Of a DNA stretch of 64,000 bases, positions 1 through 64,000 are shown piece after piece. Within the stretch, counting starts at the first letter, position 1. Each line of letters begins with the position of its first letter. Below the pieces are notes generated by a model. The model had not been told where the DNA came from, searched no databases, and worked only from the letters and a program-made list of their open reading frames with translations. The position numbers and the translations under genes are program-made. Source of the DNA: Thermococcus sp. 21S7 (GTDB lineage: Archaea > Methanobacteriota_B > Thermococci > Thermococcales > Thermococcaceae); assembly GCF_012027615.1 (NCBI RefSeq), contig NZ_SNUT01000001.1, forward strand, positions 496,001 to 560,000. The letters run 5' to 3'.

Positions 1-365
1 TCTGTGTAGGCTATACCGCTCAGCACGTTCACCCTTATGAAGTCCGCCTTCACCGCGTAGGCTATGGAATAGGCGGCGATTCCATCGTTGCGGAGGACGT
101 TTATCCCGAGGGGAAGGCTCACTTCGTCGCGGATTGCCTTGGCGACCGCTGTGAAAGCCGCGACGGTCGTCTTGTCCACGTACTTCGGGAAGGGAACGTC
201 GCCGAAGTTCTCCACCATTATCGCATCGAAACCCGCCTCTTCAAGGGTTCGCGCATCCCTGATGGCGAACTCGATCACGGCATCGAAGTTCCCGTCGTAA
301 AGGTAGGAGCCTGGAAGGGGCTTCAGGTGAACCATGCCTATGAGGGGTTTCCTCTCAAATTCCAT
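1..365 (-). CDS. BtpA/SgcQ family protein, 5' part only
   Basis: The gene runs off the left edge of the window, so about 121 N-terminal residues are visible. They begin MEFERKPLIGMVHLKPLPGS and continue with a TIM-barrel-like pattern (DARTLEEAGFDAIMVENFGD, then TAVAKAIRDEVSLPLGINVL). This opening is characteristic of the BtpA/SgcQ family, first linked to photosystem I biogenesis in cyanobacteria but widespread in archaea with no settled role. The start ATG is preceded by GGTGGTGTT as ribosome binding site. The gene is divergent from the envelope operon that starts at 480. The specific substrate or role cannot be read from the sequence. Confidence 0.75.
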   Translation of the reverse strand, partial: MEFERKPLIGMVHLKPLPGSYLYDGNFDAVIEFAIRDARTLEEAGFDAIMVENFGDVPFPKYVDKTTVAAFTAVAKAIRDEVSLPLGINVLRNDGIAAYSIAYAVKADFIRVNVLSGIAYT

Positions 366-447
366 AACACCACCAATCCAGGGAAGGCCCGCCGGTAGTT
401 AAGGGTTTTGGATAGAAATGTCCAAAGTAGTGCATTGATGCAAAGCC

Positions 448-455
448 TTATATAA
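448..455 (+). promoter_or_regulatory. TATA box of the envelope operon
   Basis: TTATATAA lies about 25 to 30 bases before the ATG at 480, so the predicted transcription start falls within a few bases of the start codon. The first gene of the operon is therefore probably translated from a leaderless or very short-leader mRNA; no clear ribosome binding site precedes it. Confidence 0.55.
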
Positions 456-479
456 CCCGCGGTTGAAGTAAGGAACATC

Positions 480-3400
480 ATGGTGAGGCGGAAATACATC
501 GCCTTTCTCACGCTAACACTGCTCTCCCTCCTCCTTACCTCCGTCGTCCTTGGACCAGCCCTCATTGAGGCTCCCCCCGAAACCAAAAGCATCGAGGAGA
601 TACTCTCTCCGAAGCTTCCGCCCGGGAACGGGACCAACGAAACCGGGCCACCGGCGGAGGTTCCCGCTTCGCTTCACTTCGTTCTCCTCGTGACGGGGGC
701 GGCCCACACCCACTACCTCAGGCTCAACGTGTACACCGACTACACCGACGGAAGGTGGAGAACGGGAAACGCCACGAGGGTTCCGAGCAACGCCCTCGCC
801 CCACCGGAGATAAAAGTCCCCCACCACACCGAGAGGGACAGGGTAACCGTCGTCTCATTCCTCCCCCTCAGCGGAAACCTCTTCACCTCCCTTTACACGA
901 CCCGCGTTGACGGCGCCGGGGCGGAGGCGATTCCGGAGTACAACCTCTTCAGAACAGGCATGAACGTGACGGCCTACTCATTCTCGGCGGTGAGCTACAC
1001 CTTCGACCTGCCCCACCTGCTCAACCTTACAGCGGGGAACCAAACGGAGTATCTCTCGGCCCCCAACGACACTCAGCTCGCGGCCCTGGCGAGGGGCATC
1101 ACCCTGGGAGCAGGTTCGGACTACGAGAGGGCACTGAGGATAGCGAGGTACCTGGCCAACAACTGCAGGCACGTGAAGAACGTCACGCCCCCGGCCAACA
1201 CGGATAGGCTGAAGTGGTTCCTGTTCGAGTCCAAAGCGGGCAGCTCCTACGATTTCGCCTCGGCCTTCGTCGTGCTGGCGAGGCTGAGCGGCCTCCCCGC
1301 GAGGCTCGTCGAGGGGGTTTACATCGATGCGGTTCCCCAGACCCAGGTCGTGACCGAAAGGAACAGACACTTTTGGGCAGAGGTTTACTTCAAGAATGGG
1401 GGCTGGCTGGTCTTCGACCCGCTGCACCCCGACCCAAACGTTTACACCCCGTTCGAGCTCGATGTCTCGCCTCCGAAGATGACCCTCGACCCGGGCTCCC
1501 AGGGAACGGTTACGGTGAAGTTCGAGAGGGTCGCGAGCGGGACGAACTCAAGCGTTGTCGTGGAGGTTCCATCCATTGGAAGGATAGCGCTCATCAACGG
1601 GTCGGGGATATACAACCTGACGGTGGGCCCATTTAAGGAACCCGGCCACTACCCGGTCATTGTCAGGGCGTTTACTGGGGCCGGAACACCGCTGTCCGTG
1701 CTCCGTCTCACGGCGGTCACGGTTCCGGGGGCGATAACGGTTATCCCCGAACAGGCGGCGGTTGGCCTCCTCAAGGGCGGCCAGGCTGTCCTCGGCCTTT
1801 CGGTTCGGGGTGCGGCCCGGGATGTAAGACTCGAAACAACCTCCCCGCTGGTCGAGACGTGGTTCTGGTGGGGGATGCCGGGAGGTGAGAGAGGGATATA
1901 CCTCAGGCTGGCTTCGCCCCCCAGGTATCCCCCCGGCTGGCACGTCGTGAACATGACCGTTGCGGGCGGGGCGGAGAGATACCGCCTGTACATCCCCGTT
2001 TTCGTCATGGAATCCACGTCCCTCGGCGTGAAGGTCCCTGAAACGCTCACCGCCGGCGATTCGCTCACCGTAAACGGCACGGTAAGTGGAACGGTCACCG
2101 GGGAGACTCCGTCCCTGGGGAACGTCGCGGTCTTCCTGAACGGCGGGAAGAGGGAGGTCCTGATAGGGTACGGAAACGTCTCGAAAGGGGCCTTCTCCAT
2201 TCCCGTTAAAATCCCGGAGTACATCAGGCCCGGAACCAAGAGGGTCGCGGTGTACTACACGGCACCCCCAGGATACCCCTACCTCTCAACGGGAACCACT
2301 CTCGTAGTCAAGGTAAAGGGGCTGGCGAGGTTCTCGCTCCCGGCGCTGATTCTGACCAGACCGGGAAACGTAACCATAGTGGGGACGCTCCTGGACGGGG
2401 TGGGTGAACCGATAGCCAACGCCAGCGTTGCCTGCTACCTGGACGGGAGATACCTCGGAAACGCAACGACCCGCACCGGCGGAGGGTTTTCCATAAGGCT
2501 TGGGATTCCGGGAATAGAGCAACACGTGCTGACCCTGAGGTATCCCGGAAGTGAGGACTACTCCCCGACGACGGTGAACATCAGGGTCGCAACCGTTGAG
2601 CTCGACGTTCCCGAGAGATTGAGGGGCGAACTCGGAAAGCCCGTTAGAATAAGGGGGAAGGTCATCGGGATTGAAAACGCGACCCTGAAAGCATACGTGT
2701 TCCCGGGCAAGACGTACACCTTCAACGTCGTCAACGGAAGCTTCGATTTCACCATTGAGCCATTCCAGACCGTCGGAGAGAGGTCGGTGGAGTTCAGGCA
2801 CGGCGCCAGCATTCTGAAACGGGCAACCATTGCGGTGGTATCCCCGGTGAAGATAGAACTGCTGACGTCGGAGGCGAGGGGCGAAAAAACCGCCCGGCTG
2901 AAGTTCCGGGTCGTGGATTCCCTCAACGACCCCGTAAGCGGGGTATACCTCAACGTCAGCGTGGATGGCTTCGCGATGCGCACAATGACCAACGGCTCCG
3001 GAATAGCCACACTCGACGTCCCCGTGTCCGAGGAGAAAATCAACGCAACGGTGGTCGTTGCCTTCGACGGCTCCCCCTACTACCTGCCGGCCAGCGGGAG
3101 GTTCCACGTTATAATAGCCAAAAAGCGGAAAATCCCCTGGTTCTACATCGGCGTGATCGTGGTAATCGGCGCCCTGGTAGCCAGATACAGGCTCGTGAAG
3201 AGGAAACCCAAGGAGAGAAGGCGGGAGAAAATTCTGAAGATAATATTCAACAACGGCATACCCCTGTTCCAGGAGGGCGAGGCCATGGAGATAAGCATAG
3301 AGTGCGACGGTGAGCCGGAACTCTACGTCGATGGAAAACCCTTCGGGAGGGGACGGGACTTCAGGCTGACCCTGTCCCTTGGAGACCACACGATAGAGGC

Positions 3401-3707
3401 CAGGTGCGGCGACCTCGCCGAGACCGCGAGGGCGAGAATAGTGCCCAGCTACAACGATGCCGTCGTGGAGTACTACGAGAGGTGCTTCCTCCCCTGGGCA
3501 GAGGGTGTTGGGGTGGACGTGGACGAACTGACGCCCAGGGAGATAGCGGAGACCCTCACGGACATGATGTACCCCTGGGAGCCGATAGACACCCTCACCT
3601 GGATATTCGAGAAGGCCAAGTACAGCGGAAGGAGGGTCTCAAGGGACGAGTTCATACGGTTCTACCGCTCGGTGCTTGAGGTGATAGGGGGTGGCTGCGG
3701 TGTTTAA
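480..3707 (+). CDS. Large secreted/membrane transglutaminase-like protein with DUF4129 C-terminus
   Basis: This 1075-residue protein has an N-terminal signal segment (residues about 5-25). A transglutaminase-like core spans about 230-320, followed by several beta-rich, Asn-glycosylation-motif-rich Ig-like repeats (about 340-880). One membrane segment (WFYIGVIVVIGALVARY, about 886-902) precedes a cytoplasmic C-terminal domain resembling DUF4129. The core aligns as GSSYDFASAF ... RHFWAEV ... VFDP, so His297 and Asp313 of the usual Cys-His-Asp triad are present but Ser256 sits where Cys is expected. This suggests a non-canonical or dead active site. In bacteria and archaea such proteins sit with MoxR and DUF58 genes, as here, and are thought to act at the cell envelope. 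Substrate unknown. Confidence 0.8.
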   Translation: MVRRKYIAFLTLTLLSLLLTSVVLGPALIEAPPETKSIEEILSPKLPPGNGTNETGPPAEVPASLHFVLLVTGAAHTHYLRLNVYTDYTDGRWRTGNATRVPSNALAPPEIKVPHHTERDRVTVVSFLPLSGNLFTSLYTTRVDGAGAEAIPEYNLFRTGMNVTAYSFSAVSYTFDLPHLLNLTAGNQTEYLSAPNDTQLAALARGITLGAGSDYERALRIARYLANNCRHVKNVTPPANTDRLKWFLFESKAGSSYDFASAFVVLARLSGLPARLVEGVYIDAVPQTQVVTERNRHFWAEVYFKNGGWLVFDPLHPDPNVYTPFELDVSPPKMTLDPGSQGTVTVKFERVASGTNSSVVVEVPSIGRIALINGSGIYNLTVGPFKEPGHYPVIVRAFTGAGTPLSVLRLTAVTVPGAITVIPEQAAVGLLKGGQAVLGLSVRGAARDVRLETTSPLVETWFWWGMPGGERGIYLRLASPPRYPPGWHVVNMTVAGGAERYRLYIPVFVMESTSLGVKVPETLTAGDSLTVNGTVSGTVTGETPSLGNVAVFLNGGKREVLIGYGNVSKGAFSIPVKIPEYIRPGTKRVAVYYTAPPGYPYLSTGTTLVVKVKGLARFSLPALILTRPGNVTIVGTLLDGVGEPIANASVACYLDGRYLGNATTRTGGGFSIRLGIPGIEQHVLTLRYPGSEDYSPTTVNIRVATVELDVPERLRGELGKPVRIRGKVIGIENATLKAYVFPGKTYTFNVVNGSFDFTIEPFQTVGERSVEFRHGASILKRATIAVVSPVKIELLTSEARGEKTARLKFRVVDSLNDPVSGVYLNVSVDGFAMRTMTNGSGIATLDVPVSEEKINATVVVAFDGSPYYLPASGRFHVIIAKKRKIPWFYIGVIVVIGALVARYRLVKRKPKERRREKILKIIFNNGIPLFQEGEAMEISIECDGEPELYVDGKPFGRGRDFRLTLSLGDHTIEARCGDLAETARARIVPSYNDAVVEYYERCFLPWAEGVGVDVDELTPREIAETLTDMMYPWEPIDTLTWIFEKAKYSGRRVSRDEFIRFYRSVLEVIGGGCGV

Positions 3708-4689
3708 AGCCAACTGGGGAAGAATCACGGTATACATCGGTGCCCTAGCGCTCATATACGCCCTATCCATCCAGAGGGGAGTGCTAAAGGCCCTCCTCAC
3801 GCCAGCAGTAGCACTGGTCCTGTTTTTAATTGCCGGAGACGTTGTCGGGGCGATAAAGGGGAGAAACGAGGCCTTCGCCCTCAGGCTTCTCGGAGTAACC
3901 CTCGCGGCGCTCCTCACCCCGACCGAATGGAACGTTCCCGCGGCCATGATCGCCCTCGGCGGTGGAATAGCTACAATGGCACCAAAACTGGAGAGCCATT
4001 CCCGGTTTATCAGGGGAGCGGGGCTTTTGATTGGCCTCTACGGCGTTTCAAAGCTTCCCCCCCTGGGAGCAATAGGGAGCGTCTTCAGCTACGCCGGCCT
4101 TTTCCTGTTCCTCGGATACTCGATAGCCGAGCTCGGCGAGAGGTATCCCTGGACCGAGCCCGTTGAGAGGAACCTGCTCGGGCTCGGCGCCCTCGGTGCA
4201 ATCCTCGGCCTCTACGCTTCTCTCAGAGGAAGCCTGAGCGAGAGCCATCCGGGGCTTGTGTTCTATGGGGAATGGCTGGTTCTTCTCCTGGGCCTCATCG
4301 CGGCGGGAAGCATGGTCTACTCGTACATCAGCGAAAAAGACCCCGAAGAGTACCTCCTCTCCCAGTGGAGGAAACACGAGGCGAAGACCGTGAAAAAGCT
4401 CGGTCCCGAGCTCGCGGAGGCCAGCAGGGCCGTGGAGGACTTCGTAGTACGGGGGAAGAAAGGGCCGCTGGTGGCGTTCATAGCCTACTACGGCTCGCGG
4501 CTCTTCGAGGACAGGAAGCGCTTCGAGGCGCTCGTGGAAAAGATAGCCGACTACAGGGCCAAACAAACATCCCGGCTGACGCCGCCATGGATAAGGCACG
4601 CCTACGAGCGGAGGGAACTTGAGAGGAGGACTAGAATCGTTGAGGAAGTTTTTGAGGAGCTGAGAACGCTCATGGGGTGGGAGTCGTGA
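3691..4689 (+). CDS. Polytopic membrane protein of the MoxR/DUF58 operon
   Basis: The product is 332 residues. About seven or eight hydrophobic segments fill the first 215 residues, followed by a charged cytoplasmic tail (about 220-332) rich in Arg, Lys and Glu. The GTG start overlaps the previous gene by 17 bases; AGGTG at 3679 serves as ribosome binding site. I do not recognise a named family. Its place between the transglutaminase-like protein and the MoxR ATPase points to a structural partner of that complex. The long soluble tail could be the part contacted by MoxR or DUF58, but this is inference. Confidence 0.7.
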   Translation: MAAVFKANWGRITVYIGALALIYALSIQRGVLKALLTPAVALVLFLIAGDVVGAIKGRNEAFALRLLGVTLAALLTPTEWNVPAAMIALGGGIATMAPKLESHSRFIRGAGLLIGLYGVSKLPPLGAIGSVFSYAGLFLFLGYSIAELGERYPWTEPVERNLLGLGALGAILGLYASLRGSLSESHPGLVFYGEWLVLLLGLIAAGSMVYSYISEKDPEEYLLSQWRKHEAKTVKKLGPELAEASRAVEDFVVRGKKGPLVAFIAYYGSRLFEDRKRFEALVEKIADYRAKQTSRLTPPWIRHAYERRELERRTRIVEEVFEELRTLMGWES

Positions 4690-5660
4690 CAGAGATTAAA
4701 GAGGCGTTTGAAACCCTCGAAGAAATCGTTGAGGGTATTTCCAGGGTGTACATTGGAAATGAAGTCGTGGTTAGGAAGACTCTGGCAGCCGCCCTCGTGA
4801 ACGGGAACGTTCTCTTCGAGGATTACCCGGGGCTGGGAAAAACCCTCCTGGCAAAAGCCTTTGGAAGGGTTTTAGGCCTAAAGTACACCCGCGTCCAATT
4901 CACGCCGGATTTACTCCCGGCGGACATCCTCGGCACCAAAGTCTGGCGCCAGAACCTGGGAACCTTCGAGCTGATCAAAGGCCCGGTTTTCACCCACGTC
5001 CTCCTTGCGGACGAGATAAACCGCGCCCCACCGAAGACCCAATCGGCGCTGCTTGAAGCAATGGAGGAGAAGCAGGTAACCATTGAGGGCGAAACCTTCA
5101 CGCTGGAGAGGCCCTTCTTCGTCATTGCCACACAGAACCCGATTGAGTTCGAGGGGACTTACCCTCTCCCAGAGGCCCAGCTCGACCGTTTCCTGCTGAG
5201 GCTTCGCGTTGGCTATCCGAAATCGCTTGAGGATGAGATTGCCATTCTTGAGGCGCGGTTATCCTGGGGGAAGGACGACCCAACGGTCGACATGAAGGCA
5301 TTGATCGACCGTGAGACCTTCGTTGAAATGCAGGAGCTCGTAGAGAGGAGAATCTTCATCAGCAGGGACCTGTTGAGGTACATTGCAGAGCTTATTAGAA
5401 ACGCCCGCTCTGACGAGCGCGTCGAGGCCGGTCCGAGTCCGCGCGGCGGTATCGCCCTGATGAAGGTCGCAAAGGCCAACGCTCTGCTTGAGGGCAGAGA
5501 TTTCGTCCTGCCGGATGATGTGAAGGCCTACGCGGTTGACGCGTTAGCGCACAGGATTGTCATTAAGCCGGAGTACGCCTTTGAGAGCATAAGTGGAGAA
5601 GAAATCATCAAAGAAGCCCTGGAAAAAACACCCGTACCGAAAGAGGCGGGGGAGAGATGA
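4686..5660 (+). CDS. MoxR-family AAA+ ATPase
   Basis: The product is a 324-residue AAA+ ATPase of the MoxR branch. Visible motifs are Walker A (YPGLGKTLLAK), Walker B (LLADEINRAPPKTQSALLEAMEE) and the sensor-1 region ATQNPIEFEGTYPLPEAQLDRF, which is typical of MoxR proteins. These act as chaperone-like ATPases that activate or assemble partner complexes, often with von Willebrand A-domain or DUF58 partners, as encoded immediately downstream. I chose GTG at 4686, which overlaps the upstream stop and has GGGGTGG at the right distance; GTG at 4677 is a possible alternative that adds three residues. The gene overlaps the next one by four bases, so translation is probably coupled. Confidence 0.9.
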   Translation: MTEIKEAFETLEEIVEGISRVYIGNEVVVRKTLAAALVNGNVLFEDYPGLGKTLLAKAFGRVLGLKYTRVQFTPDLLPADILGTKVWRQNLGTFELIKGPVFTHVLLADEINRAPPKTQSALLEAMEEKQVTIEGETFTLERPFFVIATQNPIEFEGTYPLPEAQLDRFLLRLRVGYPKSLEDEIAILEARLSWGKDDPTVDMKALIDRETFVEMQELVERRIFISRDLLRYIAELIRNARSDERVEAGPSPRGGIALMKVAKANALLEGRDFVLPDDVKAYAVDALAHRIVIKPEYAFESISGEEIIKEALEKTPVPKEAGER

Positions 5661-6910
5661 GGAAACGCCTGATGGGATACATACTCTGGGCACTGCTCCT
5701 TGGAACGGCCTTCCTCTCGCCGGGGATGATAGGCCTGGCTATAGTGCCGCTCTCCCTGCTCGCCCTGGCGATGCTCGTTGACCCCCCCAGGGAGGTGAGG
5801 GTGAGGAGAAGGCTCTCAAGGCGCGAGATAAGGCTTGGGGAAGAGGTTGAAATCCGGGTTGAGGTTGCCGTGGAGAAGGGACTCGGACTGGTCGTCGTCA
5901 GGGACCCGCTTCCAAAGAACGCCGCCCTCACTGGGGGAAACAACGTGGGAGTGTTCTTCAAGGGGCTGAGGCCGCTCAAGGCGGGTTACGCCTACAGGAT
6001 AAGGCCGATGCTCCGGGGAGTCTACACGCTTCCGAGGAGCGAGGTGACGACCAGGAACCCGCTGGGCACGAGGTACATCTGGGGACTTTACGGAGAGGAG
6101 CTCAGGCTCAGGGCAGTCCCAAGGGTCATCAGGGCGGTTCCGGTTGCCGAGATGAGGCGGAAGGCGAAGATAAGCGTCCCGGAAACGAGCTTCTCGATAA
6201 GGGGGCCGCTCTCCACAGACTTCAAGGAGATAAGGGACTACCGGACCGGGGACCCGGTGAAGCTAATAAACTGGAAGGCCACCGCGAGGATGGGGCGGGT
6301 TCTCGTCAACGAGTTCGAGAGGGAGGGCAAGAAAACCGTCCTCTTCATAGTCGACGCGAGGGACGGCATGAAGATTGGCCACGAGAGCGAAAGTCCGTAC
6401 GAACACGCCATGAACCTCGTTGCCTCGATGGCGCACCGCTTTCTGAGGAAGGACTACCACGTCGGGCTCTACCTCCTCGGGGCAAAGAAGTTCCTCCCGC
6501 CGGCCACGGGGCCAAGGCAGCTCCACACCATTGTGAAAACGATGATGGACTTCGAGAGGGTCCAGACGGAAGAGGAGAGCTTCTCCGACGCGGTGGAAAG
6601 GCTGAAGAGGATACTGGTTCAGTACAGTCCGCTCGTCATCTACGTCTCCAACGTCCTTGAGAGGACGAGCGGCGAAACCAAGAGGGGAGTGCTCACGGTA
6701 ATGGCCGTCCACAGGGGAAAATCCCGGCCGGTGGTGGTGGACATCTCGGTCTATCCTACCCTCGACCCCAAAACGGGCACGCTGATTGAGATGGAGAAGA
6801 GAGCAATAATGGCGGAGCTTGAGGGCACCGGGGCCTACGTCGTCAGATGGCTCCCCGGGAGGGAGGAGATTGGAGAGGTGCTGAGCAGGCTGCTGGGGGA
6901 GATAGGATGA
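5657..6910 (+). CDS. DUF58 (von Willebrand A-like) protein
   Basis: This 417-residue protein has two N-terminal membrane segments (about 5-40), a beta-rich domain, and the DUF58 signature DFKEIRDYRTGDPVKLINWK (about 191-210). A vWA-like fold follows with VLFIVDARDGMKIG. DUF58 proteins are the usual partners of MoxR ATPases and of transglutaminase/DUF4129 membrane proteins. The function in archaea is not established; a role in envelope assembly or stress response is inferred from association. The gene overlaps both neighbours by four bases. Confidence 0.85.
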   Translation: MRKRLMGYILWALLLGTAFLSPGMIGLAIVPLSLLALAMLVDPPREVRVRRRLSRREIRLGEEVEIRVEVAVEKGLGLVVVRDPLPKNAALTGGNNVGVFFKGLRPLKAGYAYRIRPMLRGVYTLPRSEVTTRNPLGTRYIWGLYGEELRLRAVPRVIRAVPVAEMRRKAKISVPETSFSIRGPLSTDFKEIRDYRTGDPVKLINWKATARMGRVLVNEFEREGKKTVLFIVDARDGMKIGHESESPYEHAMNLVASMAHRFLRKDYHVGLYLLGAKKFLPPATGPRQLHTIVKTMMDFERVQTEEESFSDAVERLKRILVQYSPLVIYVSNVLERTSGETKRGVLTVMAVHRGKSRPVVVDISVYPTLDPKTGTLIEMEKRAIMAELEGTGAYVVRWLPGREEIGEVLSRLLGEIG

Positions 6911-7734
6911 GCTTCCGGGCTGTAAAGCTGACGGTCGTACTTCCGGCGATAATCCTGACGTCCCTGGCGTACTCCAACCTGCTCCGCCCAGGGGACTATT
7001 TACTGGCGGCGGCCTTCGGGATAATTCTCCTGGGGACGTTCCTCTCCCGGGACTCAGCCGGCGGAACGGTCTTTCTCTCGACGGCCCTCTACTCGGTTCC
7101 CTACGCCATAGCGTTTTCGCAGTTCCTGCCCCTGGCTTTCCCGGAGGCGTACAGAAACCTGAGCGGGGCGATACTGGCGAGCCCCTACTTCTCCAGCCCC
7201 ATCCCAATCTTCACCCTGATGGGCCTGAGCATACTCGCGGACTACGTTGAAACCGCCGAGGCCTTGGAGAGGACATTGGAGAAGATTGGATGGAAGGGCA
7301 CCGGCGGAAAAACCCTCCTCTACGGCCTTCCCGTCCTCCTGATGGCCTTTGCACTCTCCTTGGGACTCCTGTGGCTCGGGAGGAGTCTGGGGCTCTCAAC
7401 GGCGGGGGTTCTGCTGCCGGTCATCCTCCTCTTTCTCGGCCTGGCGGTGGCGTACTCGTCAATCGAGGGCGGGAGCTACAAGAGGGTCGTCGTTGCCGTC
7501 GAACTCCCCCCTCTGAACGGAGAGGTGGTCATAGAGAGCCCCGAAGGGAGGGAAGTCATGCCGCTGAGCCGCTCCGCTGCCTTCGAGTGGGACACCATAC
7601 GATTGGAGGCCGAGCTGAGAAGAAGGCCGAGCCGGGTTGTTCTGCGGAGCGGTGGCGGCGAGGAGGTTCTGACACCGCTCATAGAGAGCGTCGACGGTGA
7701 AACCCTGTTCCTCCTCTACCGGAAGGGGCGGTGA
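6907..7734 (+). CDS. Membrane protein, last gene of the MoxR/DUF58 operon
   Basis: The product is 275 residues with about six hydrophobic segments in the first 190, then a soluble beta-rich tail (VVVAVELPPLNGEVVIESPEGREV, onward). The start ATG overlaps the DUF58 stop (ATGA) and has GGGGGAGATAGG upstream as ribosome binding site. A longer open frame beginning at 6847 is overlap with the DUF58 gene and is not credible. I do not recognise the family. Tight coupling suggests it belongs to the same envelope complex. Confidence 0.7.
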   Translation: MSFRAVKLTVVLPAIILTSLAYSNLLRPGDYLLAAAFGIILLGTFLSRDSAGGTVFLSTALYSVPYAIAFSQFLPLAFPEAYRNLSGAILASPYFSSPIPIFTLMGLSILADYVETAEALERTLEKIGWKGTGGKTLLYGLPVLLMAFALSLGLLWLGRSLGLSTAGVLLPVILLFLGLAVAYSSIEGGSYKRVVVAVELPPLNGEVVIESPEGREVMPLSRSAAFEWDTIRLEAELRRRPSRVVLRSGGGEEVLTPLIESVDGETLFLLYRKGR

Positions 7735-7781
7735 GGGAAGGTTAATATATGCCGCCGCTCATATCTATTCAGGTGAGAAAG

Positions 7782-8360
7782 GTGACCGAGAAACTACCGA
7801 AGGCTGCCGGAAAAATTCTTGAGTCAGGGGAGGAGGTCCTCTTCACGGTCAGGAAGAAGGTGAGCCTGGAGAAGCCGAAGTGGCTCCTCATAACCGACAG
7901 GAGAATCATCTACCTGGACGAGAAGGTCCTTGGAAGGTACGAGGTGAAGGCCATACCCTATCAGAAGCTTGAGGAGGTCAGAGTCGAACTCGGTGTGGTC
8001 TCCTCTGAGTTCCTCATAAAGGGCGAGGAGAACGTAAGGCTCAAGCTCGGCTGGATGAACAAGGAGCAGGCCAGAAAGACGATAAACGCCATAAAGGACG
8101 CCCTGAACGCAATAGCCATCGAGCCGGTAACGATAGAGGTCAAGAAGGGCCTAACCCATGAGACGTGGGTGCTGAAAAAGCCCAGGGAGCTTGTCAGCAG
8201 GGTCGTTCCTGCTGGAGCCACCGTCCAGCACGCGCCGGCGGTGGAGAAGAGGGAAGACCCCATCGAGAAGCTCAAGAAGCTGAAGGAGCTCTACGACATG
8301 GGCGTGATAAGCCAGGAGGAGTACGAGGAAAAGAGGAAGAAGCTGCTCGATCAAATCTAG
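7782..8360 (+). CDS. PH-like domain protein with C-terminal SHOCT motif
   Basis: The product is about 192 residues. The N-terminal part (KWLLITDRRIIYLDEKVLGRYE ... IPYQKLEEVRVE) matches bacterial PH-like (YokE/bPH) domains. The C-terminal 35 residues (DPIEKLKKLKELYDMGVISQ, then EEYEEKRKKLLDQI) form a SHOCT motif, a short helical oligomerisation module. I prefer the GTG start at 7782: AGGTGA lies five bases upstream, and the TATA-like TTAATATAT at 7742-7750 would put the transcript start near 7771, downstream of the alternative ATG at 7749. It follows the envelope operon but probably has its own promoter. Function unknown. Confidence 0.75.
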   Translation: MTEKLPKAAGKILESGEEVLFTVRKKVSLEKPKWLLITDRRIIYLDEKVLGRYEVKAIPYQKLEEVRVELGVVSSEFLIKGEENVRLKLGWMNKEQARKTINAIKDALNAIAIEPVTIEVKKGLTHETWVLKKPRELVSRVVPAGATVQHAPAVEKREDPIEKLKKLKELYDMGVISQEEYEEKRKKLLDQI

Positions 8361-8368
8361 AGGCCCGT

Positions 8369-8983
8369 TTATTCAGGACTTTCCATGGTCCGGACGACGG
8401 TAAGGGTCATCTTTTCGTTTTCCTGCCCGAGCTTCAGGAAAGTTGTGGAAACCTCCCGGAGGAGGGCGAGGTGTGCGGGATAGGTGCAGGAGGCTATGTC
8501 TGAGTTGACGAGGTAAATGGCTATCCTGTCGCTTCTGCCCACAAATCCCGCAACATTCCTAACCAATCGAAGCAGTTCCCTCGAACTGAGCGTGATGAAA
8601 AACTTGTGAAACCCAAGAACGGGATTGATGACGAGATTTTCCCCCTTGGAGTCGCGGTATATCTTTTCGTAGTACCTAAAGTCGAGGGAGTGATGGTCAA
8701 CATCCACGATACCCCGTACATCCCCCAGATTAACGGTTCCACCAATTTTTATGACGGGAACCTCAAGCAGAGTGGAAACGTCGAAGCCCCTGAGTTTCAG
8801 CTTTGTTATGTACTCAGGAAACGTATCAACGATATCATCAACAACGAGCGAGAAACCCCTCCCGGAGGCATAATCATGAAGGAACTTAAGGATCATCTCA
8901 GGGGCCGCTTCAGAACCGTACTCAAGGAGCACAGTCTCACCGGGAACGAGCTTGGAAAAGATATCCCCCAAAGTATCCATCAT
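8369..8983 (-). CDS. DUF257 family protein
   Basis: The product is about 204 residues and resembles the Thermococcales DUF257 family (GETVLLEYGSEAAPEMILKF ... SLVVDDIVDTFPEYITKLKL). These have a KaiC/RecA-like layout but no clear Walker A here. The start ATG at 8983 has CAGGTGGT six bases upstream. The longer frame to 9010 is unlikely because the TATA box at 9016-9027 would place the transcript start downstream of that codon. It converges on the PH/SHOCT gene with an 8-base gap. Function unknown. Confidence 0.75.
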   Translation of the reverse strand: MMDTLGDIFSKLVPGETVLLEYGSEAAPEMILKFLHDYASGRGFSLVVDDIVDTFPEYITKLKLRGFDVSTLLEVPVIKIGGTVNLGDVRGIVDVDHHSLDFRYYEKIYRDSKGENLVINPVLGFHKFFITLSSRELLRLVRNVAGFVGRSDRIAIYLVNSDIASCTYPAHLALLREVSTTFLKLGQENEKMTLTVVRTMESPE

Positions 8984-9015
8984 CGACACCACCTGATTGG
9001 AAATGTTCACTGGAG

Positions 9016-9027
9016 TATAAAAATATA
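9016..9027 (-). promoter_or_regulatory. TATA box of the DUF257 gene
   Basis: TATATTTTTATA on the minus strand lies about 25 bases before the predicted transcription start near 8997, followed by a ribosome binding site and the ATG at 8983. It decides the start of the DUF257 gene. Confidence 0.55.
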
Positions 9028-9034
9028 GCGAGGG

Positions 9035-10324
9035 CTACACAAGTTTGACCTCGGCAACGACGCGCGGGGAGATGAAGGAACCCCTGCGGAGTGTCTTTTT
9101 TCCAACGGATGAAATAGACCTGAGGAGCCGGAAGGCGTTTCCAACGAGCATGTTGTCCCTGAACGGAACCACCTCACCACCCTTAACGGCGTAGCCCAGT
9201 TCAACGGTCAGCGAGAAGTCTCCGCTCACGGGGTTGGCGGTGTGCTCACCGAAGACCTTCCTCACGACGATGCCCTCGAAGTCCCCAAGGTTCTCGTCTC
9301 CGGGAACAACCATCACGTTGCTCGTCCCTATGTGCGGGGTCGTTCTGAAGTCCCGGACAGCGTTCCCGGTGCTCCTTAACTTCAGGAAGCGGGCGTAGGT
9401 TTCATCGAGGAGGAAGGAGCGTATGACGCCATCTTCAACTAGAAGGGTTCTCTCCCCTGGGCTGCCCTCTCCGTCGAAGGGGAAGCTACCAACGCCGCCC
9501 GGAACCGTTGCATCGTCGATGAGCGTGAACCCCTCGGGGGCGACATCCTCGCCGAGCCTTGAAAAGCGGCTCCTGCCGTGATAGACACCGTCCCCAAAGA
9601 GGTTTTCGAGGAATATCCCCAGAACGGCGCGGAAGGCCTCGGGTTCAAGGAGAACCTCACCGGAGTGGGGTTTCATCTTCCGGGCGCGATAGCTGAGCCT
9701 GGCCTCCTCTATGGCTGAGAGGAGGGCGTTCTCAAGCTCTTCAAAGGGCTGGAGGGAGCGATAGGTCTGGTAATACGAGCCCGAACCCGTTTTTCCATCC
9801 TTTTTCACGGCGTAGGCCGAGACGCTCATTCCCGTACCCCTGGCCTCAAGCCGAACCCCGTTGGAGTTCGCCACTCCATAGGTGGTGACGGCAAGGGCCA
9901 TCGATCCCGAGAGCGTAAGGGAATCGTCCTTCAGCTCGCGCATCCTGGCGGCGAATTCCCCCGCTAGGGAGTGGGCCTCCTCGAAGGGTATCTCGTCTAT
10001 CCTCCCATCGTAGAGTCCCTCAACACGGGGCACTTTCGCCGGGGAGGGGAAGCCAACGAAGGGTACCTCGCTAACCCTCGCCAGCTTTATCGTCCGCTTT
10101 ACAAACTCCTCAAGCGTTTTTCTGTCGTGGTTCAGGCCGGTTACATAGGAAAAGCCGAGTCGGCCCTTATAGCCGATGCGCAGACCGATGCCGGAGTGGA
10201 ACTTCCTCTGGGAGCGTTCTAGTCTCTCACGTTCTATCCTGAAGGAGCCTCCCCGACCGGTCTCCCAGTAAATCTCCCACTCAACGTTCTCGCGTTCGAG
10301 TATGCCGATGAGTTCCTCTATCAC
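9035..10324 (-). CDS. tldE: TldE/PmbA-type subunit of the TldD-TldE protease
   Basis: This 429-residue member of the TldD/PmbA (peptidase U62) family lacks the HExxxH motif carried by its neighbour. This is the usual division of labour: TldE is the non-catalytic partner that shapes the active site. The C-terminal half carries the family pattern (LLVEDGVIRSFLLDETYARF ... HIGTSNVMVVPGDENL). In bacteria the heterodimer degrades short unfolded peptides and matures microcins; in archaea it is thought to be a peptidase. The start overlaps the tldD stop by four bases, which supports one operon and a one-to-one complex. Confidence 0.88.
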   Translation of the reverse strand: MIEELIGILERENVEWEIYWETGRGGSFRIERERLERSQRKFHSGIGLRIGYKGRLGFSYVTGLNHDRKTLEEFVKRTIKLARVSEVPFVGFPSPAKVPRVEGLYDGRIDEIPFEEAHSLAGEFAARMRELKDDSLTLSGSMALAVTTYGVANSNGVRLEARGTGMSVSAYAVKKDGKTGSGSYYQTYRSLQPFEELENALLSAIEEARLSYRARKMKPHSGEVLLEPEAFRAVLGIFLENLFGDGVYHGRSRFSRLGEDVAPEGFTLIDDATVPGGVGSFPFDGEGSPGERTLLVEDGVIRSFLLDETYARFLKLRSTGNAVRDFRTTPHIGTSNVMVVPGDENLGDFEGIVVRKVFGEHTANPVSGDFSLTVELGYAVKGGEVVPFRDNMLVGNAFRLLRSISSVGKKTLRRGSFISPRVVAEVKLV

Positions 10325-11682
10325 CTCAATCCCCCCACGAGCGCCCTCGTGAGCACGTGAGGCCCGCCGTCATCGACCGGCACCCACTGCCCCTTTCCGC
10401 AGTAGCCGGGGAACTCGATCCTTAGGTCGTCCCCTATGGCGTGGATGTTCCGCAGGACGTCGAGGATTCTGCCAGAGAGAGCTACGTCTCTGACCTGCGC
10501 CGTGATTTCACCGTTCTCGATGATGTAGCCCTCCTTGGCGCCGAAGGTAAAGGTTCCGTTGGCGGTGTCAACCTCGCCCCCCTTGTCCCCAATCATGTAG
10601 AGGCCGTTCCTGACCTCCTCGACCATCTCCTCGAAGGACCAGTCGCGGGGCTCGACGTAGGTGTTGCTCATCCTCACGAGGGGCTGGTAGTTGTAGCCCT
10701 GGGCACGGCCGTGGCCGTTGGGCTCAAGGCCGAGCAGGGCGCTCGTCTCGCGGTCGTTGAGGTAGCTCAGGAGAACGCCGTTCTTTATTATCTCAACCCT
10801 TTTGCCTTCCATTCCCTCGTCGTCGTAAACGTACGAGCCGAACTTGCCGGGCAGGGTCGGGTCGTCAACGACGGTGAGCTCCTCCACCGCTATCCTCTCT
10901 CCGAGCCTCCCGGCGAGTATGCTGTCGCCGTTCTTAACCGAATCGGCCTCGACGGCATGACCGAGGGCCTCGTGGATGAAGACGCCGGTGAGTTCGGGAT
11001 CCATTATCACCGGAAACTCCCCTGAAGGGGGTGACTGGGCGTGGAGAAGCGAAACCGCCTTTTCCTTTACGAAGTCGGTCCAGTGGCTCAGGTCTATTCC
11101 CTCGACCAGCTCCCAGCCCGCGGTGCCGCCGAAGCTCTTCCAGTAGCTCTGCATCTCGCCGTTCTCCCTGGCGGTAACAGAGAAGCTCAGCCTCAGCCTC
11201 GGGACGACCGTCTCAATCTCGCTCCCGAGGGAGTTGAAGTAGAACCCCTCCTTGAGGCCGTCACCGTAGTGGACGCTCCGGTTGGAGGCCCTCTCGTCCC
11301 TGAGGAGGGAATCGATCTCCTTCACGAGGGCGAGCTTATCCTCGACGTCCACATCGAGAAAGCTCCTCTTCGGCCTTATTTCAGCCCTATCCCGGATGGG
11401 GTCCCCGAGGTGAATCTTCGAATCGCCCTTCGAGAGCCTCGCTATCTTCATGGCGGTCTCTATGGCCTTCTCTGCACGGCCCATGTCGTTGGCGCTTGAG
11501 AAACCCCACGCACCGTTGAAGGCCCTGACCCCGATGCCAATCTCCGTGTTCATGGCCAGCTCCTCAAGCTGACCGTTCTGCATCGTGAGGTGGGAAGCCG
11601 TGACGCGGGTTACACGTATTTCATAATAGGATATACCGTAACGCTCCGCAAGCTCCTCGGCCCTCCGTATCAGTGTCTCCAT
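10321..11682 (-). CDS. tldD: TldD metalloprotease subunit
   Basis: This 453-residue peptidase U62 family protein carries the zinc motif HEALGH in GVFIHEALGHAVEADSV (HExxxH). TldD forms a heterodimer with TldE, encoded directly downstream, and hydrolyses short peptides. I chose ATG at 11682 (METLIRRAEELAERYG) because GGTGGG lies just upstream; the open frame continues to 11745 but those residues do not look like family sequence. The TATA-like region around 11710-11722 lies between this gene and the divergent regulator at 11765. Confidence 0.88.
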   Translation of the reverse strand: METLIRRAEELAERYGISYYEIRVTRVTASHLTMQNGQLEELAMNTEIGIGVRAFNGAWGFSSANDMGRAEKAIETAMKIARLSKGDSKIHLGDPIRDRAEIRPKRSFLDVDVEDKLALVKEIDSLLRDERASNRSVHYGDGLKEGFYFNSLGSEIETVVPRLRLSFSVTARENGEMQSYWKSFGGTAGWELVEGIDLSHWTDFVKEKAVSLLHAQSPPSGEFPVIMDPELTGVFIHEALGHAVEADSVKNGDSILAGRLGERIAVEELTVVDDPTLPGKFGSYVYDDEGMEGKRVEIIKNGVLLSYLNDRETSALLGLEPNGHGRAQGYNYQPLVRMSNTYVEPRDWSFEEMVEEVRNGLYMIGDKGGEVDTANGTFTFGAKEGYIIENGEITAQVRDVALSGRILDVLRNIHAIGDDLRIEFPGYCGKGQWVPVDDGGPHVLTRALVGGLR

Positions 11683-11764
11683 CGTCCCACCGGTGGACAT
11701 AAAAGGGGTAGCGTTTATATGGCTTCCCATAGATGGATGAACCACAAGGGTTTAAGTGTTGGGT

Positions 11765-12274
11765 ATGGAGAGGCGTAGTGAGATACTCCACCACATCCAG
11801 GGCAAACCGGGGATAACCTTCCGGGAGCTGGCGAGGGAGCTTGGAATAGGGATAGGGGACCTCCAGTACCACCTCTACCGACTGGAGAAAGAGGGGAAGG
11901 TGTTTTCACGGAAAATCGGAAAGAGGCGCTACATCTTCCCGGCGGGCTTCGAGAGGGACTGCCAGAGGCTGCTGATAGCCATCTCCACCGAGACCCGAAG
12001 GAGAATTCTCCTGCTCCTCATGGAGGGTCCCCTCACCCAGAGCGAGATAGCCAAGAGGCTCGGCCTCAGCCAGCCCACCGTGAGCTATCACATGGGGGAG
12101 CTCGTGAAGCTCGGCATCGTGGATGCCCAAAAAGAGGGGAAGAGCGTGACGTACACACTTTCCTACGACCCGGCGATAATAGCGCGCGTCATAAAGGAGT
12201 ACCGACCCAGTCTCTGGGAAAAGCTGGCCGACAATCTGATAGACCTGCTCACCAGCGTGGGTGATGAGGAATGA
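11765..12274 (+). CDS. Transcriptional regulator with two winged-helix domains
   Basis: The product is 169 residues and contains two helix-turn-helix units. The N-terminal one spans about 1-55 (ILHHIQGKPGITFRELAREL, then a wing ending KRRYIFP). An ArsR-like one spans about 75-135 (TRRRILLLLMEGPLTQSEIA, then KRLGLSQPTVSYHMGEL). No ligand domain is obvious. ATG 11765 is chosen; GTG 11756 is an alternative. The gene overlaps the following small membrane protein by three bases, so the two are probably translated together. The target genes are unknown; autoregulation of the tldD divergent region is possible. Confidence 0.8.
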   Translation: MERRSEILHHIQGKPGITFRELARELGIGIGDLQYHLYRLEKEGKVFSRKIGKRRYIFPAGFERDCQRLLIAISTETRRRILLLLMEGPLTQSEIAKRLGLSQPTVSYHMGELVKLGIVDAQKEGKSVTYTLSYDPAIIARVIKEYRPSLWEKLADNLIDLLTSVGDEE

Positions 12275-12525
12275 TGGAAACCGTACTGGCGGTCATAGCC
12301 CTGATACTGTCGCTGGCCCTTGCGGGGATTTCATTGATCGCCTACAGAAAGAGCCATCTGAGGGCGGCGCTCTATCTGATAGCCGCCTTCCTCCTGCTGG
12401 CCATGAAGAAGGTCATAGAAACCCTGCACCTGGCGGAATGGATAGAGAGGGACGTGAGCATAGCCGTGGGGGCCCTTGAGGTCATGGTACTGGTGCTCTT
12501 CGTGGTCGCCCTATGGAAGCGCTAA
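12271..12525 (+). CDS. Small membrane protein paired with the regulator
   Basis: The product is 84 residues with about three hydrophobic helices (residues 4-25, 30-47 and 62-81) separated by short charged loops. The start ATG overlaps the regulator stop, with GGTGATGAGGA just upstream. I do not recognise a family. The pairing of a two-domain winged-helix regulator with a small membrane protein suggests a membrane-linked sensing arrangement, but this is inference from gene order alone. It converges on the UspA gene with a four-base overlap. Confidence 0.65.
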   Translation: MMETVLAVIALILSLALAGISLIAYRKSHLRAALYLIAAFLLLAMKKVIETLHLAEWIERDVSIAVGALEVMVLVLFVVALWKR

Positions 12526-12971
12526 CGAATCACCATAACGGGCGGCTCTATTGAACCCACGACCTCCTCAAGGAGGCTCCCTATCCTCGTTTTTCCACTT
12601 CTTCCGTAGGCACCCATGACGACTAGGCTGTACCTTCCGGAGTTGGCCTCCTCAAGGATGGTGTCCTTCGCGGAGCCCTCAACGATCCTTATCGAGCAGT
12701 TGACTCCCTCATGCTGACAGAGCTCAAGAAGGTTGGTCATTATGTCGCGTATGCTCTTCTTCATCTCCCGCCATATCTCCTCCTCGAACTTCTGGACGTT
12801 CGTAAGGTCTTGACTGAGCATGCCCATGTTGAAGGCCAGGGCCTTCGCCTCCCTCCTATCAAGGACGGAGAACAGAATGAGCTTGCCTCCCCTCCTTTTG
12901 GCGATGGCTATCGCGTGAAGGGCAGCCTTCTGACTCCATTTAGAGCCGTCAACGAGCACGAGTATCCTCAT
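12522..12971 (-). CDS. Universal stress protein (UspA family), single domain
   Basis: The 149-residue product begins MRILVLVDGSKWSQKAALHA and ends with the ATP-binding type signature MGAYGRSGKTRIGSLLEEVV. Such proteins bind ATP or other nucleotides and act in stress or transport regulation. It lies three bases after the permease gene on the same strand, and another UspA-like gene lies just upstream of the permease. The two probably regulate or sense the transporter. Confidence 0.88.
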   Translation of the reverse strand: MRILVLVDGSKWSQKAALHAIAIAKRRGGKLILFSVLDRREAKALAFNMGMLSQDLTNVQKFEEEIWREMKKSIRDIMTNLLELCQHEGVNCSIRIVEGSAKDTILEEANSGRYSLVVMGAYGRSGKTRIGSLLEEVVGSIEPPVMVIR

Positions 12972-12974
12972 GAC

Positions 12975-14261
12975 TCACACCCCTACGTACCTTATCCATA
13001 TCAGCAACATACCCACTCCCACCGTGCTCAGCATTATCACGAGACCCACCTTAAGGAAGTCCATGAAGGTTATGTTGAGCCTCTCCCTTGCGGCTATACC
13101 GAGAACGACGATGTTGGCGCTCGCCCCTATGGCGGTTCCGTTTCCACCGAGGCACGCGCCGAGCGAGAGTGCCCACCACAGGGGATAGACGTTCATCGAA
13201 GTGCTCATGGATTTTATCAGAGGTATCATCGCCGCCGTCAGGGGGATGTTGTCAACTATGGCGGAGGCCACGGCTGAAAACCATGTAATCATCACTATGG
13301 CCTCGGAGGTCGTGTGGACGTAGCTGAGCAGCCAGTTGGCGACGTCGTCTATCACCCCCGTCTCAACGAGGGAGCCAACGACTATGAAAAGCCCCATAAA
13401 GAAGAATATCGCCGTCCACTCTATCTTCTCCAGAACCTCCGTCGGCTCCATCCTGCTCCAGAGGAGGAGGAACGACGCACCGCTGAGGGCCACGACCGCG
13501 GGGGGAATTCCAAGCTTGTCGTGGACGAAGAACAGCAGCACGACCGCAAGGATAACGATCACGGACTTCCTAAAGAGAGACCAGTCCCTTATGGCCTCGT
13601 CCTCTCTCAGCATCTGAATGGTGGACTGAATCCTCTCCATCTTGGTTGGGGTTATTTTCATGGCATCCCTGTAGACGAGGTATATTATGCCGAGGGTCAG
13701 GAGAAGGTCAACCGCCGCTATGGGCCCCATGTTCAGTAGGAACTCGGTGAAGCTCAGTCCCGCGGCCGAGCCTATCATTATGTTGGGCGGGTCGCCGATG
13801 AGCGTTGCGGTTCCGCCGATGTTGGATGCGAATATCTCCGCCAGAAGGTAGGGAATCGGATTAACGTCCATCAGCCGGGTTATGTATATCAGCATCGGCG
13901 TCAGCAGGAGAACGGTCGTAACGTTATCCAGAACGGAGCTAACCAGCGCCGTCACGACGGAGAACAATATGAGGACCTTCATTGGACTCCCTTTGGCAAA
14001 CTTCGCGGTCTTTATCGCTATGAACTCGAAGAGGCCGCTTTCCTTGGCGGTGTTGACGATCATCATCATACCTATCAGGAGGAACAATGTCCCGAGGTCA
14101 AGGTACTCGGGCATCTTTTCCCAGGGAACCACTCCAACGAACAGGACTATGGAAGCGCCAAAGAGGGCGGCAACAGTCCTGTGAACCCTTTCGCTGATTA
14201 TCAGAGCGTAGATAAAGATGAACACTGTAACCGCGATTGCCACTTGCTCGTTCAGCATCAT
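12975..14261 (-). CDS. ArsB/NhaD/SLC13-superfamily permease
   Basis: The product is 428 residues with about 11-12 membrane helices. The repeated ion-transporter signatures (SSVLDNVTTVLLLTPML, NIGGTATLIGDPPNIMIGSA and, in the second half, VDNIPLTAAMIPLI) are typical of the ion transporter superfamily that includes ArsB arsenite permeases, NhaD sodium/proton antiporters and SLC13-type anion carriers. The substrate cannot be chosen from sequence. The start has GGGGG seven bases upstream. It is sandwiched between two universal stress proteins, an arrangement known for transporters whose activity is regulated by UspA domains. Confidence 0.82.
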   Translation of the reverse strand: MMLNEQVAIAVTVFIFIYALIISERVHRTVAALFGASIVLFVGVVPWEKMPEYLDLGTLFLLIGMMMIVNTAKESGLFEFIAIKTAKFAKGSPMKVLILFSVVTALVSSVLDNVTTVLLLTPMLIYITRLMDVNPIPYLLAEIFASNIGGTATLIGDPPNIMIGSAAGLSFTEFLLNMGPIAAVDLLLTLGIIYLVYRDAMKITPTKMERIQSTIQMLREDEAIRDWSLFRKSVIVILAVVLLFFVHDKLGIPPAVVALSGASFLLLWSRMEPTEVLEKIEWTAIFFFMGLFIVVGSLVETGVIDDVANWLLSYVHTTSEAIVMITWFSAVASAIVDNIPLTAAMIPLIKSMSTSMNVYPLWWALSLGACLGGNGTAIGASANIVVLGIAARERLNITFMDFLKVGLVIMLSTVGVGMLLIWIRYVGV

Positions 14262-14270
14262 TTGAACCCC

Positions 14271-14816
14271 CTAATACACTATGGTTGGCTTATCCACGTG
14301 CTGGACTATCTTAAGGACCACGGGGCTGATGGGGGATATCTTCGTTATCTCGGAACCGTAGCCCCTGGATATGACCAGGAGGTCAAACTCGCCGGCCAGT
14401 TTTATGACCTCATCACTCTTGCTTCCGAAGAGGTGTCTACCCTTTGCCCTGAGGCCAATATCCCTCAGCCCGGAGACTATCTCAAAGAGGGCTCTTTCAC
14501 CAAGTTCGGTTTCGGCCATCTTGAGCTTCTCGGCCTCAAGTTTTCCGAGGGTCTGCTCTATCATCCTGAACGCCATTCTATCGGTTATGTAAACAACCGT
14601 AACCGACGCCCCAGTGTAGGCTTCAAGGGTTTCGTAAAGCTCCTTCGGAATCTCGTGGGCAAACCTGTCAACGGGTACAAGGATGGACGATATCTCAGGG
14701 AGGACAAACTCCTCAGGAAGGAGAAGGAATTCTTTGTAGCGCTTCGCTATCTCCTCGTACCTGCCACCCGCGATGTTCCTGAACTTCCTAGCGATGAGCT
14801 TATTGAAGATGTCCAT
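14271..14816 (-). CDS. UspA-like protein upstream of the permease
   Basis: The product is about 181 residues and contains a UspA-like alpha/beta fold (SSILVPVDRFAHEIPKELYE, VTVVYITDRMAFRM, later FDLLVISRGYGSEI). It is a diverged member without a clean ATP-binding signature. ATG 14816 is preceded by AGGGG at good spacing, and AAGCTTAAATC near 14850 can serve as TATA box, so the longer open frame to 15023 is not used. It is probably the first gene of a three-gene unit with the permease and the second UspA gene. Confidence 0.72.
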   Translation of the reverse strand: MDIFNKLIARKFRNIAGGRYEEIAKRYKEFLLLPEEFVLPEISSILVPVDRFAHEIPKELYETLEAYTGASVTVVYITDRMAFRMIEQTLGKLEAEKLKMAETELGERALFEIVSGLRDIGLRAKGRHLFGSKSDEVIKLAGEFDLLVISRGYGSEITKISPISPVVLKIVQHVDKPTIVY

Positions 14817-14933
14817 TGCCATCCCCTGAATAGAAAGATGAGGAGATGATTTAAGCTTTTTGTCGCCCGGTTTTAGAGGGTTGAACCACAAACGCTTTAT
14901 TAAGGCGCGGTGAGCTAAAAACGGGGTGAGAAA

Positions 14934-16862
14934 ATGAAAAGGGCGCTTGTACCACTGCTGATAATCATGCTTCTGCTCCCGTTTGCATCCTTTGCCGCCG
15001 CTGAATGCCCCGGCGAAGGCCACACGGTAGTGCTGAAGGCACCGGCAGTCTCAAAGACAGCCAGCGGAGAGCTGATAGGCGTTGCCACGGATTTCGTCAT
15101 CACAGTCGCACCGGGAACCGGTCACGTTTACGTCGAGACGTGGCCCCTCGCGGAGGTAGACATGCAGGCGAGTGCCAGATTAGCCGCCCAAATAGCGGGT
15201 AAGGTTCTCGGCGTGGATATGAGCAAGTACGATGTTTTTATCCATATCAAGGCAGATTCCCCGATAATAGGCGGTCCCTCCGCGGGAGGAACCATGACCG
15301 TCGGCATCATCGCGGCCCTTGAGGGATGGAACGTCAACCCCAAAGTTATGATGACCGGAATGATAAACCCGGACGGCACCATAGGGCCAGTTGGTGGAAT
15401 CCTGGAGAAGGCCTCGGCGGCCCACGACGTCGGGGCGCAGCTCTTTCTGATTCCCCAGGGACAGCGCATCCAGTACGTCCAGGAGACCCAGAAAAAGGAA
15501 ATCGGCGGCATAGTCGAGATAAACACCCGGACGAAGAAGGTCGACGTCGTTGACTACGCCAAGGAGCGCTGGGGACTGACGGTCATCGAAATCAAAGACA
15601 TCTACGATGCCGTCTACTACTTCACCGGCCACAAGATACCCCGGCCAGAGGCGCCCGCGTACATAAAGATAGACACCTCATTCCTCAAGGACGATGCGCT
15701 CAGGGACTACGACAACACAACGGCCTACTACAAAGCCACCCTTGAGAAGCTCAAGAGGAGCGATGTCAACTACGCCACCTACACGACCCTCATGGAGGCC
15801 CTCAACGAGGCCCACGCGGTGCTCAACCAGTCAAAGCAGAGCCTCGACAACGGGAGGTACTACACGACGATGAGCAAGGACTTCCAGGCGAGGATAATAA
15901 TAAGGCACGTGGACTGGTACCTGAGCGTGAAGTCGGGGGAGGACGTCCAGAGAATCCTGAGAACAACGGGCTCGGAGATAAACGCCTCGGAGAAGAGGGT
16001 ATCCAACCTCAAGATAAGGGGCACGACGATGCTCCAGGCCGTCGCGGCCGCCGAGGAGAGAGTGGAGGAGGCCAAGGGGCTGCTGGACGACGCCTGGAAG
16101 TACTACTACAACGGTGACTACTGGGACGCCGTTGGCGATGCCGCATACGCCTATGAGAGGGCAAAGACAGCGGTCTTCTGGGCGAGCCTCGGTGAAAGGT
16201 TCGCGACCGGCGATGTGATAGGCAGGGACGTGATTAAGGCAACCGCCCGGGACTACATAGACGAGTCCAACCTCATAGTAACGTACATAGAGTCGATGTA
16301 CGGGAACGTTGGGGGCGACCTCAGCGGGAGTATCCAGCAGGCGGAGCAGTACTACGAAGACGGCAAGTACTCGGCGGCGCTCTTCACGGCAATGGAGGCG
16401 CGCGTGAGGGCACAGGTCTTCCTAGACACACTGGGAATAGACAACGGGACGGTTCTCAAGGACAAACTGGCAGGAATGAAGAAGGGCGCCAGGGTGGCAA
16501 TTGCAGTGGCCCAGAGCCAGGGCATAACCCCCGTGCTGGCAATAGCATACTACGAATTTGCGGAGAGCTACGAGGGGAGCGCCGAGGAGAACGGGAGCAT
16601 GCAGGACCTTCAGACTGCCATGATATTCTACCAGTACGCCAGGGAAACCGCCAACCTGTTCCTCAGCAAACCAGCCCAATCCGTAACGGCGGCCAACACA
16701 ACGGCAACGAATGTCCCCCAAATAGTCATCCCCACGTCATCACCCGGCGAGACCTCTACGAGCACCCCCGATGATTCCTCGAAGAGGATCCCCGAGACGG
16801 CGATAATCCTGATAGCCGTCGGCGCGTTTCTCATTGGTGCGGCAGTGGGCAAGAAGCTGTGA
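14934..16862 (+). CDS. Secreted/membrane-anchored Lon-type (S16) serine protease
   Basis: This 642-residue protein has a signal segment at 1-22 and a Lon-like proteolytic domain at about 25-230. The catalytic dyad is visible as Ser116 (in IIGGPSAGGTMTVG) and Lys159 (in GPVGGILEKASAAHD). A long helical region with Tyr-rich repeats (about 240-600) follows, then a Thr/Ser linker and a C-terminal membrane helix (about 620-637). There is no AAA+ domain, so it is not an ATP-dependent Lon; it belongs to the archaeal stand-alone S16 proteases facing outside the cell. Start ATG has GGGGTGAG upstream. Substrates are unknown; surface or misfolded exported proteins are plausible. Confidence 0.85.
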   Translation: MKRALVPLLIIMLLLPFASFAAAECPGEGHTVVLKAPAVSKTASGELIGVATDFVITVAPGTGHVYVETWPLAEVDMQASARLAAQIAGKVLGVDMSKYDVFIHIKADSPIIGGPSAGGTMTVGIIAALEGWNVNPKVMMTGMINPDGTIGPVGGILEKASAAHDVGAQLFLIPQGQRIQYVQETQKKEIGGIVEINTRTKKVDVVDYAKERWGLTVIEIKDIYDAVYYFTGHKIPRPEAPAYIKIDTSFLKDDALRDYDNTTAYYKATLEKLKRSDVNYATYTTLMEALNEAHAVLNQSKQSLDNGRYYTTMSKDFQARIIIRHVDWYLSVKSGEDVQRILRTTGSEINASEKRVSNLKIRGTTMLQAVAAAEERVEEAKGLLDDAWKYYYNGDYWDAVGDAAYAYERAKTAVFWASLGERFATGDVIGRDVIKATARDYIDESNLIVTYIESMYGNVGGDLSGSIQQAEQYYEDGKYSAALFTAMEARVRAQVFLDTLGIDNGTVLKDKLAGMKKGARVAIAVAQSQGITPVLAIAYYEFAESYEGSAEENGSMQDLQTAMIFYQYARETANLFLSKPAQSVTAANTTATNVPQIVIPTSSPGETSTSTPDDSSKRIPETAIILIAVGAFLIGAAVGKKL

Positions 16863-16927
16863 ACCTTTCCTTTTCCATCTTCGTCCGTCTTCAGGAGCGC
16901 CAGCCCTCACACAGGTGGTGTTTGCCG

Positions 16928-16981
16928 CCGATGATGAAAACTCCCTGCCCCGACAGGTGAGGAGAACCGGCTCCCTGAGGC
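16928..16981 (+). ncRNA. Box C/D guide sRNA (candidate 1)
   Basis: All four boxes are in order. Box C is ATGATGA at 16931-16937, box D' CCGA at 16950-16953, box C' GTGAGGA at 16957-16963 and box D CTGA at 16975-16978. They are flanked by GCCG and GGC that can pair as a terminal stem. The D'-C' spacer is 3 nt, the standard size in archaea. Guide 1 (AAACTCCCTGCC) would direct methylation of G in GGCAGGGAGTTT. Guide 2 (GAACCGGCTCC) would direct methylation of C in GGAGCCGGTTC. In both cases the modified base pairs with the fifth base before box D or D'. The target RNAs were not identified. No clear TATA box lies 25 bases upstream. Confidence 0.8.
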
Positions 16982-17012
16982 TACGCCAAACTTTTGGTGT
17001 TAAGAAACGCTG

Positions 17013-17090
17013 TGGTGGACCGGGCGGGATTTGAACCCGCGGCCTCCGCCTTGCGAGGGCGGCGCTCATACCAGGCTGAGCTACCGGCCC
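17013..17090 (-). tRNA. tRNA-Ala (anticodon CGC)
   Basis: The cloverleaf folds fully. The acceptor stem is GGGCCGG/CCGGTCC with the G3-U70 pair that is the alanine identity element. The anticodon stem CCGCC/GGCGG encloses the loop CTCGCAA (anticodon CGC), and the T arm is GCGGG-TTCAAAT-CCCGC. The discriminator is A and the CCA end is encoded at 17013-17015. There is no intron. A TATA box CTTTTTAAAGG on the minus strand at 17118-17128 lies about 30 bases upstream. Confidence 0.97.
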
Positions 17091-17117
17091 ACATCCCGTT
17101 ATATGGGAACCGCCTCG

Positions 17118-17128
17118 CCTTTAAAAAG
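17118..17128 (-). promoter_or_regulatory. TATA box of tRNA-Ala
   Basis: CTTTTTAAAGG on the minus strand, centred about 33 bases before the mature tRNA 5' end, predicts a short leader of about 8 bases that RNase P would remove. Confidence 0.55.
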
Positions 17129-17229
17129 TTTTGGTATGCTCCCGGGGATTGATAACCATTTCTGAGTTTAATTTCCACTGGAAAGGAAGGACTTTTAACT
17201 TCAACGTGCCAATAAACTCCGGTGGTCTG

Positions 17230-18522
17230 ATGAACGCGTCGAACTTTCACCGCGATAACTTTCCAGGCAACGGAAAGATAGAGGTCATCCCGAAGGTTCC
17301 CCTCACGAGGGAAACCCTTCCCCTGGCTTACACGCCCGGCGTCGCCGAGGCCTCACGCGCGATAGCGGAAGAGCCAGAGAAGGCCTTCGAATACACCAAC
17401 AGGGGCAACATGATAGCCGTAATCAGCGACGGGACGAGGGTTTTGGGTCTCGGCGACATAGGTCCCCTCGCGGCCCTGCCAGTGATGGAAGGGAAAGCGC
17501 TGCTCTTCAAGGCCTTCGGCGGCGTTGATGCGTTTCCGCTCGTCCTGGCCGAAAAGGCTCCCGAGCGGTTCATCGAGGTCGTTAAGGCCGTCTCGCCCTC
17601 TTTCGGCGGGATAAACCTTGAGGACATCGCCTCTCCCAAGTGCTTCTACATCCTTGAGCGGTTGAGGGAGGAACTCGATATCCCCGTCTTCCACGACGAC
17701 CAGCAGGGCACCGCGAGCGTCGTTTTAGCTGGCTTAATCAACGCCCTCAAAGTCGTCGGCAAGAGGCTCGATGAGGTAGGCATCGCGCTCTTTGGGGCCG
17801 GAGCCGCTGGCTTCGCGACACTCAGGCTCCTCATCAAAGCGGGGGTTAAGCCGAAAAACGTCCGCGTCGTCGAACTGGTGAACGGGGAGCCAAGGGTTCT
17901 AACGCCGGATTTGCCTCTTGAGGAGCTGTTCCCGTACAGGGGCGAACTGCTCTCCAAGACGAACGGTGAGGGAATCGAGGGCGGCCCGGCGGAGGCACTC
18001 AAGGGGGCGGACGTTCTCATTTCCTTCACGAGGCCCGGGCCGGGCGTCATAAAGCCGGAGTGGATTGAGGGGATGGCCGACGACGCGGTAGTCTTCCCGC
18101 TGGCCAATCCAGTTCCGGAGATACTCCCGGATGAGGCGAGGAAGGCCGGAGCGAGGATAGTCGCCACAGGGAGGAGCGATTATCCGAACCAGATAAACAA
18201 CCTCCTCGGCTTCCCCGCCATATTCCGGGGGGCGCTCGACGTGAGGGCCAGGACGATAACGGACGACATGATAATAGCGGCATCAAAGGCGATGGCCTCG
18301 GTCATAGAGCCGAGCGAGGAGGAGATAATCCCCTCGCCGTTCCATCCGGAGGTTCACCCGGCGGTGGCAAAAGCTGTTGCAGAGGAGGCCATGCAGGAAG
18401 GAGTCGCGAGGGTTCGCGTTAATCCCGAGGACATCGAAGGAAAGCTACGGGAATGGAGGGAGTTCTACGAGAAGAACATCGTCCCACTGAACGAGAGGAG
18501 GAAAGCCTATGGGGCGCATTGA
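17230..18522 (+). CDS. Malic enzyme (oxaloacetate-decarboxylating malate dehydrogenase)
   Basis: The product is 430 residues, the usual length for the short archaeal/bacterial type. It contains YTPGVAEASRAI, the metal and catalytic stretch PVMEGKALLFKAFGGVDAFP, IPVFHDDQQGTASVVLAGLI and the nucleotide-binding GxGxxG segment IALFGAGAAGFATL. It converts malate to pyruvate and CO2 with NAD(P). Start ATG 17230 has GGTGG five bases upstream and CTTTTAAC near 17190 as TATA box; the open frame extends upstream but without support. With the fumarase subunits close by, it can turn fumarate into pyruvate. The cofactor choice cannot be settled by eye. Confidence 0.92.
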   Translation: MNASNFHRDNFPGNGKIEVIPKVPLTRETLPLAYTPGVAEASRAIAEEPEKAFEYTNRGNMIAVISDGTRVLGLGDIGPLAALPVMEGKALLFKAFGGVDAFPLVLAEKAPERFIEVVKAVSPSFGGINLEDIASPKCFYILERLREELDIPVFHDDQQGTASVVLAGLINALKVVGKRLDEVGIALFGAGAAGFATLRLLIKAGVKPKNVRVVELVNGEPRVLTPDLPLEELFPYRGELLSKTNGEGIEGGPAEALKGADVLISFTRPGPGVIKPEWIEGMADDAVVFPLANPVPEILPDEARKAGARIVATGRSDYPNQINNLLGFPAIFRGALDVRARTITDDMIIAASKAMASVIEPSEEEIIPSPFHPEVHPAVAKAVAEEAMQEGVARVRVNPEDIEGKLREWREFYEKNIVPLNERRKAYGAH

Positions 18523-18967
18523 AGAGCTTATCGAGCTCCTGGGTATGAGGAGGCATCCAGAGGGCGGATACTACGCAGAGGTCTACCGCTCTCCCGTGGA
18601 GGTCGCTCACAGTGGGAAGACTCGAAAGGCTGTGAGTGCGATATACTTCCTCCTGCCGCGCGGGGAGGTCAGCAGGCCCCACAGGATTCTCTCTGACGAA
18701 CTCTGGCACGTCTACGAGGGCGAACTTGAACTGGTCTGGGCGGACGAAGGGTTTCATCGAACGAGGCTGGGAAGGGTTCGGGAGGGCGTTAAAGCTTTCG
18801 CCGTCGTTCCTGCCGGGGCCTGGCAGGCGGCAAGGCCCCTCTCCGAATATGCCCTCGCCGGATGCACGGTTTCACCGGCCTTTGAGTGGGATGAGTTCGA
18901 ACTCGCCGAGGGCGAAGTTTTGGAGGGGCTCCTAGAGAGGTTCCCGGAGTTCAAGGAGTTCGTCTAA
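18509..18967 (+). CDS. Cupin-fold DUF985 family protein
   Basis: The product is 152 residues, beginning MGRIEELIELLGMRRHPEGG and containing FLLPRGEVSRPHRILSDELW and the cupin-type end VPAGAWQAARPLSEYALAGC. This is the DUF985 (cupin_5) pattern, a small beta-barrel that may bind metal or sugar nucleotides. The ATG lies 14 bases inside the end of the malic enzyme gene, so the two are coupled. The function is not established. Confidence 0.8.
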   Translation: MGRIEELIELLGMRRHPEGGYYAEVYRSPVEVAHSGKTRKAVSAIYFLLPRGEVSRPHRILSDELWHVYEGELELVWADEGFHRTRLGRVREGVKAFAVVPAGAWQAARPLSEYALAGCTVSPAFEWDEFELAEGEVLEGLLERFPEFKEFV

Positions 18968-19484
18968 GGTAGAGGCTCCCTCCACGGGCATCTATCGCCA
19001 CCAGCAGCGGGAAATCCTCGACTTCAAGAACCCACACCGCCTCCGGAACCCCCAGTTCCTCCAGCCAGAGGACGTCAACGACGCGCTTTATGCTCTTCGC
19101 CGCGAGGGAGCCAGCCCCACCGGTGAAGGCGAAGTAAACGGCGCGGCCTTTAAACGGCGTCGGATTCATCCCTCCCTTCCCGATTATCCCGCGGACGCCG
19201 AGGGAGAGAATCCCGCCGAGGTAGCGGTTCATCCTCGCGCTGGTCGTGGGGCCGGCAGAGACGACCTCATAGCCCCCGCCGTCTTTCCTCACCACGGGCC
19301 CGCAGTGGTATATCACCGCGCCCACAAGGTCGAGGGGAAGTTCCCCTCTCTCAGCCAGCTCAAGGATTTTCCTGTGCGCCAAATCCCTGGCGGTGTAAAC
19401 CGTCCCGGAGAGGTGAACCACATCGCCGGCCCTGAGATTCAGGACGTCCTCCTCCGTCAGGGGAGTTCTCAGCTTCACTGCCAA
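18951..19484 (-). CDS. fumB: Fumarate hydratase class I, beta subunit
   Basis: The product is 177 residues and matches the C-terminal (beta) half of class I fumarase/tartrate dehydratase (LRAGDVVHLSGTVYTARDLA, AVIYHCGPVV, SAGPTTSARMNRYL, IGKGGMN). With the alpha subunit it forms the iron-sulfur fumarase that interconverts fumarate and malate. The start lies inside the end of the alpha gene (10-base overlap), and the gene's end overlaps the convergent DUF985 gene by 17 bases. Confidence 0.92.
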   Translation of the reverse strand: MAVKLRTPLTEEDVLNLRAGDVVHLSGTVYTARDLAHRKILELAERGELPLDLVGAVIYHCGPVVRKDGGGYEVVSAGPTTSARMNRYLGGILSLGVRGIIGKGGMNPTPFKGRAVYFAFTGGAGSLAAKSIKRVVDVLWLEELGVPEAVWVLEVEDFPLLVAIDARGGSLYLRRTP

Positions 19485-20329
19485 ACCTCAATCCCCCCAT
19501 CCGGCTTTATCCTGAGGAAAGCCCTCCTGTTGGCCCAGCACTGGACCACCAAACCGACCGGAAAGCTCGCGGGGTGCCTGTGGGCGACCTCGATTTTGAC
19601 GTCCAGCGCGGTGGTTCTGCCCCCCATGCCCATCGGACCTATCCCGAGGGAGTTGACCTCCTCCAGGAGCTCAGCCTCGATTTCCGCTATTCTACCGTCG
19701 GGATTCCTCTCCCCAACCCTCCTGAGCAGGGCCCTCTTGGCCAGACTCAGCGAGAGGTCAGCGCCTCCGCCCACACCTATCCCCAGTATTACCGGCGGAC
19801 ACGGCTTGCCGCCGCATTCCCTGACCCGTTCGAGGACGAAGCGCCTCACCCCATCCCATCCCTCGCCAGGGGTCAGCATGGCAAGGGCGGAGCAGTTCTC
19901 GCTGCCGCCACCCTTGGGGAGAACTGCCATCTCGATTTCGCTCCCCTCAACGAGCTCCCAGTGGACCACAGGGACAAACCGACCGGTGTTGTCCCCGGAG
20001 TTCTTCCCGTTCAGAACATCGACGGCGTTGGGCCTGAGCGGAACCTCCCGCGTCGCCCTCCTCGCCGCCTCGACTATCGCCCCCTCCAGCCCGCGAAGGT
20101 AAGGACTCTCAACCCCCGCCCTCACGAAGAACGTGAGCGTTCCCGTGTCCTGGCAGACGGGGATTGAGCCATCCCTCCCAATTTTCACCGCCTTCAGAAT
20201 GTTTGCGAGGTTGAAGCGCGCTATCTCGCTCTTCTCAAACCCGTAGGCCTTTCTGAGAGCCAAAACAACGTCGTCAGGAATCCTCGTAACGGCCAGTCTT
20301 ATCGCCTCGACGATGGCATCGACAAGCAA
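19475..20329 (-). CDS. fumA: Fumarate hydratase class I, alpha subunit
   Basis: The product is 284 residues with the three cysteines that bind the 4Fe-4S cluster in recognisable contexts: PVCQDTGTLTFF, SENCSALAML and RECGGKPCPP. This is the N-terminal half of class I fumarase as a separate subunit, usual in archaea. The start appears to be TTG at 20329, with AGGTGAG seven bases upstream; no ATG is better placed. It is co-transcribed with the beta subunit. Together with the malic enzyme it links fumarate, released in purine and arginine synthesis, to pyruvate. Confidence 0.92.
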   Translation of the reverse strand: MLVDAIVEAIRLAVTRIPDDVVLALRKAYGFEKSEIARFNLANILKAVKIGRDGSIPVCQDTGTLTFFVRAGVESPYLRGLEGAIVEAARRATREVPLRPNAVDVLNGKNSGDNTGRFVPVVHWELVEGSEIEMAVLPKGGGSENCSALAMLTPGEGWDGVRRFVLERVRECGGKPCPPVILGIGVGGGADLSLSLAKRALLRRVGERNPDGRIAEIEAELLEEVNSLGIGPMGMGGRTTALDVKIEVAHRHPASFPVGLVVQCWANRRAFLRIKPDGGIEVWQ

Positions 20330-20344
20330 TTGGCACTCACCTGT

Positions 20345-21637
20345 CTAAAGGTTGGGGTTTTGATTAAAAAGTTTGACGTGGGAATTTAAAAGCCATCTCC
20401 ACAGCGGGACGGCCTTAACCGTTAGGTTGTCCCGCCTTATTTCCCCCGAGTAGTCCCACGTCACCAGCGTCCCCCTCTTCACACCAAACAGTTCCATAAC
20501 CCTGAAAAGGTTCTCCACCTCCCTTGAAGCTACTTCATCCTCACTTGAGGCATACGTAACCTGTATGAGTTCGGTCTCTCCTTTATCCCTCACGACAAAG
20601 TCCACCTCGCCTTTGGTGTCCCGATAATGGTAGAGTTCAACACTGGGTCTCTTGTAATATTTGAACCGCAGGAGTTCAATGAAAACTGCGTTCTCCATGA
20701 GTCTGCCGATGTTTTCCGAAACCTTTGGTAGGACAGCGTTGAGCATTCCAGTGTCAACTGCGTAGACCTTCTTATCGCTCCTCACAACTTCTTTGGGCTT
20801 GAAGGAGAACTTGGGAAGCTCAAAAATCAGGTAGGCCGACTGCAGGTACTCAACGTAGTTCTTGACCGTCTCGACGTTCCCTATCCCGAGGGCGTTTTTT
20901 GTCTTGCGATATGTAAATCGTCCGGCGAAGTTCGAGAAGAGGTAAAAGGCGACCTCCTTCAGCTCACGGACGTTTCTAAGGCCGTAGCGAACTATGACGT
21001 CCCTCGTGATGATATCGTTGTAGAGATTTATGAGGTACTCCCTGCCGAAGCGCAGGGCCTCCGGGAAGCCACCGCGTTCGATATATTCAAGCAAAGCCCT
21101 CTTTATCTGCGCCTCGTCCTTTGTCGTCCTAACCTCCGGCTCAACTCCACTGTAGGTCAGAAACTCCCTGAATGAGAAGGGCAGAAGGGCGTAGCTCAGA
21201 TACCTCCCGGTCAAATAAGTAGAAAACTCCCTCGAAAGCAGGCGGGCGTTGCTTCCGGTAACGACTGTAGGATAGCTCTCCCTTAAAGCTGAGACCATTC
21301 TCTCCCAGCCCTCGACCTCCTGAACCTCATCGAGGACTATGTAATCGAAGTCTCCAAAAAGCTCGTAGCCTGCCTGAACGAGTTTTTTGTAGTCCCCAAT
21401 CGAAAAGCCCGCCATCGCGGGGTCTTCAAAGTTGATGTAGAGTACCTTTCCAGGGAGGGTCGCCGAGAGAACGGATTTTCCGGAGCGCCTCGGCCCCGTT
21501 ATTATGTGGGCCGTTGGGCTGAAGTTTTCCAGAATCTTTCCCCTCAGCTCCCGCTCGACGATGTTCTCCCTTTCGAGCTTCTCGCTCAGGGTCTCCCACT
21601 GGTCGGCCAAAACCCTCTTGAGTTCTTCAACGTTCAT
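20345..21637 (-). CDS. AAA ATPase with C-terminal DUF4143 domain
   Basis: The product is 430 residues. It carries Walker A (TGPRRSGKSVLSA, about 45-57), Walker B (YIVLDEVQEVEGWERM) and sensor TGSNARLLS. A C-terminal DUF4143 nuclease-like domain follows (ELYHYRDTKGEVDFVVRDKG, with the E-V-D-F-V core). Genes of this kind are abundant and often strain-specific in archaea, and their role is unknown. Its codon use is more AT-rich than its neighbours, which fits lateral gain. The promoter region carries a striking array of three palindromes at 21665-21756, one of which covers the TATA region. Confidence 0.85.
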   Translation of the reverse strand: MNVEELKRVLADQWETLSEKLERENIVERELRGKILENFSPTAHIITGPRRSGKSVLSATLPGKVLYINFEDPAMAGFSIGDYKKLVQAGYELFGDFDYIVLDEVQEVEGWERMVSALRESYPTVVTGSNARLLSREFSTYLTGRYLSYALLPFSFREFLTYSGVEPEVRTTKDEAQIKRALLEYIERGGFPEALRFGREYLINLYNDIITRDVIVRYGLRNVRELKEVAFYLFSNFAGRFTYRKTKNALGIGNVETVKNYVEYLQSAYLIFELPKFSFKPKEVVRSDKKVYAVDTGMLNAVLPKVSENIGRLMENAVFIELLRFKYYKRPSVELYHYRDTKGEVDFVVRDKGETELIQVTYASSEDEVASREVENLFRVMELFGVKRGTLVTWDYSGEIRRDNLTVKAVPLWRWLLNSHVKLFNQNPNL

Positions 21638-21659
21638 GGGCTAAACTGATACGAACTTC

Positions 21660-21668
21660 CTATAAAGT
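21660..21668 (-). promoter_or_regulatory. TATA box of the DUF4143 ATPase gene
   Basis: CTTTATAGG type element on the minus strand, about 25-30 bases before the ATG at 21637. It is partly covered by the first palindrome of the array (21665-21690), so a protein bound there would compete with the basal factors. Confidence 0.5.
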
Positions 21669-21756
21669 TTACCATTATAGCGGTAAACTTTCTATCAAAA
21701 TTGTACCACCATACTGGTAAACTTTTCCTGTGAACTTTACCGGTATGCTGGTAAAG
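21665..21756. repeat. Array of three palindromes, 34-base period (candidate operator)
   Basis: Three inverted repeats share the plan TTTACC-N8-GGTAAA. Unit 1 (21665-21690) is a perfect 9-base-arm palindrome, AAGTTTACC and GGTAAACTT, around ATTATAGC. Unit 2 (21700-21724) has an imperfect left arm TTGTACC and right arm GGTAAACTT. Unit 3 (21735-21756) has CTTTACC and GGTAAAG. Each spacer is exactly 8 bases, and the unit centres (about 21677.5, 21711.5 and 21745.5) are exactly 34 bases apart. Position and symmetry suggest a cooperative protein-binding site that controls the ATPase gene. The binding protein is unknown. Confidence 0.75.
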
Positions 21757-21791
21757 ATTTGCGAGAACCCAATGATGAACTAAAGGAAAGA

Positions 21792-21805
21792 AGGGCATCA
21801 GCCCT
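21792..21805 (-). terminator. Hairpin at the 3' end of serA
   Basis: AGGGC-ATCA-GCCCT forms a 5-base-pair hairpin overlapping the stop codon of serA; downstream on the minus strand the sequence is T-rich (CTTCTTTCCTTT). This fits an archaeal terminator, though T-richness matters more than the hairpin. Confidence 0.4.
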
Positions 21806-22715
21806 TTAGAGCCTCGACTATCTGCTCCGCGACCTGGACTCCAGCGCGCATCTGGGCCTCGACGGTAGAGGCACCGATGTGCGGGGTCAGAACCACGTTG
21901 TCGAGCTTGGTGAGCGGGTGGTCGGCCGGGAGCGGCTCCTCCTCGAAGACGTCCAGGCCGGCACCGGCGATCCAGCCTTCCTGGAGGGCCTTAACGAGGG
22001 CGTTTGTGTCGACAACCGCTCCCCTCGCCGCGTTTATGAGTATCGCCGTCGGCTTCATGAGCTTGAGGCGCTCCTCATTTATGAGGTGGTATGTTTGCTC
22101 TATTAACGGAACGTGGAGCGTGACGACGTCGCTCTCCTTCAGAAGGGTTTCGAGGTCAACGAACTTTCCTCCAACCTCCTTGGCCCTTTCATCATTCGGG
22201 TAGGGGTCATAGAGGAGAACCTTCATGCCGAGGGCGTGGGCTATCCTGGCGACCTCGTAGCCTATCCTTCCGAAGCCGACGACTCCAAGGGTCTTGCCCT
22301 CAAGCTCGATTCCCATGGCCTGCTTCTTGGCCCAGGTTCCCTCGCGCATCTTCCTGTCGGCGAAGGCTATCTTCCTGGCCACGTTGAAGGTGAGCGCTAT
22401 GGCCAGCTCGGCGACGCTCCTTGAGCTTGCACCGGGGCTGTTGACGACCTTAATGCCCCTCTCCTTGGCGGCCTCAAGGTCGATGTTGTCCAGCCCGACG
22501 CCGGCCCTTCCGATGACCTTGAGCTTCGGAGCGGCCTCGATGACCTTCCGGGTCACCTTCGGTTTGCTCCTGACGATTATAGCCTCAACGTCCCCGACGA
22601 GCTCCAGAAGGCGGGCCTCATCGGGATACTCCTCGTAAAGAACCTCAAAACCGGCGTTCTTCAAAACTTCCAGAGCCTTCTCGTGCAGCGGCGCCGCAAC
22701 CAAAACCTTTGCCAT
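21798..22715 (-). CDS. serA: D-3-phosphoglycerate dehydrogenase
   Basis: The product is 305 residues and belongs to the D-2-hydroxyacid dehydrogenase family. It carries the NAD-binding GVVGFGRIGYEVARIA, the catalytic Arg region INAARGAVVDT, the Glu in DVFEEEPLP and the catalytic His in VLTPHIGAST. It catalyses the first step of serine synthesis from 3-phosphoglycerate. There is no C-terminal ACT domain, as is usual for the short archaeal type. ATG 22715 is selected because AGGTGA lies five bases upstream. The gene starts ten bases after the KPR-DUF47 gene and is probably co-transcribed with it. Confidence 0.9.
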   Translation of the reverse strand: MAKVLVAAPLHEKALEVLKNAGFEVLYEEYPDEARLLELVGDVEAIIVRSKPKVTRKVIEAAPKLKVIGRAGVGLDNIDLEAAKERGIKVVNSPGASSRSVAELAIALTFNVARKIAFADRKMREGTWAKKQAMGIELEGKTLGVVGFGRIGYEVARIAHALGMKVLLYDPYPNDERAKEVGGKFVDLETLLKESDVVTLHVPLIEQTYHLINEERLKLMKPTAILINAARGAVVDTNALVKALQEGWIAGAGLDVFEEEPLPADHPLTKLDNVVLTPHIGASTVEAQMRAGVQVAEQIVEALKG

Positions 22716-22725
22716 CTCCATCACC

Positions 22726-24306
22726 TCATCCCCTTCTTTTTATAGCCATGAGCATGACCTGATCCGAGGCGTCCTCCGCCCTGTCGGCGATATCGCCGAT
22801 CTTCGTCAGTATCTGGTTCCACACCAGCTTTGCATAGGTCGTAACGGTCTCGCTCTCAAAAACTTTGCCCTTGACGTCGTACTCAACTTCATCGGCCTTT
22901 TCTTCGGCGTCCTCAACGGCTTTGGCCAGCTCTATCGCCCTGTCAACGTCGGAGTTGAGAGCATTGACGGCCTTCTCAAGGAGGGCATAGCCCTCTATCG
23001 CCGACTCAACGAGTTCCATAATCTCTCCCTTGAGCTCCATCGGCGCCTTCGGCTTCGCCAGAATCAGTGTATGAGCCGCACTCTCGGCCGCATCGGCAAC
23101 CTGGTCAATTAGCTCGCTCAGCCTCACGTAGTCCCCCCTGTTGGCGGGCAGAAATGCACCCTCGTAGAGCATCGTCTCTATGCTCCTCCTGAGCGTGTCG
23201 GCCTTGCTCTCAAGCTGGTCAACCTCCCTCTCGAAGGCCCTGGCCCTCTCAAAATCTCCGTCGAGGTAAGCGTTCATGAGCTCCCTGAAGGCGACCAGAG
23301 ACTCCTTAACGACCTCAAGGTGCCTCTCGATGGCCTCAAAGACGCTGCTCTCCTTACCACCGAATATGGGCATTTTCCCTCCCCCGCGATAACTTCCAAC
23401 CGGGGGTTTATCTACTTTGCCCTCCTTTGCCTTGATGAGTGCCCAGAGGAGCTCGTTCCTGGGAGCCTCAAGACCAACGGAACCGGCGTACTCCACGATT
23501 TTGCCGTGGATGTAGTCAACCTCCGTCCTCTTGCCCCGCCTTATGTCCTGAAGGGTGGAGTTGTAGTTCTCCCCAGTGCGCTCTATCGTATCCCACAGGA
23601 GCTCAAGCGGGTGTATCTCGAACTCGATGCCGAGCCGCTGGGCAACGGTGCAGCCTTCGCGGGCTATCTCTATGGAGATGGCCTCAAGATATGGGTCGTC
23701 CTTTAGAAATCCGTTTTTGACCTCAAGAACCGTGCCGAGGCCGTTTATCACTGAGTTGACTATGGTCTTCGCCCACTTCCAGCCGTTCACACTCTCCGTG
23801 ACGTGGGTCTCCAAACCGGAGGCGTTGAAAACCTCTGCGACCTTTCCGACGAAGGGGTCGCTTCCGGTGGGGTACTTTCCGATGACGGTGATGCCCCTTC
23901 CAGTCCACCTCACGTGCCCCCACTCGACCAGCATCGCCCCGTTGGTGGTTATCCCCCCCATGACGTTGGGGGTGACCTTCAAAGCCAGCTCCTCGTTGCC
24001 CAGACCGTTCTGGATGCTGAGTATCCATGTTTCCGGCCCGATGCAGTTGCGCGCGCACTCAAGGGCGGTCTTGGTCGAATAGGACTTGGTCGAGAGTATC
24101 AGGAGCTCGGGGGGCTCGCTCGGGGCGTGGCGGCTCGCCTTCGGATGAACCGTGAACTCTTCAAATCCAGAAACGTGCAGTCCGTTCTCGTTTATAGCCC
24201 TCACCTGCTCTTCCCTTCCTATGAGAAGGACGTCGTTGCCCGCTCTGGAGAGCAAAGCTCCGAAGAGCGAGCCTATGCTCCCCGCGCCGAGTACGTAAAT
24301 CCTCAT
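22726..24306 (-). CDS. Ketopantoate reductase fused in frame to a DUF47/PhoU-like domain
   Basis: The open frame of 526 residues joins two proteins. Residues 1-311 are 2-dehydropantoate 2-reductase: [17 protein letters not shown] for NADP binding, then ILSTKSYST and [20 protein letters not shown] with the catalytic Lys. This enzyme makes pantoate for CoA synthesis. Residues 312-526 ([20 protein letters not shown] and following helices) are a DUF47/TIGR00153 PhoU-like helical protein. The codon for residue 312 is an ATG at 23373 preceded by GGGGGAGGGAAA, a strong ribosome binding site. In relatives these are expected as two separate genes, so this is either a true fusion or a read-through with independent internal initiation. 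See findings. Confidence 0.85.
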
Positions 24307-24351
24307 GACACCACCAAAACCGTTTAAAGAGCCGCCCTTAAATGCCTACCG

Positions 24352-25077
24352 ATGATTTCGATAGTGCTCGTTGAGCCGGAGGGGCCGGCGAACATCGGAA
24401 TGGTGGCAAGGACGATGAAGAACTTCGGGTTCTCCAGCCTAGTCCTTGTCAACCCGAACATTACGGAGGAGAGCTACAGCTACGCAGTCCACGCGGTGGA
24501 GGTTCTCGAAAACGCAATGATAGTTGAGAGCTTTGAGGAGGCACTGGGGCTCTTCGACGTTGCCGTTGGAACCACGGGCAAGCCCGGAAAAACCTACATC
24601 CCCGAAAGGGCGCCCCTGATGCCCTGGGAGCTGAGGGAAACTCTACGGGGATATTCCGGAAGGGTCGGCATCTTCTTCGGCAGGGAAAGCATCGGGCTGA
24701 AAAACGATGAGCTGAATAGGCTCGACTTCACGGTAACGATTCCGACTAGCGAGGCCTATCCCGTTATGAATTTAGCTCAGGCCGCTGCGGTTATACTCTA
24801 CGAGCTTTCGAAAGCCAAACCGGAGCCGGTTGTCGATGCCCTGGAGCCAGCAACGGAGCGGGAGAAGGAAGAGCTCGTTAAAATCTGGGCGAAACTCCTT
24901 GAGGTTCTCAACTACCCGAAGGACGCCGAGAGAAGGGAGGTCTTCGTCAAGGTCTTTAGAAAAGCCGTCGGAAAGGCCTTCCTCTACGGAAGGGAGGTTC
25001 ACACGCTCATCGGGCCGATAAGGAGGGCGGCCCTCAGACTGGGGGAATGCGGAGATGCTGAGCGTCGAGAGGTTTGA
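24352..25077 (+). CDS. TrmJ-like SPOUT RNA 2'-O-methyltransferase
   Basis: The product is 241 residues. It begins MISIVLVEPEGPANIGMVAR and has the SPOUT knot signatures GIFFGRESIGLKNDELNRLD and TSEAYPVMNLAQAAAVILYE. Archaeal TrmJ methylates the ribose of C32 in tRNAs with S-adenosylmethionine; assignment to that position is by family. The start lies right after a probable TATA-like GTTTAAAGAG. It overlaps the methyltransferase gene downstream by 23 bases. Confidence 0.88.
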   Translation: MISIVLVEPEGPANIGMVARTMKNFGFSSLVLVNPNITEESYSYAVHAVEVLENAMIVESFEEALGLFDVAVGTTGKPGKTYIPERAPLMPWELRETLRGYSGRVGIFFGRESIGLKNDELNRLDFTVTIPTSEAYPVMNLAQAAAVILYELSKAKPEPVVDALEPATEREKEELVKIWAKLLEVLNYPKDAERREVFVKVFRKAVGKAFLYGREVHTLIGPIRRAALRLGECGDAERREV

Positions 25078-25591
25078 GGTAGCCGGCAGAGGGGTGTGGA
25101 TAGGAGTAATCCACGCCGAAAAAATCCAGGGTATAACATTCTCCCTGGAGAGGGAACAGTTCGAGAGGAACATAAAGCGCCTCACGGGCTTTCTGGAGAG
25201 GCGGGGCGTTGAGGTAAACACAGAACCAGCGAAGAGCGGGTATCCCTCCCTCGTGAGGGACGTTATCCTGGGCGGGATGGAGAACTCGGAGGTTCTTGGG
25301 GAGCTGTCCTTTGAGGGCATTACACCCTTCGAGAGGCGGGTTTACGAATGGCTCACGAAAAACGTTAAAAGAGGGAGCGTTATAACCTACGGTAGCCTTG
25401 CAAAGGCCGTTGGTACCTCGCCAAGGGCGGTCGGCGGGGCCATGAAGAGGAACCCGTATCCGATAGTCGTCCCCTGTCACAGGGTGGTCGCCCACGATGG
25501 CATCGGTTACTACACTCCGAGGCTGGAGGAAAAGATGTTCCTGCTCGAAATTGAGGGGGTGAAAGAATGGACAAACTCAAGGCGTACCTGA
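25055..25591 (+). CDS. ogt: O6-methylguanine-DNA methyltransferase
   Basis: The product is 178 residues. It carries the suicide-enzyme motif PCHRV with the acceptor Cys141 (PIVVPCHRVVAHDGIG) and the helix-turn-helix RAVGGAMKRNP with the arginine finger. It moves alkyl groups from O6-methylguanine in DNA to its own cysteine. The start ATG lies 23 bases inside the previous gene, preceded by GGGGGAATGCGGAG. It overlaps the next gene by 25 bases, so the three form a compact unit of repair, RNA modification and an unknown protein. Confidence 0.93.
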   Translation: MLSVERFEVAGRGVWIGVIHAEKIQGITFSLEREQFERNIKRLTGFLERRGVEVNTEPAKSGYPSLVRDVILGGMENSEVLGELSFEGITPFERRVYEWLTKNVKRGSVITYGSLAKAVGTSPRAVGGAMKRNPYPIVVPCHRVVAHDGIGYYTPRLEEKMFLLEIEGVKEWTNSRRT

Positions 25592-26601
25592 TAGCGTTCG
25601 TTCTCATCGTTCTCGGAATAGCCGCGGGGATAGTCTACGAATGGGGCCCGACAATGCTGCTCAGGGTTATCCTGACCCTCGGCTTCCTGGGAGTCACTCT
25701 AATGCTGCTCTTCTTCACAGGGCTTACGCTCTACGCGGAGAGCTGGAAGTACGGAGCGATACTCGCGATATTCACGGCGATAAGCGGCTACGGCCTCTAC
25801 CTGAGCGCCACATGGCAGGGACTCCGCGTGATCGCAGGCATAATCGTCTTCTTCATTGCCATAGTCGTCTTCGGCATCTGGTACATCAGCGAACCCGATT
25901 TAAGCCTGGCCGACCGCTTCCGCTCGGCCGAAAAGCTGGAAAGGATGGGCAAGTACAAAGCGGCAGCGAGGAAGTACGAGAAGGCTGGAAACTACCTGAA
26001 GGCAGCAGAAATGTACGAGAAGCTGGGCTGGATGGAGAGCGCCGCCTGGGCCTACGAGAAGGCCGAGAAGTATGAGAGGGCCGCTGAAATATACGAGGGG
26101 CTGTACGAGAAGGAGAAGGACACCTACTACCTCAAGGAGGCCCACGAGTACTGGAAGAAGGCAGGAAACATGGAGCGGGCCGCCAGAGCACTTGAGCGCT
26201 ACGCCGAAGAGGAACCCTGGTTCTGGGAGGACGTGGCGAAGCTCTACGAGGAGCTTGGAAACGAGGAAAAGGCAAGAGAAGCGTGGGAAAAGGCCCTGGA
26301 GTACTACACCAAGGAGGCCGAGGAGGAGGGAGTGTTTTACGAGGACGTCGGCAACATAGCGCGCAAACTTGGCAGGGAGGAGCTCGCGAGGGAAGCTTAC
26401 CAGAAGTTCCTGGAGTACTGCCTCAAGGAGGCCGAAGAGGACCCGATGTGGTGGAAGCACGTCGCCGAGGCATACGAGTACCTCGGCGAGAGGGAGAAGG
26501 CAGAGGAGGCGAGGAAGAAGTACGAGGAATACAGGCAGAGGATTATGAAGGCCAACGATGAGACCTCGAAGTTCCCGAGAAATGAGGATAAAGGGAGCTG
26601 A
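25567..26601 (+). CDS. Membrane-anchored TPR protein
   Basis: The product is 344 residues with about four N-terminal membrane helices (8-28, 31-52, 59-78 and 82-105). A long cytoplasmic tail of tetratricopeptide repeats follows (AEKLERMGKYKAAARKYEKA, then AGNYLKAAEMYEKLGWMESA, continuing to about 325). TPR arrays mediate protein-protein contacts; the partner is not known. The ATG has GGGGGTG upstream and overlaps the MGMT gene. The last part is very acidic and basic, with EEA repeats. Confidence 0.8.
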   Translation: MDKLKAYLIAFVLIVLGIAAGIVYEWGPTMLLRVILTLGFLGVTLMLLFFTGLTLYAESWKYGAILAIFTAISGYGLYLSATWQGLRVIAGIIVFFIAIVVFGIWYISEPDLSLADRFRSAEKLERMGKYKAAARKYEKAGNYLKAAEMYEKLGWMESAAWAYEKAEKYERAAEIYEGLYEKEKDTYYLKEAHEYWKKAGNMERAARALERYAEEEPWFWEDVAKLYEELGNEEKAREAWEKALEYYTKEAEEEGVFYEDVGNIARKLGREELAREAYQKFLEYCLKEAEEDPMWWKHVAEAYEYLGEREKAEEARKKYEEYRQRIMKANDETSKFPRNEDKGS

Positions 26602-26603
26602 GG

Positions 26604-26816
26604 CTAAAAGATCCTTTCTATTTCCCCGATTTTATCGAAGTCCCTATCGTTTGAGAGGATAACCCGTATCCCGTGATTATTCATCGTGGCGTAGTGAATG
26701 GCATCGTCGTCCACCCCATTTCTCCCTTTTCTCCTCATATCAACCAGTGGAAGAGGAGCCAAGCTGAAGTCTGAAGGAACTTCGCCAACCTTTTTAAAAT
26801 CCGGGTGGAACTCTCC
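26604..26816 (-). pseudogene. Remnant of a PIN-domain (VapC-like) gene
   Basis: On the minus strand about 70 codons remain in frame between TGA at 26817-26819 and TAG at 26604-26606. They encode the C-terminal half of a PIN domain: [40 protein letters not shown], then DKIGEIERIF, with the second set of conserved acidic residues. The N-terminal half, including the first catalytic Asp, is missing; in its place lies the promoter and ribosome binding site of the NAC gene. PIN proteins are ribonucleases, often toxins of VapBC pairs. No antitoxin gene is adjacent. It cannot be active. Confidence 0.75.
26790..26800 (+). promoter_or_regulatory. TATA box of the NAC gene, inside the PIN remnant
   Basis: CTTTTTAAAAT lies about 35 bases before the ATG at 26830, giving a transcript start near 26820 at the AGGTGAT ribosome binding site. 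It sits within the decayed 5' end of the PIN remnant on the other strand. Confidence 0.55.
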
Positions 26817-26829
26817 TCAGGTGATAGCG

Positions 26830-27162
26830 ATGATGGGAATGAACCCCAGGCAGATGAAGAAGCTCATGCGCCAGATGGGCATCAAGATGGAGGAACTCGA
26901 CGGCGTCAAGGAAGTAATAATCAGACTTGAGAACAGGGAGATAATCATAAGGAACCCCGCGGTCACGGTCATCACTGCGCAGGGCGAGAAGAGCTACCAG
27001 ATAATCGGGCCCGAGGAGGTAAGGGCAGTAGTCAGCATCCCTGAGGAGGACATAAAGCTCGTGATGGAACAGACCGGCGTTGACTACGATACCGCAAAGA
27101 AGGCCCTGGAGGAGGCGGAGGGAGACCTCGCCGAGGCCATACTCAAACTGAGCGGGGAATGA
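26830..27162 (+). CDS. nac: Nascent polypeptide-associated complex protein
   Basis: The 110-residue archaeal NAC protein begins [20 protein letters not shown], with the NAC beta-barrel core ([20 protein letters not shown]) and a C-terminal UBA domain ([20 protein letters not shown], then [15 protein letters not shown]). It binds ribosomes and nascent chains as a homodimer. ATG 26830 has AGGTGA five bases upstream. An apparent longer frame from 26698 runs through the PIN remnant and promoter and is not coding. Confidence 0.93.
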
Positions 27163-27167
27163 AAAAG

Positions 27168-27186
27168 AAAAGGCATCACGCCTTTT
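27168..27186. terminator. Bidirectional terminator between nac and the AhpD-like gene
   Basis: AAAAGGC-ATCAC-GCCTTTT is a perfect 7-base-pair inverted repeat between two convergent genes, with T-runs on either side depending on strand. It can end transcripts from both directions. Confidence 0.6.
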
Positions 27187-27532
27187 GTCCTTTCTCGAAG
27201 TTTTCTATTGCCTTCATGAGAGGGATGAGATGCATCAGTGCCGGGCCACCGGCCATGAGAACCGCCACAAGGCCCGCTTCGATAAGCTCCTCGGGCTTTG
27301 CGCCGGCGGCAAGGGCTTTCTGGGTGTGGAGGTATATGCACCACTCGCAGCCCTGGGCGATGCCGAGGGCAAGGGCTATGAGCTCCTTCTCACGGGTTGT
27401 CAGCGCTTTGTTGTCAAGGGTCTCACGCAGGAAGCGGGAGAAGGCCGATATCTCCTTCGGGTGCTCCTTTCCAAGCCTGTCGAGGAGCTCTTCTATTTCC
27501 TCAAGTTTGACGTTAACCTCGTCGTAATCCAT
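27176..27532 (-). CDS. AhpD/carboxymuconolactone decarboxylase-like protein
   Basis: The product is 118 residues with the CxxC redox motif in GCEWCIYLHTQKALAAG, the signature of AhpD-like and CMD-domain proteins. In bacteria AhpD reduces peroxiredoxin; the motif makes a thiol-disulfide or peroxidase-related role likely here. ATG 27532 (MDYDEVNVKLEEIEELLDRL) has GGTGG five bases upstream. It faces the nac gene across a shared terminator. Confidence 0.85.
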   Translation of the reverse strand: MDYDEVNVKLEEIEELLDRLGKEHPKEISAFSRFLRETLDNKALTTREKELIALALGIAQGCEWCIYLHTQKALAAGAKPEELIEAGLVAVLMAGGPALMHLIPLMKAIENFEKGQKA

Positions 27533-27596
27533 AGGAACCACCGTATATGGTTATGCACAGACTGTTAAAGGAATTTCCGAAACAAAAAGTTAGAAA

Positions 27597-29135
27597 CTAA
27601 GTGTGAATCACAACCCCCCGCTGGCGAAGTCTCAGTATGTCCTCAATGACGTCGATGAGAGAGGCTATTATCTCGTCGTGTTTACCGCCGTCAGTTCCGT
27701 AGAGGCCCTTCAAGACGTCCAACAGGTTGAGGAGTGTTTCAGTGTTCATATCAACGAGTCTCTGTGCCTCCCTGGCCAGAAACCTCAGCACCGCCCCGCG
27801 GGATGAATCCCTCTTCAACAACTTAAAGACCAGCCGCATGGACGAGCCCTCGAACTCCTCGCCGCCGACCCTATCGGCGAGGCGGGTAAGGAGTTCCAGA
27901 GCCGTCTCGGTATCCTGGGAATCTCCGGACTTCAGCAGAACGTCCACCAGTGACGCAAAGAACTTTGATGTTCCGGGGTAGAGGGTGTATATATCCGCCA
28001 TTATCTTCATGGCAGTCTCCCTGGCCCAAGGATTCTTGCTCTTCAAGTATTCCCCCAGTATCGGGAGTATCCTGTATGCATCAGAGGGAGTTAGGTGTTC
28101 CGTTGTGTGAGAGACCACCCACAATGCATCCATCCTGCGGGTGTAGTCCTGATCCTCAAGCATCTCAAGAACCCGTTCAAAGACCAGAGGGTCGAGCTTT
28201 GCCATCTCGGCAACTATCTCGGGCTTCCCCGCGTCAAGAAGCCTATCAATATCTTCTAGGCTGTATCTAGTGACCTCCAGGGTTTTCTTCAGCACCTCGG
28301 GACTGGAAGAAACTTCTTCCAGCTTCGATGCCTTTTCGAGCTTTTCGAGGAGGAGGGAAGCTTTCATACCAAGCTGCACGTCTCCCCTGAGCCTCTTTAT
28401 GTTGTTTATGGCCTTGAGCTTGTTCCGAGTCGTTATCTCATCCGCCCTTGAGAGGAGCCGATCTATCGACATCACGGCCCTTTCAAGTATGTACGGGTCG
28501 GGATGCATTAGAAGGTCAGCCATCTTGTCGAAAACCTCGTTTAAAACCTTTGGATCCTCGGTTTTACTCGCCATCTCAGTTAAAGCCGTCACTGCAGCGC
28601 TTTGGACATCTCGTTTTCCGCTAGAACCCACAAGGGAGAAGAGCCAGTTTATTAACTTATAGGCTATCCTGGCCACCTTGGCACCGATTTTACCAAGTCC
28701 CTCAGCGGCGTATTCGCTGAGGATCGGGAGCCCGGACTTCAGTACGTCCATGAGGGCAGAGGTAACGGTCTCGTACTCATCCTCGCTTAGTTCCCCCGCC
28801 TCAAGGAGAAGGTTGAGAACCTCAAGGGCCTTGAGGGCAACCCTCTCATCGTCGTCCTTAGTCAGCTCTATTATCCTTCCGAGGGATATGTTGAGGTACT
28901 CCCGCCCAAACTTTCCTTCTTTGATTAAATCCTCGATCACCTGAAGGGCGTTCGCCCGCACGTGGGGGTTATCATCTGACAAGAGGTCAATCAGAACCCT
29001 GAAGGCGTTCTCATGCTCCGCGGCAAGCTGGGTGACATCCTTCAGATGCCAGGCCAGCAGGTCTTTTCTCACGCCCTCCCGGTTTATGATAACCTCCCCC
29101 CCTCCCAGGATCAGCCACATGAGGAGCCATATCAT
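27597..29135 (-). CDS. HEAT-repeat protein with N-terminal hydrophobic segment
   Basis: The product is 512 residues. A short hydrophobic stretch (MIWLLMWLILGGGEVII) is followed by tandem helical HEAT-like repeats through the whole protein, for example DNPHVRANALQVIEDLIKEG and DPYILERAVMSIDRLLSRAD. HEAT repeats make extended scaffolds for protein binding. ATG 29135 has GGGTGGG upstream; four extra upstream codons exist. The N-terminal segment may tether it to the membrane. The partner is unknown and the gene stands alone. Confidence 0.8.
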   Translation of the reverse strand: MIWLLMWLILGGGEVIINREGVRKDLLAWHLKDVTQLAAEHENAFRVLIDLLSDDNPHVRANALQVIEDLIKEGKFGREYLNISLGRIIELTKDDDERVALKALEVLNLLLEAGELSEDEYETVTSALMDVLKSGLPILSEYAAEGLGKIGAKVARIAYKLINWLFSLVGSSGKRDVQSAAVTALTEMASKTEDPKVLNEVFDKMADLLMHPDPYILERAVMSIDRLLSRADEITTRNKLKAINNIKRLRGDVQLGMKASLLLEKLEKASKLEEVSSSPEVLKKTLEVTRYSLEDIDRLLDAGKPEIVAEMAKLDPLVFERVLEMLEDQDYTRRMDALWVVSHTTEHLTPSDAYRILPILGEYLKSKNPWARETAMKIMADIYTLYPGTSKFFASLVDVLLKSGDSQDTETALELLTRLADRVGGEEFEGSSMRLVFKLLKRDSSRGAVLRFLAREAQRLVDMNTETLLNLLDVLKGLYGTDGGKHDEIIASLIDVIEDILRLRQRGVVIHT

Positions 29136-29312
29136 AATCCCACCCAACTGGTACTCTGTGTTAAACCTAACTTTAATGTTTTCCCCCGAATTCCGGGCAG
29201 AAACGAGTCAAAATATGCCAAAATCGAACCCTTTCCATAACATACCAGCATCTCCATGAGACATTCCCCCGGGCGCAAGGATTATTAACGCCCCCGGTTA
29301 CTCCATCCCGTC

Positions 29313-30599
29313 ATGAGGGTGATAGGTGTTATACGGAAATCGCGGCGGGATAAGATAAGCCGCGAGGAGTTCGAGGAGCTTTTGAAAAGCGCGGGCTACG
29401 AGGTAGTGGCGATTCTGGAGCAGAACAGGGAGGAACATCCCAAATACAACATCGGAAAGGGCAAACTGGAGGAGCTGAAGGAGCTCGTGAGGGAGCTCGG
29501 ACCGGACAGGGTGATATTCGCCAACAAGCTCACGCCGAGCCAGGCATACAACCTCTGGAAGGAGCTCAGGGTTGAAATCATGGACAGATGGCAGCTCGTC
29601 CTGGAGATATTCGAGAGGCGGGCGCATTCCAAGGAGGCCAAACTCCAGGTTGAACTCGCCTCGCTCCAGTACGAGGTTCCCCTAGTGAAGGAAGCCATAA
29701 GGAGAATAAAGCTCGGAGACAGGGCAGGTTTCAAGGGAATGGGTGAATACCAGACCCGACAGTACCTAAAGCACATCAGGTACCGCATGGGGAGGATCAG
29801 AAAGGAGCTGGAGAAGGTCAAGGCAGACAGAGAGGTGAAGAGGAAGCGCCGCGAGGAGGTCGGCTTCATACTCCTGGCTCTGGCAGGCTACACGAACGCC
29901 GGAAAATCAACGCTCCTCAACACCCTGGCCGGGGAGGAGATAGAGGCCAGAGACCAGATGTTCACGACGCTCGATACAACCACGCGGCGCTTCAAGCTAG
30001 GTGGAAAGAGGGTTCTCGTCACGGATACGGTCGGCTTCATAGACGGCCTTCCGCCCTTCATAGTCGAAGCATTCCACTCGACGCTTGAGGAGATAGTGAA
30101 GGCGGACATAATACTCCTCGTCCTCGACGTCAGCGAGCCCTGGGGGGAGATACGGAGGAAGTTCCTGGCCTCACTCGACGTTCTCAGGGAGCTGAAGACC
30201 CTCGACAGGCCGATGATAGTCGTGCTCAACAAGATAGACCTGACCACCGAGGAGGACGTGAGGGACAAGGGCGAGAGGATAAGGGAGATAATCGAGGAGC
30301 GCGGGGTAAACGTCTCCCGAGTTGCGGCGATATCGGCCAAGCTCGGTCAACTGGACGAGCTTTACGGCGCCCTTGAGGAGGCCATACTTACACTGCCCAA
30401 GTACGGTGCCTTCGAGATAACCGTGAGTGAGCCCGAGAAGGTGCCGGGGGTTATGGCCCTGATAAACGCCATCGGCGAGGTTCTATCGGTTGAATACGGC
30501 GAGGAAACGCGTATAGAGGCCTACATCCAGACGGGGATGATAAAGGAACTCACCAGGCTCGGGGTCGGGATAAGAAGACTCTCCGTGGAGAACGAGTGA
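29313..30599 (+). CDS. hflX: HflX-family ribosome-associated GTPase
   Basis: The product is 428 residues. The HflX-specific N-terminal domain (ILEQNREEHPKYNIGKGKLE) and helical linker (RRIKLGDRAGFKGMGEYQTR) precede the G domain, with G1 GYTNAGKSTLLN, G3 DTVGFIDGLP and G4 VLNKIDL. HflX binds the 50S subunit and splits stalled or hibernating ribosomes in bacteria; archaeal homologues bind the large subunit too. TATA-like GATTATTAAC precedes it by about 30 bases. Confidence 0.93.
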   Translation: MRVIGVIRKSRRDKISREEFEELLKSAGYEVVAILEQNREEHPKYNIGKGKLEELKELVRELGPDRVIFANKLTPSQAYNLWKELRVEIMDRWQLVLEIFERRAHSKEAKLQVELASLQYEVPLVKEAIRRIKLGDRAGFKGMGEYQTRQYLKHIRYRMGRIRKELEKVKADREVKRKRREEVGFILLALAGYTNAGKSTLLNTLAGEEIEARDQMFTTLDTTTRRFKLGGKRVLVTDTVGFIDGLPPFIVEAFHSTLEEIVKADIILLVLDVSEPWGEIRRKFLASLDVLRELKTLDRPMIVVLNKIDLTTEEDVRDKGERIREIIEERGVNVSRVAAISAKLGQLDELYGALEEAILTLPKYGAFEITVSEPEKVPGVMALINAIGEVLSVEYGEETRIEAYIQTGMIKELTRLGVGIRRLSVENE

Positions 30600-30641
30600 G
30601 AAAAGTTTTTTAGGAAAGACCCCCTATAGTAAGGGGGGCGT

Positions 30642-31451
30642 ATGAGGGGCCGAGTGATTCTCGGGGTTATCCTGGCGGCAATGGTTGTGGTGAGTGCCTG
30701 CATCACCGCGGAAGAAAAACGCCCTGTGGAGGTCCACGTCGCCAGAAACTCAACGTCCGTGGAATTCACCCTCAAAGTCGATGGGGATTCAATGACGTAC
30801 ATCCTTCCCGGTGACCGGGGCAACTTCTCAGAGTACCCGGAGGGTTTCCTTCTCTATGCGTTTGAGCCGATGAAAGGCCGGAGCTTGTACCTATTCACTG
30901 ACAGAACCGGCAGGAAGCTCTGGGAAAGGACGTTTGAGAACATCACGCGGGTGGTAGGCTACTCGAACGGAAGCCTGATACTTGCGGAGGAGCCCCTAGA
31001 GCGATCTGAAGAGACCAGGGTCTACGTTATCAGGCTCCCCTCCGGAAAAGAACGTGAATACCCCATCAGGGAGAGAGCCTTCCACGTCTCGAATGCATTA
31101 ACAGTGGGTGGAAAGGCGTACGTTGCCGGCGCCAGCCTCTTTTCGGGGGATGCCGTTGTCTACGTTCTCGACGAGGATACATCCAGGAGGGTTTTCATTG
31201 ATTCCATGGGGGACCGCCTGGTGGGTGCAAGGCTCATCATGGACTCGGACGGGAGGAAACTGGCCGTGGCATACAGCCTCGACTCATGGAGCGGGGAGTA
31301 CCAGGGCGGCATCTGTGTTTTCGGCCTCTCGGGCATGGATGTGAAAGCACGCTTTGATCTGCCTCCGGGCGTACTCAGGGAGATTAAAGTGGATGGGAAC
31401 CAATTAACGGTCAAAACGGATGGAGAAACCCGAACGTACATCCTGAACTAG
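30642..31451 (+). CDS. Secreted lipoprotein-like protein, function unknown
   Basis: The product is 269 residues. A signal segment ends in VVVSACITAEEK, a lipobox-like Cys at about residue 21. The mature part is beta-rich (GRKLWERTFENITRVVGYSN, AYVAGASLFSGDAVVYVLDE, SGEYQGGICVFGLSGMDVKA), compatible with a small beta-propeller outside the cell. No family is recognised. TATA box AAGTTTTTTAGG and ribosome binding site GGGGGG precede the ATG. It overlaps the convergent phosphate transporter gene by four bases. Confidence 0.7.
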   Translation: MRGRVILGVILAAMVVVSACITAEEKRPVEVHVARNSTSVEFTLKVDGDSMTYILPGDRGNFSEYPEGFLLYAFEPMKGRSLYLFTDRTGRKLWERTFENITRVVGYSNGSLILAEEPLERSEETRVYVIRLPSGKEREYPIRERAFHVSNALTVGGKAYVAGASLFSGDAVVYVLDEDTSRRVFIDSMGDRLVGARLIMDSDGRKLAVAYSLDSWSGEYQGGICVFGLSGMDVKARFDLPPGVLREIKVDGNQLTVKTDGETRTYILN

Positions 31452-32410
31452 AGCATTCCAGCGAGGGAGAAAGCCTTGAATATCACAAGGGAAATGACTA
31501 TGGCCGTCAGCGGCGTGGCGACCCAGCCGAAGATTATGTCCCTGATGACCGACCTCTCAACGCCCTCCCCAGCGAGAAGGCCAACGCCAACGACGCCGCC
31601 GACTATGGACTGGCTTGAGCTCACGGGGAGGCCGAAGAAGTTCGCCAGGCTGACGGCTATGGCAGAGCCAAACTGGGCCGCAAAGGCCGAAACCGGGCCG
31701 AGGGCGGTTATCCTCTTCCCGACGGTGTGCATAACCGCATAGCTGAAGGTGAGGGCGCCGATTGAAAGCGCTATCGCCCCGAAGATTCCGGCAACCTTGG
31801 GCTCCATGAAGCCCGCACCGACGAGGGGGCCGGAGGCGTTGGCCACCTCGTTCGTTCCGAAGTTGAAGGCCATGTACGAGCCCCCGAGTACGGCGAGGGC
31901 CTTGTAGAGGGTTTCAATCGTCGAGACGCTTTTGATTCTGGAGATAACCCATGAATAGAACCGGAAAAGGATTATCGCCAGCAAACCCGAGAGTATCGGC
32001 GAAAGAACCCAGGCAGAGGCTATCTTAACGAGCGTGTACCAGTTGACGGGCGCGCTCGCCGCGAGGCCAACCCCGATGACACCGCCCACTATCGCCTGGG
32101 TCGTGGAAACGGGAAGCCCCTTAACCGTTGCTACCGTCACCCAGACGCCCGCGGCCAGGAGGGCTATGACCGCCATCTCCATCGTCAAAAAGCCGGCAGG
32201 GACTATCCCCTCCCCGACCGTCTTCATGACCTTGTAGCCCTTCAGGTAAGCGCCCATGAGGACGAATATCGCTATCGTGAGCGTGGCCTGACGAAAGCTG
32301 AGTATCCCGGCGCCGACGGCGGTGCCCATGGCGTTGGCCGAATCGTTGGAGCCTATGTTCCACGCTATGTAGAACGCCACTGCAATCGCCGCCAGGGCCA
32401 GACCGTCCAT
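31448..32410 (-). CDS. pitA: Low-affinity phosphate transporter (Pit family)
   Basis: The product is 320 residues with about ten membrane helices. The two inverted Pit signatures are present: WNIGSNDSANAMGTAVGAGI and NFGTNEVANASGPLVGAG. These proteins carry inorganic phosphate with a cation. ATG 32410 has AGGTGA five bases upstream, and GATATATAGACTATATAGG just before it includes a TATA box. A PhoU-like DUF47 protein, the usual partner of Pit transporters, is encoded at 22726-23373 as part of a fusion rather than here. Confidence 0.92.
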   Translation of the reverse strand: MDGLALAAIAVAFYIAWNIGSNDSANAMGTAVGAGILSFRQATLTIAIFVLMGAYLKGYKVMKTVGEGIVPAGFLTMEMAVIALLAAGVWVTVATVKGLPVSTTQAIVGGVIGVGLAASAPVNWYTLVKIASAWVLSPILSGLLAIILFRFYSWVISRIKSVSTIETLYKALAVLGGSYMAFNFGTNEVANASGPLVGAGFMEPKVAGIFGAIALSIGALTFSYAVMHTVGKRITALGPVSAFAAQFGSAIAVSLANFFGLPVSSSQSIVGGVVGVGLLAGEGVERSVIRDIIFGWVATPLTAIVISLVIFKAFSLAGML

Positions 32411-32636
32411 TGACATCACCTATATAGTCTATATATCTCCCATCGAGGGAGGCTTAAAAAATTTTGCCAAATGGGGGTGAACTTTTTTCGGGAAACGATG
32501 CCTTAATTAAGCCATTGACGACTGACAACGTTCATGCCTACCCAAAGACAGCTGCCGAAGGTCAGTTAAGCCAATACCGAAACTTAAATAAATGCATTGG
32601 ATGATTAAAGTTTGACAAACTTAAGGAGGCAGGAAG

Positions 32637-33194
32637 ATGATAGAGATTCGTTTTCACGGTAGGGGTGGACAGGGCGCAGTTACCGCTGCCAACATACTAG
32701 CCTCAGCTGCTTTCCTTGAGGGCAAATACGTCCAGGCGTTCCCGTTCTTCGGTGTTGAGAGGCGTGGAGCGCCGGTTACGGCATTCACCAGGATCGACGA
32801 GAAGCCGATAAGGATAAAGACCCAGATTTACGAGCCCGACATCGTCGTCGTTCTCGACCCGAGCCTTCTCGACACCGTTGACGTCACCGCGGGTCTCAAG
32901 GACGACGGCATAGTCATCGTCAACACCGAGAAGAGCAAGGATGAGGTTCTCGCCAAGCTCAAGAAGAAGCCGGCGAAGCTCGCACTGGTCGATGCCACCA
33001 CCATAGCCCTCGACGTTCTTGGCCTTCCGATCACCAACACCGCAATCCTCGGTGCGGTGTCAAAGGCCACAGGCGTCGTTACCCTTGAGCACGTCCAGAA
33101 GGCTATCCAGGAAGTCTTCTCAGGAGCCCTTGGCGAGAAGAACGCCAAGGCCGCAGAGGAAGCCTTCAACAAGACCGTCCTTTACGAACTCTGA
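32637..33194 (+). CDS. porG: 2-oxoacid:ferredoxin oxidoreductase gamma subunit (shared by POR and VOR)
   Basis: The product is 185 residues and begins [20 protein letters not shown], the hallmark of the gamma subunit. In Thermococcales one gamma subunit serves both pyruvate and 2-ketoisovalerate ferredoxin oxidoreductase, and its gene heads the cluster as here. GGAGG eight bases upstream and TATA-like AACTTAAATAAATG at 32581 support the start. The oxidoreductases make acyl-CoA and reduced ferredoxin during sugar and peptide fermentation. Confidence 0.95.
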
Positions 33195-33233
33195 TTCTCT
33201 TTCCTTCATAATCCTTGACAAGGGGTGAAAAGC

Positions 33234-33551
33234 GTGAACACGTTGTTTGGTGAAAAGAAGGAAGGGGCAACCAAAATCGTCCTCAAATCTGTGGACGAGT
33301 ATCCGGAAGCCCCTGTAACTTTGGGAACGACCCTCATCAACTTCACCGGCGACTGGAGGACTTTCATACCGGTCGTTGACGACAGCAAGTGCGTCAAGTG
33401 CTACATCTGCTGGAAGTTCTGTCCCGAGCCGGCCATATTCATCCGCGAGGACGGCTACGTCGGCGTGGACTATGACTACTGTAAGGGTTGCGGAATCTGT
33501 GCGAACGAATGCCCGACCAAGGCCATAACAATGGAGAAGGAGGAGAAGTGA
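33234..33551 (+). CDS. vorD: 2-ketoisovalerate ferredoxin oxidoreductase delta subunit
   Basis: The product is a 105-residue two-[4Fe-4S] ferredoxin-like subunit with CVKCYICWKFCPEPAIF and CKGCGICANECPTKAI. GTG 33234 is chosen since AAGGGGTGAAAAGC precedes it; nine upstream bases also could be read. Its 3' part (33474-33534) is identical over 61 bases with porD at 35994-36054, see findings. Lying first in vorDAB and after porG, it is assigned to VOR by the known order in this group. Confidence 0.9.
   Translation: MNTLFGEKKEGATKIVLKSVDEYPEAPVTLGTTLINFTGDWRTFIPVVDDSKCVKCYICWKFCPEPAIFIREDGYVGVDYDYCKGCGICANECPTKAITMEKEEK
33474..33534 (+). repeat. 61-base identity shared with porD (copy in vorD)
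   Basis: This stretch of vorD, coding for DYCKGCGICANECPTKAITM, is identical base for base to 35994-36054 of porD, 2520 bases away in the same orientation. Sequences on either side differ at many silent positions. Confidence 0.9.
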
Positions 33552-33552
33552 G

Positions 33553-34743
33553 ATGGCGGAGTACAAGCCCATTAGGAAGGTTGTGAGCGGCAACTACGCC
33601 GCCGCCTACGCCGCCAAGCACGCCCGCGTCGATGTCGTGGCAGCTTACCCGATCACTCCACAGACGAGCATCATCGAGAAGATAGCCGAGTTCATAGCCA
33701 ACGGCGAGGTTGAGAACCTTGAGTACGTCGCCGTTGAGAGCGAGCACTCCGCTATGGCCGCATGTATCGGAGCGAGCGCGGCAGGAGCGAGGACCTTCAC
33801 AGCCACATCCGCTCAAGGTCTGGCCCTGATGCACGAGATGCTCCACTGGGCCAGCGGCGCTAGGCTTCCGGTGGTCATGGTCGACGTCAACCGTGCCATG
33901 GCGCCCCCCTGGAGCGTCTGGGACGACCAGACCGACAGCCTGGCCCAGAGGGACACCGGATGGATGCAGTTCTACGCCGAGAACAACCAGGAGGTTTACG
34001 ACGGCGTTCTCATGGCATTCAAGATAGCCGAGACCGTCAACCTGCCCGCCATGATCATCGAGAGCGCCTTCATACTGAGCCACACCTACGACGTCGTCGA
34101 GATGATCCCGCAGGAGCTGGTTGACGAGTTCCTTCCGCCGAGGAAGCCGCTCTACGACCTCACCGACTTCGAGAAGCCCTTCTCCGTCGGTGCACTTGGA
34201 ACTCCTGCCGACTACTACGAGTTCCGCTACAAGATACAGAAGGCCATGGAGGAGGCCAAGAAGGTCATCCACGAGGTCGGAAAGGAGTTCGGCGAGCGCT
34301 TTGGAAGGGACTACAGCCAGATGATAGAGCTTTACAGGACCGACGACGCTGACTTCGTCTTCATGGGCATGGGTTCACTCATGGGAACCGTCAAGCAGGC
34401 GGTCGATGTCCTCCGCGAGGAGGGCTACAAGGTCGGCGCTGCGAAGGTGCGCTGGTTCAGGCCCTTCCCGAAGGAGGAGCTCTACGAGCTGGCAAAGAGC
34501 GTTGACGGCATAGCCGTCCTCGACAGGAACTACTCCTTCGGTCAGGAGGGAATACTCTTCAACGAGGCCAAGGGCTCGCTCTACAACACCGACGCAAAGC
34601 CGCTCATCAAGAACTACATAGTCGGCCTCGGAGGCAGGGACTTCACGGTCGCCGACGTCAGGAAGATAGCCGAGAACATGAAGGCAATCATCGAGAAGGG
34701 AGAGCTTGATGTAGAGGTGGACTGGTACCACCTTAAGAGGTGA
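33553..34743 (+). CDS. vorA: 2-ketoisovalerate ferredoxin oxidoreductase alpha subunit
   Basis: The product is 396 residues, a pyrimidine-domain alpha subunit of the 2-oxoacid oxidoreductase family ([58 protein letters not shown]). It pairs with the beta subunit to bind thiamine diphosphate and the 2-oxoacid. The ATG follows the vorD stop by one base with GGAGAAG upstream. Assigned to VOR rather than POR by cluster order. Confidence 0.9.
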   Translation: MAEYKPIRKVVSGNYAAAYAAKHARVDVVAAYPITPQTSIIEKIAEFIANGEVENLEYVAVESEHSAMAACIGASAAGARTFTATSAQGLALMHEMLHWASGARLPVVMVDVNRAMAPPWSVWDDQTDSLAQRDTGWMQFYAENNQEVYDGVLMAFKIAETVNLPAMIIESAFILSHTYDVVEMIPQELVDEFLPPRKPLYDLTDFEKPFSVGALGTPADYYEFRYKIQKAMEEAKKVIHEVGKEFGERFGRDYSQMIELYRTDDADFVFMGMGSLMGTVKQAVDVLREEGYKVGAAKVRWFRPFPKEELYELAKSVDGIAVLDRNYSFGQEGILFNEAKGSLYNTDAKPLIKNYIVGLGGRDFTVADVRKIAENMKAIIEKGELDVEVDWYHLKR

Positions 34744-34748
34744 GAACG

Positions 34749-35684
34749 ATGGAGATTCCCGAGAACGTTAAGAAAAGGTTGAGCATCCCGGCCGAGGAGC
34801 ACTTTTACGCTGGCCACACCGCCTGCCAGGGCTGTGGCGCTTCCCTCGGACTTCGCTACGTCCTTAAGGCTTACGGAAGGAAAACCATCTTCGCCATCCC
34901 GGCGTGCTGTTCAACCATCATCGCCGGCCCCTGGCCGTACACGGCCTTCGAGGCCAACCTGTTCCACACCGCCTTTGAGACCACCGGTGCGGTCATAGGC
35001 GGTATCGAGGCGGCCCTCAAGGCGAGGGGCTTTAAGGTCAAGGGCGAGGATGGAATAATGGTCGTCGGCTGGGCCGGTGACGGTGGTACGGCGGACATAG
35101 GTCTCCAGGCACTGTCGGGCTTCCTTGAGAGGGGCCACGACGCGGTCTACATAATGTACGACAACGAGGCCTACATGAACACCGGAATCCAGAGGTCGGG
35201 TTCCACCCCCTACGGAGCCTGGACCACCAACACCCCGGGCGGAAAGAAGCACTTCCTGGAGAGGAGGCACAAGAAGAAGGTCATAGACATCGTCATCGCC
35301 CACGAGATACCCTACGCAGCGACGGCGAGCATTGCCTTCCCGGAGGACTTCATGAGGAAGCTCAAGAAGGCCCAGAAGACACCGGGACCGAGCTTCATCC
35401 AGCTCTTCGCACCGTGCCCGACCGGCTGGCGCTCACCGACAGACAAGAGCATCGAGCTTGCAAAGCTCGCAGTCCAGACCGCATACTTCCCGCTCTTCGA
35501 GTACGAGAACGGAAAGTACAAAATCAACATGCCCAGCACCAAGAAGGAGCCGAAGCCGCTCGCCGACTTCCTCAAGCTCCAGGGCAGGTTTAAGTACATG
35601 ACCCAGGAGGACATCGACGTCCTTCAGCAGTGGGTCCTCCACGAGTGGGAGAAGCTCAAGAAGCTCGCCGAGGTCTTCGGCTGA
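34749..35684 (+). CDS. vorB: 2-ketoisovalerate ferredoxin oxidoreductase beta subunit
   Basis: The product is 311 residues. It carries the cluster cysteines in HTACQGCGASLGL and CCST, the thiamine diphosphate-binding [14 protein letters not shown] and [12 protein letters not shown], and a later Cys in APCPTGW. It completes the VOR complex that oxidises branched-chain 2-oxoacids to acyl-CoA. ATG 34749 has AGGTGAGAACG upstream; the nine bases before it are in frame but unlikely to be used. Confidence 0.92.
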   Translation: MEIPENVKKRLSIPAEEHFYAGHTACQGCGASLGLRYVLKAYGRKTIFAIPACCSTIIAGPWPYTAFEANLFHTAFETTGAVIGGIEAALKARGFKVKGEDGIMVVGWAGDGGTADIGLQALSGFLERGHDAVYIMYDNEAYMNTGIQRSGSTPYGAWTTNTPGGKKHFLERRHKKKVIDIVIAHEIPYAATASIAFPEDFMRKLKKAQKTPGPSFIQLFAPCPTGWRSPTDKSIELAKLAVQTAYFPLFEYENGKYKINMPSTKKEPKPLADFLKLQGRFKYMTQEDIDVLQQWVLHEWEKLKKLAEVFG

Positions 35685-35711
35685 GCTTTCCATATTTAAT
35701 TCCCCGCAGCA

Positions 35712-35722
35712 AGATTTAAGTT
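35712..35722 (+). promoter_or_regulatory. TATA box of porDAB
   Basis: AGATTTAAGTT lies about 36 bases before porD, between vorB and porD. It would let the POR part of the cluster be transcribed separately from VOR. Confidence 0.5.
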
Positions 35723-35753
35723 CCAATCTGATAATTCACCTGAGGTGATACAC

Positions 35754-36071
35754 ATGGCCGAGACCCCGTTTAAGGCCGAGATTGAGAGGGTTCAGAAGGA
35801 GTATAGCGAAAAAATGACCCCCGGAGCGGTCGTCTACCTGCCGGGGAGCAGCGTTGTGAACAAGACGGGTTCCTGGCGTGTTTTCATGCCGGAATTCAAC
35901 AGGGACAAGTGCGTTAGGTGCTACCTCTGCTACATCTACTGCCCAGAGCCGGCTATCTACCTCGACGAGGAGAACTACCCGGTCTTCGACTACGACTACT
36001 GTAAGGGTTGCGGAATCTGTGCGAACGAATGCCCGACCAAGGCCATAACAATGGTTAGGGAGACCAAGTGA
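35754..36071 (+). CDS. porD: Pyruvate ferredoxin oxidoreductase delta subunit
   Basis: The product is a 105-residue ferredoxin-like subunit with CVRCYLCYIYCPEPAIY and CKGCGICANECPTKAI binding two [4Fe-4S] clusters. It passes electrons from the thiamine-bound intermediate to ferredoxin. ATG 35754 has AGGTGA upstream. The second cluster region is identical in DNA to vorD over 61 bases. Confidence 0.92.
   Translation: MAETPFKAEIERVQKEYSEKMTPGAVVYLPGSSVVNKTGSWRVFMPEFNRDKCVRCYLCYIYCPEPAIYLDEENYPVFDYDYCKGCGICANECPTKAITMVRETK
35994..36054 (+). repeat. 61-base identity shared with vorD (copy in porD)
   Basis: Identical to 33474-33534 in vorD. Such a silent-site match in an otherwise diverged paralog pair points to recent gene conversion. 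Confidence 0.9.
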
Positions 36072-36082
36072 GGTGGTGAAAG

Positions 36083-37267
36083 ATGCCGATTAAGAAGGTT
36101 ATGAAGGCCAACGAGGCTGCCGCCTGGGCGGCCAAGCTCGCCAAGCCGAAGGTCATAGCGGCGTTTCCGATTACCCCGTCAACGCTCGTTCCAGAGAAGA
36201 TAAGCGAGTTCGTCGCCGACGGAGAACTCGACGCCGAGTTCATTAAGGTCGAAAGCGAGCACTCCGCTATTTCGGCCTGTGTCGGTGCTTCAGCGGCCGG
36301 CGTTAGAACCTTCACCGCGACCGCTTCCCAGGGTCTCGCCCTCATGCACGAGATACTCTTCATCGCCGCCGGAATGCGCCTCCCGATAGTCATCGCCGTT
36401 GGAAACCGCTCCCTGAGCGCTCCCATCAACATCTGGAACGACTGGCAGGACACCATCAGCGAGCGCGACACCGGCTGGCTCCAGTTCTACGCCGAGAACA
36501 ACCAGGAGGCTCTCGACCTCATTCTGATAGCCTACAAGGTCGCCGAGAACGAGAAGGTTCTCCTTCCGGCCATGGTTGGATTCGACGCCTTCATTCTGAC
36601 CCACACCGTCGAGCCGGTTGAGATACCCGACCAGGAGCTCGTTGACGAGTTCCTCGGCGAGTACGAACCGAAGCACGCGTACCTTGACCCTGCCAAGCCG
36701 ATAACCCAGGGTGCCCTCGGATTCCCGGCCCACTACATGGAAGCCAGGTACACGGTCTGGGAGGCCAACGAGAACGCCAAGGATGTCATAGACGAGGCAT
36801 TCGCCGAGTTCGAAAAGAAGTTCGGCAGAAAGTACCAGAAGATAGAGGAGTACAGAACAGAGGATGCGGAGATCATCTTCGTCACCATGGGCTCGCTCGC
36901 AGGCACCGTGAAGGAGTACGTCGACAGCCTCCGCGAGAAGGGCCTCAAGGTCGGAGCCGCGAAGATAACCGTTTACAGGCCGTTCCCGGTTGAGGAGGTT
37001 CGCGAGCTGGCGAAGAAGGCGAAGGTTCTCGCACTGCTTGAGAAGAACGTCACCTTCAGCGTCGGCGGAGCCCTCTTCCAGGACTTCAGCAGGGCGCTCA
37101 TCAACGAGAGCGAGAAGCCGAAGATAGTTGACTTCATCCTCGGCCTCGGAGGCAGGGACGTCACATTCAAGGACCTCGACGAGGCCCTCGCGATTGCCCA
37201 GAAGGCCCTCAACGGAGAGGCCGTTGATGAGGTCAACTGGATCGGCCTGAGGAAGGAGATACTGTGA
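36083..37267 (+). CDS. porA: Pyruvate ferredoxin oxidoreductase alpha subunit
   Basis: The product is 394 residues. It contains [38 protein letters not shown] and [19 protein letters not shown]. It forms the substrate pocket with PorB and converts pyruvate and CoA to acetyl-CoA, CO2 and reduced ferredoxin. GGTGG lies just upstream of the ATG, eleven bases after the porD stop. Confidence 0.93.
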
Positions 37268-37277
37268 GGTGATGAAG

Positions 37278-38273
37278 ATGGCCGTTAGAAAACCCCCCGT
37301 TACCACTCGCGAGTACTGGGCACCCGGTCACGCCGCCTGTGCCGGCTGTGGCTGTGCCACCGCTCTCAGGCTTGCAACCAAGGCCTTCAGTGAGGCCATG
37401 GAAGAGAAGTACGGCGACCCCGATGCCTTCGCCGTAGCCCAGGCCACCGGATGTATGGAGGTCGTTTCAGCCGTCTTCCCGTACACCGCCTGGAAGGCCC
37501 CGTGGATCCACGTCGCATTCGAGAACGCGGCCGCTGCTGCAAGCGGTGTTGAGGCCGCCTGGAAGAAGCTCGGAAGGAAGGGCAAGATTCTCGCCATAGG
37601 CGGTGACGGTGGTACCGCCGACATCGGTATGCAGGCCCTCAGCGGTATGCTTGAGCGCTGGCACAACGTCGTTTACCTCATGTACGACAACGAGGCCTAC
37701 ATGAACACAGGAATCCAGAGGTCAAGCTCCACCCCGTACGGTGCCTGGACCACCACCAGCCCGCCGGGCAAGTACTCCATCGGTGAGGACAAGCCCAAGA
37801 AGTGGGTCGCCCTCATCGCCGCAGCCCACCAGGTTCCGTACGTCGCAACCGCCAGCATAGGCAACCCGTTCGACTTCATCAGAAAGATGAAGATCGCCGC
37901 GAAGGTTGACGGCCCTGCCTTCGTCCAGGTCCAGTGTACCTGCCCGACCGGATGGAAGAGCCCGCTTGAGAAGGGCGTCGAGATAGCCAAGCTTGCCATC
38001 GAGACCGGCGTCTGGCCGCTCTTTGAGATCGAGAACGGCGACCTTTGGAACATCAAGATACAGGCTCCGGGAGGAGGCGCCAAGGTCAAGCGCGAGGGCG
38101 GTCGCGTAGTCGCCATCGAGTTCAAGAAGCCCATCGAGGAGTACCTCAAGCTCCAGGGCAGGTTCAAGCACCTCTTCAAGCAGCCAGAGGCGATAGACAC
38201 CCTCCGCGAGCAGATAAAAGCCATGTGGAAGGTCCTCGGCGTCGAGGTCACCCTCCCGAAGCCGGAGGAGTGA
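37278..38273 (+). CDS. porB: Pyruvate ferredoxin oxidoreductase beta subunit
   Basis: The product is 331 residues, matching the usual length, beginning [20 protein letters not shown]. Cluster cysteines occur in [10 protein letters not shown] and later CTCPTGW; thiamine diphosphate binds at [13 protein letters not shown] and [15 protein letters not shown] 37278 has AGGTGATG upstream. The strong T-run after the stop (38283-38305) probably ends the cluster's transcript. Confidence 0.93.
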
Positions 38274-38280
38274 ACTCCTC

Positions 38281-38305
38281 CACCTTTTTCTATTGTGTTT
38301 CTTTG
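38281..38305 (+). terminator. T-rich terminator after porB
   Basis: The sequence just after porB contains CCTTTTTCTATTGTGTTTCT. Runs of T are the main archaeal termination signal, and the next gene (Mrp) has its own TATA box near 38360, so a transcript end here is expected. Confidence 0.45.
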
Positions 38306-38401
38306 AACCGACCGGGCATTACACAGATCTGTCCAAGATTGCCGTATTTTGGGACAAAACTTTTAAGCTCCTTATGGCAACCTAATCTGGAGGTGAATTA
38401 G

Positions 38402-39307
38402 ATGACCATCAAAGCTCCCACGCTCAACATAGGTGGACTGGGCGCTGATCCCCTCACCCAGAGAATAAACGAAAAGCAGGAGAAGTGGACGTATAAGATA
38501 GCCGTCCTGAGCGGTAAGGGCGGCGTCGGAAAGAGCACCGTTGCCGTCAACCTGGCGGCGGCACTGGCCAAGAAGGGCTACTTCGTTGGAATACTCGACG
38601 CGGACATACACGGGCCGAACGTTGCCAAGATGCTCGGCGTCGACAGGGCGGAGGTTCTGGCCGAAAAGCTCGAAGACGGCAGGTTCGAGATGATACCGCC
38701 GATGAACGACTTCCTCGGCCAGACGACCCCGATCAAGGTCATGAGCATGGGCTTCCTCGTCCCAGAGGATCAGCCGATAATCTGGCGCGGCGCTCTGGTC
38801 ACGAAAGCCATCAAGCAGCTCCTCGGTGACGTCAAGTGGGGTTCGCTGGACTTCATGATAGTCGACTTCCCGCCCGGAACCGGCGACGAGATACTGACCG
38901 TCACCCAGACCCTCAAGCTCGATGCGGCGGTTGTAGTAACCACGCCCCAGGAGGTAGCGCTCCTCGACACGGGTAAGGCAGTCAACATGATGAAGAAGAT
39001 GGAAGTGCCCTACGTTGCGGTCGTCGAGAACATGAGCTACCTCATCTGCCCGCACTGCGGCAACGAGATAGACCTCTTCGGAAAGGGCGGAGGCCGGAAG
39101 CTTGCGGAGAAGGAGGGCGTCGACTTCCTCGGCGAGATTCCGATAGACCTTAAGGCCAGGGAGGCGAGCGATGCGGGCATACCGATAGTTCTATACGAGG
39201 ACACCGTTGCTGCCAAGTCATTTATGGAAATCGTGGACAGGCTCGTGGAGAGGCTCGGAAAGATAAAGGGTGAACAGGAAGCCTCGGACGAGCCCCAGAC
39301 CCGCTGA
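38402..39307 (+). CDS. Mrp/Nbp35-family iron-sulfur cluster carrier ATPase
   Basis: The product is 301 residues. It carries the deviant Walker A motif GKGGVGKST, the Mrp signature LDADIHGPNVAKMLGV, Walker B region MIVDFPPGTGDE, and the cluster-binding pair CPHCG near residue 220. It is a P-loop scaffold that transfers Fe-S clusters to apo-proteins. It lies directly after the iron-sulfur-rich POR/VOR cluster, a sensible setting, with its own TATA-like AACTTTTAAGC and GGAGGTG. Confidence 0.92.
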   Translation: MTIKAPTLNIGGLGADPLTQRINEKQEKWTYKIAVLSGKGGVGKSTVAVNLAAALAKKGYFVGILDADIHGPNVAKMLGVDRAEVLAEKLEDGRFEMIPPMNDFLGQTTPIKVMSMGFLVPEDQPIIWRGALVTKAIKQLLGDVKWGSLDFMIVDFPPGTGDEILTVTQTLKLDAAVVVTTPQEVALLDTGKAVNMMKKMEVPYVAVVENMSYLICPHCGNEIDLFGKGGGRKLAEKEGVDFLGEIPIDLKAREASDAGIPIVLYEDTVAAKSFMEIVDRLVERLGKIKGEQEASDEPQTR

Positions 39308-39389
39308 CTCCAACTACCTTTCCTTCTTCACCAAGTTCCACTGCATTAACTTTTTAACCACTTCTGGGTATCTCACTGGGAGGGATACG

Positions 39390-40757
39390 ATGAAACGGGC
39401 CCTCGTTCTGGTAACTCTAATCCTCCTGATCGCCCTTCCCCTAGCCTCCGCGGAGAGGCTGAGCTACTACCCTAGCCAGGAGGCGTTTCAGACGTTTCTG
39501 AACTCAAGCTCATCCTACACGGTCCTTGCAGGTAAAGACGAGTGGGCCAGGGGATGGGCGTACTACGTGGACGAGAAGCTCTACACGATAAAGCCCCACG
39601 GCAACGGAACGCTCGTTCTGGTAGGAAACGTCTACAACAACCCCGCGATGGCCCACGTCTGGAATCTTACGGGGCTTCCCGCTAATGCCTCCCTCCTCCC
39701 CTCCATCGTCGTCCTCAACGGCACCGTTCTCATAACCGGTTCCGAAAACAACATCTATATGACGGAGAAGGCCTTCGAAAGACTTTGGAATCCCCCCAGG
39801 GGCTCAAAGGTGGCGTTTCTGGTCATAACCTCCGCGGTAATCCTTGCGTTTCTGCTCGCCCTGAGGCGCGACAGGAGCCACGCCGGCAGCTTCTACATCC
39901 TAACCGCGTCGCTGTTTATCCTCTGGTACCTCATCGCCCAAAGACCCGTCTTAACAAGGGAGTTCCTGCGCTACTTCCTCCAGGCCGTAACATTTGCCGT
40001 AGGCGGTTCTCCGGAGTCTCCCCTCAGCGTGATAATGGGGGCGGTCTTCATGTTCGTGCCGCCCATCGAGGAGAACATAATACTTGTCCACTGGGTTCTA
40101 ATCCTCCTGATAGCATCGTTTTCCTTCTATCTGGCACCCAAAAGGGCCCGTGAGCTTGGCTTCCTGATATTCGGGCTTATCTTCGTTTCACCCATGTTCA
40201 GGGAGAACCTGTACCACATCAACGGTAGCGCCCTCGGTCTGGCGGGGCTGGTTATAACACTCGCCATCGTGAGCAACGTGACGTTCTCCCCGGAGAAATG
40301 GAAGGCCTTGCTCCAGACCTTCGTCCTTTCGGCGTTCACACTGCTCACGATAGCCATAAACCCGTATCTGGTCTTCATACCAATAGCATTTGTCATCACG
40401 TTCCCGAAGAGACACCTGAGAAACTACGCCTACCTGCTGATAACCGGTGCCGGAGTGCTCCTCATGTACCTCCAGTTCGGGATTCCAGTCGGGATTCCGA
40501 GGGGAATGGACCCGCACGGGTGGAGGTACCTGGAGAGGTTCCTGTTCAACAGCGCCTTGGCGCTGGTGACGATGGTCTACGCGATGGCCGCGGGAGAAAG
40601 GGGAATAAAGATGAAGGGCCAGACGGCGTTTCTGCTCCTGATGACGATTCTGTACCTTCCGGCGTCGTTGTTCGTGCCCTCACTGTTCCCCTACTGCTTC
40701 GTCCTTCTGGCTGCACTGACCGTGAGACTGGTGCACGGGCTCACTCCCGGAACTTGA
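39390..40757 (+). CDS. Membrane protein with extracellular N-terminal domain, function unknown
   Basis: The product is 455 residues. A signal segment (1-20) precedes a 110-residue outside domain (residues about 21-135, with YPSQEAFQTFLNSSSSYTVL and many Asn-glycosylation motifs). About ten membrane helices follow to the end. ATG 39390 has GGGAGGG upstream and CTTTTTAACC as TATA box; the open frame extends upstream into the Mrp gene but that is overlap. I do not recognise the family. Length and topology recall a glycosyl or polymer-handling membrane protein, but no catalytic motif is clear. Confidence 0.65.
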   Translation: MKRALVLVTLILLIALPLASAERLSYYPSQEAFQTFLNSSSSYTVLAGKDEWARGWAYYVDEKLYTIKPHGNGTLVLVGNVYNNPAMAHVWNLTGLPANASLLPSIVVLNGTVLITGSENNIYMTEKAFERLWNPPRGSKVAFLVITSAVILAFLLALRRDRSHAGSFYILTASLFILWYLIAQRPVLTREFLRYFLQAVTFAVGGSPESPLSVIMGAVFMFVPPIEENIILVHWVLILLIASFSFYLAPKRARELGFLIFGLIFVSPMFRENLYHINGSALGLAGLVITLAIVSNVTFSPEKWKALLQTFVLSAFTLLTIAINPYLVFIPIAFVITFPKRHLRNYAYLLITGAGVLLMYLQFGIPVGIPRGMDPHGWRYLERFLFNSALALVTMVYAMAAGERGIKMKGQTAFLLLMTILYLPASLFVPSLFPYCFVLLAALTVRLVHGLTPGT

Positions 40758-41475
40758 TCGCACCGATGAGGGTTCCCCTGAGATGGGGACCGATTTCCTT
40801 TATGATTCCGGGGGCCTGGGTTCCCTTCTTGAGTATCAACAGGGTCTCCATGAGGCCCAGTTCCTCTATGCGCTTCACGTCCCTTCCGTGGCCCGTTTTG
40901 ATGAGGGCCTTCTCAACGTTCTCGCTCACGGTGCCGGCTATGAAGAGCTTGTCGTGGCCGTCGCTTGTCCAGCCCTTTATGCGCTTCAGCTGTTTCTCGC
41001 TGAAGGCCAGCTCCACCTCCCTGGCACCGAATTCCACATTGGACACGGTGACCTCAACCGGAAGGTTGTCAACCCATCCGAAGTCCCGTATCATCTGCCT
41101 CACGGGCATTTCGCCGAAGGTCTCTTTGAGGTAGTACAGGGGGAGAAGCGCGTCCTTGGGCCGGGGGGTGAAGATTCCGATGTCCACGTAGGCCCCGTAG
41201 CCGACCCTGCCGAGGTCGATGAACCGACCGCGGTATGTCCCACCCTCTTTAATCGCGCTCAGCTTGTAGGGAACCTCGCCGAATTCCTCGCGGACGAGGT
41301 TTGCGCTTATCTCCTCGTCTTCCCCGTTCAGAGAAACTTTAATCCAGTTCTTCTTGACCGCCGAAAGCTTCCATTCGACTTCCAAATCCCCAAGGAGGGC
41401 CTTCAGCTTCTTATCAAGCTTGAGAAAACCACTCCTATCTCCGTAAACCTTCTCAAGAATAACTACTTCCCTCAT
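40741..41475 (-). CDS. DUF2110 family protein
   Basis: The product is 244 residues, beginning MREVVILEKVYGDRSGFLKL and containing GRFIDLGRVGYGAYVDIGIF. This matches archaeal DUF2110. The central region resembles an S1/OB-like beta-barrel, so nucleic-acid binding is plausible. ATG 41475 has GGGGATG upstream. It sits just downstream of the TFE gene on the same strand and converges on the membrane protein gene with a 17-base overlap. Confidence 0.8.
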   Translation of the reverse strand: MREVVILEKVYGDRSGFLKLDKKLKALLGDLEVEWKLSAVKKNWIKVSLNGEDEEISANLVREEFGEVPYKLSAIKEGGTYRGRFIDLGRVGYGAYVDIGIFTPRPKDALLPLYYLKETFGEMPVRQMIRDFGWVDNLPVEVTVSNVEFGAREVELAFSEKQLKRIKGWTSDGHDKLFIAGTVSENVEKALIKTGHGRDVKRIEELGLMETLLILKKGTQAPGIIKEIGPHLRGTLIGAIKFRE

Positions 41476-41512
41476 ATTCATCATCCCCGAAGTTCATTCA
41501 CCGGCCGTTCAG

Positions 41513-42052
41513 TCAGTTGGACTTCTTTTTCCTGGGCTTCTTCCTGAGGCCGAGCTCTATCTCAAGCTCCTCTATGCGCCTCCGGAGCTCCTCAACGACG
41601 GCGGTGTTGTCGTACTGCATGAGCATCTGCCCGCATATCGGGCACTGGAACTCGTACTCCATGGCTTCGTCGAAGGTCAGCTTTGGATGACCCGGTGTGC
41701 CGCAGTGGTAGTATATCTCACTGGTCTCCTCATCAAGCATCTCCCTGAGCTTCTTGAGCTCCGCCATTTTTTTGGAGCGGATTATCTCTGGGAGGCGCTT
41801 GGTCTCAAGGTGCCAGTAGTAGTAATACCAGCCGGTTTCTTTGTCCCTTATGCGCTTAAACTCGGCCAGTCCCTGGTCGTAGAGCATGTAGAGGACTTTT
41901 CTAACGGTGTTAACTCTGATGCCGGTTATCTCGGCGAGCTCCTCGTCGGTGGATTCCTTCTTCTTTTCGAGAGCCTTAATTACCTCAACGGCCTCTTCAC
42001 CGCCCATGTCCAGTGCAAGCTCAAGGAGCTCCTTGTTTTTCCTCCTCGCCAC
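41513..42052 (-). CDS. tfe: Archaeal transcription factor E (TFE alpha)
   Basis: The product is 179 residues. A winged-helix domain ([20 protein letters not shown]) is followed by a zinc ribbon with YHCGTPGH and FQCPICGQ, then a helical basic tail. TFE joins RNA polymerase and helps to open promoters, corresponding to the eukaryotic TFIIE alpha. I chose GTG 42052, with GGAGGTC seven bases upstream and family-like residues from there; a longer frame up to 42154 reads through AT-rich promoter sequence. Confidence 0.93.
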
Positions 42053-42193
42053 TACGCCGACCTCCAGAGAACATTTAAACACGCTGAATTTTAGCGCATA
42101 AATACCGTCCAATAACAAACTATATGGGCTGGAGTATATATAGGTTTTTGTCATATTTACAACGCCAGTGAACAGAAAAGAACGTTGAGTGGG

Positions 42194-42478
42194 CTAATCG
42201 GTGAAGTACTCGTTAAGCAGTTCCTTCGCGGAGGGCTTGTAGAGTTCCATGACTTCTATGTCCTCGATGACGTTACCCTCCCTGAGCTTGAGTTTGACCT
42301 TGCCTCCGTAGACCTGAAGGTCGTCGAGCATGCCGTAGATGGCATCCTCCGCCTCAAGGGGGGTTTTGAACTTCATTATGTACTCCCCATCCTGAGTGAT
42401 GAGCTTGACCCAATACTCGTTCTTCCTCTTGAAGGGACGGGTAATCTTCGGCTTGAAGTTGTCAATTATAATTTCCAA
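42194..42478 (-). CDS. Small conserved-looking protein, function unknown
   Basis: The product is about 94 residues (MEIIIDNFKPKITRPFKRKN onward), beta-strand-rich with alternating charged residues and a final helix (SAKELLNEYF). I do not recognise the family. The start is probably TTG 42478, since GGAGGTG stands six bases upstream; GTG 42487 overlaps that ribosome binding site. CCTTAAAAATCC near 42540 can serve as TATA box. It lies upstream of tfe with a separate promoter. Confidence 0.65.
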   Translation of the reverse strand: MEIIIDNFKPKITRPFKRKNEYWVKLITQDGEYIMKFKTPLEAEDAIYGMLDDLQVYGGKVKLKLREGNVIEDIEVMELYKPSAKELLNEYFTD

Positions 42479-42627
42479 GTGCTCCACCTCCAGCCCAAAG
42501 ACTTTTTGGTCTCTCTAAGGCTTTTAGGGTGCGGATTTTTAAGGGTTTCCTACGACCCCTTGAATAAAATGATACCAACCATTATTTAAACGTTATGAGG
42601 AGGGTTTCCGGAATTTTGAGAGCCGCA

Positions 42628-43518
42628 TCATGACCTCCCGAAGGGCAGTTCGATTCCCGTCTCCCTCGCCGCCTCTGCGACTTTCTCCAGCGGAACCACT
42701 GCGCTCCTCGCACCAACCTTCTGTACCGTGAGATAGGCCAGCAGCATGCCGAGTCTGGCGGCCTCTTCAAGCGTCCAGCCGCTGAGAACGCCGTATATGA
42801 CCCCGGCGTCGAAGGCGTCCCCCGCACCGGTAGAGTCAACAACCTCCGCGCTCAGCCCGCGAACCTCACGGACGTTCCCCTTGTCATCCCTCACCAGAGC
42901 GCCGCCGCCGTTGAGGGTGACCACGAGATTCCTGGCGCTTGAGAGCGAGAGGTCCAGCGAACCGAACTTCCTCCGGTATTCGTCCTCGTTCATCATGAGG
43001 TAGTCCACCTTCGCCTCCACATCCCTTGGGAGCGCAGCCTCGCCTATGTCCAGGGAAACCGTTATCCCCCTTTCACCGGCGAAGTTCACGACCTCGACTA
43101 TCGTCTCCGGCGGGTTTGAGGAGAGGTGCACGTGCCTTGCCCCGGAAAGGTAATCGAAATCTATCTCCTTCAAAAGGTTGGCACCGGGGTACTTCACTAT
43201 CCTCTTGTCTTCACCGTGTATTATGGCAACGGCAACTCCCGAGGGCGCGTCCACCGTTTTGATGCCCCCGGTGTCAACGCCCAGCCTTCTGAAATACGAG
43301 ATGTGCGCCTCTCCAATCTCGTCCCTTCCAATGGCCCCTATATAGCCGGTTCTTAGCCCAAACGTGGCGAGCCAGCTTATCGTGTTGGCAGCGGCACCGC
43401 CCAGGCCGAAGAACGCGTTTTCGGCGCTGACCTTCTCATGGAACTCCGGAAAACGCTCAACAAGCATTATGATGTCGTAGTTGAGGTTGCCCACACCCAC
43501 AACGTCGAACCTTGCCAT
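42628..43518 (-). CDS. PfkB-family sugar or nucleoside kinase
   Basis: The product is 296 residues. It carries the PfkB signatures [20 protein letters not shown] (first motif region) and the catalytic [20 protein letters not shown] with the active-site Asp. Substrate is not determined; members include ribokinase, nucleoside kinases and the archaeal ribose-1-phosphate and cytidine kinases. ATG 43518 has AGGTGAGGG upstream; the longer frame to 43632 crosses the divergent promoter region and is rejected. Confidence 0.88.
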
Positions 43519-43634
43519 GACCCTCACCTCTGAATAAAGAGATGGAGTCGGCATTGTTAATAACCTTGCGGAGGAATCCGGGGAAAGATTTAAATATCCA
43601 TTCCTACTCATATATGGGTAAGAGGTGAACAAAA

Positions 43635-44228
43635 ATGATGCTCATACTGGAGGCGTACTTCAAGAATTATCCAGCCCGGAGGAAGGTGGCAGAGTTCCTC
43701 TTTGAGAACGGCCTCAGCGTGAAGAGCGGAAAGATATACCTCCGAAACGTGGAGGTTCCGATAAGCGAACTTGCGAGGGTGATTGGGGTCAACAGAAAGA
43801 TAGTGTACCACACGATAGAATACATCGAGAAGACCTACCCCCTCAGGCTCATCTTCGAGAGGCTCAACCCGCTGCCGAGTTTGATAGACGTCGCCCCCCT
43901 GATGGGATGGGAAGTTCTGGAGATAGAACTGGAGAAGGGAGGCTACCTCAACGGTTTCTCGGAGGTCCTCGCCCTGCTCGCAGAGAACGGAGTTTCCGTC
44001 ATGGAGGTCTTCAGCAGGAACCTCCACGAAGAACCCACAAAGCTCTACATAGTCATAGACGGTACGCTGCCGGTCGAGGTCTTCATGAGGGTCAAGGAGA
44101 TGGAGGGATTCAGAAAGCTAATCCTCCACACTCCCGAGAAGGACAAGGAGAGGTTCGTCTGCAACTACTGCGAGGTCAAATACTGCCCGAAGAGGGTCCT
44201 AATTGAAAGGCTTGAGTCTACCCCGTGA
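43635..44228 (+). CDS. HTH-ACT regulator of amino acid metabolism (COG2150-like)
   Basis: The product is 197 residues. An N-terminal helix-turn-helix ([20 protein letters not shown], about 40-60) is followed by an ACT-like domain ([20 protein letters not shown]). A Cys-rich end [12 protein letters not shown] may bind metal. It resembles the archaeal predicted regulators of amino acid metabolism. GATTTAAATATCC at 43587-43599 is a good TATA box and AGGTGA precedes ATG 43635. The regulated genes are not known; the ACT domain suggests an amino acid effector. Confidence 0.8.
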
Positions 44229-44493
44229 CCCTGAACCCCTCAAGCCCCTCCGGTTCTTCCCATTTTACGTCAACCCTCGTGACCCTCGCCAGGAGCGGGC
44301 CCTGGTGCGCCCAGCCGATGAGCGCCTCAACCCTTTCCGGGTCACCCTCTATGACCGCCTCGACGGTTCCGTCGGGCAGATTCCTCACCCAGCCGTCAAC
44401 TCCGAGTTTTCTGGCCTCCCTCTGCATGCTCCACCTGAATCCAACGCCCTGAACGCGCCCGTAGATTTTAAGGTGAGCCCTTACCCTCCTCAT
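44218..44493 (-). CDS. acyP: Acylphosphatase
   Basis: The product is 91 residues. The family signature [20 protein letters not shown] contains the phosphate-binding loop and catalytic Arg, and [17 protein letters not shown] includes the catalytic Asn. The enzyme hydrolyses acyl phosphates such as acetyl phosphate and 1,3-bisphosphoglycerate. ATG 44493 gives the usual length. It overlaps the convergent ACT regulator by 11 bases and shares one TATA element with cutA. Confidence 0.93.
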
Positions 44494-44526
44494 ACACCAT
44501 CCCGTTGATGATATCCCCACAACCGA

Positions 44527-44536
44527 TTTAAGCTTA
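44527..44536. promoter_or_regulatory. Shared divergent TATA element of acyP and cutA
   Basis: TTTAAGCTTA is nearly symmetric and is the only good TATA box between the two divergent genes (ATGs at 44493 and 44564). A start 25 bases to either side leaves leaders of about 13 and 8 bases, so one element may serve both directions. Confidence 0.5.
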
Positions 44537-44563
44537 TCCGTCTACCTTACACCGGTGGGGAAG

Positions 44564-44872
44564 ATGGAGATGATACTGGTCTACACGACCTTCCCCGACT
44601 GGGAGAGCGCGGAGAGAACGGTAAAAGCCCTCCTTGAGAGGAAGCTCATCGCCTGCGCCAACCTCAGGGAGCACAAAGCGCTCTACTGGTGGGAGGGGAA
44701 GATCGAGGAAGAGGTAGAAGTCGGCGCCATACTCAAGACGGAGGTCGAGAAGTGGAAGGAACTGCGGGAGACCATCGAGGAGATGCATCCGTACGAGGTT
44801 CCAGTGATAGCCAGGATAGAGGTGGACAAGGTCAACAGGGAGTACGCTGAGTGGCTTGAGAAGGTGCTCTGA
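44564..44872 (+). CDS. cutA: CutA1 divalent-cation tolerance protein
   Basis: The product is 102 residues (MEMILVYTTFPDWESAERTV ... CANLREHKALYWWEGKIEEE ... VPVIARIEVDKVNREYAEWL). This is the very stable trimeric CutA1 family, structurally like PII signalling proteins and implicated in copper tolerance, although the molecular role is unsettled. ATG 44564 has GGTGGGG upstream. A GC-rich structured segment starts directly after the stop. Confidence 0.93.
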   Translation: MEMILVYTTFPDWESAERTVKALLERKLIACANLREHKALYWWEGKIEEEVEVGAILKTEVEKWKELRETIEEMHPYEVPVIARIEVDKVNREYAEWLEKVL

Positions 44873-45039
44873 CCTCCTCCCCGCCGGTGGGCGGTTCGGT
44901 TTGCGGGCCCATAACCTACTCCCGTCGCCGGTTTCGGTTCAGCCCTCAGGCCGGGTCTTCGGCCCGTTACCCCTACCGCAGAGCGGATTGGGGTTATCGT
45001 TCCAAGCCACTCCACAACTTCGGCTACAAGGGGGAGGAG
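44873..45039. ncRNA. GC-rich structured intergenic segment, possible RNA
   Basis: These 167 bases carry no credible gene but strong potential structure. The ends pair as CTCCTCCCC (44874-44882) with GGGGAGGAG (45031-45039), nine perfect base pairs. Inside, GGCCG/CGGCC and CCGC-AGA-GCGG within ACCCC/GGGGT form hairpins. A TATA-like element CCTTTTAAAC (minus) or TTTAAAAGG (plus) abuts the right end, so the strand cannot be chosen. It could be a stable RNA of either strand or the structured leader of the DUF99 gene. Signature sequences of RNase P RNA, such as GAGGAAAGTC, are absent. Confidence 0.4.
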
Positions 45040-45063
45040 TTTAAAAGGTTTCCGGTGAGCTGA

Positions 45064-45720
45064 ATGGTAGACTCAAAAATACTACAACTATCCATCCTCA
45101 ATGGAAGAGGCTCGAAAAAGAAAAATGTCATCATGATAAGGAAGGTCAAGCCCCAGATCAGGGTTGTGGGTTTTGACGATGGGACGTTCTCTTTTTCTTC
45201 CAAACTCAGCGGGGAGAAGACCATTCTAGTGGGAGTCGTCATGAAAGGCTCCCAGGAGGTCGTTGGCGTTCTCTCGCGCTGGATAACAGTCGACGGAAAC
45301 GACGCCACCGATGCGATGATAGAGGCCATCAACTCCTCCAGGTTCAAGGATTTGAGGCTGATTCTCCTCAAGGGTATTACCTACGCCGGCTTCAACGTCG
45401 TTGACCTGGAGAGGCTTCACTCCGAGACCGGCCTGCCGGTGATAGTCGTCATCAGGAAACGGCCGGATATGGAGGGAATGGAGAGGGCGCTGAGAAAGCA
45501 CTTCAGCGATGCAGAGGAGAGGATAGACCTCCTGAGGAAAGCCCCATCGCTGGTGGAGCTCATCCCGGAGAAGCTCTACATCCAGACGGTGGGCCTCAAA
45601 GCCGATACCGCCGCGGAGATAGTCCGGGTAACGACCAAAACCGGCCTGGTTCCAGAGCCCCTGAGGCTCGCCCACATGATAGCCAGCGGCGTGATGAGGG
45701 GAGAGAGCACCCGGGAGTAG
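45064..45720 (+). CDS. DUF99 family protein
   Basis: The product is 218 residues as called. The recognisable DUF99 sequence begins at [20 protein letters not shown] (ATG 45133); it continues with [20 protein letters not shown] and [12 protein letters not shown]99 shows an endonuclease V-like layout but activity is unproven. ATG 45064 has GGTGAG five bases upstream, while 45133 has none, so I keep the longer form with doubt. The first 23 residues are atypical, and the TATA-like element at 45040-45048 would start the transcript after 45064, favouring 45133. Confidence 0.72.
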
Positions 45721-45729
45721 GTTTATAAG
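45721..45729 (+). promoter_or_regulatory. TATA box of box C/D sRNA candidate 2
   Basis: GTTTATAAG is centred about 26 bases before the expected 5' end of the sRNA at 45752, exactly the spacing of an archaeal promoter. Confidence 0.6.
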
Positions 45730-45751
45730 AGGCCCAGGGAAAGAAAGAAAC

Positions 45752-45813
45752 GGCCGATGATGGCAACAGGGTAGCTACCGAATCTTGATGTGGAAGCCGT
45801 TCCAGTCTGAGGC
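45752..45813 (+). ncRNA. Box C/D guide sRNA (candidate 2)
   Basis: The boxes are C ATGATGG (45757-45763), D' CCGA (45778-45781), C' TTGATGT (45785-45791) and D CTGA (45807-45810), with a 3-nt D'-C' spacer and GCC/GGC flanks as in candidate 1. The D' guide would methylate U in TAGCTACCCTGTTG and the D guide G in ACTGGAACGGCTTCC by the fifth-base rule. C and C' each depart from consensus, which is common for C'. A TATA box lies 25 bases upstream. Targets are not identified. Its end touches the stop of the convergent UspA gene. Confidence 0.75.
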
Positions 45814-46649
45814 TAATCACACGGCACAAGCAGCACCGGGACTTTTGAGTCCCTCATGACCCTCTCCGCGGTGCTTCCGAGGAGCAGGTCCTTCAGGAAG
45901 TTTCTGCCCTTCTTGCCGATGACTATGAGCGTGGCGTTTTTTGCCAAGGAGGTTCCTATTATCGCCTGACTTGCACTGCCCACGAGAACCTCAAACTCAA
46001 ACTCCGCCCTAACTCCCTTGGCGGATTTCCGCAGGTTGAGCTTCGCCACCTCTATGTTGTGCTCAAGCTCGTCCATCCCCCCGTAGTCCACGGAGTGGAC
46101 GAGGATTCCCCGCTCTATGAGCTCCTCGAACTCCCTCACGGTCTTTACTATCTTTATCGAGCACTTCGAGAAGTCCAGCGTAACCAGCGGGCGCTTGAAC
46201 ACCGTCGAGCAGTCCACGGAGGGCTCAAAGCCGTCGTCCTTCTTCTGGTACTTCAGGAGGAGAACCGGCCTCCGGGTTGCCCTGGCGAGGTTGGAGGCTG
46301 TGCTTCCCAGGAACATCGTCCTCCAGATGTTCTCGCCAACGCTCGGGATGACGACGAGGTCTATGTCCCTCTCCTCCGCCACCTCCGCTATCTCTATCGA
46401 GGGTATGCCTATCCTGACTATCGCGTTCACCTCTACCCCGTCGGTTCTGAGCTCCCCGGCGAGCTTCTCAAGCTTCTCACGGTAGATATCCTCAAGCTCA
46501 AAGGCCTCGAACTCGGCTATGGTTATGTCAACGACGTGGATGAGGTAAAGCTCCCTAACCCCCATTGAGATTAGCCTCGGGATGCAGGTGCGCAGGGCGT
46601 GCAGGGAAACGTCCGAAAAGTCGGTCGGGTACAGAACTTTCTCAAACAT
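45813..46649 (-). CDS. Tandem universal stress protein (two UspA domains)
   Basis: The product is 278 residues: two UspA domains, about 1-140 and 150-278. The first ends IPSVGENIWRTMFLGSTASN, the second VIGKKGRNFLKDLLLGSTAE, both like the G-2x-G-9x-G(S/T) nucleotide-binding pattern. ATG 46649 (MFEKVLYPTDFSDVSLHALR) has AGGTGTCC upstream. It may sense nucleotides; it lies 50 bases downstream of an AsnC-type regulator gene on the same strand. Confidence 0.85.
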   Translation of the reverse strand: MFEKVLYPTDFSDVSLHALRTCIPRLISMGVRELYLIHVVDITIAEFEAFELEDIYREKLEKLAGELRTDGVEVNAIVRIGIPSIEIAEVAEERDIDLVVIPSVGENIWRTMFLGSTASNLARATRRPVLLLKYQKKDDGFEPSVDCSTVFKRPLVTLDFSKCSIKIVKTVREFEELIERGILVHSVDYGGMDELEHNIEVAKLNLRKSAKGVRAEFEFEVLVGSASQAIIGTSLAKNATLIVIGKKGRNFLKDLLLGSTAERVMRDSKVPVLLVPCD

Positions 46650-46698
46650 CTTGGACACCTCAGTATTAATTTGGGCGTTGATGCTTATTATCGTTGCT

Positions 46699-47238
46699 CT
46701 AGACGTGCTTGTATTTCATGCGGGTCGTGAACAGCTTCGGACTGGAGACCGCCGGCAGTATCAGGGTTTTCTGGATTATATCCCTACCCTGGAGGAACTC
46801 ATCTATCGTCTTTTTGAGCTCCTTAAAGTCCTTGTCAAAGAACTTAATTACCACATTGTACTCCCCCATGTACTCGTCTATTTCGAAGACCTTTCTGTGG
46901 GATATCGCCTCCTCCATGAAGCCGGCGACTTTTTCCTTCGGTGCATCTTCCTTGAATTTGACAAGAACATCCGCCGAGGCCAGACCGAACTCCTCAAAGA
47001 TAAACAGGGCCATTATCCGCACGTAGCCCCTTTCCTGAAGGCTTATCCTGTGCCTCCTGGCGGTCGGGACTGAAACGCCCGTTATCCTCGCGAGTTCCGT
47101 ATCGGGAAGTCTGCCGTTCTCCCTCAGCGCCAGGAAAATCTTAACGTCAAGGTCGCTCAGCTCGCCCTTGCTCATCTCCCTCCAGAACTTGATATCATCG
47201 GGATTCCAGGAGTAGGATTTTTTCTTTTTGTTCACCAT
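46699..47238 (-). CDS. Lrp/AsnC-family transcriptional regulator
   Basis: The product is 179 residues. The helix-turn-helix LPDTELARITGVSVPTARRH (about residues 44-63) is followed by an Lrp-type effector-binding region (GLASADVLVKFKEDAPKEKV). The first 30 residues are a charged extension. A TATA-like AACTTAAGTC at about 47270-47280 gives it its own promoter. It lies directly downstream of the transporter-enzyme operon that extends from 57048, so it is a good candidate for its regulator. Confidence 0.82.
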   Translation of the reverse strand: MVNKKKKSYSWNPDDIKFWREMSKGELSDLDVKIFLALRENGRLPDTELARITGVSVPTARRHRISLQERGYVRIMALFIFEEFGLASADVLVKFKEDAPKEKVAGFMEEAISHRKVFEIDEYMGEYNVVIKFFDKDFKELKKTIDEFLQGRDIIQKTLILPAVSSPKLFTTRMKYKHV

Positions 47239-47276
47239 AACGTGTCACCTAAATAATGAATTTGGAAAAAATAGAC

Positions 47277-47579
47277 TTAAGTTTTTTGACTCCTGATAAT
47301 TCTTGCAAGCTCCCGTGACAGTTCATCGGTCAGCCTCACGAATTCCTCCTGGTCGTACATCAGGACGTCGATGGCCTCCTCGACGAGCTCCCTGAGCCCG
47401 AGCACCTCTTCGCCTGCCCTGCCTTCCTCCCCCATAATCTCTATCAGCCTCGAAGCCGCGTCGAGCAGCCTCAAAGGCCCGTAGAGCTTTGGCTCGTCTA
47501 CGCATCCCCTCGCGCTCGTTATCAAAAACGCCAGGAGCTGAAAGTGCCTGTCACTCAAAAGGCCGTCCGTACTCCTCAA
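47277..47579 (-). CDS. Small helical protein (DUF6092-like)
   Basis: The product is 100 residues and almost wholly helical (RHFQLLAFLITSARGCVDEP ... GPLRLLDAASRLIEIMGEEG ... ALMYD-like acidic end). It resembles archaeal DUF6092 proteins, function unknown. The start seems to be TTG 47579 with AGGTGG seven bases upstream; it begins 29 bases inside the nitroreductase gene, so the two are translationally coupled. It is the last gene of the transporter-enzyme operon. Confidence 0.65.
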   Translation of the reverse strand: MRSTDGLLSDRHFQLLAFLITSARGCVDEPKLYGPLRLLDAASRLIEIMGEEGRAGEEVLGLRELVEEAIDVLMYDQEEFVRLTDELSRELARIIRSQKT

Positions 47580-48075
47580 CGTGCGCCACCTCCCTCAGCG
47601 GTTTCCTCCTCGGCGGCTTCGGCCAAACCTTGGGATAGCCAAAGATAAGGATAAGGACCGGCTCCACGTGCCCGGGTATGTTTAGGAGTTCCCTGAGGGC
47701 GGCTTTGTTGAAGGAAAGCACGGGGCAGGAGCCTATGCCCAGTGAGTATGCCATCAGCATCATGTTCTGGGCCGCCATGGAGACGTCCATGAGGGCGCTT
47801 TCCTCCCCGAGCTTCCCGCCCTTTTCAGCCAGTTTGCGGTTTACGCAGAGCACCACCAGGGCCGCAGGATTTCCAAACAGGCCGGGGGAGAGCAGTTTCA
47901 CCTTTCGAACGTTGTCCCTCTCCATGACAACGACGAACTCCCACGGCTGAACGTTGCTCCCGCTCGGAGCCCATATCCCGGCCTCAAGAATTTTTCTCAT
48001 GTCCCCCAAGGGGATATCCCTATCCTGGAATCTCCTAACGGCCCTTCTGCCCTTTATCGCTTCCATTACCTCCAA
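47551..48075 (-). CDS. Nitroreductase-family flavoprotein
   Basis: The product is 174 residues. It has the FMN-binding features of the family: IKGRRAVRRFQDRDIPLGDM at the start, GIWAPSGSNVQPWEFVVV, and YSLGIGSCPVLSFNKAALRE. Such enzymes reduce nitro groups, quinones or unsaturated compounds with NAD(P)H. In this operon it could reduce or dehydrogenate a ring or peptide intermediate, an inference from context. It begins 12 bases after the metalloenzyme gene. Confidence 0.85.
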   Translation of the reverse strand: MEVMEAIKGRRAVRRFQDRDIPLGDMRKILEAGIWAPSGSNVQPWEFVVVMERDNVRKVKLLSPGLFGNPAALVVLCVNRKLAEKGGKLGEESALMDVSMAAQNMMLMAYSLGIGSCPVLSFNKAALRELLNIPGHVEPVLILIFGYPKVWPKPPRRKPLREVAHVEEYGRPFE

Positions 48076-48087
48076 TTTGGCTCACCC

Positions 48088-49128
48088 TCACTCCTTAAGG
48101 AGACGCTTCTCCAGCCTCTTCAGCTCGGGATGAACGTACTCCCCGTCCTTTATGATGTACCCTCCATCGCCTCTGACGGTCGGGGCCAGGCATATGCCGT
48201 CGGTGTGGCTCTTCGCGGGGCCGAACTTGCCCTTAAAGCTCTCGGCCTGATTGCCGAGGCCCCACTCCACCGCCCCCCAGACGCGCTCGTCCTCCAGGAT
48301 GTTTCCGGTGAGCTTTGCGCCGGGGTTGCAGCCGTAGGAGAGGTGGGCTATATTGAACATTCCCGGGTCGTTGAAGCTCCGGAGCCATCTCTCGAAGAAC
48401 CTGGCCTCCCAGCCACCGTCTATCCCCACGACCTTTCCTTCCTCGACCTCAAGGGCGATGGGTTCCTTCAGTATTCCGAGCTCCTGCGGGGGCCACACGG
48501 AGCCATCGAAGACTATGGTTCCGTTTATGGTCTCCTCCACCGGTGCCCAGTCCACCTGCCCGAAGAGCATGTAGTCGCCGGGGCCGTTAACGTCCCCCTC
48601 CGTGAACACGGGTCTCTCCGGGTCATTTTCGAATTTAACGTCCATACCCGCGGGGCTGGTTATCTCCATCTTCCTGCTCTTCCTGGTCAGCTTTGCCAGA
48701 ACCCTCTGGAATTCAAGAAGAACCGGAACGTTTATCCTCCCGATGTTCCGCACCATCATATCGCCGGTCATTCCAACGAGACAGATGTAGCGCACACTCC
48801 CCTCGGCCATAACCCTGTCCCAGGGGGTCGAGTAGAGGAGCCAGCTTTTGTTGAACTCTATCCAGACGTCCGCGTTCTTCAGAGCGGCCTCAAGGGGGCC
48901 CATCGGCAGGTACGGGTCGGCGGCCTTTCCGACGTGGGGCGGCATCGAATACCACAGGACGAGGGGCTTCGCCCCCATGAGCTTCGCCGCCTTGGCGGTT
49001 GCCTCCACAACGTTCCAATCGCTCCCGGTGTCGGCGGTTATGACAACCGTCTCCCCCGGCTGAACCTTCATAACGTCCCTAACCAGCGTGTAGGCCCCTT
49101 CCTGTACCTCTATCGAAAGCTCATTCAT
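48088..49128 (-). CDS. NicX/M29-like metal-dependent enzyme
   Basis: The product is 346 residues. The start (EVQEGAYTLVRDVMKVQPGE) and C-terminal metal region (NIAHLSYGCNPGAKLTGNIL ... EWGLGNQAESFKGKFGPAKS then HTDG) resemble the fold shared by M29 aminopeptidases and the ring-opening dioxygenase NicX (2,5-dihydroxypyridine dioxygenase). The His in AHLSYG and the His and Asp in HTDG are likely metal ligands. I cannot tell peptidase from dioxygenase by eye; an anaerobe makes oxygen use unlikely, so a hydrolase-type role is more plausible. It overlaps the racemase gene upstream by eight bases. Confidence 0.75.
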   Translation of the reverse strand: MNELSIEVQEGAYTLVRDVMKVQPGETVVITADTGSDWNVVEATAKAAKLMGAKPLVLWYSMPPHVGKAADPYLPMGPLEAALKNADVWIEFNKSWLLYSTPWDRVMAEGSVRYICLVGMTGDMMVRNIGRINVPVLLEFQRVLAKLTRKSRKMEITSPAGMDVKFENDPERPVFTEGDVNGPGDYMLFGQVDWAPVEETINGTIVFDGSVWPPQELGILKEPIALEVEEGKVVGIDGGWEARFFERWLRSFNDPGMFNIAHLSYGCNPGAKLTGNILEDERVWGAVEWGLGNQAESFKGKFGPAKSHTDGICLAPTVRGDGGYIIKDGEYVHPELKRLEKRLLKE

Positions 49129-49783
49129 CCTTCATCCCCCCAAGCTCCACCATATCCTCAACAATCTTAACCGCCGAGGCGACGGGGTCGAGGATGGGGA
49201 CGTCGAAGAACGGCTGAACCTTCTCCGCGAACCCGGCCAGACCGGTGCAGCCAAGGAGAACAACATCGGCGCCGTCCGATATGGCCAGGGATATTTCCTC
49301 CCTGAGCAGGCGCACAGTTCGGTCCTCATCGGCTGTTATTTCCGGAACCGAGATGTTTATTCCCCTTATGCTCGTTACCCGCTTGTCCATCCTGTACTTC
49401 AGTACCAGCTCCTCGAAGAGGGGCACCGCGGTCTTTGAAACCGTGACTATCCCAGTTTTCCTTCCAAGGACTGAGGCCAGGGCAAGGGAGGCCTGGCAGG
49501 GGCCGACTGCCGGGGTGGGGATCAGGGAGCGGATGACGTCGACCGCTGGGTCGAGGCAGCAGTTGACGATTATCCCGTCGTACCCCCCATGAAGCTCCAG
49601 GGCCTTCCTGACTATGAGCGGGAGAACCTCGGTTTCGGCGGCCCTGTTCTCTATTGACCTGGGCCCGGTTTCCAGACTCACAACGTCTATGTGCGTGTCC
49701 TTCGATGCAAACATTTCGTAGATTCTCCTGTCGGATTCGTTCCATTCATCCGTTCCAACGGGATTTATGACGAGTATCCTCAT
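49121..49783 (-). CDS. Asp/Glu/hydantoin racemase-family protein 1
   Basis: The product is 220 residues. The two catalytic cysteine regions are IIVNCCLDPAVDVIRS and VVLLGCTGLAGFAEKV. Family members racemise amino acids or hydantoins without cofactor or isomerise maleate. In an operon with a peptide-type transporter and DUF917 protein, racemisation of an imported cyclic or D-amino acid derivative is a fair guess. A second, clearly different family member is encoded at 50903. Confidence 0.85.
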   Translation of the reverse strand: MRILVINPVGTDEWNESDRRIYEMFASKDTHIDVVSLETGPRSIENRAAETEVLPLIVRKALELHGGYDGIIVNCCLDPAVDVIRSLIPTPAVGPCQASLALASVLGRKTGIVTVSKTAVPLFEELVLKYRMDKRVTSIRGINISVPEITADEDRTVRLLREEISLAISDGADVVLLGCTGLAGFAEKVQPFFDVPILDPVASAVKIVEDMVELGGMKDE

Positions 49784-49805
49784 GGAAACACCCCAAAAAA
49801 TGAAT

Positions 49806-50888
49806 TCAGCGGAGACGCTCCTCTATTGGAACGTACTCCCTCTCAAGTCCCAGATACTTAGGCCCGAATATCTCCAGACCCTTCGGTGTTCTCCACAGCT
49901 CGGGGGCGGGAAAGCCAACGACGACGTACTCCTTTCCCGCCTCCACGTGGGGGTTCGTCACGGGGTGGCCGTCCGGTGTAAGCACTGAGATTAGATCAGG
50001 TATCGTGACGTCAACCTCCCCGTTCCTCCAGGAGATTAGGTTCTCGTTCTTGTACCAGACCCTGTAAGTCTCTCCCTTGAACTCACCCGTTCCCTCAAGC
50101 TCAAATTCCCCGACGGTGAATCCCGATTCCTCCCGCCATTCTGCCTTCGTGGCGACGCCCTCGAACAGCAGGAAGCCGTTCCCCGCTTTAAGCAAGGCCT
50201 CTATCGGGTCCCCCCCGTTTTCCCTGGCGGTTCTCAGCGCCCTGCCCATGTTCAGCGCGTGGCTTATGGCGTCCTTCACAACCGCGTTCCTCAGTTCCCT
50301 CCCCCTGACCGGGTGCGACGTGACACCAACGTTGGTTTTTATCGAAGACGCTATGGCCCTGACGAGCTTTTCGGCCTGGAAATCGTCCTTGACGCGGCCC
50401 ACCACTATTTCGTCACCGTACGGGGTAACAACGGCAAACGGGGCCATCTCAACGCCGACGATGTAATACGTGGTATGCTGCAGCTCCGGAACCGACCTTC
50501 CTGCCGGGTCGCCGTCGACTATCGGCCTCCCCAGCCTGGCCGCCGTCGCCAGCGCCGCCGCCGTGTTCGCCCCGCCGAGTTCGGTTGAGATGACGGCGGT
50601 GAATTCCTCCCCCATGAAATCCTCCAAAACCCGATAGGAGCGAACGGCTTCACCCTCCTCGTAGGAAGACTCGACCTTTTCGCCGGCGAGGGAGCCGACG
50701 AAATACGGCATCGGCACCACGCCGTCGTCGGGAATCTCCTCCAAACTTGCCAAGCGGAACTCCCGCCCGGCGTCAAGCTCCTTCTTTACCATCTCCCAGC
50801 CCTCTGCGGGGTCGCCGCCCCCACCGGTACCAAGGACGGTGCAACCCTCCAAGAGGTCCCTCAAATCCTGCTCGTTCAACACCCTCAT
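49806..50888 (-). CDS. DUF917 family protein
   Basis: The product is 360 residues and has the DUF917 pattern: a Gly-rich loop LEGCTVLGTGGGGDPAEGWE, then SLEEIPDDGVVPMPYFVGSL and VSTELGGANTAAALATAARL-like stretch, with GDPAGRSVPELQ. DUF917 proteins occur beside hydantoinase/oxoprolinase genes (HyuA/HyuB) in many genomes, but their reaction is not known. No HyuA or HyuB gene is found in this operon. ATG 50888 has GGAGGTGG upstream. The neighbours on both sides are racemase-family genes. Confidence 0.82.
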   Translation of the reverse strand: MRVLNEQDLRDLLEGCTVLGTGGGGDPAEGWEMVKKELDAGREFRLASLEEIPDDGVVPMPYFVGSLAGEKVESSYEEGEAVRSYRVLEDFMGEEFTAVISTELGGANTAAALATAARLGRPIVDGDPAGRSVPELQHTTYYIVGVEMAPFAVVTPYGDEIVVGRVKDDFQAEKLVRAIASSIKTNVGVTSHPVRGRELRNAVVKDAISHALNMGRALRTARENGGDPIEALLKAGNGFLLFEGVATKAEWREESGFTVGEFELEGTGEFKGETYRVWYKNENLISWRNGEVDVTIPDLISVLTPDGHPVTNPHVEAGKEYVVVGFPAPELWRTPKGLEIFGPKYLGLEREYVPIEERLR

Positions 50889-50902
50889 ACTTCCACCTCC
50901 AG

Positions 50903-51592
50903 TCATTTTCCTGAAAACAATCCCCGTTTCCCGTGACGTATGAACGGATACAGGGAGCGCGCGGTTCCGTAAGTCGTCAGCAGGGGTTCAAGAACTGGCA
51001 CTCCGAACCTCTCCCAGACCTCCTCCCTCAATCTATCGGCGATGCTGACGAACCCGGTGCAGCCGAGAACCACCACATCGGCTCCGTCCTCAACCGCCTT
51101 TTTGCAGGCACCCAGGGCCTCCCCGTAGAGACCCTCCTCGTTTTTCAGTATGCCCTCCAGGGGAAGCGCTATACCCCTGACCGAGACGAGCTTATCGAGC
51201 AAACCGTACTCCCTGGCCTGAATCCGCGTCCAGGATGCCAGGTTCTGGCCTGGCCCAACCACAGAGAACTCACCCAGCATGGCGGCGATGTGAAGGGTCG
51301 TTTCCCCGGCCCCGAAAACCGGGACGTTGAGGTTCTCCCTCAGCTCAAAGAGGCACGGGTCGGCGAAGCAGTTCACGATGACCGCCGACGCATCCCTGAA
51401 CTCGTCCAAGTGCCTCAAAATCGAAGCACATGCCAGCGTCTTCTGGGTGAAGTTCCCTATCTCCTCCGGCCCGTCTTCCAGCGTTACTATCCTGAAGCGA
51501 TCCCCCGGGTAGTGCCTGGAGAGATACGCCTCCGTTTCCCGTCGGAAATCGCCCCCCTCATCCCTTATCGGGTCAAGAATCACGAGCATCAT
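50903..51592 (-). CDS. Asp/Glu/hydantoin racemase-family protein 2
   Basis: The product is 229 residues with catalytic Cys regions AVIVNCFADPCLFELR and VVVLGCTGFVSIADRL. It is only distantly like its neighbour at 49121, so the pair are separate specialists rather than a recent duplication. The start overlaps the ABC ATPase stop by four bases, linking it to the transporter genes. The two might act as a heteromer or on two enantiomer steps; this is inference. Confidence 0.83.
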   Translation of the reverse strand: MMLVILDPIRDEGGDFRRETEAYLSRHYPGDRFRIVTLEDGPEEIGNFTQKTLACASILRHLDEFRDASAVIVNCFADPCLFELRENLNVPVFGAGETTLHIAAMLGEFSVVGPGQNLASWTRIQAREYGLLDKLVSVRGIALPLEGILKNEEGLYGEALGACKKAVEDGADVVVLGCTGFVSIADRLREEVWERFGVPVLEPLLTTYGTARSLYPFIRHGKRGLFSGK

Positions 51593-52545
51593 AGCTCACC
51601 CGCAAAATGGCATCTTACGAAGTGGCCGTTTTCCACCTCAATCATCCTCGGCTCCTCCCGCCTGCAGACATCCTTTGCGTAGGGACACCTCGTGTGGAAC
51701 CTGCACCCGCTCGGCGGGTTTACTGGGCTGGGAATTTCCCCGATTACCGTCTCCTTCTCGATGTTCCGGGCCTTTGGATCCGGCACAGGTATGGAACTCA
51801 GCAGCATTCTCGTGTAGGGGTGCATCGGATTGTCGAAAACCTGCTCGATGGTGCCGACCTCAACGAGCTTTCCGAGGTACATGACGCCGACGCGGCTGGC
51901 GAGGTACCTCACCACGCCGAGGTCGTGGGAGATGAAGAGATACGTGAGTCCCCTTTCCTTCTGGAGCCTCTCCAGGAGGTTGAGAACCTGGGCCTGAACT
52001 GAGACATCCAGCGCGGAGGTAGGCTCGTCGAGAACCAGAAACTCGGGGTTCAGGGCGAGGGCCCTCGCTATGGCAACGCGCTGGCACTGACCGCCGCTTA
52101 TCTCATCCGGGTACTTCCTCGCATGCTCTTCGCTGAGTCCGACGGACTCAAGGAGGCCGATTACCGTGTCTTCAATGTCCTCATGCCCGTACTCCCTCAG
52201 GGGTTCCGCGATGATGTCAAATATGGTCAACCTGGGATTGAGGGAGGAGTACGGGTCCTGGTATATTATCTGCATCTTGGACCGAAGCTCCCGGAGCTCC
52301 TCCCCCGAGAGGGCCGTTACCTCGACGTCGTTGAAGTACACCTTCCCATCGGTGGGTTCGTAGAGCCGCAGGATGGTTCTTCCGGTGGTGGACTTCCCGC
52401 TCCCGCTCTCACCCACCAGTCCAAACGTCTCACCGTCGTGTATTTCGAAGGAAACTCCATCGACGGCCTTCAGCCACGTCGTTTTCTTTCTGATGAAGCC
52501 CTGGGTTATCGGGAAGTACTTCTTGAGGTTTTCAACCCTCAACAT
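51589..52545 (-). CDS. dppF: Dipeptide/oligopeptide-type ABC transporter ATPase (DppF/OppF)
   Basis: The product is 318 residues. It carries Walker A GESGSGKST, signature ISGGQCQRVAIARALAL, Walker B FLVLDEPTSALD, and the C-terminal peptide-transporter extension GCRFHTRCPYAKDVCRREEP with conserved cysteines. It drives import through the permease pair. ATG 52545 has GGAGGTG six bases upstream and overlaps the dppD stop by 14 bases. Confidence 0.93.
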   Translation of the reverse strand: MLRVENLKKYFPITQGFIRKKTTWLKAVDGVSFEIHDGETFGLVGESGSGKSTTGRTILRLYEPTDGKVYFNDVEVTALSGEELRELRSKMQIIYQDPYSSLNPRLTIFDIIAEPLREYGHEDIEDTVIGLLESVGLSEEHARKYPDEISGGQCQRVAIARALALNPEFLVLDEPTSALDVSVQAQVLNLLERLQKERGLTYLFISHDLGVVRYLASRVGVMYLGKLVEVGTIEQVFDNPMHPYTRMLLSSIPVPDPKARNIEKETVIGEIPSPVNPPSGCRFHTRCPYAKDVCRREEPRMIEVENGHFVRCHFAGEL

Positions 52546-53509
52546 CCGCCTCACCTCCGTAGAGATGGCAGGCCACGAAGTGCCCGGGGGAGCGCTCGAT
52601 GAGCTCAGGCTTTACCCTGCTGCAGACGTCCTTCGCGTAATCGCACCTCGGATGGAATCTGCATCCGCTCGGCGGGTTCAAAAGGCTCGGAACGCTGCCT
52701 CTGAGGGGTTTGAGGGGCTTCTTTGTCCTCGGATCCGGAACGACGGATAGCAGTCCCTGGGTGTACGGGTGAAGGGGGTTCTCAAAGAGTTCCTCCGTTG
52801 GGGCTATCTCCACTATGTTGCCCGCGTACATCACCCCAACGCGGTCGCAGACTTCGGCAACGACTCCCAGATCGTGGGTGATGAGGAGAACCGAGAAGCT
52901 GTACCTGTCCCTGAGGTCGAGTATCAGCCTGAGTATCTGCTTCTGAATCGTGACGTCCAGGGCGGTTGTGGGTTCATCCGCTATCAGAAGGGACGGGTTC
53001 GAGGAGAGGGCCATGGCTATCATTATCCTCTGCCTCATGCCGCCGCTGAGCTCGTGAGGGTACGAGTTGAGTATCCTCCCTGGGTCGGAGAGTCCAACGG
53101 ACTTTAGGAGGTTCCTGGCGTGTTCCAGAGCCTCCTCCTTGCTCAGGCCCTCATGGAGTGTTATTATGTCAACCATCTGATCCCCAATCTTGAAAAGGGG
53201 GTTCAGGGAGGTCATGGGGTCCTGGAATATTATTGAAATCTCCTTGCCCCGGAGCTTTCTCATCTCCTCCTCCGACTTCTCCAGCAGGTTCTCCCCCTTG
53301 AAGATGATTTCCCCGGAAATCTGGGCGTTCGACGGGAGCAGGCGGAGCACGCTCAGGGCGGTTACACTCTTCCCGCAGCCGGTTTCGCCGACGAGGCCGA
53401 ATATCTCGCCATCGTTTATCTCAAAGCTGACGCCGTTGAGAACCTTTGCAACGCCCCACATGGTTCTGAAGTTGATGTAGAGGTCGCGTATTTCGAGTAC
53501 CTTGCTCAT
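52532..53509 (-). CDS. dppD: Dipeptide/oligopeptide-type ABC transporter ATPase (DppD/OppD)
   Basis: The product is 325 residues with Walker [10 protein letters not shown], signature [19 protein letters not shown], Walker [13 protein letters not shown] and the C-terminal extension [20 protein letters not shown]. It partners DppF. Its start overlaps the dppC stop by four bases, typical of tightly coupled operon genes. Confidence 0.93.
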
Positions 53510-54360
53510 AGCAACCTCCTCCTCAGCCTGGGGTCAATTACCTCCCTCACGGCGTCCCCGAGCAGGTTGAACGCCATGACTGTGATGAATATCGCCAGTC
53601 CCGGGAAGACGGGATACCACCAGTAGTTTAGGAAGTAATCCTTCCCCTCGCTGACCATCAAGCCCCAATCCGGTGTGGGCGGCTGGACGCCGAGTCCAAG
53701 AAAGCTCAGGGCCGCGGCCTCAAGGATGGCGGAGCCCATGTCCATGGTGGCCTGCACTATTATCGGAGACAGCGAGTTCGGAAGAACGTGGCGCAGCATA
53801 ATCTTCCAGTCAGAGATTCCCATCGCCTTCGAGGCCTCAACGTAGGGCCGCTCCTTCACGGAGATCGCCATTCCCCTGGCGAGTCTCGTGTACCACGGCC
53901 ACCAGCTTATGGCGAGGGCAACGATGGCATTCGTCATTCCCCTACCGAGGCTCGTTGCTATGAGCAGTGCCAGAAGCAGGGGCGGGAAGGCGAGGAAGAT
54001 GTCGGTTATCCTCATGATCACGAGGTCTGTCTTGCCGCTGAAGTAGCCGGCCATCAGGCCCAGGGGCACGCCTATGAGCAGTGCCAGCGCAACCACAGAG
54101 AAGCCCATCAGCAGGGACGTTCTCGCACCGTATATCACCCTGCTGAGGATGTCCCTTCCCATGTGGTCCGTTCCAAAGAGGTGCGTTCTGCTCGGCGGCT
54201 GCAGCCTCTCCTGCAGGTTGGGCTCCCCGAGGGCCTGGTCGGGGTACGGGGCGAGTACGGGGGCAAGAATCGCCATGAGTATCAAGCCGGCTATTATCGC
54301 CAGACCTATCAGGGAAAGTTTGTTCCTTAGAAGGATTTTAACTGTCTCTTCTTTCCTCAT
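53506..54360 (-). CDS. dppC: ABC transporter permease (DppC-type)
   Basis: The product is 284 residues with about six membrane helices. It contains RDILSRVIYGARTSLLMGFS and the EAA-type loop EASKAMGISDWKIMLRHVLPNS. Preceded by dppB after nine bases. The ATPases and permeases together form the peptide/nickel-type importer; substrate class is set by the binding protein. Confidence 0.92.
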   Translation of the reverse strand: MRKEETVKILLRNKLSLIGLAIIAGLILMAILAPVLAPYPDQALGEPNLQERLQPPSRTHLFGTDHMGRDILSRVIYGARTSLLMGFSVVALALLIGVPLGLMAGYFSGKTDLVIMRITDIFLAFPPLLLALLIATSLGRGMTNAIVALAISWWPWYTRLARGMAISVKERPYVEASKAMGISDWKIMLRHVLPNSLSPIIVQATMDMGSAILEAAALSFLGLGVQPPTPDWGLMVSEGKDYFLNYWWYPVFPGLAIFITVMAFNLLGDAVREVIDPRLRRRLL

Positions 54361-54369
54361 TTTCCTCCC

Positions 54370-55389
54370 TCACAGCCTTATCCTAGGGTCAAGTTTGACC
54401 TGAATGAGGTCAACTATCAGGTTGATGAACACGTAGGCCGTGGCGGTGATTATCGTGACACCGAGAACCGCTGGATAGTCCATGCTCAGGATTGCATAGG
54501 CCGCGTACCTGCCGAGACCCGGCCAGTTGAATATCAGCTCGACCAGGAAGGCCCCAACGAGGGTGTAGGCAAACGAGAGGCCCACTGTTATCAGCGCCGG
54601 GGCTATGGCGTTCTTCAGGGCGTACTTGAAGTATATCTTCCTGGAGGGAAGGCCGTATGCCCACGCGGTGCGGATGTAGTTCTCGTTCAGGACTTCTATC
54701 ATCATGGAGCGTACCTGCCTCGTTATCAGGCCTATCGGGTACATTGCCAGGGTCAAGGCGGGCAGTATCAGGTGTTTGAGCGCATCGACGAAGACTGGAA
54801 TGTTCCCGGTCAGCAGGGAGTCGAGGAGGTAGAACCCGGTTATCACGTGAAGTGGATGCTCCAGCATGACCACCGTGTCAACCCTGCCGGCCAGCGGGAG
54901 TATTCCAAGATGCTTGAAGAATATAAGCTGGAGCACGATTCCAAACCAGAAAGCGGGCAGCGAAACGCCGCTTATTGCGAAGACCCTGCCAAAATTGTCG
55001 ACCCATGAATCCTTTTTGACGGCTGAATAAACGCCCAGCGGAATGGCGATAACTATCGCTATGAACTCCGCAGCCAGTATGAGTTCAAAGGTGGCAGTAA
55101 AGGCGGATTTTAAATCCGTCGCAACGGGGTTGTGGGTTCTTATTGAGACCCCAAGGTCGCCGTGAAGGAGAGACCACAGGTAGTACGCAAACTGCTTGAC
55201 CACGGGGTCGTTGAGATGAAGCTGCTCCCTCGCCTTTTCAATGGCCTCCGGGGTTGGATGGGCACCGACCCACAGGGCCGCGGGATCAGACGGGATTACC
55301 CGCGATACAAAAAACACAACGGTTACGACACCAATAATGACAAACACTGCCAGCACAAGTCTGTATACGATGTACTCTCTGAACCTCAT
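54370..55389 (-). CDS. dppB: ABC transporter permease (DppB-type)
   Basis: The product is 339 residues with about six membrane helices. It contains RVIPSDPAALWVGAHPTPEA at the N-terminal outside loop and RSMMIEVLNENYIRTAWAYG in the EAA loop. It forms the channel with DppC. It begins 42 bases after the binding-protein gene. Confidence 0.92.
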   Translation of the reverse strand: MRFREYIVYRLVLAVFVIIGVVTVVFFVSRVIPSDPAALWVGAHPTPEAIEKAREQLHLNDPVVKQFAYYLWSLLHGDLGVSIRTHNPVATDLKSAFTATFELILAAEFIAIVIAIPLGVYSAVKKDSWVDNFGRVFAISGVSLPAFWFGIVLQLIFFKHLGILPLAGRVDTVVMLEHPLHVITGFYLLDSLLTGNIPVFVDALKHLILPALTLAMYPIGLITRQVRSMMIEVLNENYIRTAWAYGLPSRKIYFKYALKNAIAPALITVGLSFAYTLVGAFLVELIFNWPGLGRYAAYAILSMDYPAVLGVTIITATAYVFINLIVDLIQVKLDPRIRL

Positions 55390-55431
55390 AGCCCATCCCC
55401 TCGTCCACCGAATGGATAAAAGAAAAAGAAA

Positions 55432-57048
55432 TCACACCTTGTGCAGGTCATAGAAGAAAACCACCTGCGGGTAGCCAGGGTTGTCCTTGAAGCCGGTGAT
55501 GCTCTTGTGATAGACGTAAACGTCGTCCGGGTTGTAGAAGAATATCGCAGGAGCGTCTTCCATCAGTATCTCTTCGGCCTTCCTGTAGAGCTGGGCGGCC
55601 TTATCCTGGTTGATACCCTCCAGTGTGGCAGCCTCGTCAATGGCCTTGTCGAACTCGTCGTTGCAGTAGTAGCAGAGGTTAAAGTTGACCTCCGGCTCGC
55701 AGTGGAACATGTTGAACAGGAAGTCGTATGGCGTCGGGTATGTCGGCCACCAGTACATCATGAGGATATCCTGGGCCTTGGAGGGGTCGCTCTTTGCGAG
55801 GGCCCACTGCTGCTCCCAGTTCATGGGTCTTATCTCAACGTCAACCCCGAGCTTCTTCCATTCGGCCTTTATTATCTCGGCAACCTTCGCCTCCGCCTGG
55901 TCGCCCTGGGTGTACGTCAGCACGAGCTTGAACCCGCCGTCGGGGTACCCCGCCTGGGCCAGCAGCTGCTTCGCCTTGTCGATGTCGTAGGTGTAGGTGT
56001 CCATGTCCTCAAAGTGGCCCAGCATGCCCTTGGGAATCGGGCCTTTGGCGACCTCGCCGTAGCCGTGGAGGACGTAGTCAACTATGTCCTTATAAGGGAC
56101 GGCGTAGCTGAGAGCCTGCCTTACAAGTTTGTTGTTCAGAGGCTCCTTCTTGGTGTTGAAGAAGGCGTAGAGTTCCTGATACGATGCAGTCTGGTCAACC
56201 TTGACGCTCGGGTTCTCCTGGAGCTTCGGAAGGTCATCGAGCGGCAGGTCCCTCGTTATCTGGATTTCCCCGCTCGTCACCATCTGCTCCCTCAGGGAGG
56301 CATCCGGAACTATCTTTATCACCGCGATATCGAACTGGTCACCGCTCCAGCCACTCCAGTAGTCGTCGAACTTCTTGAGGACTATCTCGGTCTTTGGATC
56401 GTACTTGTCCTTCACCATAATGTACGGGCCGGTTCCGGCGTCCTGGCCCTGGTTGAGCCAGTCGGCTATCGCGTTATCGTCCCCGATGGTCGAGAGGTAC
56501 TTGCTGTCCATTATGTAGGCACCGTAGGCCGAGGAGGCTGTCAATGGAAGGTTGGCCGGATACTTCAGGTAGAACTTTATGGTGTAGTCATCCACAACTT
56601 CCATCTTGTCAATGGGGTCCCATATGAACGCGGGCCCCAGGCCCATTCTGAGGGTTCGCTCAATGGACCATTTAACGTCCTCCGCGGTCATCGTGTTGCC
56701 GGTGTGGAATTTAACCCCCTTCCTCAGGTGGAAGGTCCAGACGGTTCCGTTCTCGTTGCTCTCCCACGAAGTCGCGAGCCACGGCTCCAGCCCGTTGGGG
56801 GTGTACTTAACGAGACACTCGTAAACGTTCGCAAGAACCACTATAGAATTGGAAAACTCCGTACTCGGGTCGAGGGTTATCATCTCACTCCCGTATCCGT
56901 AGATTACGACGTTTGTTGTCTTCTCCGGCGTGGAGGTCTCACCGGAAGCGGTGCTCGTAGGAGTGCTCTCCTGCCCGCTCAGGCATCCACTGGCCACCAC
57001 ACCCATAACGGTGATGACCAGCATAAACAGGGCAAGTTCCTTTTTCAC
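55432..57048 (-). CDS. Peptide-type ABC transporter substrate-binding protein
   Basis: The product is 538 residues. A signal with lipobox-like VVASGCLSGQES (Cys at residue 22) and a Ser/Thr-rich linker precede a family-5 solute-binding fold (SEMITLDPSTEFSNSIVVLA, LRKGVKFHTGNTMTAEDVKW, FNTKKEPLNNKLVRQALSYA). Family 5 proteins bind peptides, nickel, sugars or opines. The start is GTG 57048 with GGGGTGG upstream. It is the first gene of the operon; in Thermococcales such proteins bind oligopeptides or sugars. The specific ligand here is unknown. Confidence 0.92.
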   Translation of the reverse strand: MKKELALFMLVITVMGVVASGCLSGQESTPTSTASGETSTPEKTTNVVIYGYGSEMITLDPSTEFSNSIVVLANVYECLVKYTPNGLEPWLATSWESNENGTVWTFHLRKGVKFHTGNTMTAEDVKWSIERTLRMGLGPAFIWDPIDKMEVVDDYTIKFYLKYPANLPLTASSAYGAYIMDSKYLSTIGDDNAIADWLNQGQDAGTGPYIMVKDKYDPKTEIVLKKFDDYWSGWSGDQFDIAVIKIVPDASLREQMVTSGEIQITRDLPLDDLPKLQENPSVKVDQTASYQELYAFFNTKKEPLNNKLVRQALSYAVPYKDIVDYVLHGYGEVAKGPIPKGMLGHFEDMDTYTYDIDKAKQLLAQAGYPDGGFKLVLTYTQGDQAEAKVAEIIKAEWKKLGVDVEIRPMNWEQQWALAKSDPSKAQDILMMYWWPTYPTPYDFLFNMFHCEPEVNFNLCYYCNDEFDKAIDEAATLEGINQDKAAQLYRKAEEILMEDAPAIFFYNPDDVYVYHKSITGFKDNPGYPQVVFFYDLHKV

Positions 57049-57097
57049 AATACCACCCCTGGATTATGTTAATGATTTTATCACATTAGTTTTAGTG

Positions 57098-57112
57098 TTT
57101 TTATATTATTTA
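57098..57112 (-). promoter_or_regulatory. Promoter of the transporter-enzyme operon
   Basis: AAATAATATAAAAAC on the minus strand gives a strong TATA box and a predicted start near 57080, about 30 bases before GTG 57048. The surrounding 57060-57240 is far more AT-rich than the genome average, with palindromes such as GTTAA-CAATA-TTAAC (57167-57181) and TAACGTTA (57187-57194) and the direct repeat ATTTTATCA at 57075 and 57198. These could bind a regulator. Confidence 0.5.
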
Positions 57113-57295
57113 ACTGTACCTGTTCAAAATCTTCACACTGTTATGACCAATTTTGTCAACCATGCAGTTAACAATATTAACGGACATTAACGTTATAATT
57201 TTATCATCAGTGTTTTGAGATGTTCTTCAGCGAACTCACGAGGTTTGCACAAAAGGATTATATGCTAAAGAGGGGATTTCTGAGTGGTGATCGCC

Positions 57296-58492
57296 ATGGT
57301 CAAAAGGGTGCACCTCTTCGACTGGCATAGGGAACACGCCAAGAAGGTTGAAGAATTCGCGGGCTGGGAGATGCCAATCTGGTACTCCAGCATAAAGGAG
57401 GAACACCTCGCCGTTAGGAACGCGGTCGGCATTTTCGACACATCCCACATGGGCGAGATACTCTTCCGCGGAAAGGACGCCCTCAAGTTCCTCCAGTACG
57501 TCACGACCAACGACGTGAGCAAGCCTCCAGCAATAAGCGGAACCTACACGCTCGTCCTCAACGAGAGGGGGGCTATTAAAGACGAGACGCTGATATTCAA
57601 CATGGGGAACGACGAGTACCTGATGATATGCGACAGCGACGCCTTCGAGAAGCTCTACGCCTGGTTCACCTACCTCAAGGGCACGGTTGAGCAGTTCTCC
57701 AAGCTCGACCTTGAGATTGAGCTGAAGACCTACGATATAGCCATGTTCGCCGTCCAGGGGCCGAAGGCGAGAGACCTCGCCAAAGACCTCTTTGGCATAG
57801 ACATCAACGAGATGTGGTGGTTCCAGGCCAGGTGGGTCGAACTCGACGGGATAAAGATGCTCCTCTCAAGGAGCGGCTACACCGGCGAGAACGGCTTCGA
57901 GGTCTACATCGAGGACGCGAACCCCTACCACCCGGACGAGAGCAAGCGCGGAAAGCCGGAGAAGGCCCTGCATGTATGGGAGAGAATCCTTGAGGCGGGC
58001 GAGAAGTACGGCATAAGGCCGGCCGGACTCGGCGCTCGCGACACTCTCAGGCTTGAAGCCGGCTACACGCTCTACGGCAACGAGACGAAAGAGTTACAGC
58101 TCCTCAGCACGGACATCGACGAGGTTACCCCGCTCCAGGCCAACCTCGACTTCGCGATATTCTGGGACAAGGAGTTCATCGGCAAGGACGCCCTCCTCAA
58201 GCAGAGGGAGCGCGGTTTGGGAAGGAAGCTCGTCCACTTCAAGATGACCGACAGGGGAATCCCGAGGGAGGGCTACAAGGTCTACGCGGACGGAGAGGTC
58301 ATCGGCGAGGTAACGAGCGGAACCAGCTCCCCGCTCCTCGGAATCGGCATCGGAATAGCCTTCGTGAAGGAGGAGTACGCCAAGCCGGGCCTCGAAATCG
58401 AGGTGGAAATCAGGGGCAAGCCCAAGAAGGCCGTAACCGTCGCCCCGCCGTTCTACGACCCCAAGAAGTACGGCCTGTTTAGGGAGGAGTGA
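57296..58492 (+). CDS. gcvT: Aminomethyltransferase (glycine cleavage T protein)
   Basis: The product is 398 residues. It begins [20 protein letters not shown] and contains [55 protein letters not shown] and [18 protein letters not shown]. The T protein transfers the methylene group to tetrahydrofolate. ATG 57296 has GGTGAT upstream and GGATTATATGC as a TATA box. The other glycine-cleavage genes are not in this window. Confidence 0.93.
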
Positions 58493-58507
58493 TTCTTTTT
58501 CTTTTCT
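58493..58507 (+). terminator. T-rich terminator after gcvT
   Basis: The run TTCTTTTTCTTTTC follows the gcvT stop directly, a typical archaeal terminator and just upstream of the next gene's promoter. Confidence 0.5.
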
Positions 58508-58520
58508 CCAAAAACCTTTT

Positions 58521-58559
58521 AGGTAATGGGGGCGTTACCTGGTAACGGGGGCATTACCT
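58521..58559. repeat. Two tandem palindromes abutting an ATPase start codon (candidate operator)
   Basis: AGGTAATGGGGGCGTTACCT (58521-58540) and GGTAACGGGGGCATTACCT (58541-58559) are direct repeats of period 19, each also a palindrome GGTAA-N8-TTACC. The second ends at the base before the ATG at 58560. CCTTTTAG at about 58514 could be the TATA box, so transcription would start inside the array. It resembles the array of the other ATPase at 21665 in half-site (TTACC/GGTAA) and 8-base spacer. Confidence 0.7.
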
Positions 58560-59636
58560 ATGCTGTTCGATCCGAGACCGAAGAAAAGAAGGGAGGAGCT
58601 TTTTGACCGAGAAAAGGAAATAGAGCAGCTTATCGATACCAAAGAGCCATTAACACTTCTTCTCGGCATACGCAGGGTCGGGAAGAGCTCCCTGCTCCGG
58701 GTAACGCTGAACGAGCTCGAAAACGGCGTTTATATAGATGCACGGAAGATGTACTTTGACTCAGGGGGATGGATAACCTCCGAATCGCTCATCAGAGAGT
58801 TTGAAAGCGCTCTGAATGCCCTCCGGGGAACCGTTCGAGGAAAGGTTTTTGAAACCCTTGGACACGTTAGGGGCGTTTCTATTTCAGGAGTCAGGATTGA
58901 GCTGACCCGGGAGGTTCGTGTATCCACGGTTCTGGAGGCTTTGAATGACGTTGGCGCGGTCATTGGTATTGATGAGGCCCAGTACCTAAGGTTTTACGGG
59001 TCAAGGGGCGGAAAGGAGTTCCTGGCGCTCTTAGCTTACTCCTACGACAACCTTGATAATCTGCGGTTCATACTGAGCGGTTCCGAGGTCGGACTCCTCC
59101 ACGACTTTCTTGGGATAGACAACTACGAAAGCCCCCTCTACGGCAGGTCCCACAGGGAAGTGGTTCTCAAACCGTTCTCAAAGGAGCTTTCCATGGAGTT
59201 CCTCAGAAGAGGATTCTCGGAGATCGGAATGGAAGTTCCCAGCGAGGTCATTGAAGGGGCCGTTGGTTTTCTCGATGGTGTGCCCGGATGGCTCGTGGAG
59301 TTTGGGAGAAAATACGCCGAAACCCAGGACCTCAAGGGCTCACTGGAGTACGTGTTCCAGCGGGCCAAAGGGTTTCTCAACGGAGAACTGAAAGAGCTCG
59401 AAAGGAGGAGCCCCCGCTACGTGCTGATCCTTGAGGCCATCGCTAGGGGACACAACCGGTGGGAGCTCATAAGGGACTACATGGCTTCCAGGGGACACAA
59501 CGTCCCAAAATCCCGCCTCGCGAAGTTGATTAAGAACCTCGAAAAGATGAGCTGGATTGAGGCGGACTTCAGCTCGGACAGGAAGAGGTACAGGATAATC
59601 GACCCAGTAATCGAGCGCGTTCTGATGGAGCGATAG
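58560..59636 (+). CDS. Archaeal AAA ATPase with winged-helix C-terminus
   Basis: The product is 358 residues. It carries Walker A (LLGIRRVGKSSLLR), Walker B (AVIGIDEAQYLRF) and sensor FILSGSEVGLL, followed by a helical domain and winged-helix-like end (NVPKSRLAKLIKNLEKMSWI). It belongs to the archaeal ATPase family (PF01637 type) common and variable among Thermococcales; function unknown. ATG follows directly on the palindromic array, and no separate ribosome binding site is apparent, so a leaderless mRNA is possible. Confidence 0.85.
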   Translation: MLFDPRPKKRREELFDREKEIEQLIDTKEPLTLLLGIRRVGKSSLLRVTLNELENGVYIDARKMYFDSGGWITSESLIREFESALNALRGTVRGKVFETLGHVRGVSISGVRIELTREVRVSTVLEALNDVGAVIGIDEAQYLRFYGSRGGKEFLALLAYSYDNLDNLRFILSGSEVGLLHDFLGIDNYESPLYGRSHREVVLKPFSKELSMEFLRRGFSEIGMEVPSEVIEGAVGFLDGVPGWLVEFGRKYAETQDLKGSLEYVFQRAKGFLNGELKELERRSPRYVLILEAIARGHNRWELIRDYMASRGHNVPKSRLAKLIKNLEKMSWIEADFSSDRKRYRIIDPVIERVLMER

Positions 59637-59667
59637 CCTTTTATCTCAATTCGGCTTTTTTAACCTC

Positions 59668-60507
59668 ATGTCCCGCAAGCACGCTATCGGTGCAGTTCTC
59701 CTGTGGTCAACCGTTGCGAGCGCCTTCAAGCTCTCCCTGCGCTACATGAGTCCGCTCCAGCTCCTGGTCTATGCGTCCCTGACCTCGCTCATCCTCTTTG
59801 GAATTCTGTACGCGAGGGAATTCGCCCCCAGAAGGGAGAACCTCCGGTCGGCCTACCTCGGCCTGATAAACCCTCTCCTCTACTACATCGTGCTATTCTC
59901 GGCCTACGACCGCCTGCCCGCCCAGGAGGCGCAGGCGCTCAACTACACCTGGCCGCTGATGCTCGTCCTCCTCTCGATTCCCCTCCTGGGAAAGAGGCCC
60001 GGAGCGAGAACCGTATTCGGCCTGCTCTTCGGCTTCTTCGGAGCCATCATCGTTGCGACGAAGGGGAACGTTACCGGCCTGAACTTTACCGATCCCATCG
60101 GCGTTGCCCTCGGCCTGGGAAGCGCGGTTATCTGGGCGAGCTACTGGCTGCTGAACCTGCGCGATGAGAGACCCCTCGCCGAAAAGATGTTCTGGAACTT
60201 CCTCTTCGGCTTCGCCTATATCTCCGTGGCCGCAGCTGCGACGGGTGAGCTCGCCGTTCCCCCCGCGGAAGGCCTCGTCGGAGCGGTCTACGTCGGCCTC
60301 TTCGAGATGGGGGTTACTTTCCTCCTCTGGTACCGTGCGGTTGAAGGGGACATGGCATTTGCATCCAACCTGGCCTACCTGGTGCCGTTCCTCAGCCTGT
60401 TCTTCATATCGGTAGTCGTTGGGGAGAGCATCGCCCCCGCAACCGTCCTGGGGCTGGCGATGATAGTGGTAGGCATAATCCTCGGAAAGGGAGGGCAAAA
60501 CTTATAA
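59668..60507 (+). CDS. EamA-family (DMT) transporter
   Basis: The product is 279 residues with ten predicted membrane helices in two EamA repeats (AIGAVLLWSTVASAFKLSLR ... AQEAQALNYTWPLMLVLLSI and, later, DPIGVALGLGSAVIWASYWL). The family exports or imports small metabolites or amino acids; the substrate is not known. TATA-like GCTTTTTTAACC lies about 15 to 25 bases upstream of the ATG; the mRNA would be nearly leaderless. Confidence 0.88.
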   Translation: MSRKHAIGAVLLWSTVASAFKLSLRYMSPLQLLVYASLTSLILFGILYAREFAPRRENLRSAYLGLINPLLYYIVLFSAYDRLPAQEAQALNYTWPLMLVLLSIPLLGKRPGARTVFGLLFGFFGAIIVATKGNVTGLNFTDPIGVALGLGSAVIWASYWLLNLRDERPLAEKMFWNFLFGFAYISVAAAATGELAVPPAEGLVGAVYVGLFEMGVTFLLWYRAVEGDMAFASNLAYLVPFLSLFFISVVVGESIAPATVLGLAMIVVGIILGKGGQNL

Positions 60508-60534
60508 ACTCAGCCCGGGTAGGTTAAGCCGGAT

Positions 60535-60675
60535 GGGGGCGTGGTGTAGCCTGGTCCATCATCGCGGGCTCCAGAGGTATGAGGACTTGCGGGTTTGCTG
60601 ATTTGGGGATGAGCCTTTGGAGCTCTGACCCGGAGAAACCCGCGGACCGGGGTTCAAATCCCCGCGCCCCCACCA
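60535..60675 (+). tRNA. tRNA-Trp (anticodon CCA) with box C/D intron
   Basis: Exons join to a complete cloverleaf: acceptor GGGGGCG/CGCCCCC, discriminator A, encoded CCA (60673-60675), and anticodon stem GCGGG/CCCGC with loop CTCCAGA (anticodon CCA at 60571-60573). An intron of about 63 nt lies at 60575-60637 after position 37. The bulge-helix-bulge is visible: CTCC (60569-60572) pairs with GGAG (60632-60635), flanked by bulges AGA and AAA. A TATA box AACTTATAAACTC lies just upstream of the gene. Confidence 0.97.
60575..60637 (+). ncRNA. tRNA-Trp intron with box C/D guide
   Basis: The intron carries a box C-like ATGAGGA at 60579-60585, D' CTGA at 60598-60601, C' ATGAG region at 60609-60613 and D CTGA at 60625-60628. 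The guide before D (60614-60623) pairs with 60568-60577, placing C34 opposite the fifth base (G620). The guide before D' (60589-60596) pairs with 60636-60643, placing C39 opposite the fifth base (G593). So it should direct 2'-O-methylation of C34 and C39 of its own tRNA, as known for archaeal tRNA-Trp introns (Cm34 and Um39 in Haloferax). Confidence 0.85.
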
Positions 60676-60679
60676 CAGC

Positions 60680-60701
60680 AAACTTTTCTGGCGAAAAGTT
60701 T
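60680..60701 (+). terminator. Hairpin downstream of tRNA-Trp
   Basis: AAACTTTT-CTGGCG-AAAAGTTT is a perfect 8-base-pair hairpin starting four bases after the tRNA CCA. It can serve as the tRNA terminator and shares its right arm with the terminal repeat of the element that follows. Confidence 0.5.
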
Positions 60702-61051
60702 CATCAAAGTTGATAGCTCCTTTTTGACGGGGTAGCTTCCTGCGCGACGTCGGGCTCTACTTGACGTGAGGGACGAGAGTCCAGTAGAGTTTGACCAAAG
60801 TTCGTGATTCCTTTATGAGTGGCGTTTTTAGGGTGTTGCCTTATCCATGTGGGGGTTTAAAGACTGGAATTCCCTTTTATTGGGCTGTTATTTGGGATTT
60901 GCATTTTTCCGCGCTCCGAAGGAGCGCTTTTGAAGTCAAAGTTGCGTTTTTGGACTTTTGGAGTGTGAATTCCCAATTAAACGGTCTTTTGAAGATGCAA
61001 CCTTTCCCAAAATCGCAGTTGAAGAGGAATCACGAACTTTGATGAAACTTT
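60695..61051. mobile_element. Inverted-repeat element, possibly a small mobile element, interrupted on the left
   Basis: The right end AGGAATCACGAACTTTG (61025-61041) is the reverse complement of 60796-60812, and AACTTTGATGAAACTTT (61035-61051) is that of 60695-60711. Together they give a 27-base terminal repeat. On the left it is split by about 84 bases (60712-60795) bounded by CAAAGTT at 60705-60711 and 60796-60802. The inside is AT-rich with a hairpin GCGCTCC-GAA-GGAGCGC (60911-60927). A small frame of 83 codons at 60791-61042 lies wholly inside and is not convincing as a gene. No transposase is present, so it could only be non-autonomous. Confidence 0.5.
60712..60795. repeat. 84-base insert inside the left terminal repeat
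   Basis: This segment separates the two halves of the left terminal repeat and is flanked by 7-base direct copies of CAAAGTT. It can fold as CTCTACT ... AGTAGAG around a smaller hairpin GGAC-GAGA-GTCC with a GNRA-type loop. It may be an insertion with target duplication or a transcribed RNA; the sequence cannot decide. Confidence 0.4.
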
Positions 61052-61122
61052 GCCCCGCAAAGTTTCAGCGCTGGCGGAAGTTTTATTAACTTTGACTTAC
61101 AAAAAGTTTACGAGGTGGTACT

Positions 61123-61359
61123 ATGGAGGAGCCCATAGTTATTGGAAAAGACAAATTCAAGATAAGTGAGGACGAGACCGCCAAAAGGGAGCTCCGCATA
61201 GTTAAGGTCAGCGACGATGTGATTCAGGTTCAGGAGGAGGTTCACGGCATCATCGCCCTCGTCGGCGCAAGCTCAAGCGTCAACATCAAGAAGGAGGAAC
61301 TTAAGAACCTCATAAAAGTCGCCAAAGAGGAGTTCGGCTGGACCGACATCTGCGAATGA
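61123..61359 (+). CDS. Small acidic protein, function unknown
   Basis: The product is 78 residues (MEEPIVIGKDKFKISEDETA ... VNIKKEELKNLIKVAKEEFG), mixed strand and helix with no membrane segment or known motif. GAGGTGG lies upstream of the ATG, and TTTTATTAAC at about 61080 is a likely TATA box. It sits between the inverted-repeat element and fbp but has its own promoter. The codon and residue use are normal for the genome, so I take it as real. Confidence 0.65.
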   Translation: MEEPIVIGKDKFKISEDETAKRELRIVKVSDDVIQVQEEVHGIIALVGASSSVNIKKEELKNLIKVAKEEFGWTDICE

Positions 61360-61400
61360 ACCCTCATTTCTCTTTCTGTGAAAATTTGCCGCCAGCCTGG

Positions 61401-61417
61401 TATCATCGGCGGTGATA
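61401..61417. promoter_or_regulatory. Thermococcales glycolytic motif (Tgr/TrmBL1 site) upstream of fbp
   Basis: TATCATCGGCGGTGATA fits the TATCAC-N5-GTGATA motif in all but one base (T for C). It lies immediately upstream of the TATA box GTTTTATAAG at 61423-61432. In Thermococcales the regulator Tgr/TrmBL1 represses glycolytic genes when bound downstream of TATA and activates gluconeogenic genes when bound upstream of it, as here. Expected effect: activation of fbp when sugars are absent. Confidence 0.85.
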
Positions 61418-61422
61418 TTAAC

Positions 61423-61432
61423 GTTTTATAAG
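61423..61432 (+). promoter_or_regulatory. TATA box of fbp
   Basis: GTTTTATAAG lies six bases after the glycolytic motif and about 40 bases before ATG 61468, predicting a transcript start near 61453. Confidence 0.6.
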
Positions 61433-61467
61433 CATAAAAGTGCTTAAAAGCCATCGAGGTGGTTGCT

Positions 61468-62595
61468 ATGGCAGTTGGAGAGAAGATAACGATCAGTGTT
61501 ATAAAGGCTGACATCGGCGGCTGGCCGGGCCATTCAAGGGTTCATCCCCAGCTCGTTGAGACCGCCGAGGAGGTTCTCGCCAAGGCCCGGGAAGAGGGCA
61601 CGATAATTGACTTCTACGTCGCCACCTGCGGCGATGACCTTCAGCTCATCATGACTCACAAGAAAGGCGTTGACAGTTCGGAGATACACGGTCTTGCATG
61701 GAAAGCCTTTGAGGAGGCCACCAAGGTCGCCAAGGAGCTCGGCCTCTACGGAGCGGGTCAGGACCTCCTCAAGGACGCCTTCAGTGGAAACGTCCGCGGA
61801 ATGGGGCCAGGAGTTGCGGAGATGGAGATAACCCTCAGGAAGAGCGAGCCGATAGTGACCTTCCACATGGACAAGACCGAACCTGGAGCCTTCAACCTGC
61901 CGATATTCAGGATGTTCGCCGACCCGTTCAACACTGCCGGCCTCGTGATAGACCCCAACATGCACATGGGCTTCCGCTTCGAGGTCTGGGACATAAAGGA
62001 GCACAAGCGCGTGATCCTCAACACGCCTGAGGAAGTCTACGATCTCCTCGCCCTCATCGGAGCCAAGAGCCGCTACGTCATCAAGCGTGTTTACCCGAAG
62101 AAGGGCCACAAGATATCCGAGGACGAGCCGGTTGCCGTCATCAGCACGGAGAAGCTCTACGAGATAGCCGGAGAGTACGTCGGAAAGGACGACCCAGTCG
62201 CGATAGTCCGCGCCCAGAGCGGCCTCCCTGCCCTCGGGGAGGTTCTTGAGCCATTCGCATTCCCGCACCTGGTCAGCGGCTGGATGAGGGGTTCCCACAA
62301 CGGCCCGGTCATGCCCGTCGCGATGCACCAGGCCAACCCGACGAGGTTCGACGGCCCGCCGCGCGTCGTCGCCCTCGGCTGGCAGATAAGCCCAGAAGGA
62401 AAGCTCGTGGGTCCGGTTGACCTCTTCGACGACCCGGCCTTCGACGGCGCCAGGCAGAAGGCCGTCGAGATCGCCGAGTACATGCGCAGGCACGGCCCGT
62501 TCGAGCCTCACAGGCTCCCGATGGAGGACATGGAGTACACCACCCTCCCGGGTGTTCTGGAGAAGCTCAAGGACAGGTTCGAGCCCGTCGAATGA
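61468..62595 (+). CDS. fbp: Fructose-1,6-bisphosphatase, archaeal class V (FBP aldolase/phosphatase)
   Basis: The product is 375 residues, the usual length of the archaeal enzyme. Family stretches are visible: MAVGEKITISVIKADIGGWP, KDAFSGNVRGMGPGVAEMEI, IPVMPVAMHQANPTRFDGPP-type region and MHMGFRFEVWDI. The enzyme hydrolyses fructose 1,6-bisphosphate in gluconeogenesis; in the family it also condenses triose phosphates. ATG 61468 has GAGGTGG upstream. The Tgr motif places it under sugar control. Confidence 0.95.
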   Translation: MAVGEKITISVIKADIGGWPGHSRVHPQLVETAEEVLAKAREEGTIIDFYVATCGDDLQLIMTHKKGVDSSEIHGLAWKAFEEATKVAKELGLYGAGQDLLKDAFSGNVRGMGPGVAEMEITLRKSEPIVTFHMDKTEPGAFNLPIFRMFADPFNTAGLVIDPNMHMGFRFEVWDIKEHKRVILNTPEEVYDLLALIGAKSRYVIKRVYPKKGHKISEDEPVAVISTEKLYEIAGEYVGKDDPVAIVRAQSGLPALGEVLEPFAFPHLVSGWMRGSHNGPVMPVAMHQANPTRFDGPPRVVALGWQISPEGKLVGPVDLFDDPAFDGARQKAVEIAEYMRRHGPFEPHRLPMEDMEYTTLPGVLEKLKDRFEPVE

Positions 62596-62712
62596 TTCCA
62601 TTTTCCTTTCTTACCGCCACTCTTCTCCCATAAACTCTTATAACCCCAAGCACATAGCCGTCAATATACACCCTTCGGCCAGGAAGGATAGTAATGTACA
62701 CCGGTGATTGAA

Positions 62713-64000
62713 ATGGACGAAGATATGTTCATTCTCTCCCTCGATGAGGGAACCACCAGCGCCAGAGCGATAATCTTCGACGGAGAAAGCAACGTTCTGG
62801 GCATCGGGCAGTACGAGTTCCCGCAACACTACCCACGACCCGGTTGGGTCGAGCACAGGCCGGACGAGATATGGGATGCCCAGTTCAAGGCGATAAAGAA
62901 GGCGCTGGAGAGGGCAAAGATAGGGCCGGAGCGGATAGCGGCCATAGGCGTCACCAACCAGAGAGAAACGACCATAGTGTGGGACAGGGAAACCGGAAGG
63001 CCGGTCTACAACGCCATCGTCTGGCAATGCCGGAGAACCGCCGAGATAGTGGAGGAGATAAAGAGAGAATACGGAGATATGATAAAGCAGAAGACCGGCC
63101 TCGTGCCCGATGCCTACTTCTCGGCGAGCAAGCTCAAGTGGCTGCTCGACAACGTTCCGGGGCTTATGGAAAAGGCAGAGCGGGGGGAGATTCTCTTCGG
63201 GACTGTGGATACCTTCCTCATCTACCTCCTCACGGGGGAGCACGTAACCGATTACTCCAACGCTTCCAGGACGATGCTCTTCAACATCAAGAGGCTCGAC
63301 TGGGACGACGAACTGCTGGAAATCTTCGGGATTCCAGAAGGAATCCTCCCAGAGGTCAAGGAGTCGAGCGAGGTATACGGATACACAAAAAGGGAACTCC
63401 TGGGGGCCGAGATACCCGTGAGCGGAGACGCGGGCGACCAGCAGGCGGCCCTGTTCGGCCAGGCTGCTTTTGAAGCTGGAATGGTGAAGGCCACCTATGG
63501 GACGGGGAGCTTCATTTTAGCGAACACGGGGAAGACCGTCCGCTATTCCGACAACCTGCTCACAACGATAGCCTGGGGACTCAACGGAAAGGTCACCTAC
63601 GCTCTTGAGGGGAGCGTCTTCATAACCGGGGCGGCCGTCCAGTGGCTCCGCGATGGAATTGGAATCATAGGGAGGGCCGAAGAGACAGAGGAACTTGCAA
63701 GGGAGCTCAAAAGCAACGAGGGCGTTTACTTCGTCCCGGCCTTTGTGGGCCTCGGCGCCCCATACTGGGATCAGTTCGCTAGGGGCGTGATAATCGGAAT
63801 AACGCGCGGAACCGGAAGGGAGCACCTAGCAAGGGCGACTCTGGAGGCGATAGCCTACCTGACCCGCGACGTGATCGATGAGATGGAAAGGCTCGTTGGC
63901 ATAAAGGAACTGCGCGTTGACGGGGGAGCAACGGCGAACGATTTCCTGATGGAGTTTCAGGCCGACATACTAGGAAAGCCCGTCATAAGGCCGGTAGTTA
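62713..64000 (+). CDS. glpK: Glycerol kinase, 5' part (runs off the window)
   Basis: About 429 of the expected 495-500 residues are visible and open to the window edge. It begins [20 protein letters not shown] and contains [55 protein letters not shown] and [20 protein letters not shown], all typical of glycerol kinase. It phosphorylates glycerol to glycerol 3-phosphate with ATP. ATG 62713 has GGTGAT four bases upstream; CTCTTATAACC near 62635 is the likely TATA box. No glycolytic motif is evident here. Confidence 0.95.

Follow-up and report, generated by a model that had tools for sequence, protein, structure and literature searches.

Hairpin-bounded palindromic elements behind tRNA genes of Thermococcus, a probably mobile non-autonomous family

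What kind of DNA follows the tRNA-Trp gene of Thermococcus sp. 21S7? The question is raised by a stretch of 64,000 nucleotides from this genome (contig NZ_SNUT01000001.1, positions 496,001 to 560,000 of the forward strand), called the window here, in which an inverted repeat lies directly behind that gene. A preliminary description, made from the letters alone, took it for a small MITE-like element whose left terminus had been split by an insertion. As argued below, the locus is best read as tRNA-Trp followed by a row of palindromic-element modules, without a single interrupted element, and these modules probably belong to a non-autonomous, hairpin-bounded mobile family of Thermococcus that is specialised for tRNA 3′ flanks. 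The parts of the locus are the following.

60535..60675, + strand: tRNA-Trp gene with intron and encoded CCA, anchoring the element row (sR3/sR40 matches, tRNA-like 3′ end)
60575-60630, + strand: C/D-box-like intron of tRNA-Trp
60680..60701, + strand: left terminal hairpin AAACTTTTC-TGGC-GAAAAGTTT, 4 nt past CCA; the same hairpin stands behind many tRNAs
60702..60738, + strand: putative stump of a type-2 element (CATCAAAGTTGATAGCTCC...GGGGTAGC), assigned by its match to the type-2 terminal inverted repeat (TIR) GTAGCTCC/GGAGCTAC
60739..60793, + strand: module A, an alternative terminal module of two hairpins, forming the left end in L053, L055-L060, L066, L067 and L009
60797..61040, + strand: 244-bp type-1 core, complete and bounded by the inverted ends AAAGTTCGTGATTC / GAATCACGAACTTT
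60866..60872, + strand: 5′ side of stem S2, GGAATTC
60911..60927, + strand: central hairpin S4, GCGCTCC-GAA-GGAGCGC
60967..60972, + strand: 3′ side of stem S2, GAATTC
61043..61067, + strand: right terminal hairpin TGAAACTTTGC-CCC-GCAAAGTTTCA, perfect, 11 bp, CCC loop

The tRNA-Trp gene has a counterpart in 30 relatives. ARAGORN at default settings did not call it, most likely because of the intron, which matches the C/D-box families sR3 and sR40 below their gathering scores (sR3 E=6e-7).

The inverted repeat is present as it had been described. The reverse complement of the right end, 61025-61051 (AGGAATCACGAACTTTGATGAAACTTT), contains both 60695-60711 (AAAGTTTCATCAAAGTT) and 60796-60812 (CAAAGTTCGTGATTCCT) exactly, the two matches overlapping at CAAAGTT, and the second hairpin claimed at 61043-61067 is also there. 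Within 60676-61067, the best distant 25-nt inverted repeat has 23 matches, compared to a maximum of 18 in 200 dinucleotide shuffles. The 400 nt of 60676-61075 have a folding energy of -153.7 kcal/mol (z -6.4), a value reached by 0 of 100 shuffles.

The proposal to search the genome and its relatives for the repeat end was followed, and copies were found throughout Thermococcus; with these many other copies, the characterization as a small, non-autonomous, MITE-like repeat adjoining a tRNA was borne out. Counts derive from pattern searches and excerpted stretches, the tRNA flanks of each genome being sampled in part, and give for the window genome (2.37 Mb) 24 matches to the element stretch and 47 to a probe built from its end. 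When the exact 24-base end pattern was scanned over 84,980 species, 14 stretches matched, all of them from Thermococcus. Comparison of 61 genomes with the window stretch yielded, beyond orthologous genes, two kinds of match, namely tRNA 3′ halves that continue into a hairpin and dispersed copies of query positions 240-567 with ~70% identity.

Alignment of 13 dispersed copies gives one unit of ~300 bp, which runs from a left hairpin (AAACTTCGC..GCGAAGTTT or similar) through GATC or CATC, the TIR AAAGTTNGTGATTCC, the core and the TIR GGAATCACNAACTTTGAT to a right hairpin, the core carrying a central GCGCTCC-NNN-GGAGCGC hairpin. Other TIRs occur in the same frame: GTAGCTCC/GGAGCTAC, GTGGTTCC/GGAACCAC, GTATGTCC/GGACATAC and GCATGCC. 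A complete member is a terminal hairpin, a core of ~245 bp with inverted ends of 13-14 bp and symmetric inner stems, and another terminal hairpin. Core length is fixed: in five genomes, the convergent TIR pairs of types 1 and 2 lie 237-255 bp apart, and these elements have the features of MITEs, i.e. terminal inverted repeats, shortness, no coding content and many copies. The median identity of copies within a type is ~55%. Literature searches in open-licence papers returned no description of such a family, which is thus apparently undescribed, a provisional statement given that the check covers open-licence papers only.

Two smaller groups of repeats were also seen behind tRNAs. One is a shorter subfamily with a ~180-bp core and the TIR GTATGTCC/GGACATAC, located behind tRNA-Ser(GGA) of two relatives (L078 1555-1734, L095 1554-1732), and the other comprises two further modules, one of the form CGAAAGACAAGGGGGCTCCGCCCCC...CTGTACTCTCAAACCCC and one with CAGCCCTTTCTNACGAAAGCGCTGGCGGA ends (L019 2324-2500, L045, L077, L030, L046).

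The preliminary description was correct about the tRNA neighbour and treated it as incidental, yet this neighbour turns out to be the defining feature of the family. In five genomes, 24 complete TIR pairs (237-255 bp) were picked independently of tRNA positions, and 19 of these cores start 29-35 nt past a tRNA 3′ end, where the chance expectation is 0.0009 per element. The distance corresponds to the hairpin plus 2-8 nt, and the elements thus begin 2-8 nt after the tRNA gene. Three further cores, including that of the window at 121 nt, sit behind another module in a row started by a tRNA; one more (L015) belongs to a row that follows a detached 3′ half of tRNA-Gly, and for the last one (L057) the excerpted stretch contains no tRNA. 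Orientation is also biased. With leave-one-out profiles, and with orthologues counted, 35 elements point with the tRNA and 5 against it, and for type 2 all 15 of 15 point with it (orthologues again counted, which renders any p-value for the bias optimistic).

A pattern consisting of a tRNA 3′ end, 0-30 nt and an AAACTTT..AAAGTTT hairpin is found at 11 of ~46 tRNAs in the window genome and at 16 of ~44 in G001, while the reversed-pattern control gave zero occurrences. Most Thermococcus genomes have the pattern; several species of the genus are almost devoid of it, and in the sister genera it is rare to absent. It is abundant in G001, G012, G000 and G077 and absent from G019, G003, G074 and G002. 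Copies away from tRNAs exist at L009, L016 and L117.

Two side observations concern the tRNA context. At L015 (~2575-2617; G000:C1 near 319,590), an isolated tRNA-Gly 3′ half, for which ARAGORN finds no full tRNA, abuts an ORF and is followed in its 3′ flank by several such elements in a row; it looks like an integration scar. At L091 (1141-1618), the space between the convergent genes tRNA-Val and tRNA-Leu is wholly occupied by a single element, which therefore touches a tRNA 3′ end on both sides.

Orthologous sites show that the elements turn over. The presence of an element at a given tRNA is not constant, as the tRNA-Trp and tRNA-Cys sites differ between genomes or lack elements. The 30 tRNA-Trp loci have differing subfamilies or no element, and at the tRNA-Cys site, compared up to the same promoter-proximal sequence on the right, G025 carries type 1 together with another element, G035 type 1 plus a GCATGC-like type, and G032 module A, type 1 and a GCATGC type; in G001, with a 95% identical flank, the same first hairpin is followed by a GCATGCC-type element. 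Empty sites were compared as suggested in the preliminary description. In G019, the next gene starts ~75 bp from tRNA-Trp with no element between. The emptiest close relative at tRNA-Cys, G004, lacks the core but retains two decayed hairpins. No pair of strains with a clean pre-insertion site was among the relatives compared, which counts against mobility.

Near-identical cores were found at separate loci of one genome, at tRNA-Trp and tRNA-Gly in G005 and at L013 and L015 in G000. In both pairs the cores are 97-99% alike inside, and the identity ends inside the end hairpins, which differ. One explanation for such pairs is gene conversion, which would carry the cassettes from one tRNA to another without any transposition, homology being supplied by the hairpins and by the 3′ half of the tRNA. 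The absence of target duplication and the combination of differing end hairpins with nearly identical cores are in line with this, and so are the two tRNA-Leu loci of G001 (L059/L060), at which the shared sequence extends into the tRNA body. In the G005 and G000 pairs, however, identity starts inside the hairpin and not in the tRNA, which leaves little homology there, and the copies at L009, L016 and L117 are distant from tRNAs. We regard recombination as the sole process as rather unlikely.

The cores also have a conserved fold. Types 1 and 2, aligned separately, share four stems at equal positions. S1 is the TIR; S2 is GAATTC/GAATTC or GGATTC/GAATCC in type 1 and GAGAAC/GTTCTC in type 2; S3, more tentatively, is GGGTTC or GGGTTT, and S4 is GCGCTCC or GACGCCC. 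Run on a mixed-subfamily alignment, RNAalifold returned the ends only, whereas the split by subfamily recovered the inner stems. Over 57 cores, S2 is paired in 95% of cells and S4 likewise in 95%, compared to 73% and 72%, respectively, with shuffled partners, a control that ignores relatedness. Between subfamilies, double base changes in S2 and S4 keep the pairing, which supports a constraint on folding at the RNA or DNA level, although the repair of quasi-palindromes could also generate such changes.

Host selection for the fold could account for the conservation without mobility. The elements would then be structured 3′ tails of tRNA transcripts, with candidate roles in termination, in processing or as a tRNase Z-released small RNA. 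The preferred tRNA strand (35:5, orthologues counted), the constant length and the stems that survive double changes are compatible with this, as is the slightly better folding of the tRNA strand relative to its complement (Wilcoxon p 0.04, 44 elements). Both strands fold strongly, however, and no Rfam match of meaningful score lies inside the element. In addition, orthologous tRNAs of close relatives bear different elements or none, and several Thermococcus species and the sister genera are almost without them. Passages of a T. kodakarensis transcriptome paper (PMC4247193) mention one tRNA-Arg/snoRNA co-transcript and no such repeat. A host RNA feature kept by selection is an unlikely explanation.

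Returning to the reading as mobile elements, the search for a mobilising machinery weakens it, as no mobilising gene, no coding version and no target duplication were found. For 45 elements, the longest word common to both flanks is 4.4 nt, compared to 4.5 with shuffled partners, and the tRNA 3′ end was not found repeated on the distal side of the insert. An integrase or casposon mode is ruled out by this lack of duplication. The Y1 (HUH) transposase PF01797 is absent from G000, G001, G012, G013, G077 and G093; since these are the element-richest genomes, a REP/RAYT mode is unlikely. Among the TIR pairs of five genomes, no autonomous version carrying a transposase inside the same TIRs was seen. 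One pair in G001, 953 bp apart, was considered as an autonomous partner and discarded, as it belongs to a gene-free row of elements. No plasmid or viral copy matched. Insertion into a pre-existing palindrome, with the outer arms derived from the target, was also considered; the arms would then need to be complementary, and this option was rejected because C is often the first base of left ends and is also the last base of right ends.

In the preferred scenario of a mobile, non-autonomous family, the core would be the mobile unit, with its ends recombined at the hairpins, and an enzyme encoded at another locus would copy or move it from one tRNA 3′ flank to another. Alternatively, host recombination may move the core by exchange between the short, repeated end hairpins. 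The tRNA 3′ flank might be favoured through recognition or through the homology of its hairpin, and transcription from the tRNA promoter may continue through the element and yield a folded RNA. A more specific picture, which we put forward tentatively as a real possibility, is that of genus-wide hairpin-bounded cassettes that colonise the first bases past tRNA genes, mostly in the tRNA direction, and that are moved by an undescribed machinery or act through a tRNA-driven RNA.

MITEs, ERIC, NEMIS/Correia and BOX elements are short non-coding repeats with inverted ends, full-length folding, many copies and a modular build. The Thermococcus elements share all of these features and differ in their location at tRNA 3′ flanks, preferred direction, exchangeable end hairpins, archaeal host, lack of target duplication and lack of a detected coding relative. 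REP/REPIN elements, moved by RAYT (Y1) transposases, have the same architecture of hairpin, spacer and hairpin and likewise form mosaics at the 3′ ends of genes; the present elements differ from them in that the richest genomes lack a Y1 gene and the spacer has a conserved fold and length. The SSV-type integrase elements and casposons of archaea also use the 3′ end of tRNA genes, but their distal end bears a duplicate of part of the tRNA or target, which is not seen here. The tRNA-targeting retrotransposons Dictyostelium TRE and yeast Ty resemble the family in function only, in that they keep a precise distance from tRNA genes and a precise direction; the Thermococcus elements have a prokaryotic host and neither coding capacity nor signs of reverse transcription.

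tRNA 3′ ends are classic landing sites of archaeal mobile DNA, and the known archaeal cases depend on integrases for which the tRNA's own sequence is the site used. If the preferred reading is true, small fold-back elements that are bound to the tRNA flank by position and direction, and whose cores are rapidly exchanged, represent a different use of this niche. The family accounts for the variability of the DNA that separates tRNAs from the next gene in Thermococcus, and it makes testable what becomes of RNA polymerase and of DNA immediately downstream of archaeal tRNA genes. Annotation of such folds as host RNAs calls for caution and further evidence.

It remains to explain the apparently split terminus of the window. 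The supposed 84-base insert is module A, which is a regular left end elsewhere: it stands directly behind tRNA-Leu genes in L056, L058, L059 and L060 and behind other repeats in L053, L055, L057, L066 and L067, and it also precedes type-1 TIRs at other loci. The two halves of the terminus are thus most plausibly the ends of two neighbouring elements. The first left piece (60695-60711) comprises part of the tRNA-proximal hairpin and the TIR of an apparently truncated element (GATAGCTCC...GGGGTAGC), so that 60680-60738 as a whole looks, from its sequence, like hairpin 1 plus a remnant of type 2. The second piece (60796-60812) serves as the complete core's left TIR. A single element with an intact 27-base terminus, interrupted by 84 bp between CAAAGTT repeats, is therefore highly improbable: CAAAGTT does flank the segment on both sides, literally as described, but most type-1 and type-2 members carry it within their TIR, and it recurs at 60937 and 61058, in addition to module A being a normal left end and the preceding piece resembling another subfamily.

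A row of this kind also occurs without a tRNA. At L117 (G001:C1:412300-415000), several different elements stand in tandem between two protein genes, with neither a tRNA nor a transposase gene. The surroundings of the window locus vary as well. tRNA-Trp and the next gene, of 78 aa (window 60535-61359), are arranged head to tail in the window, G012, G014, G027 and G019, and divergently, head to head, in many relatives (loci L024-L052). Since the orientation of the pair differs between relatives, either tRNA-Trp or the 78-aa gene has been inverted or moved.
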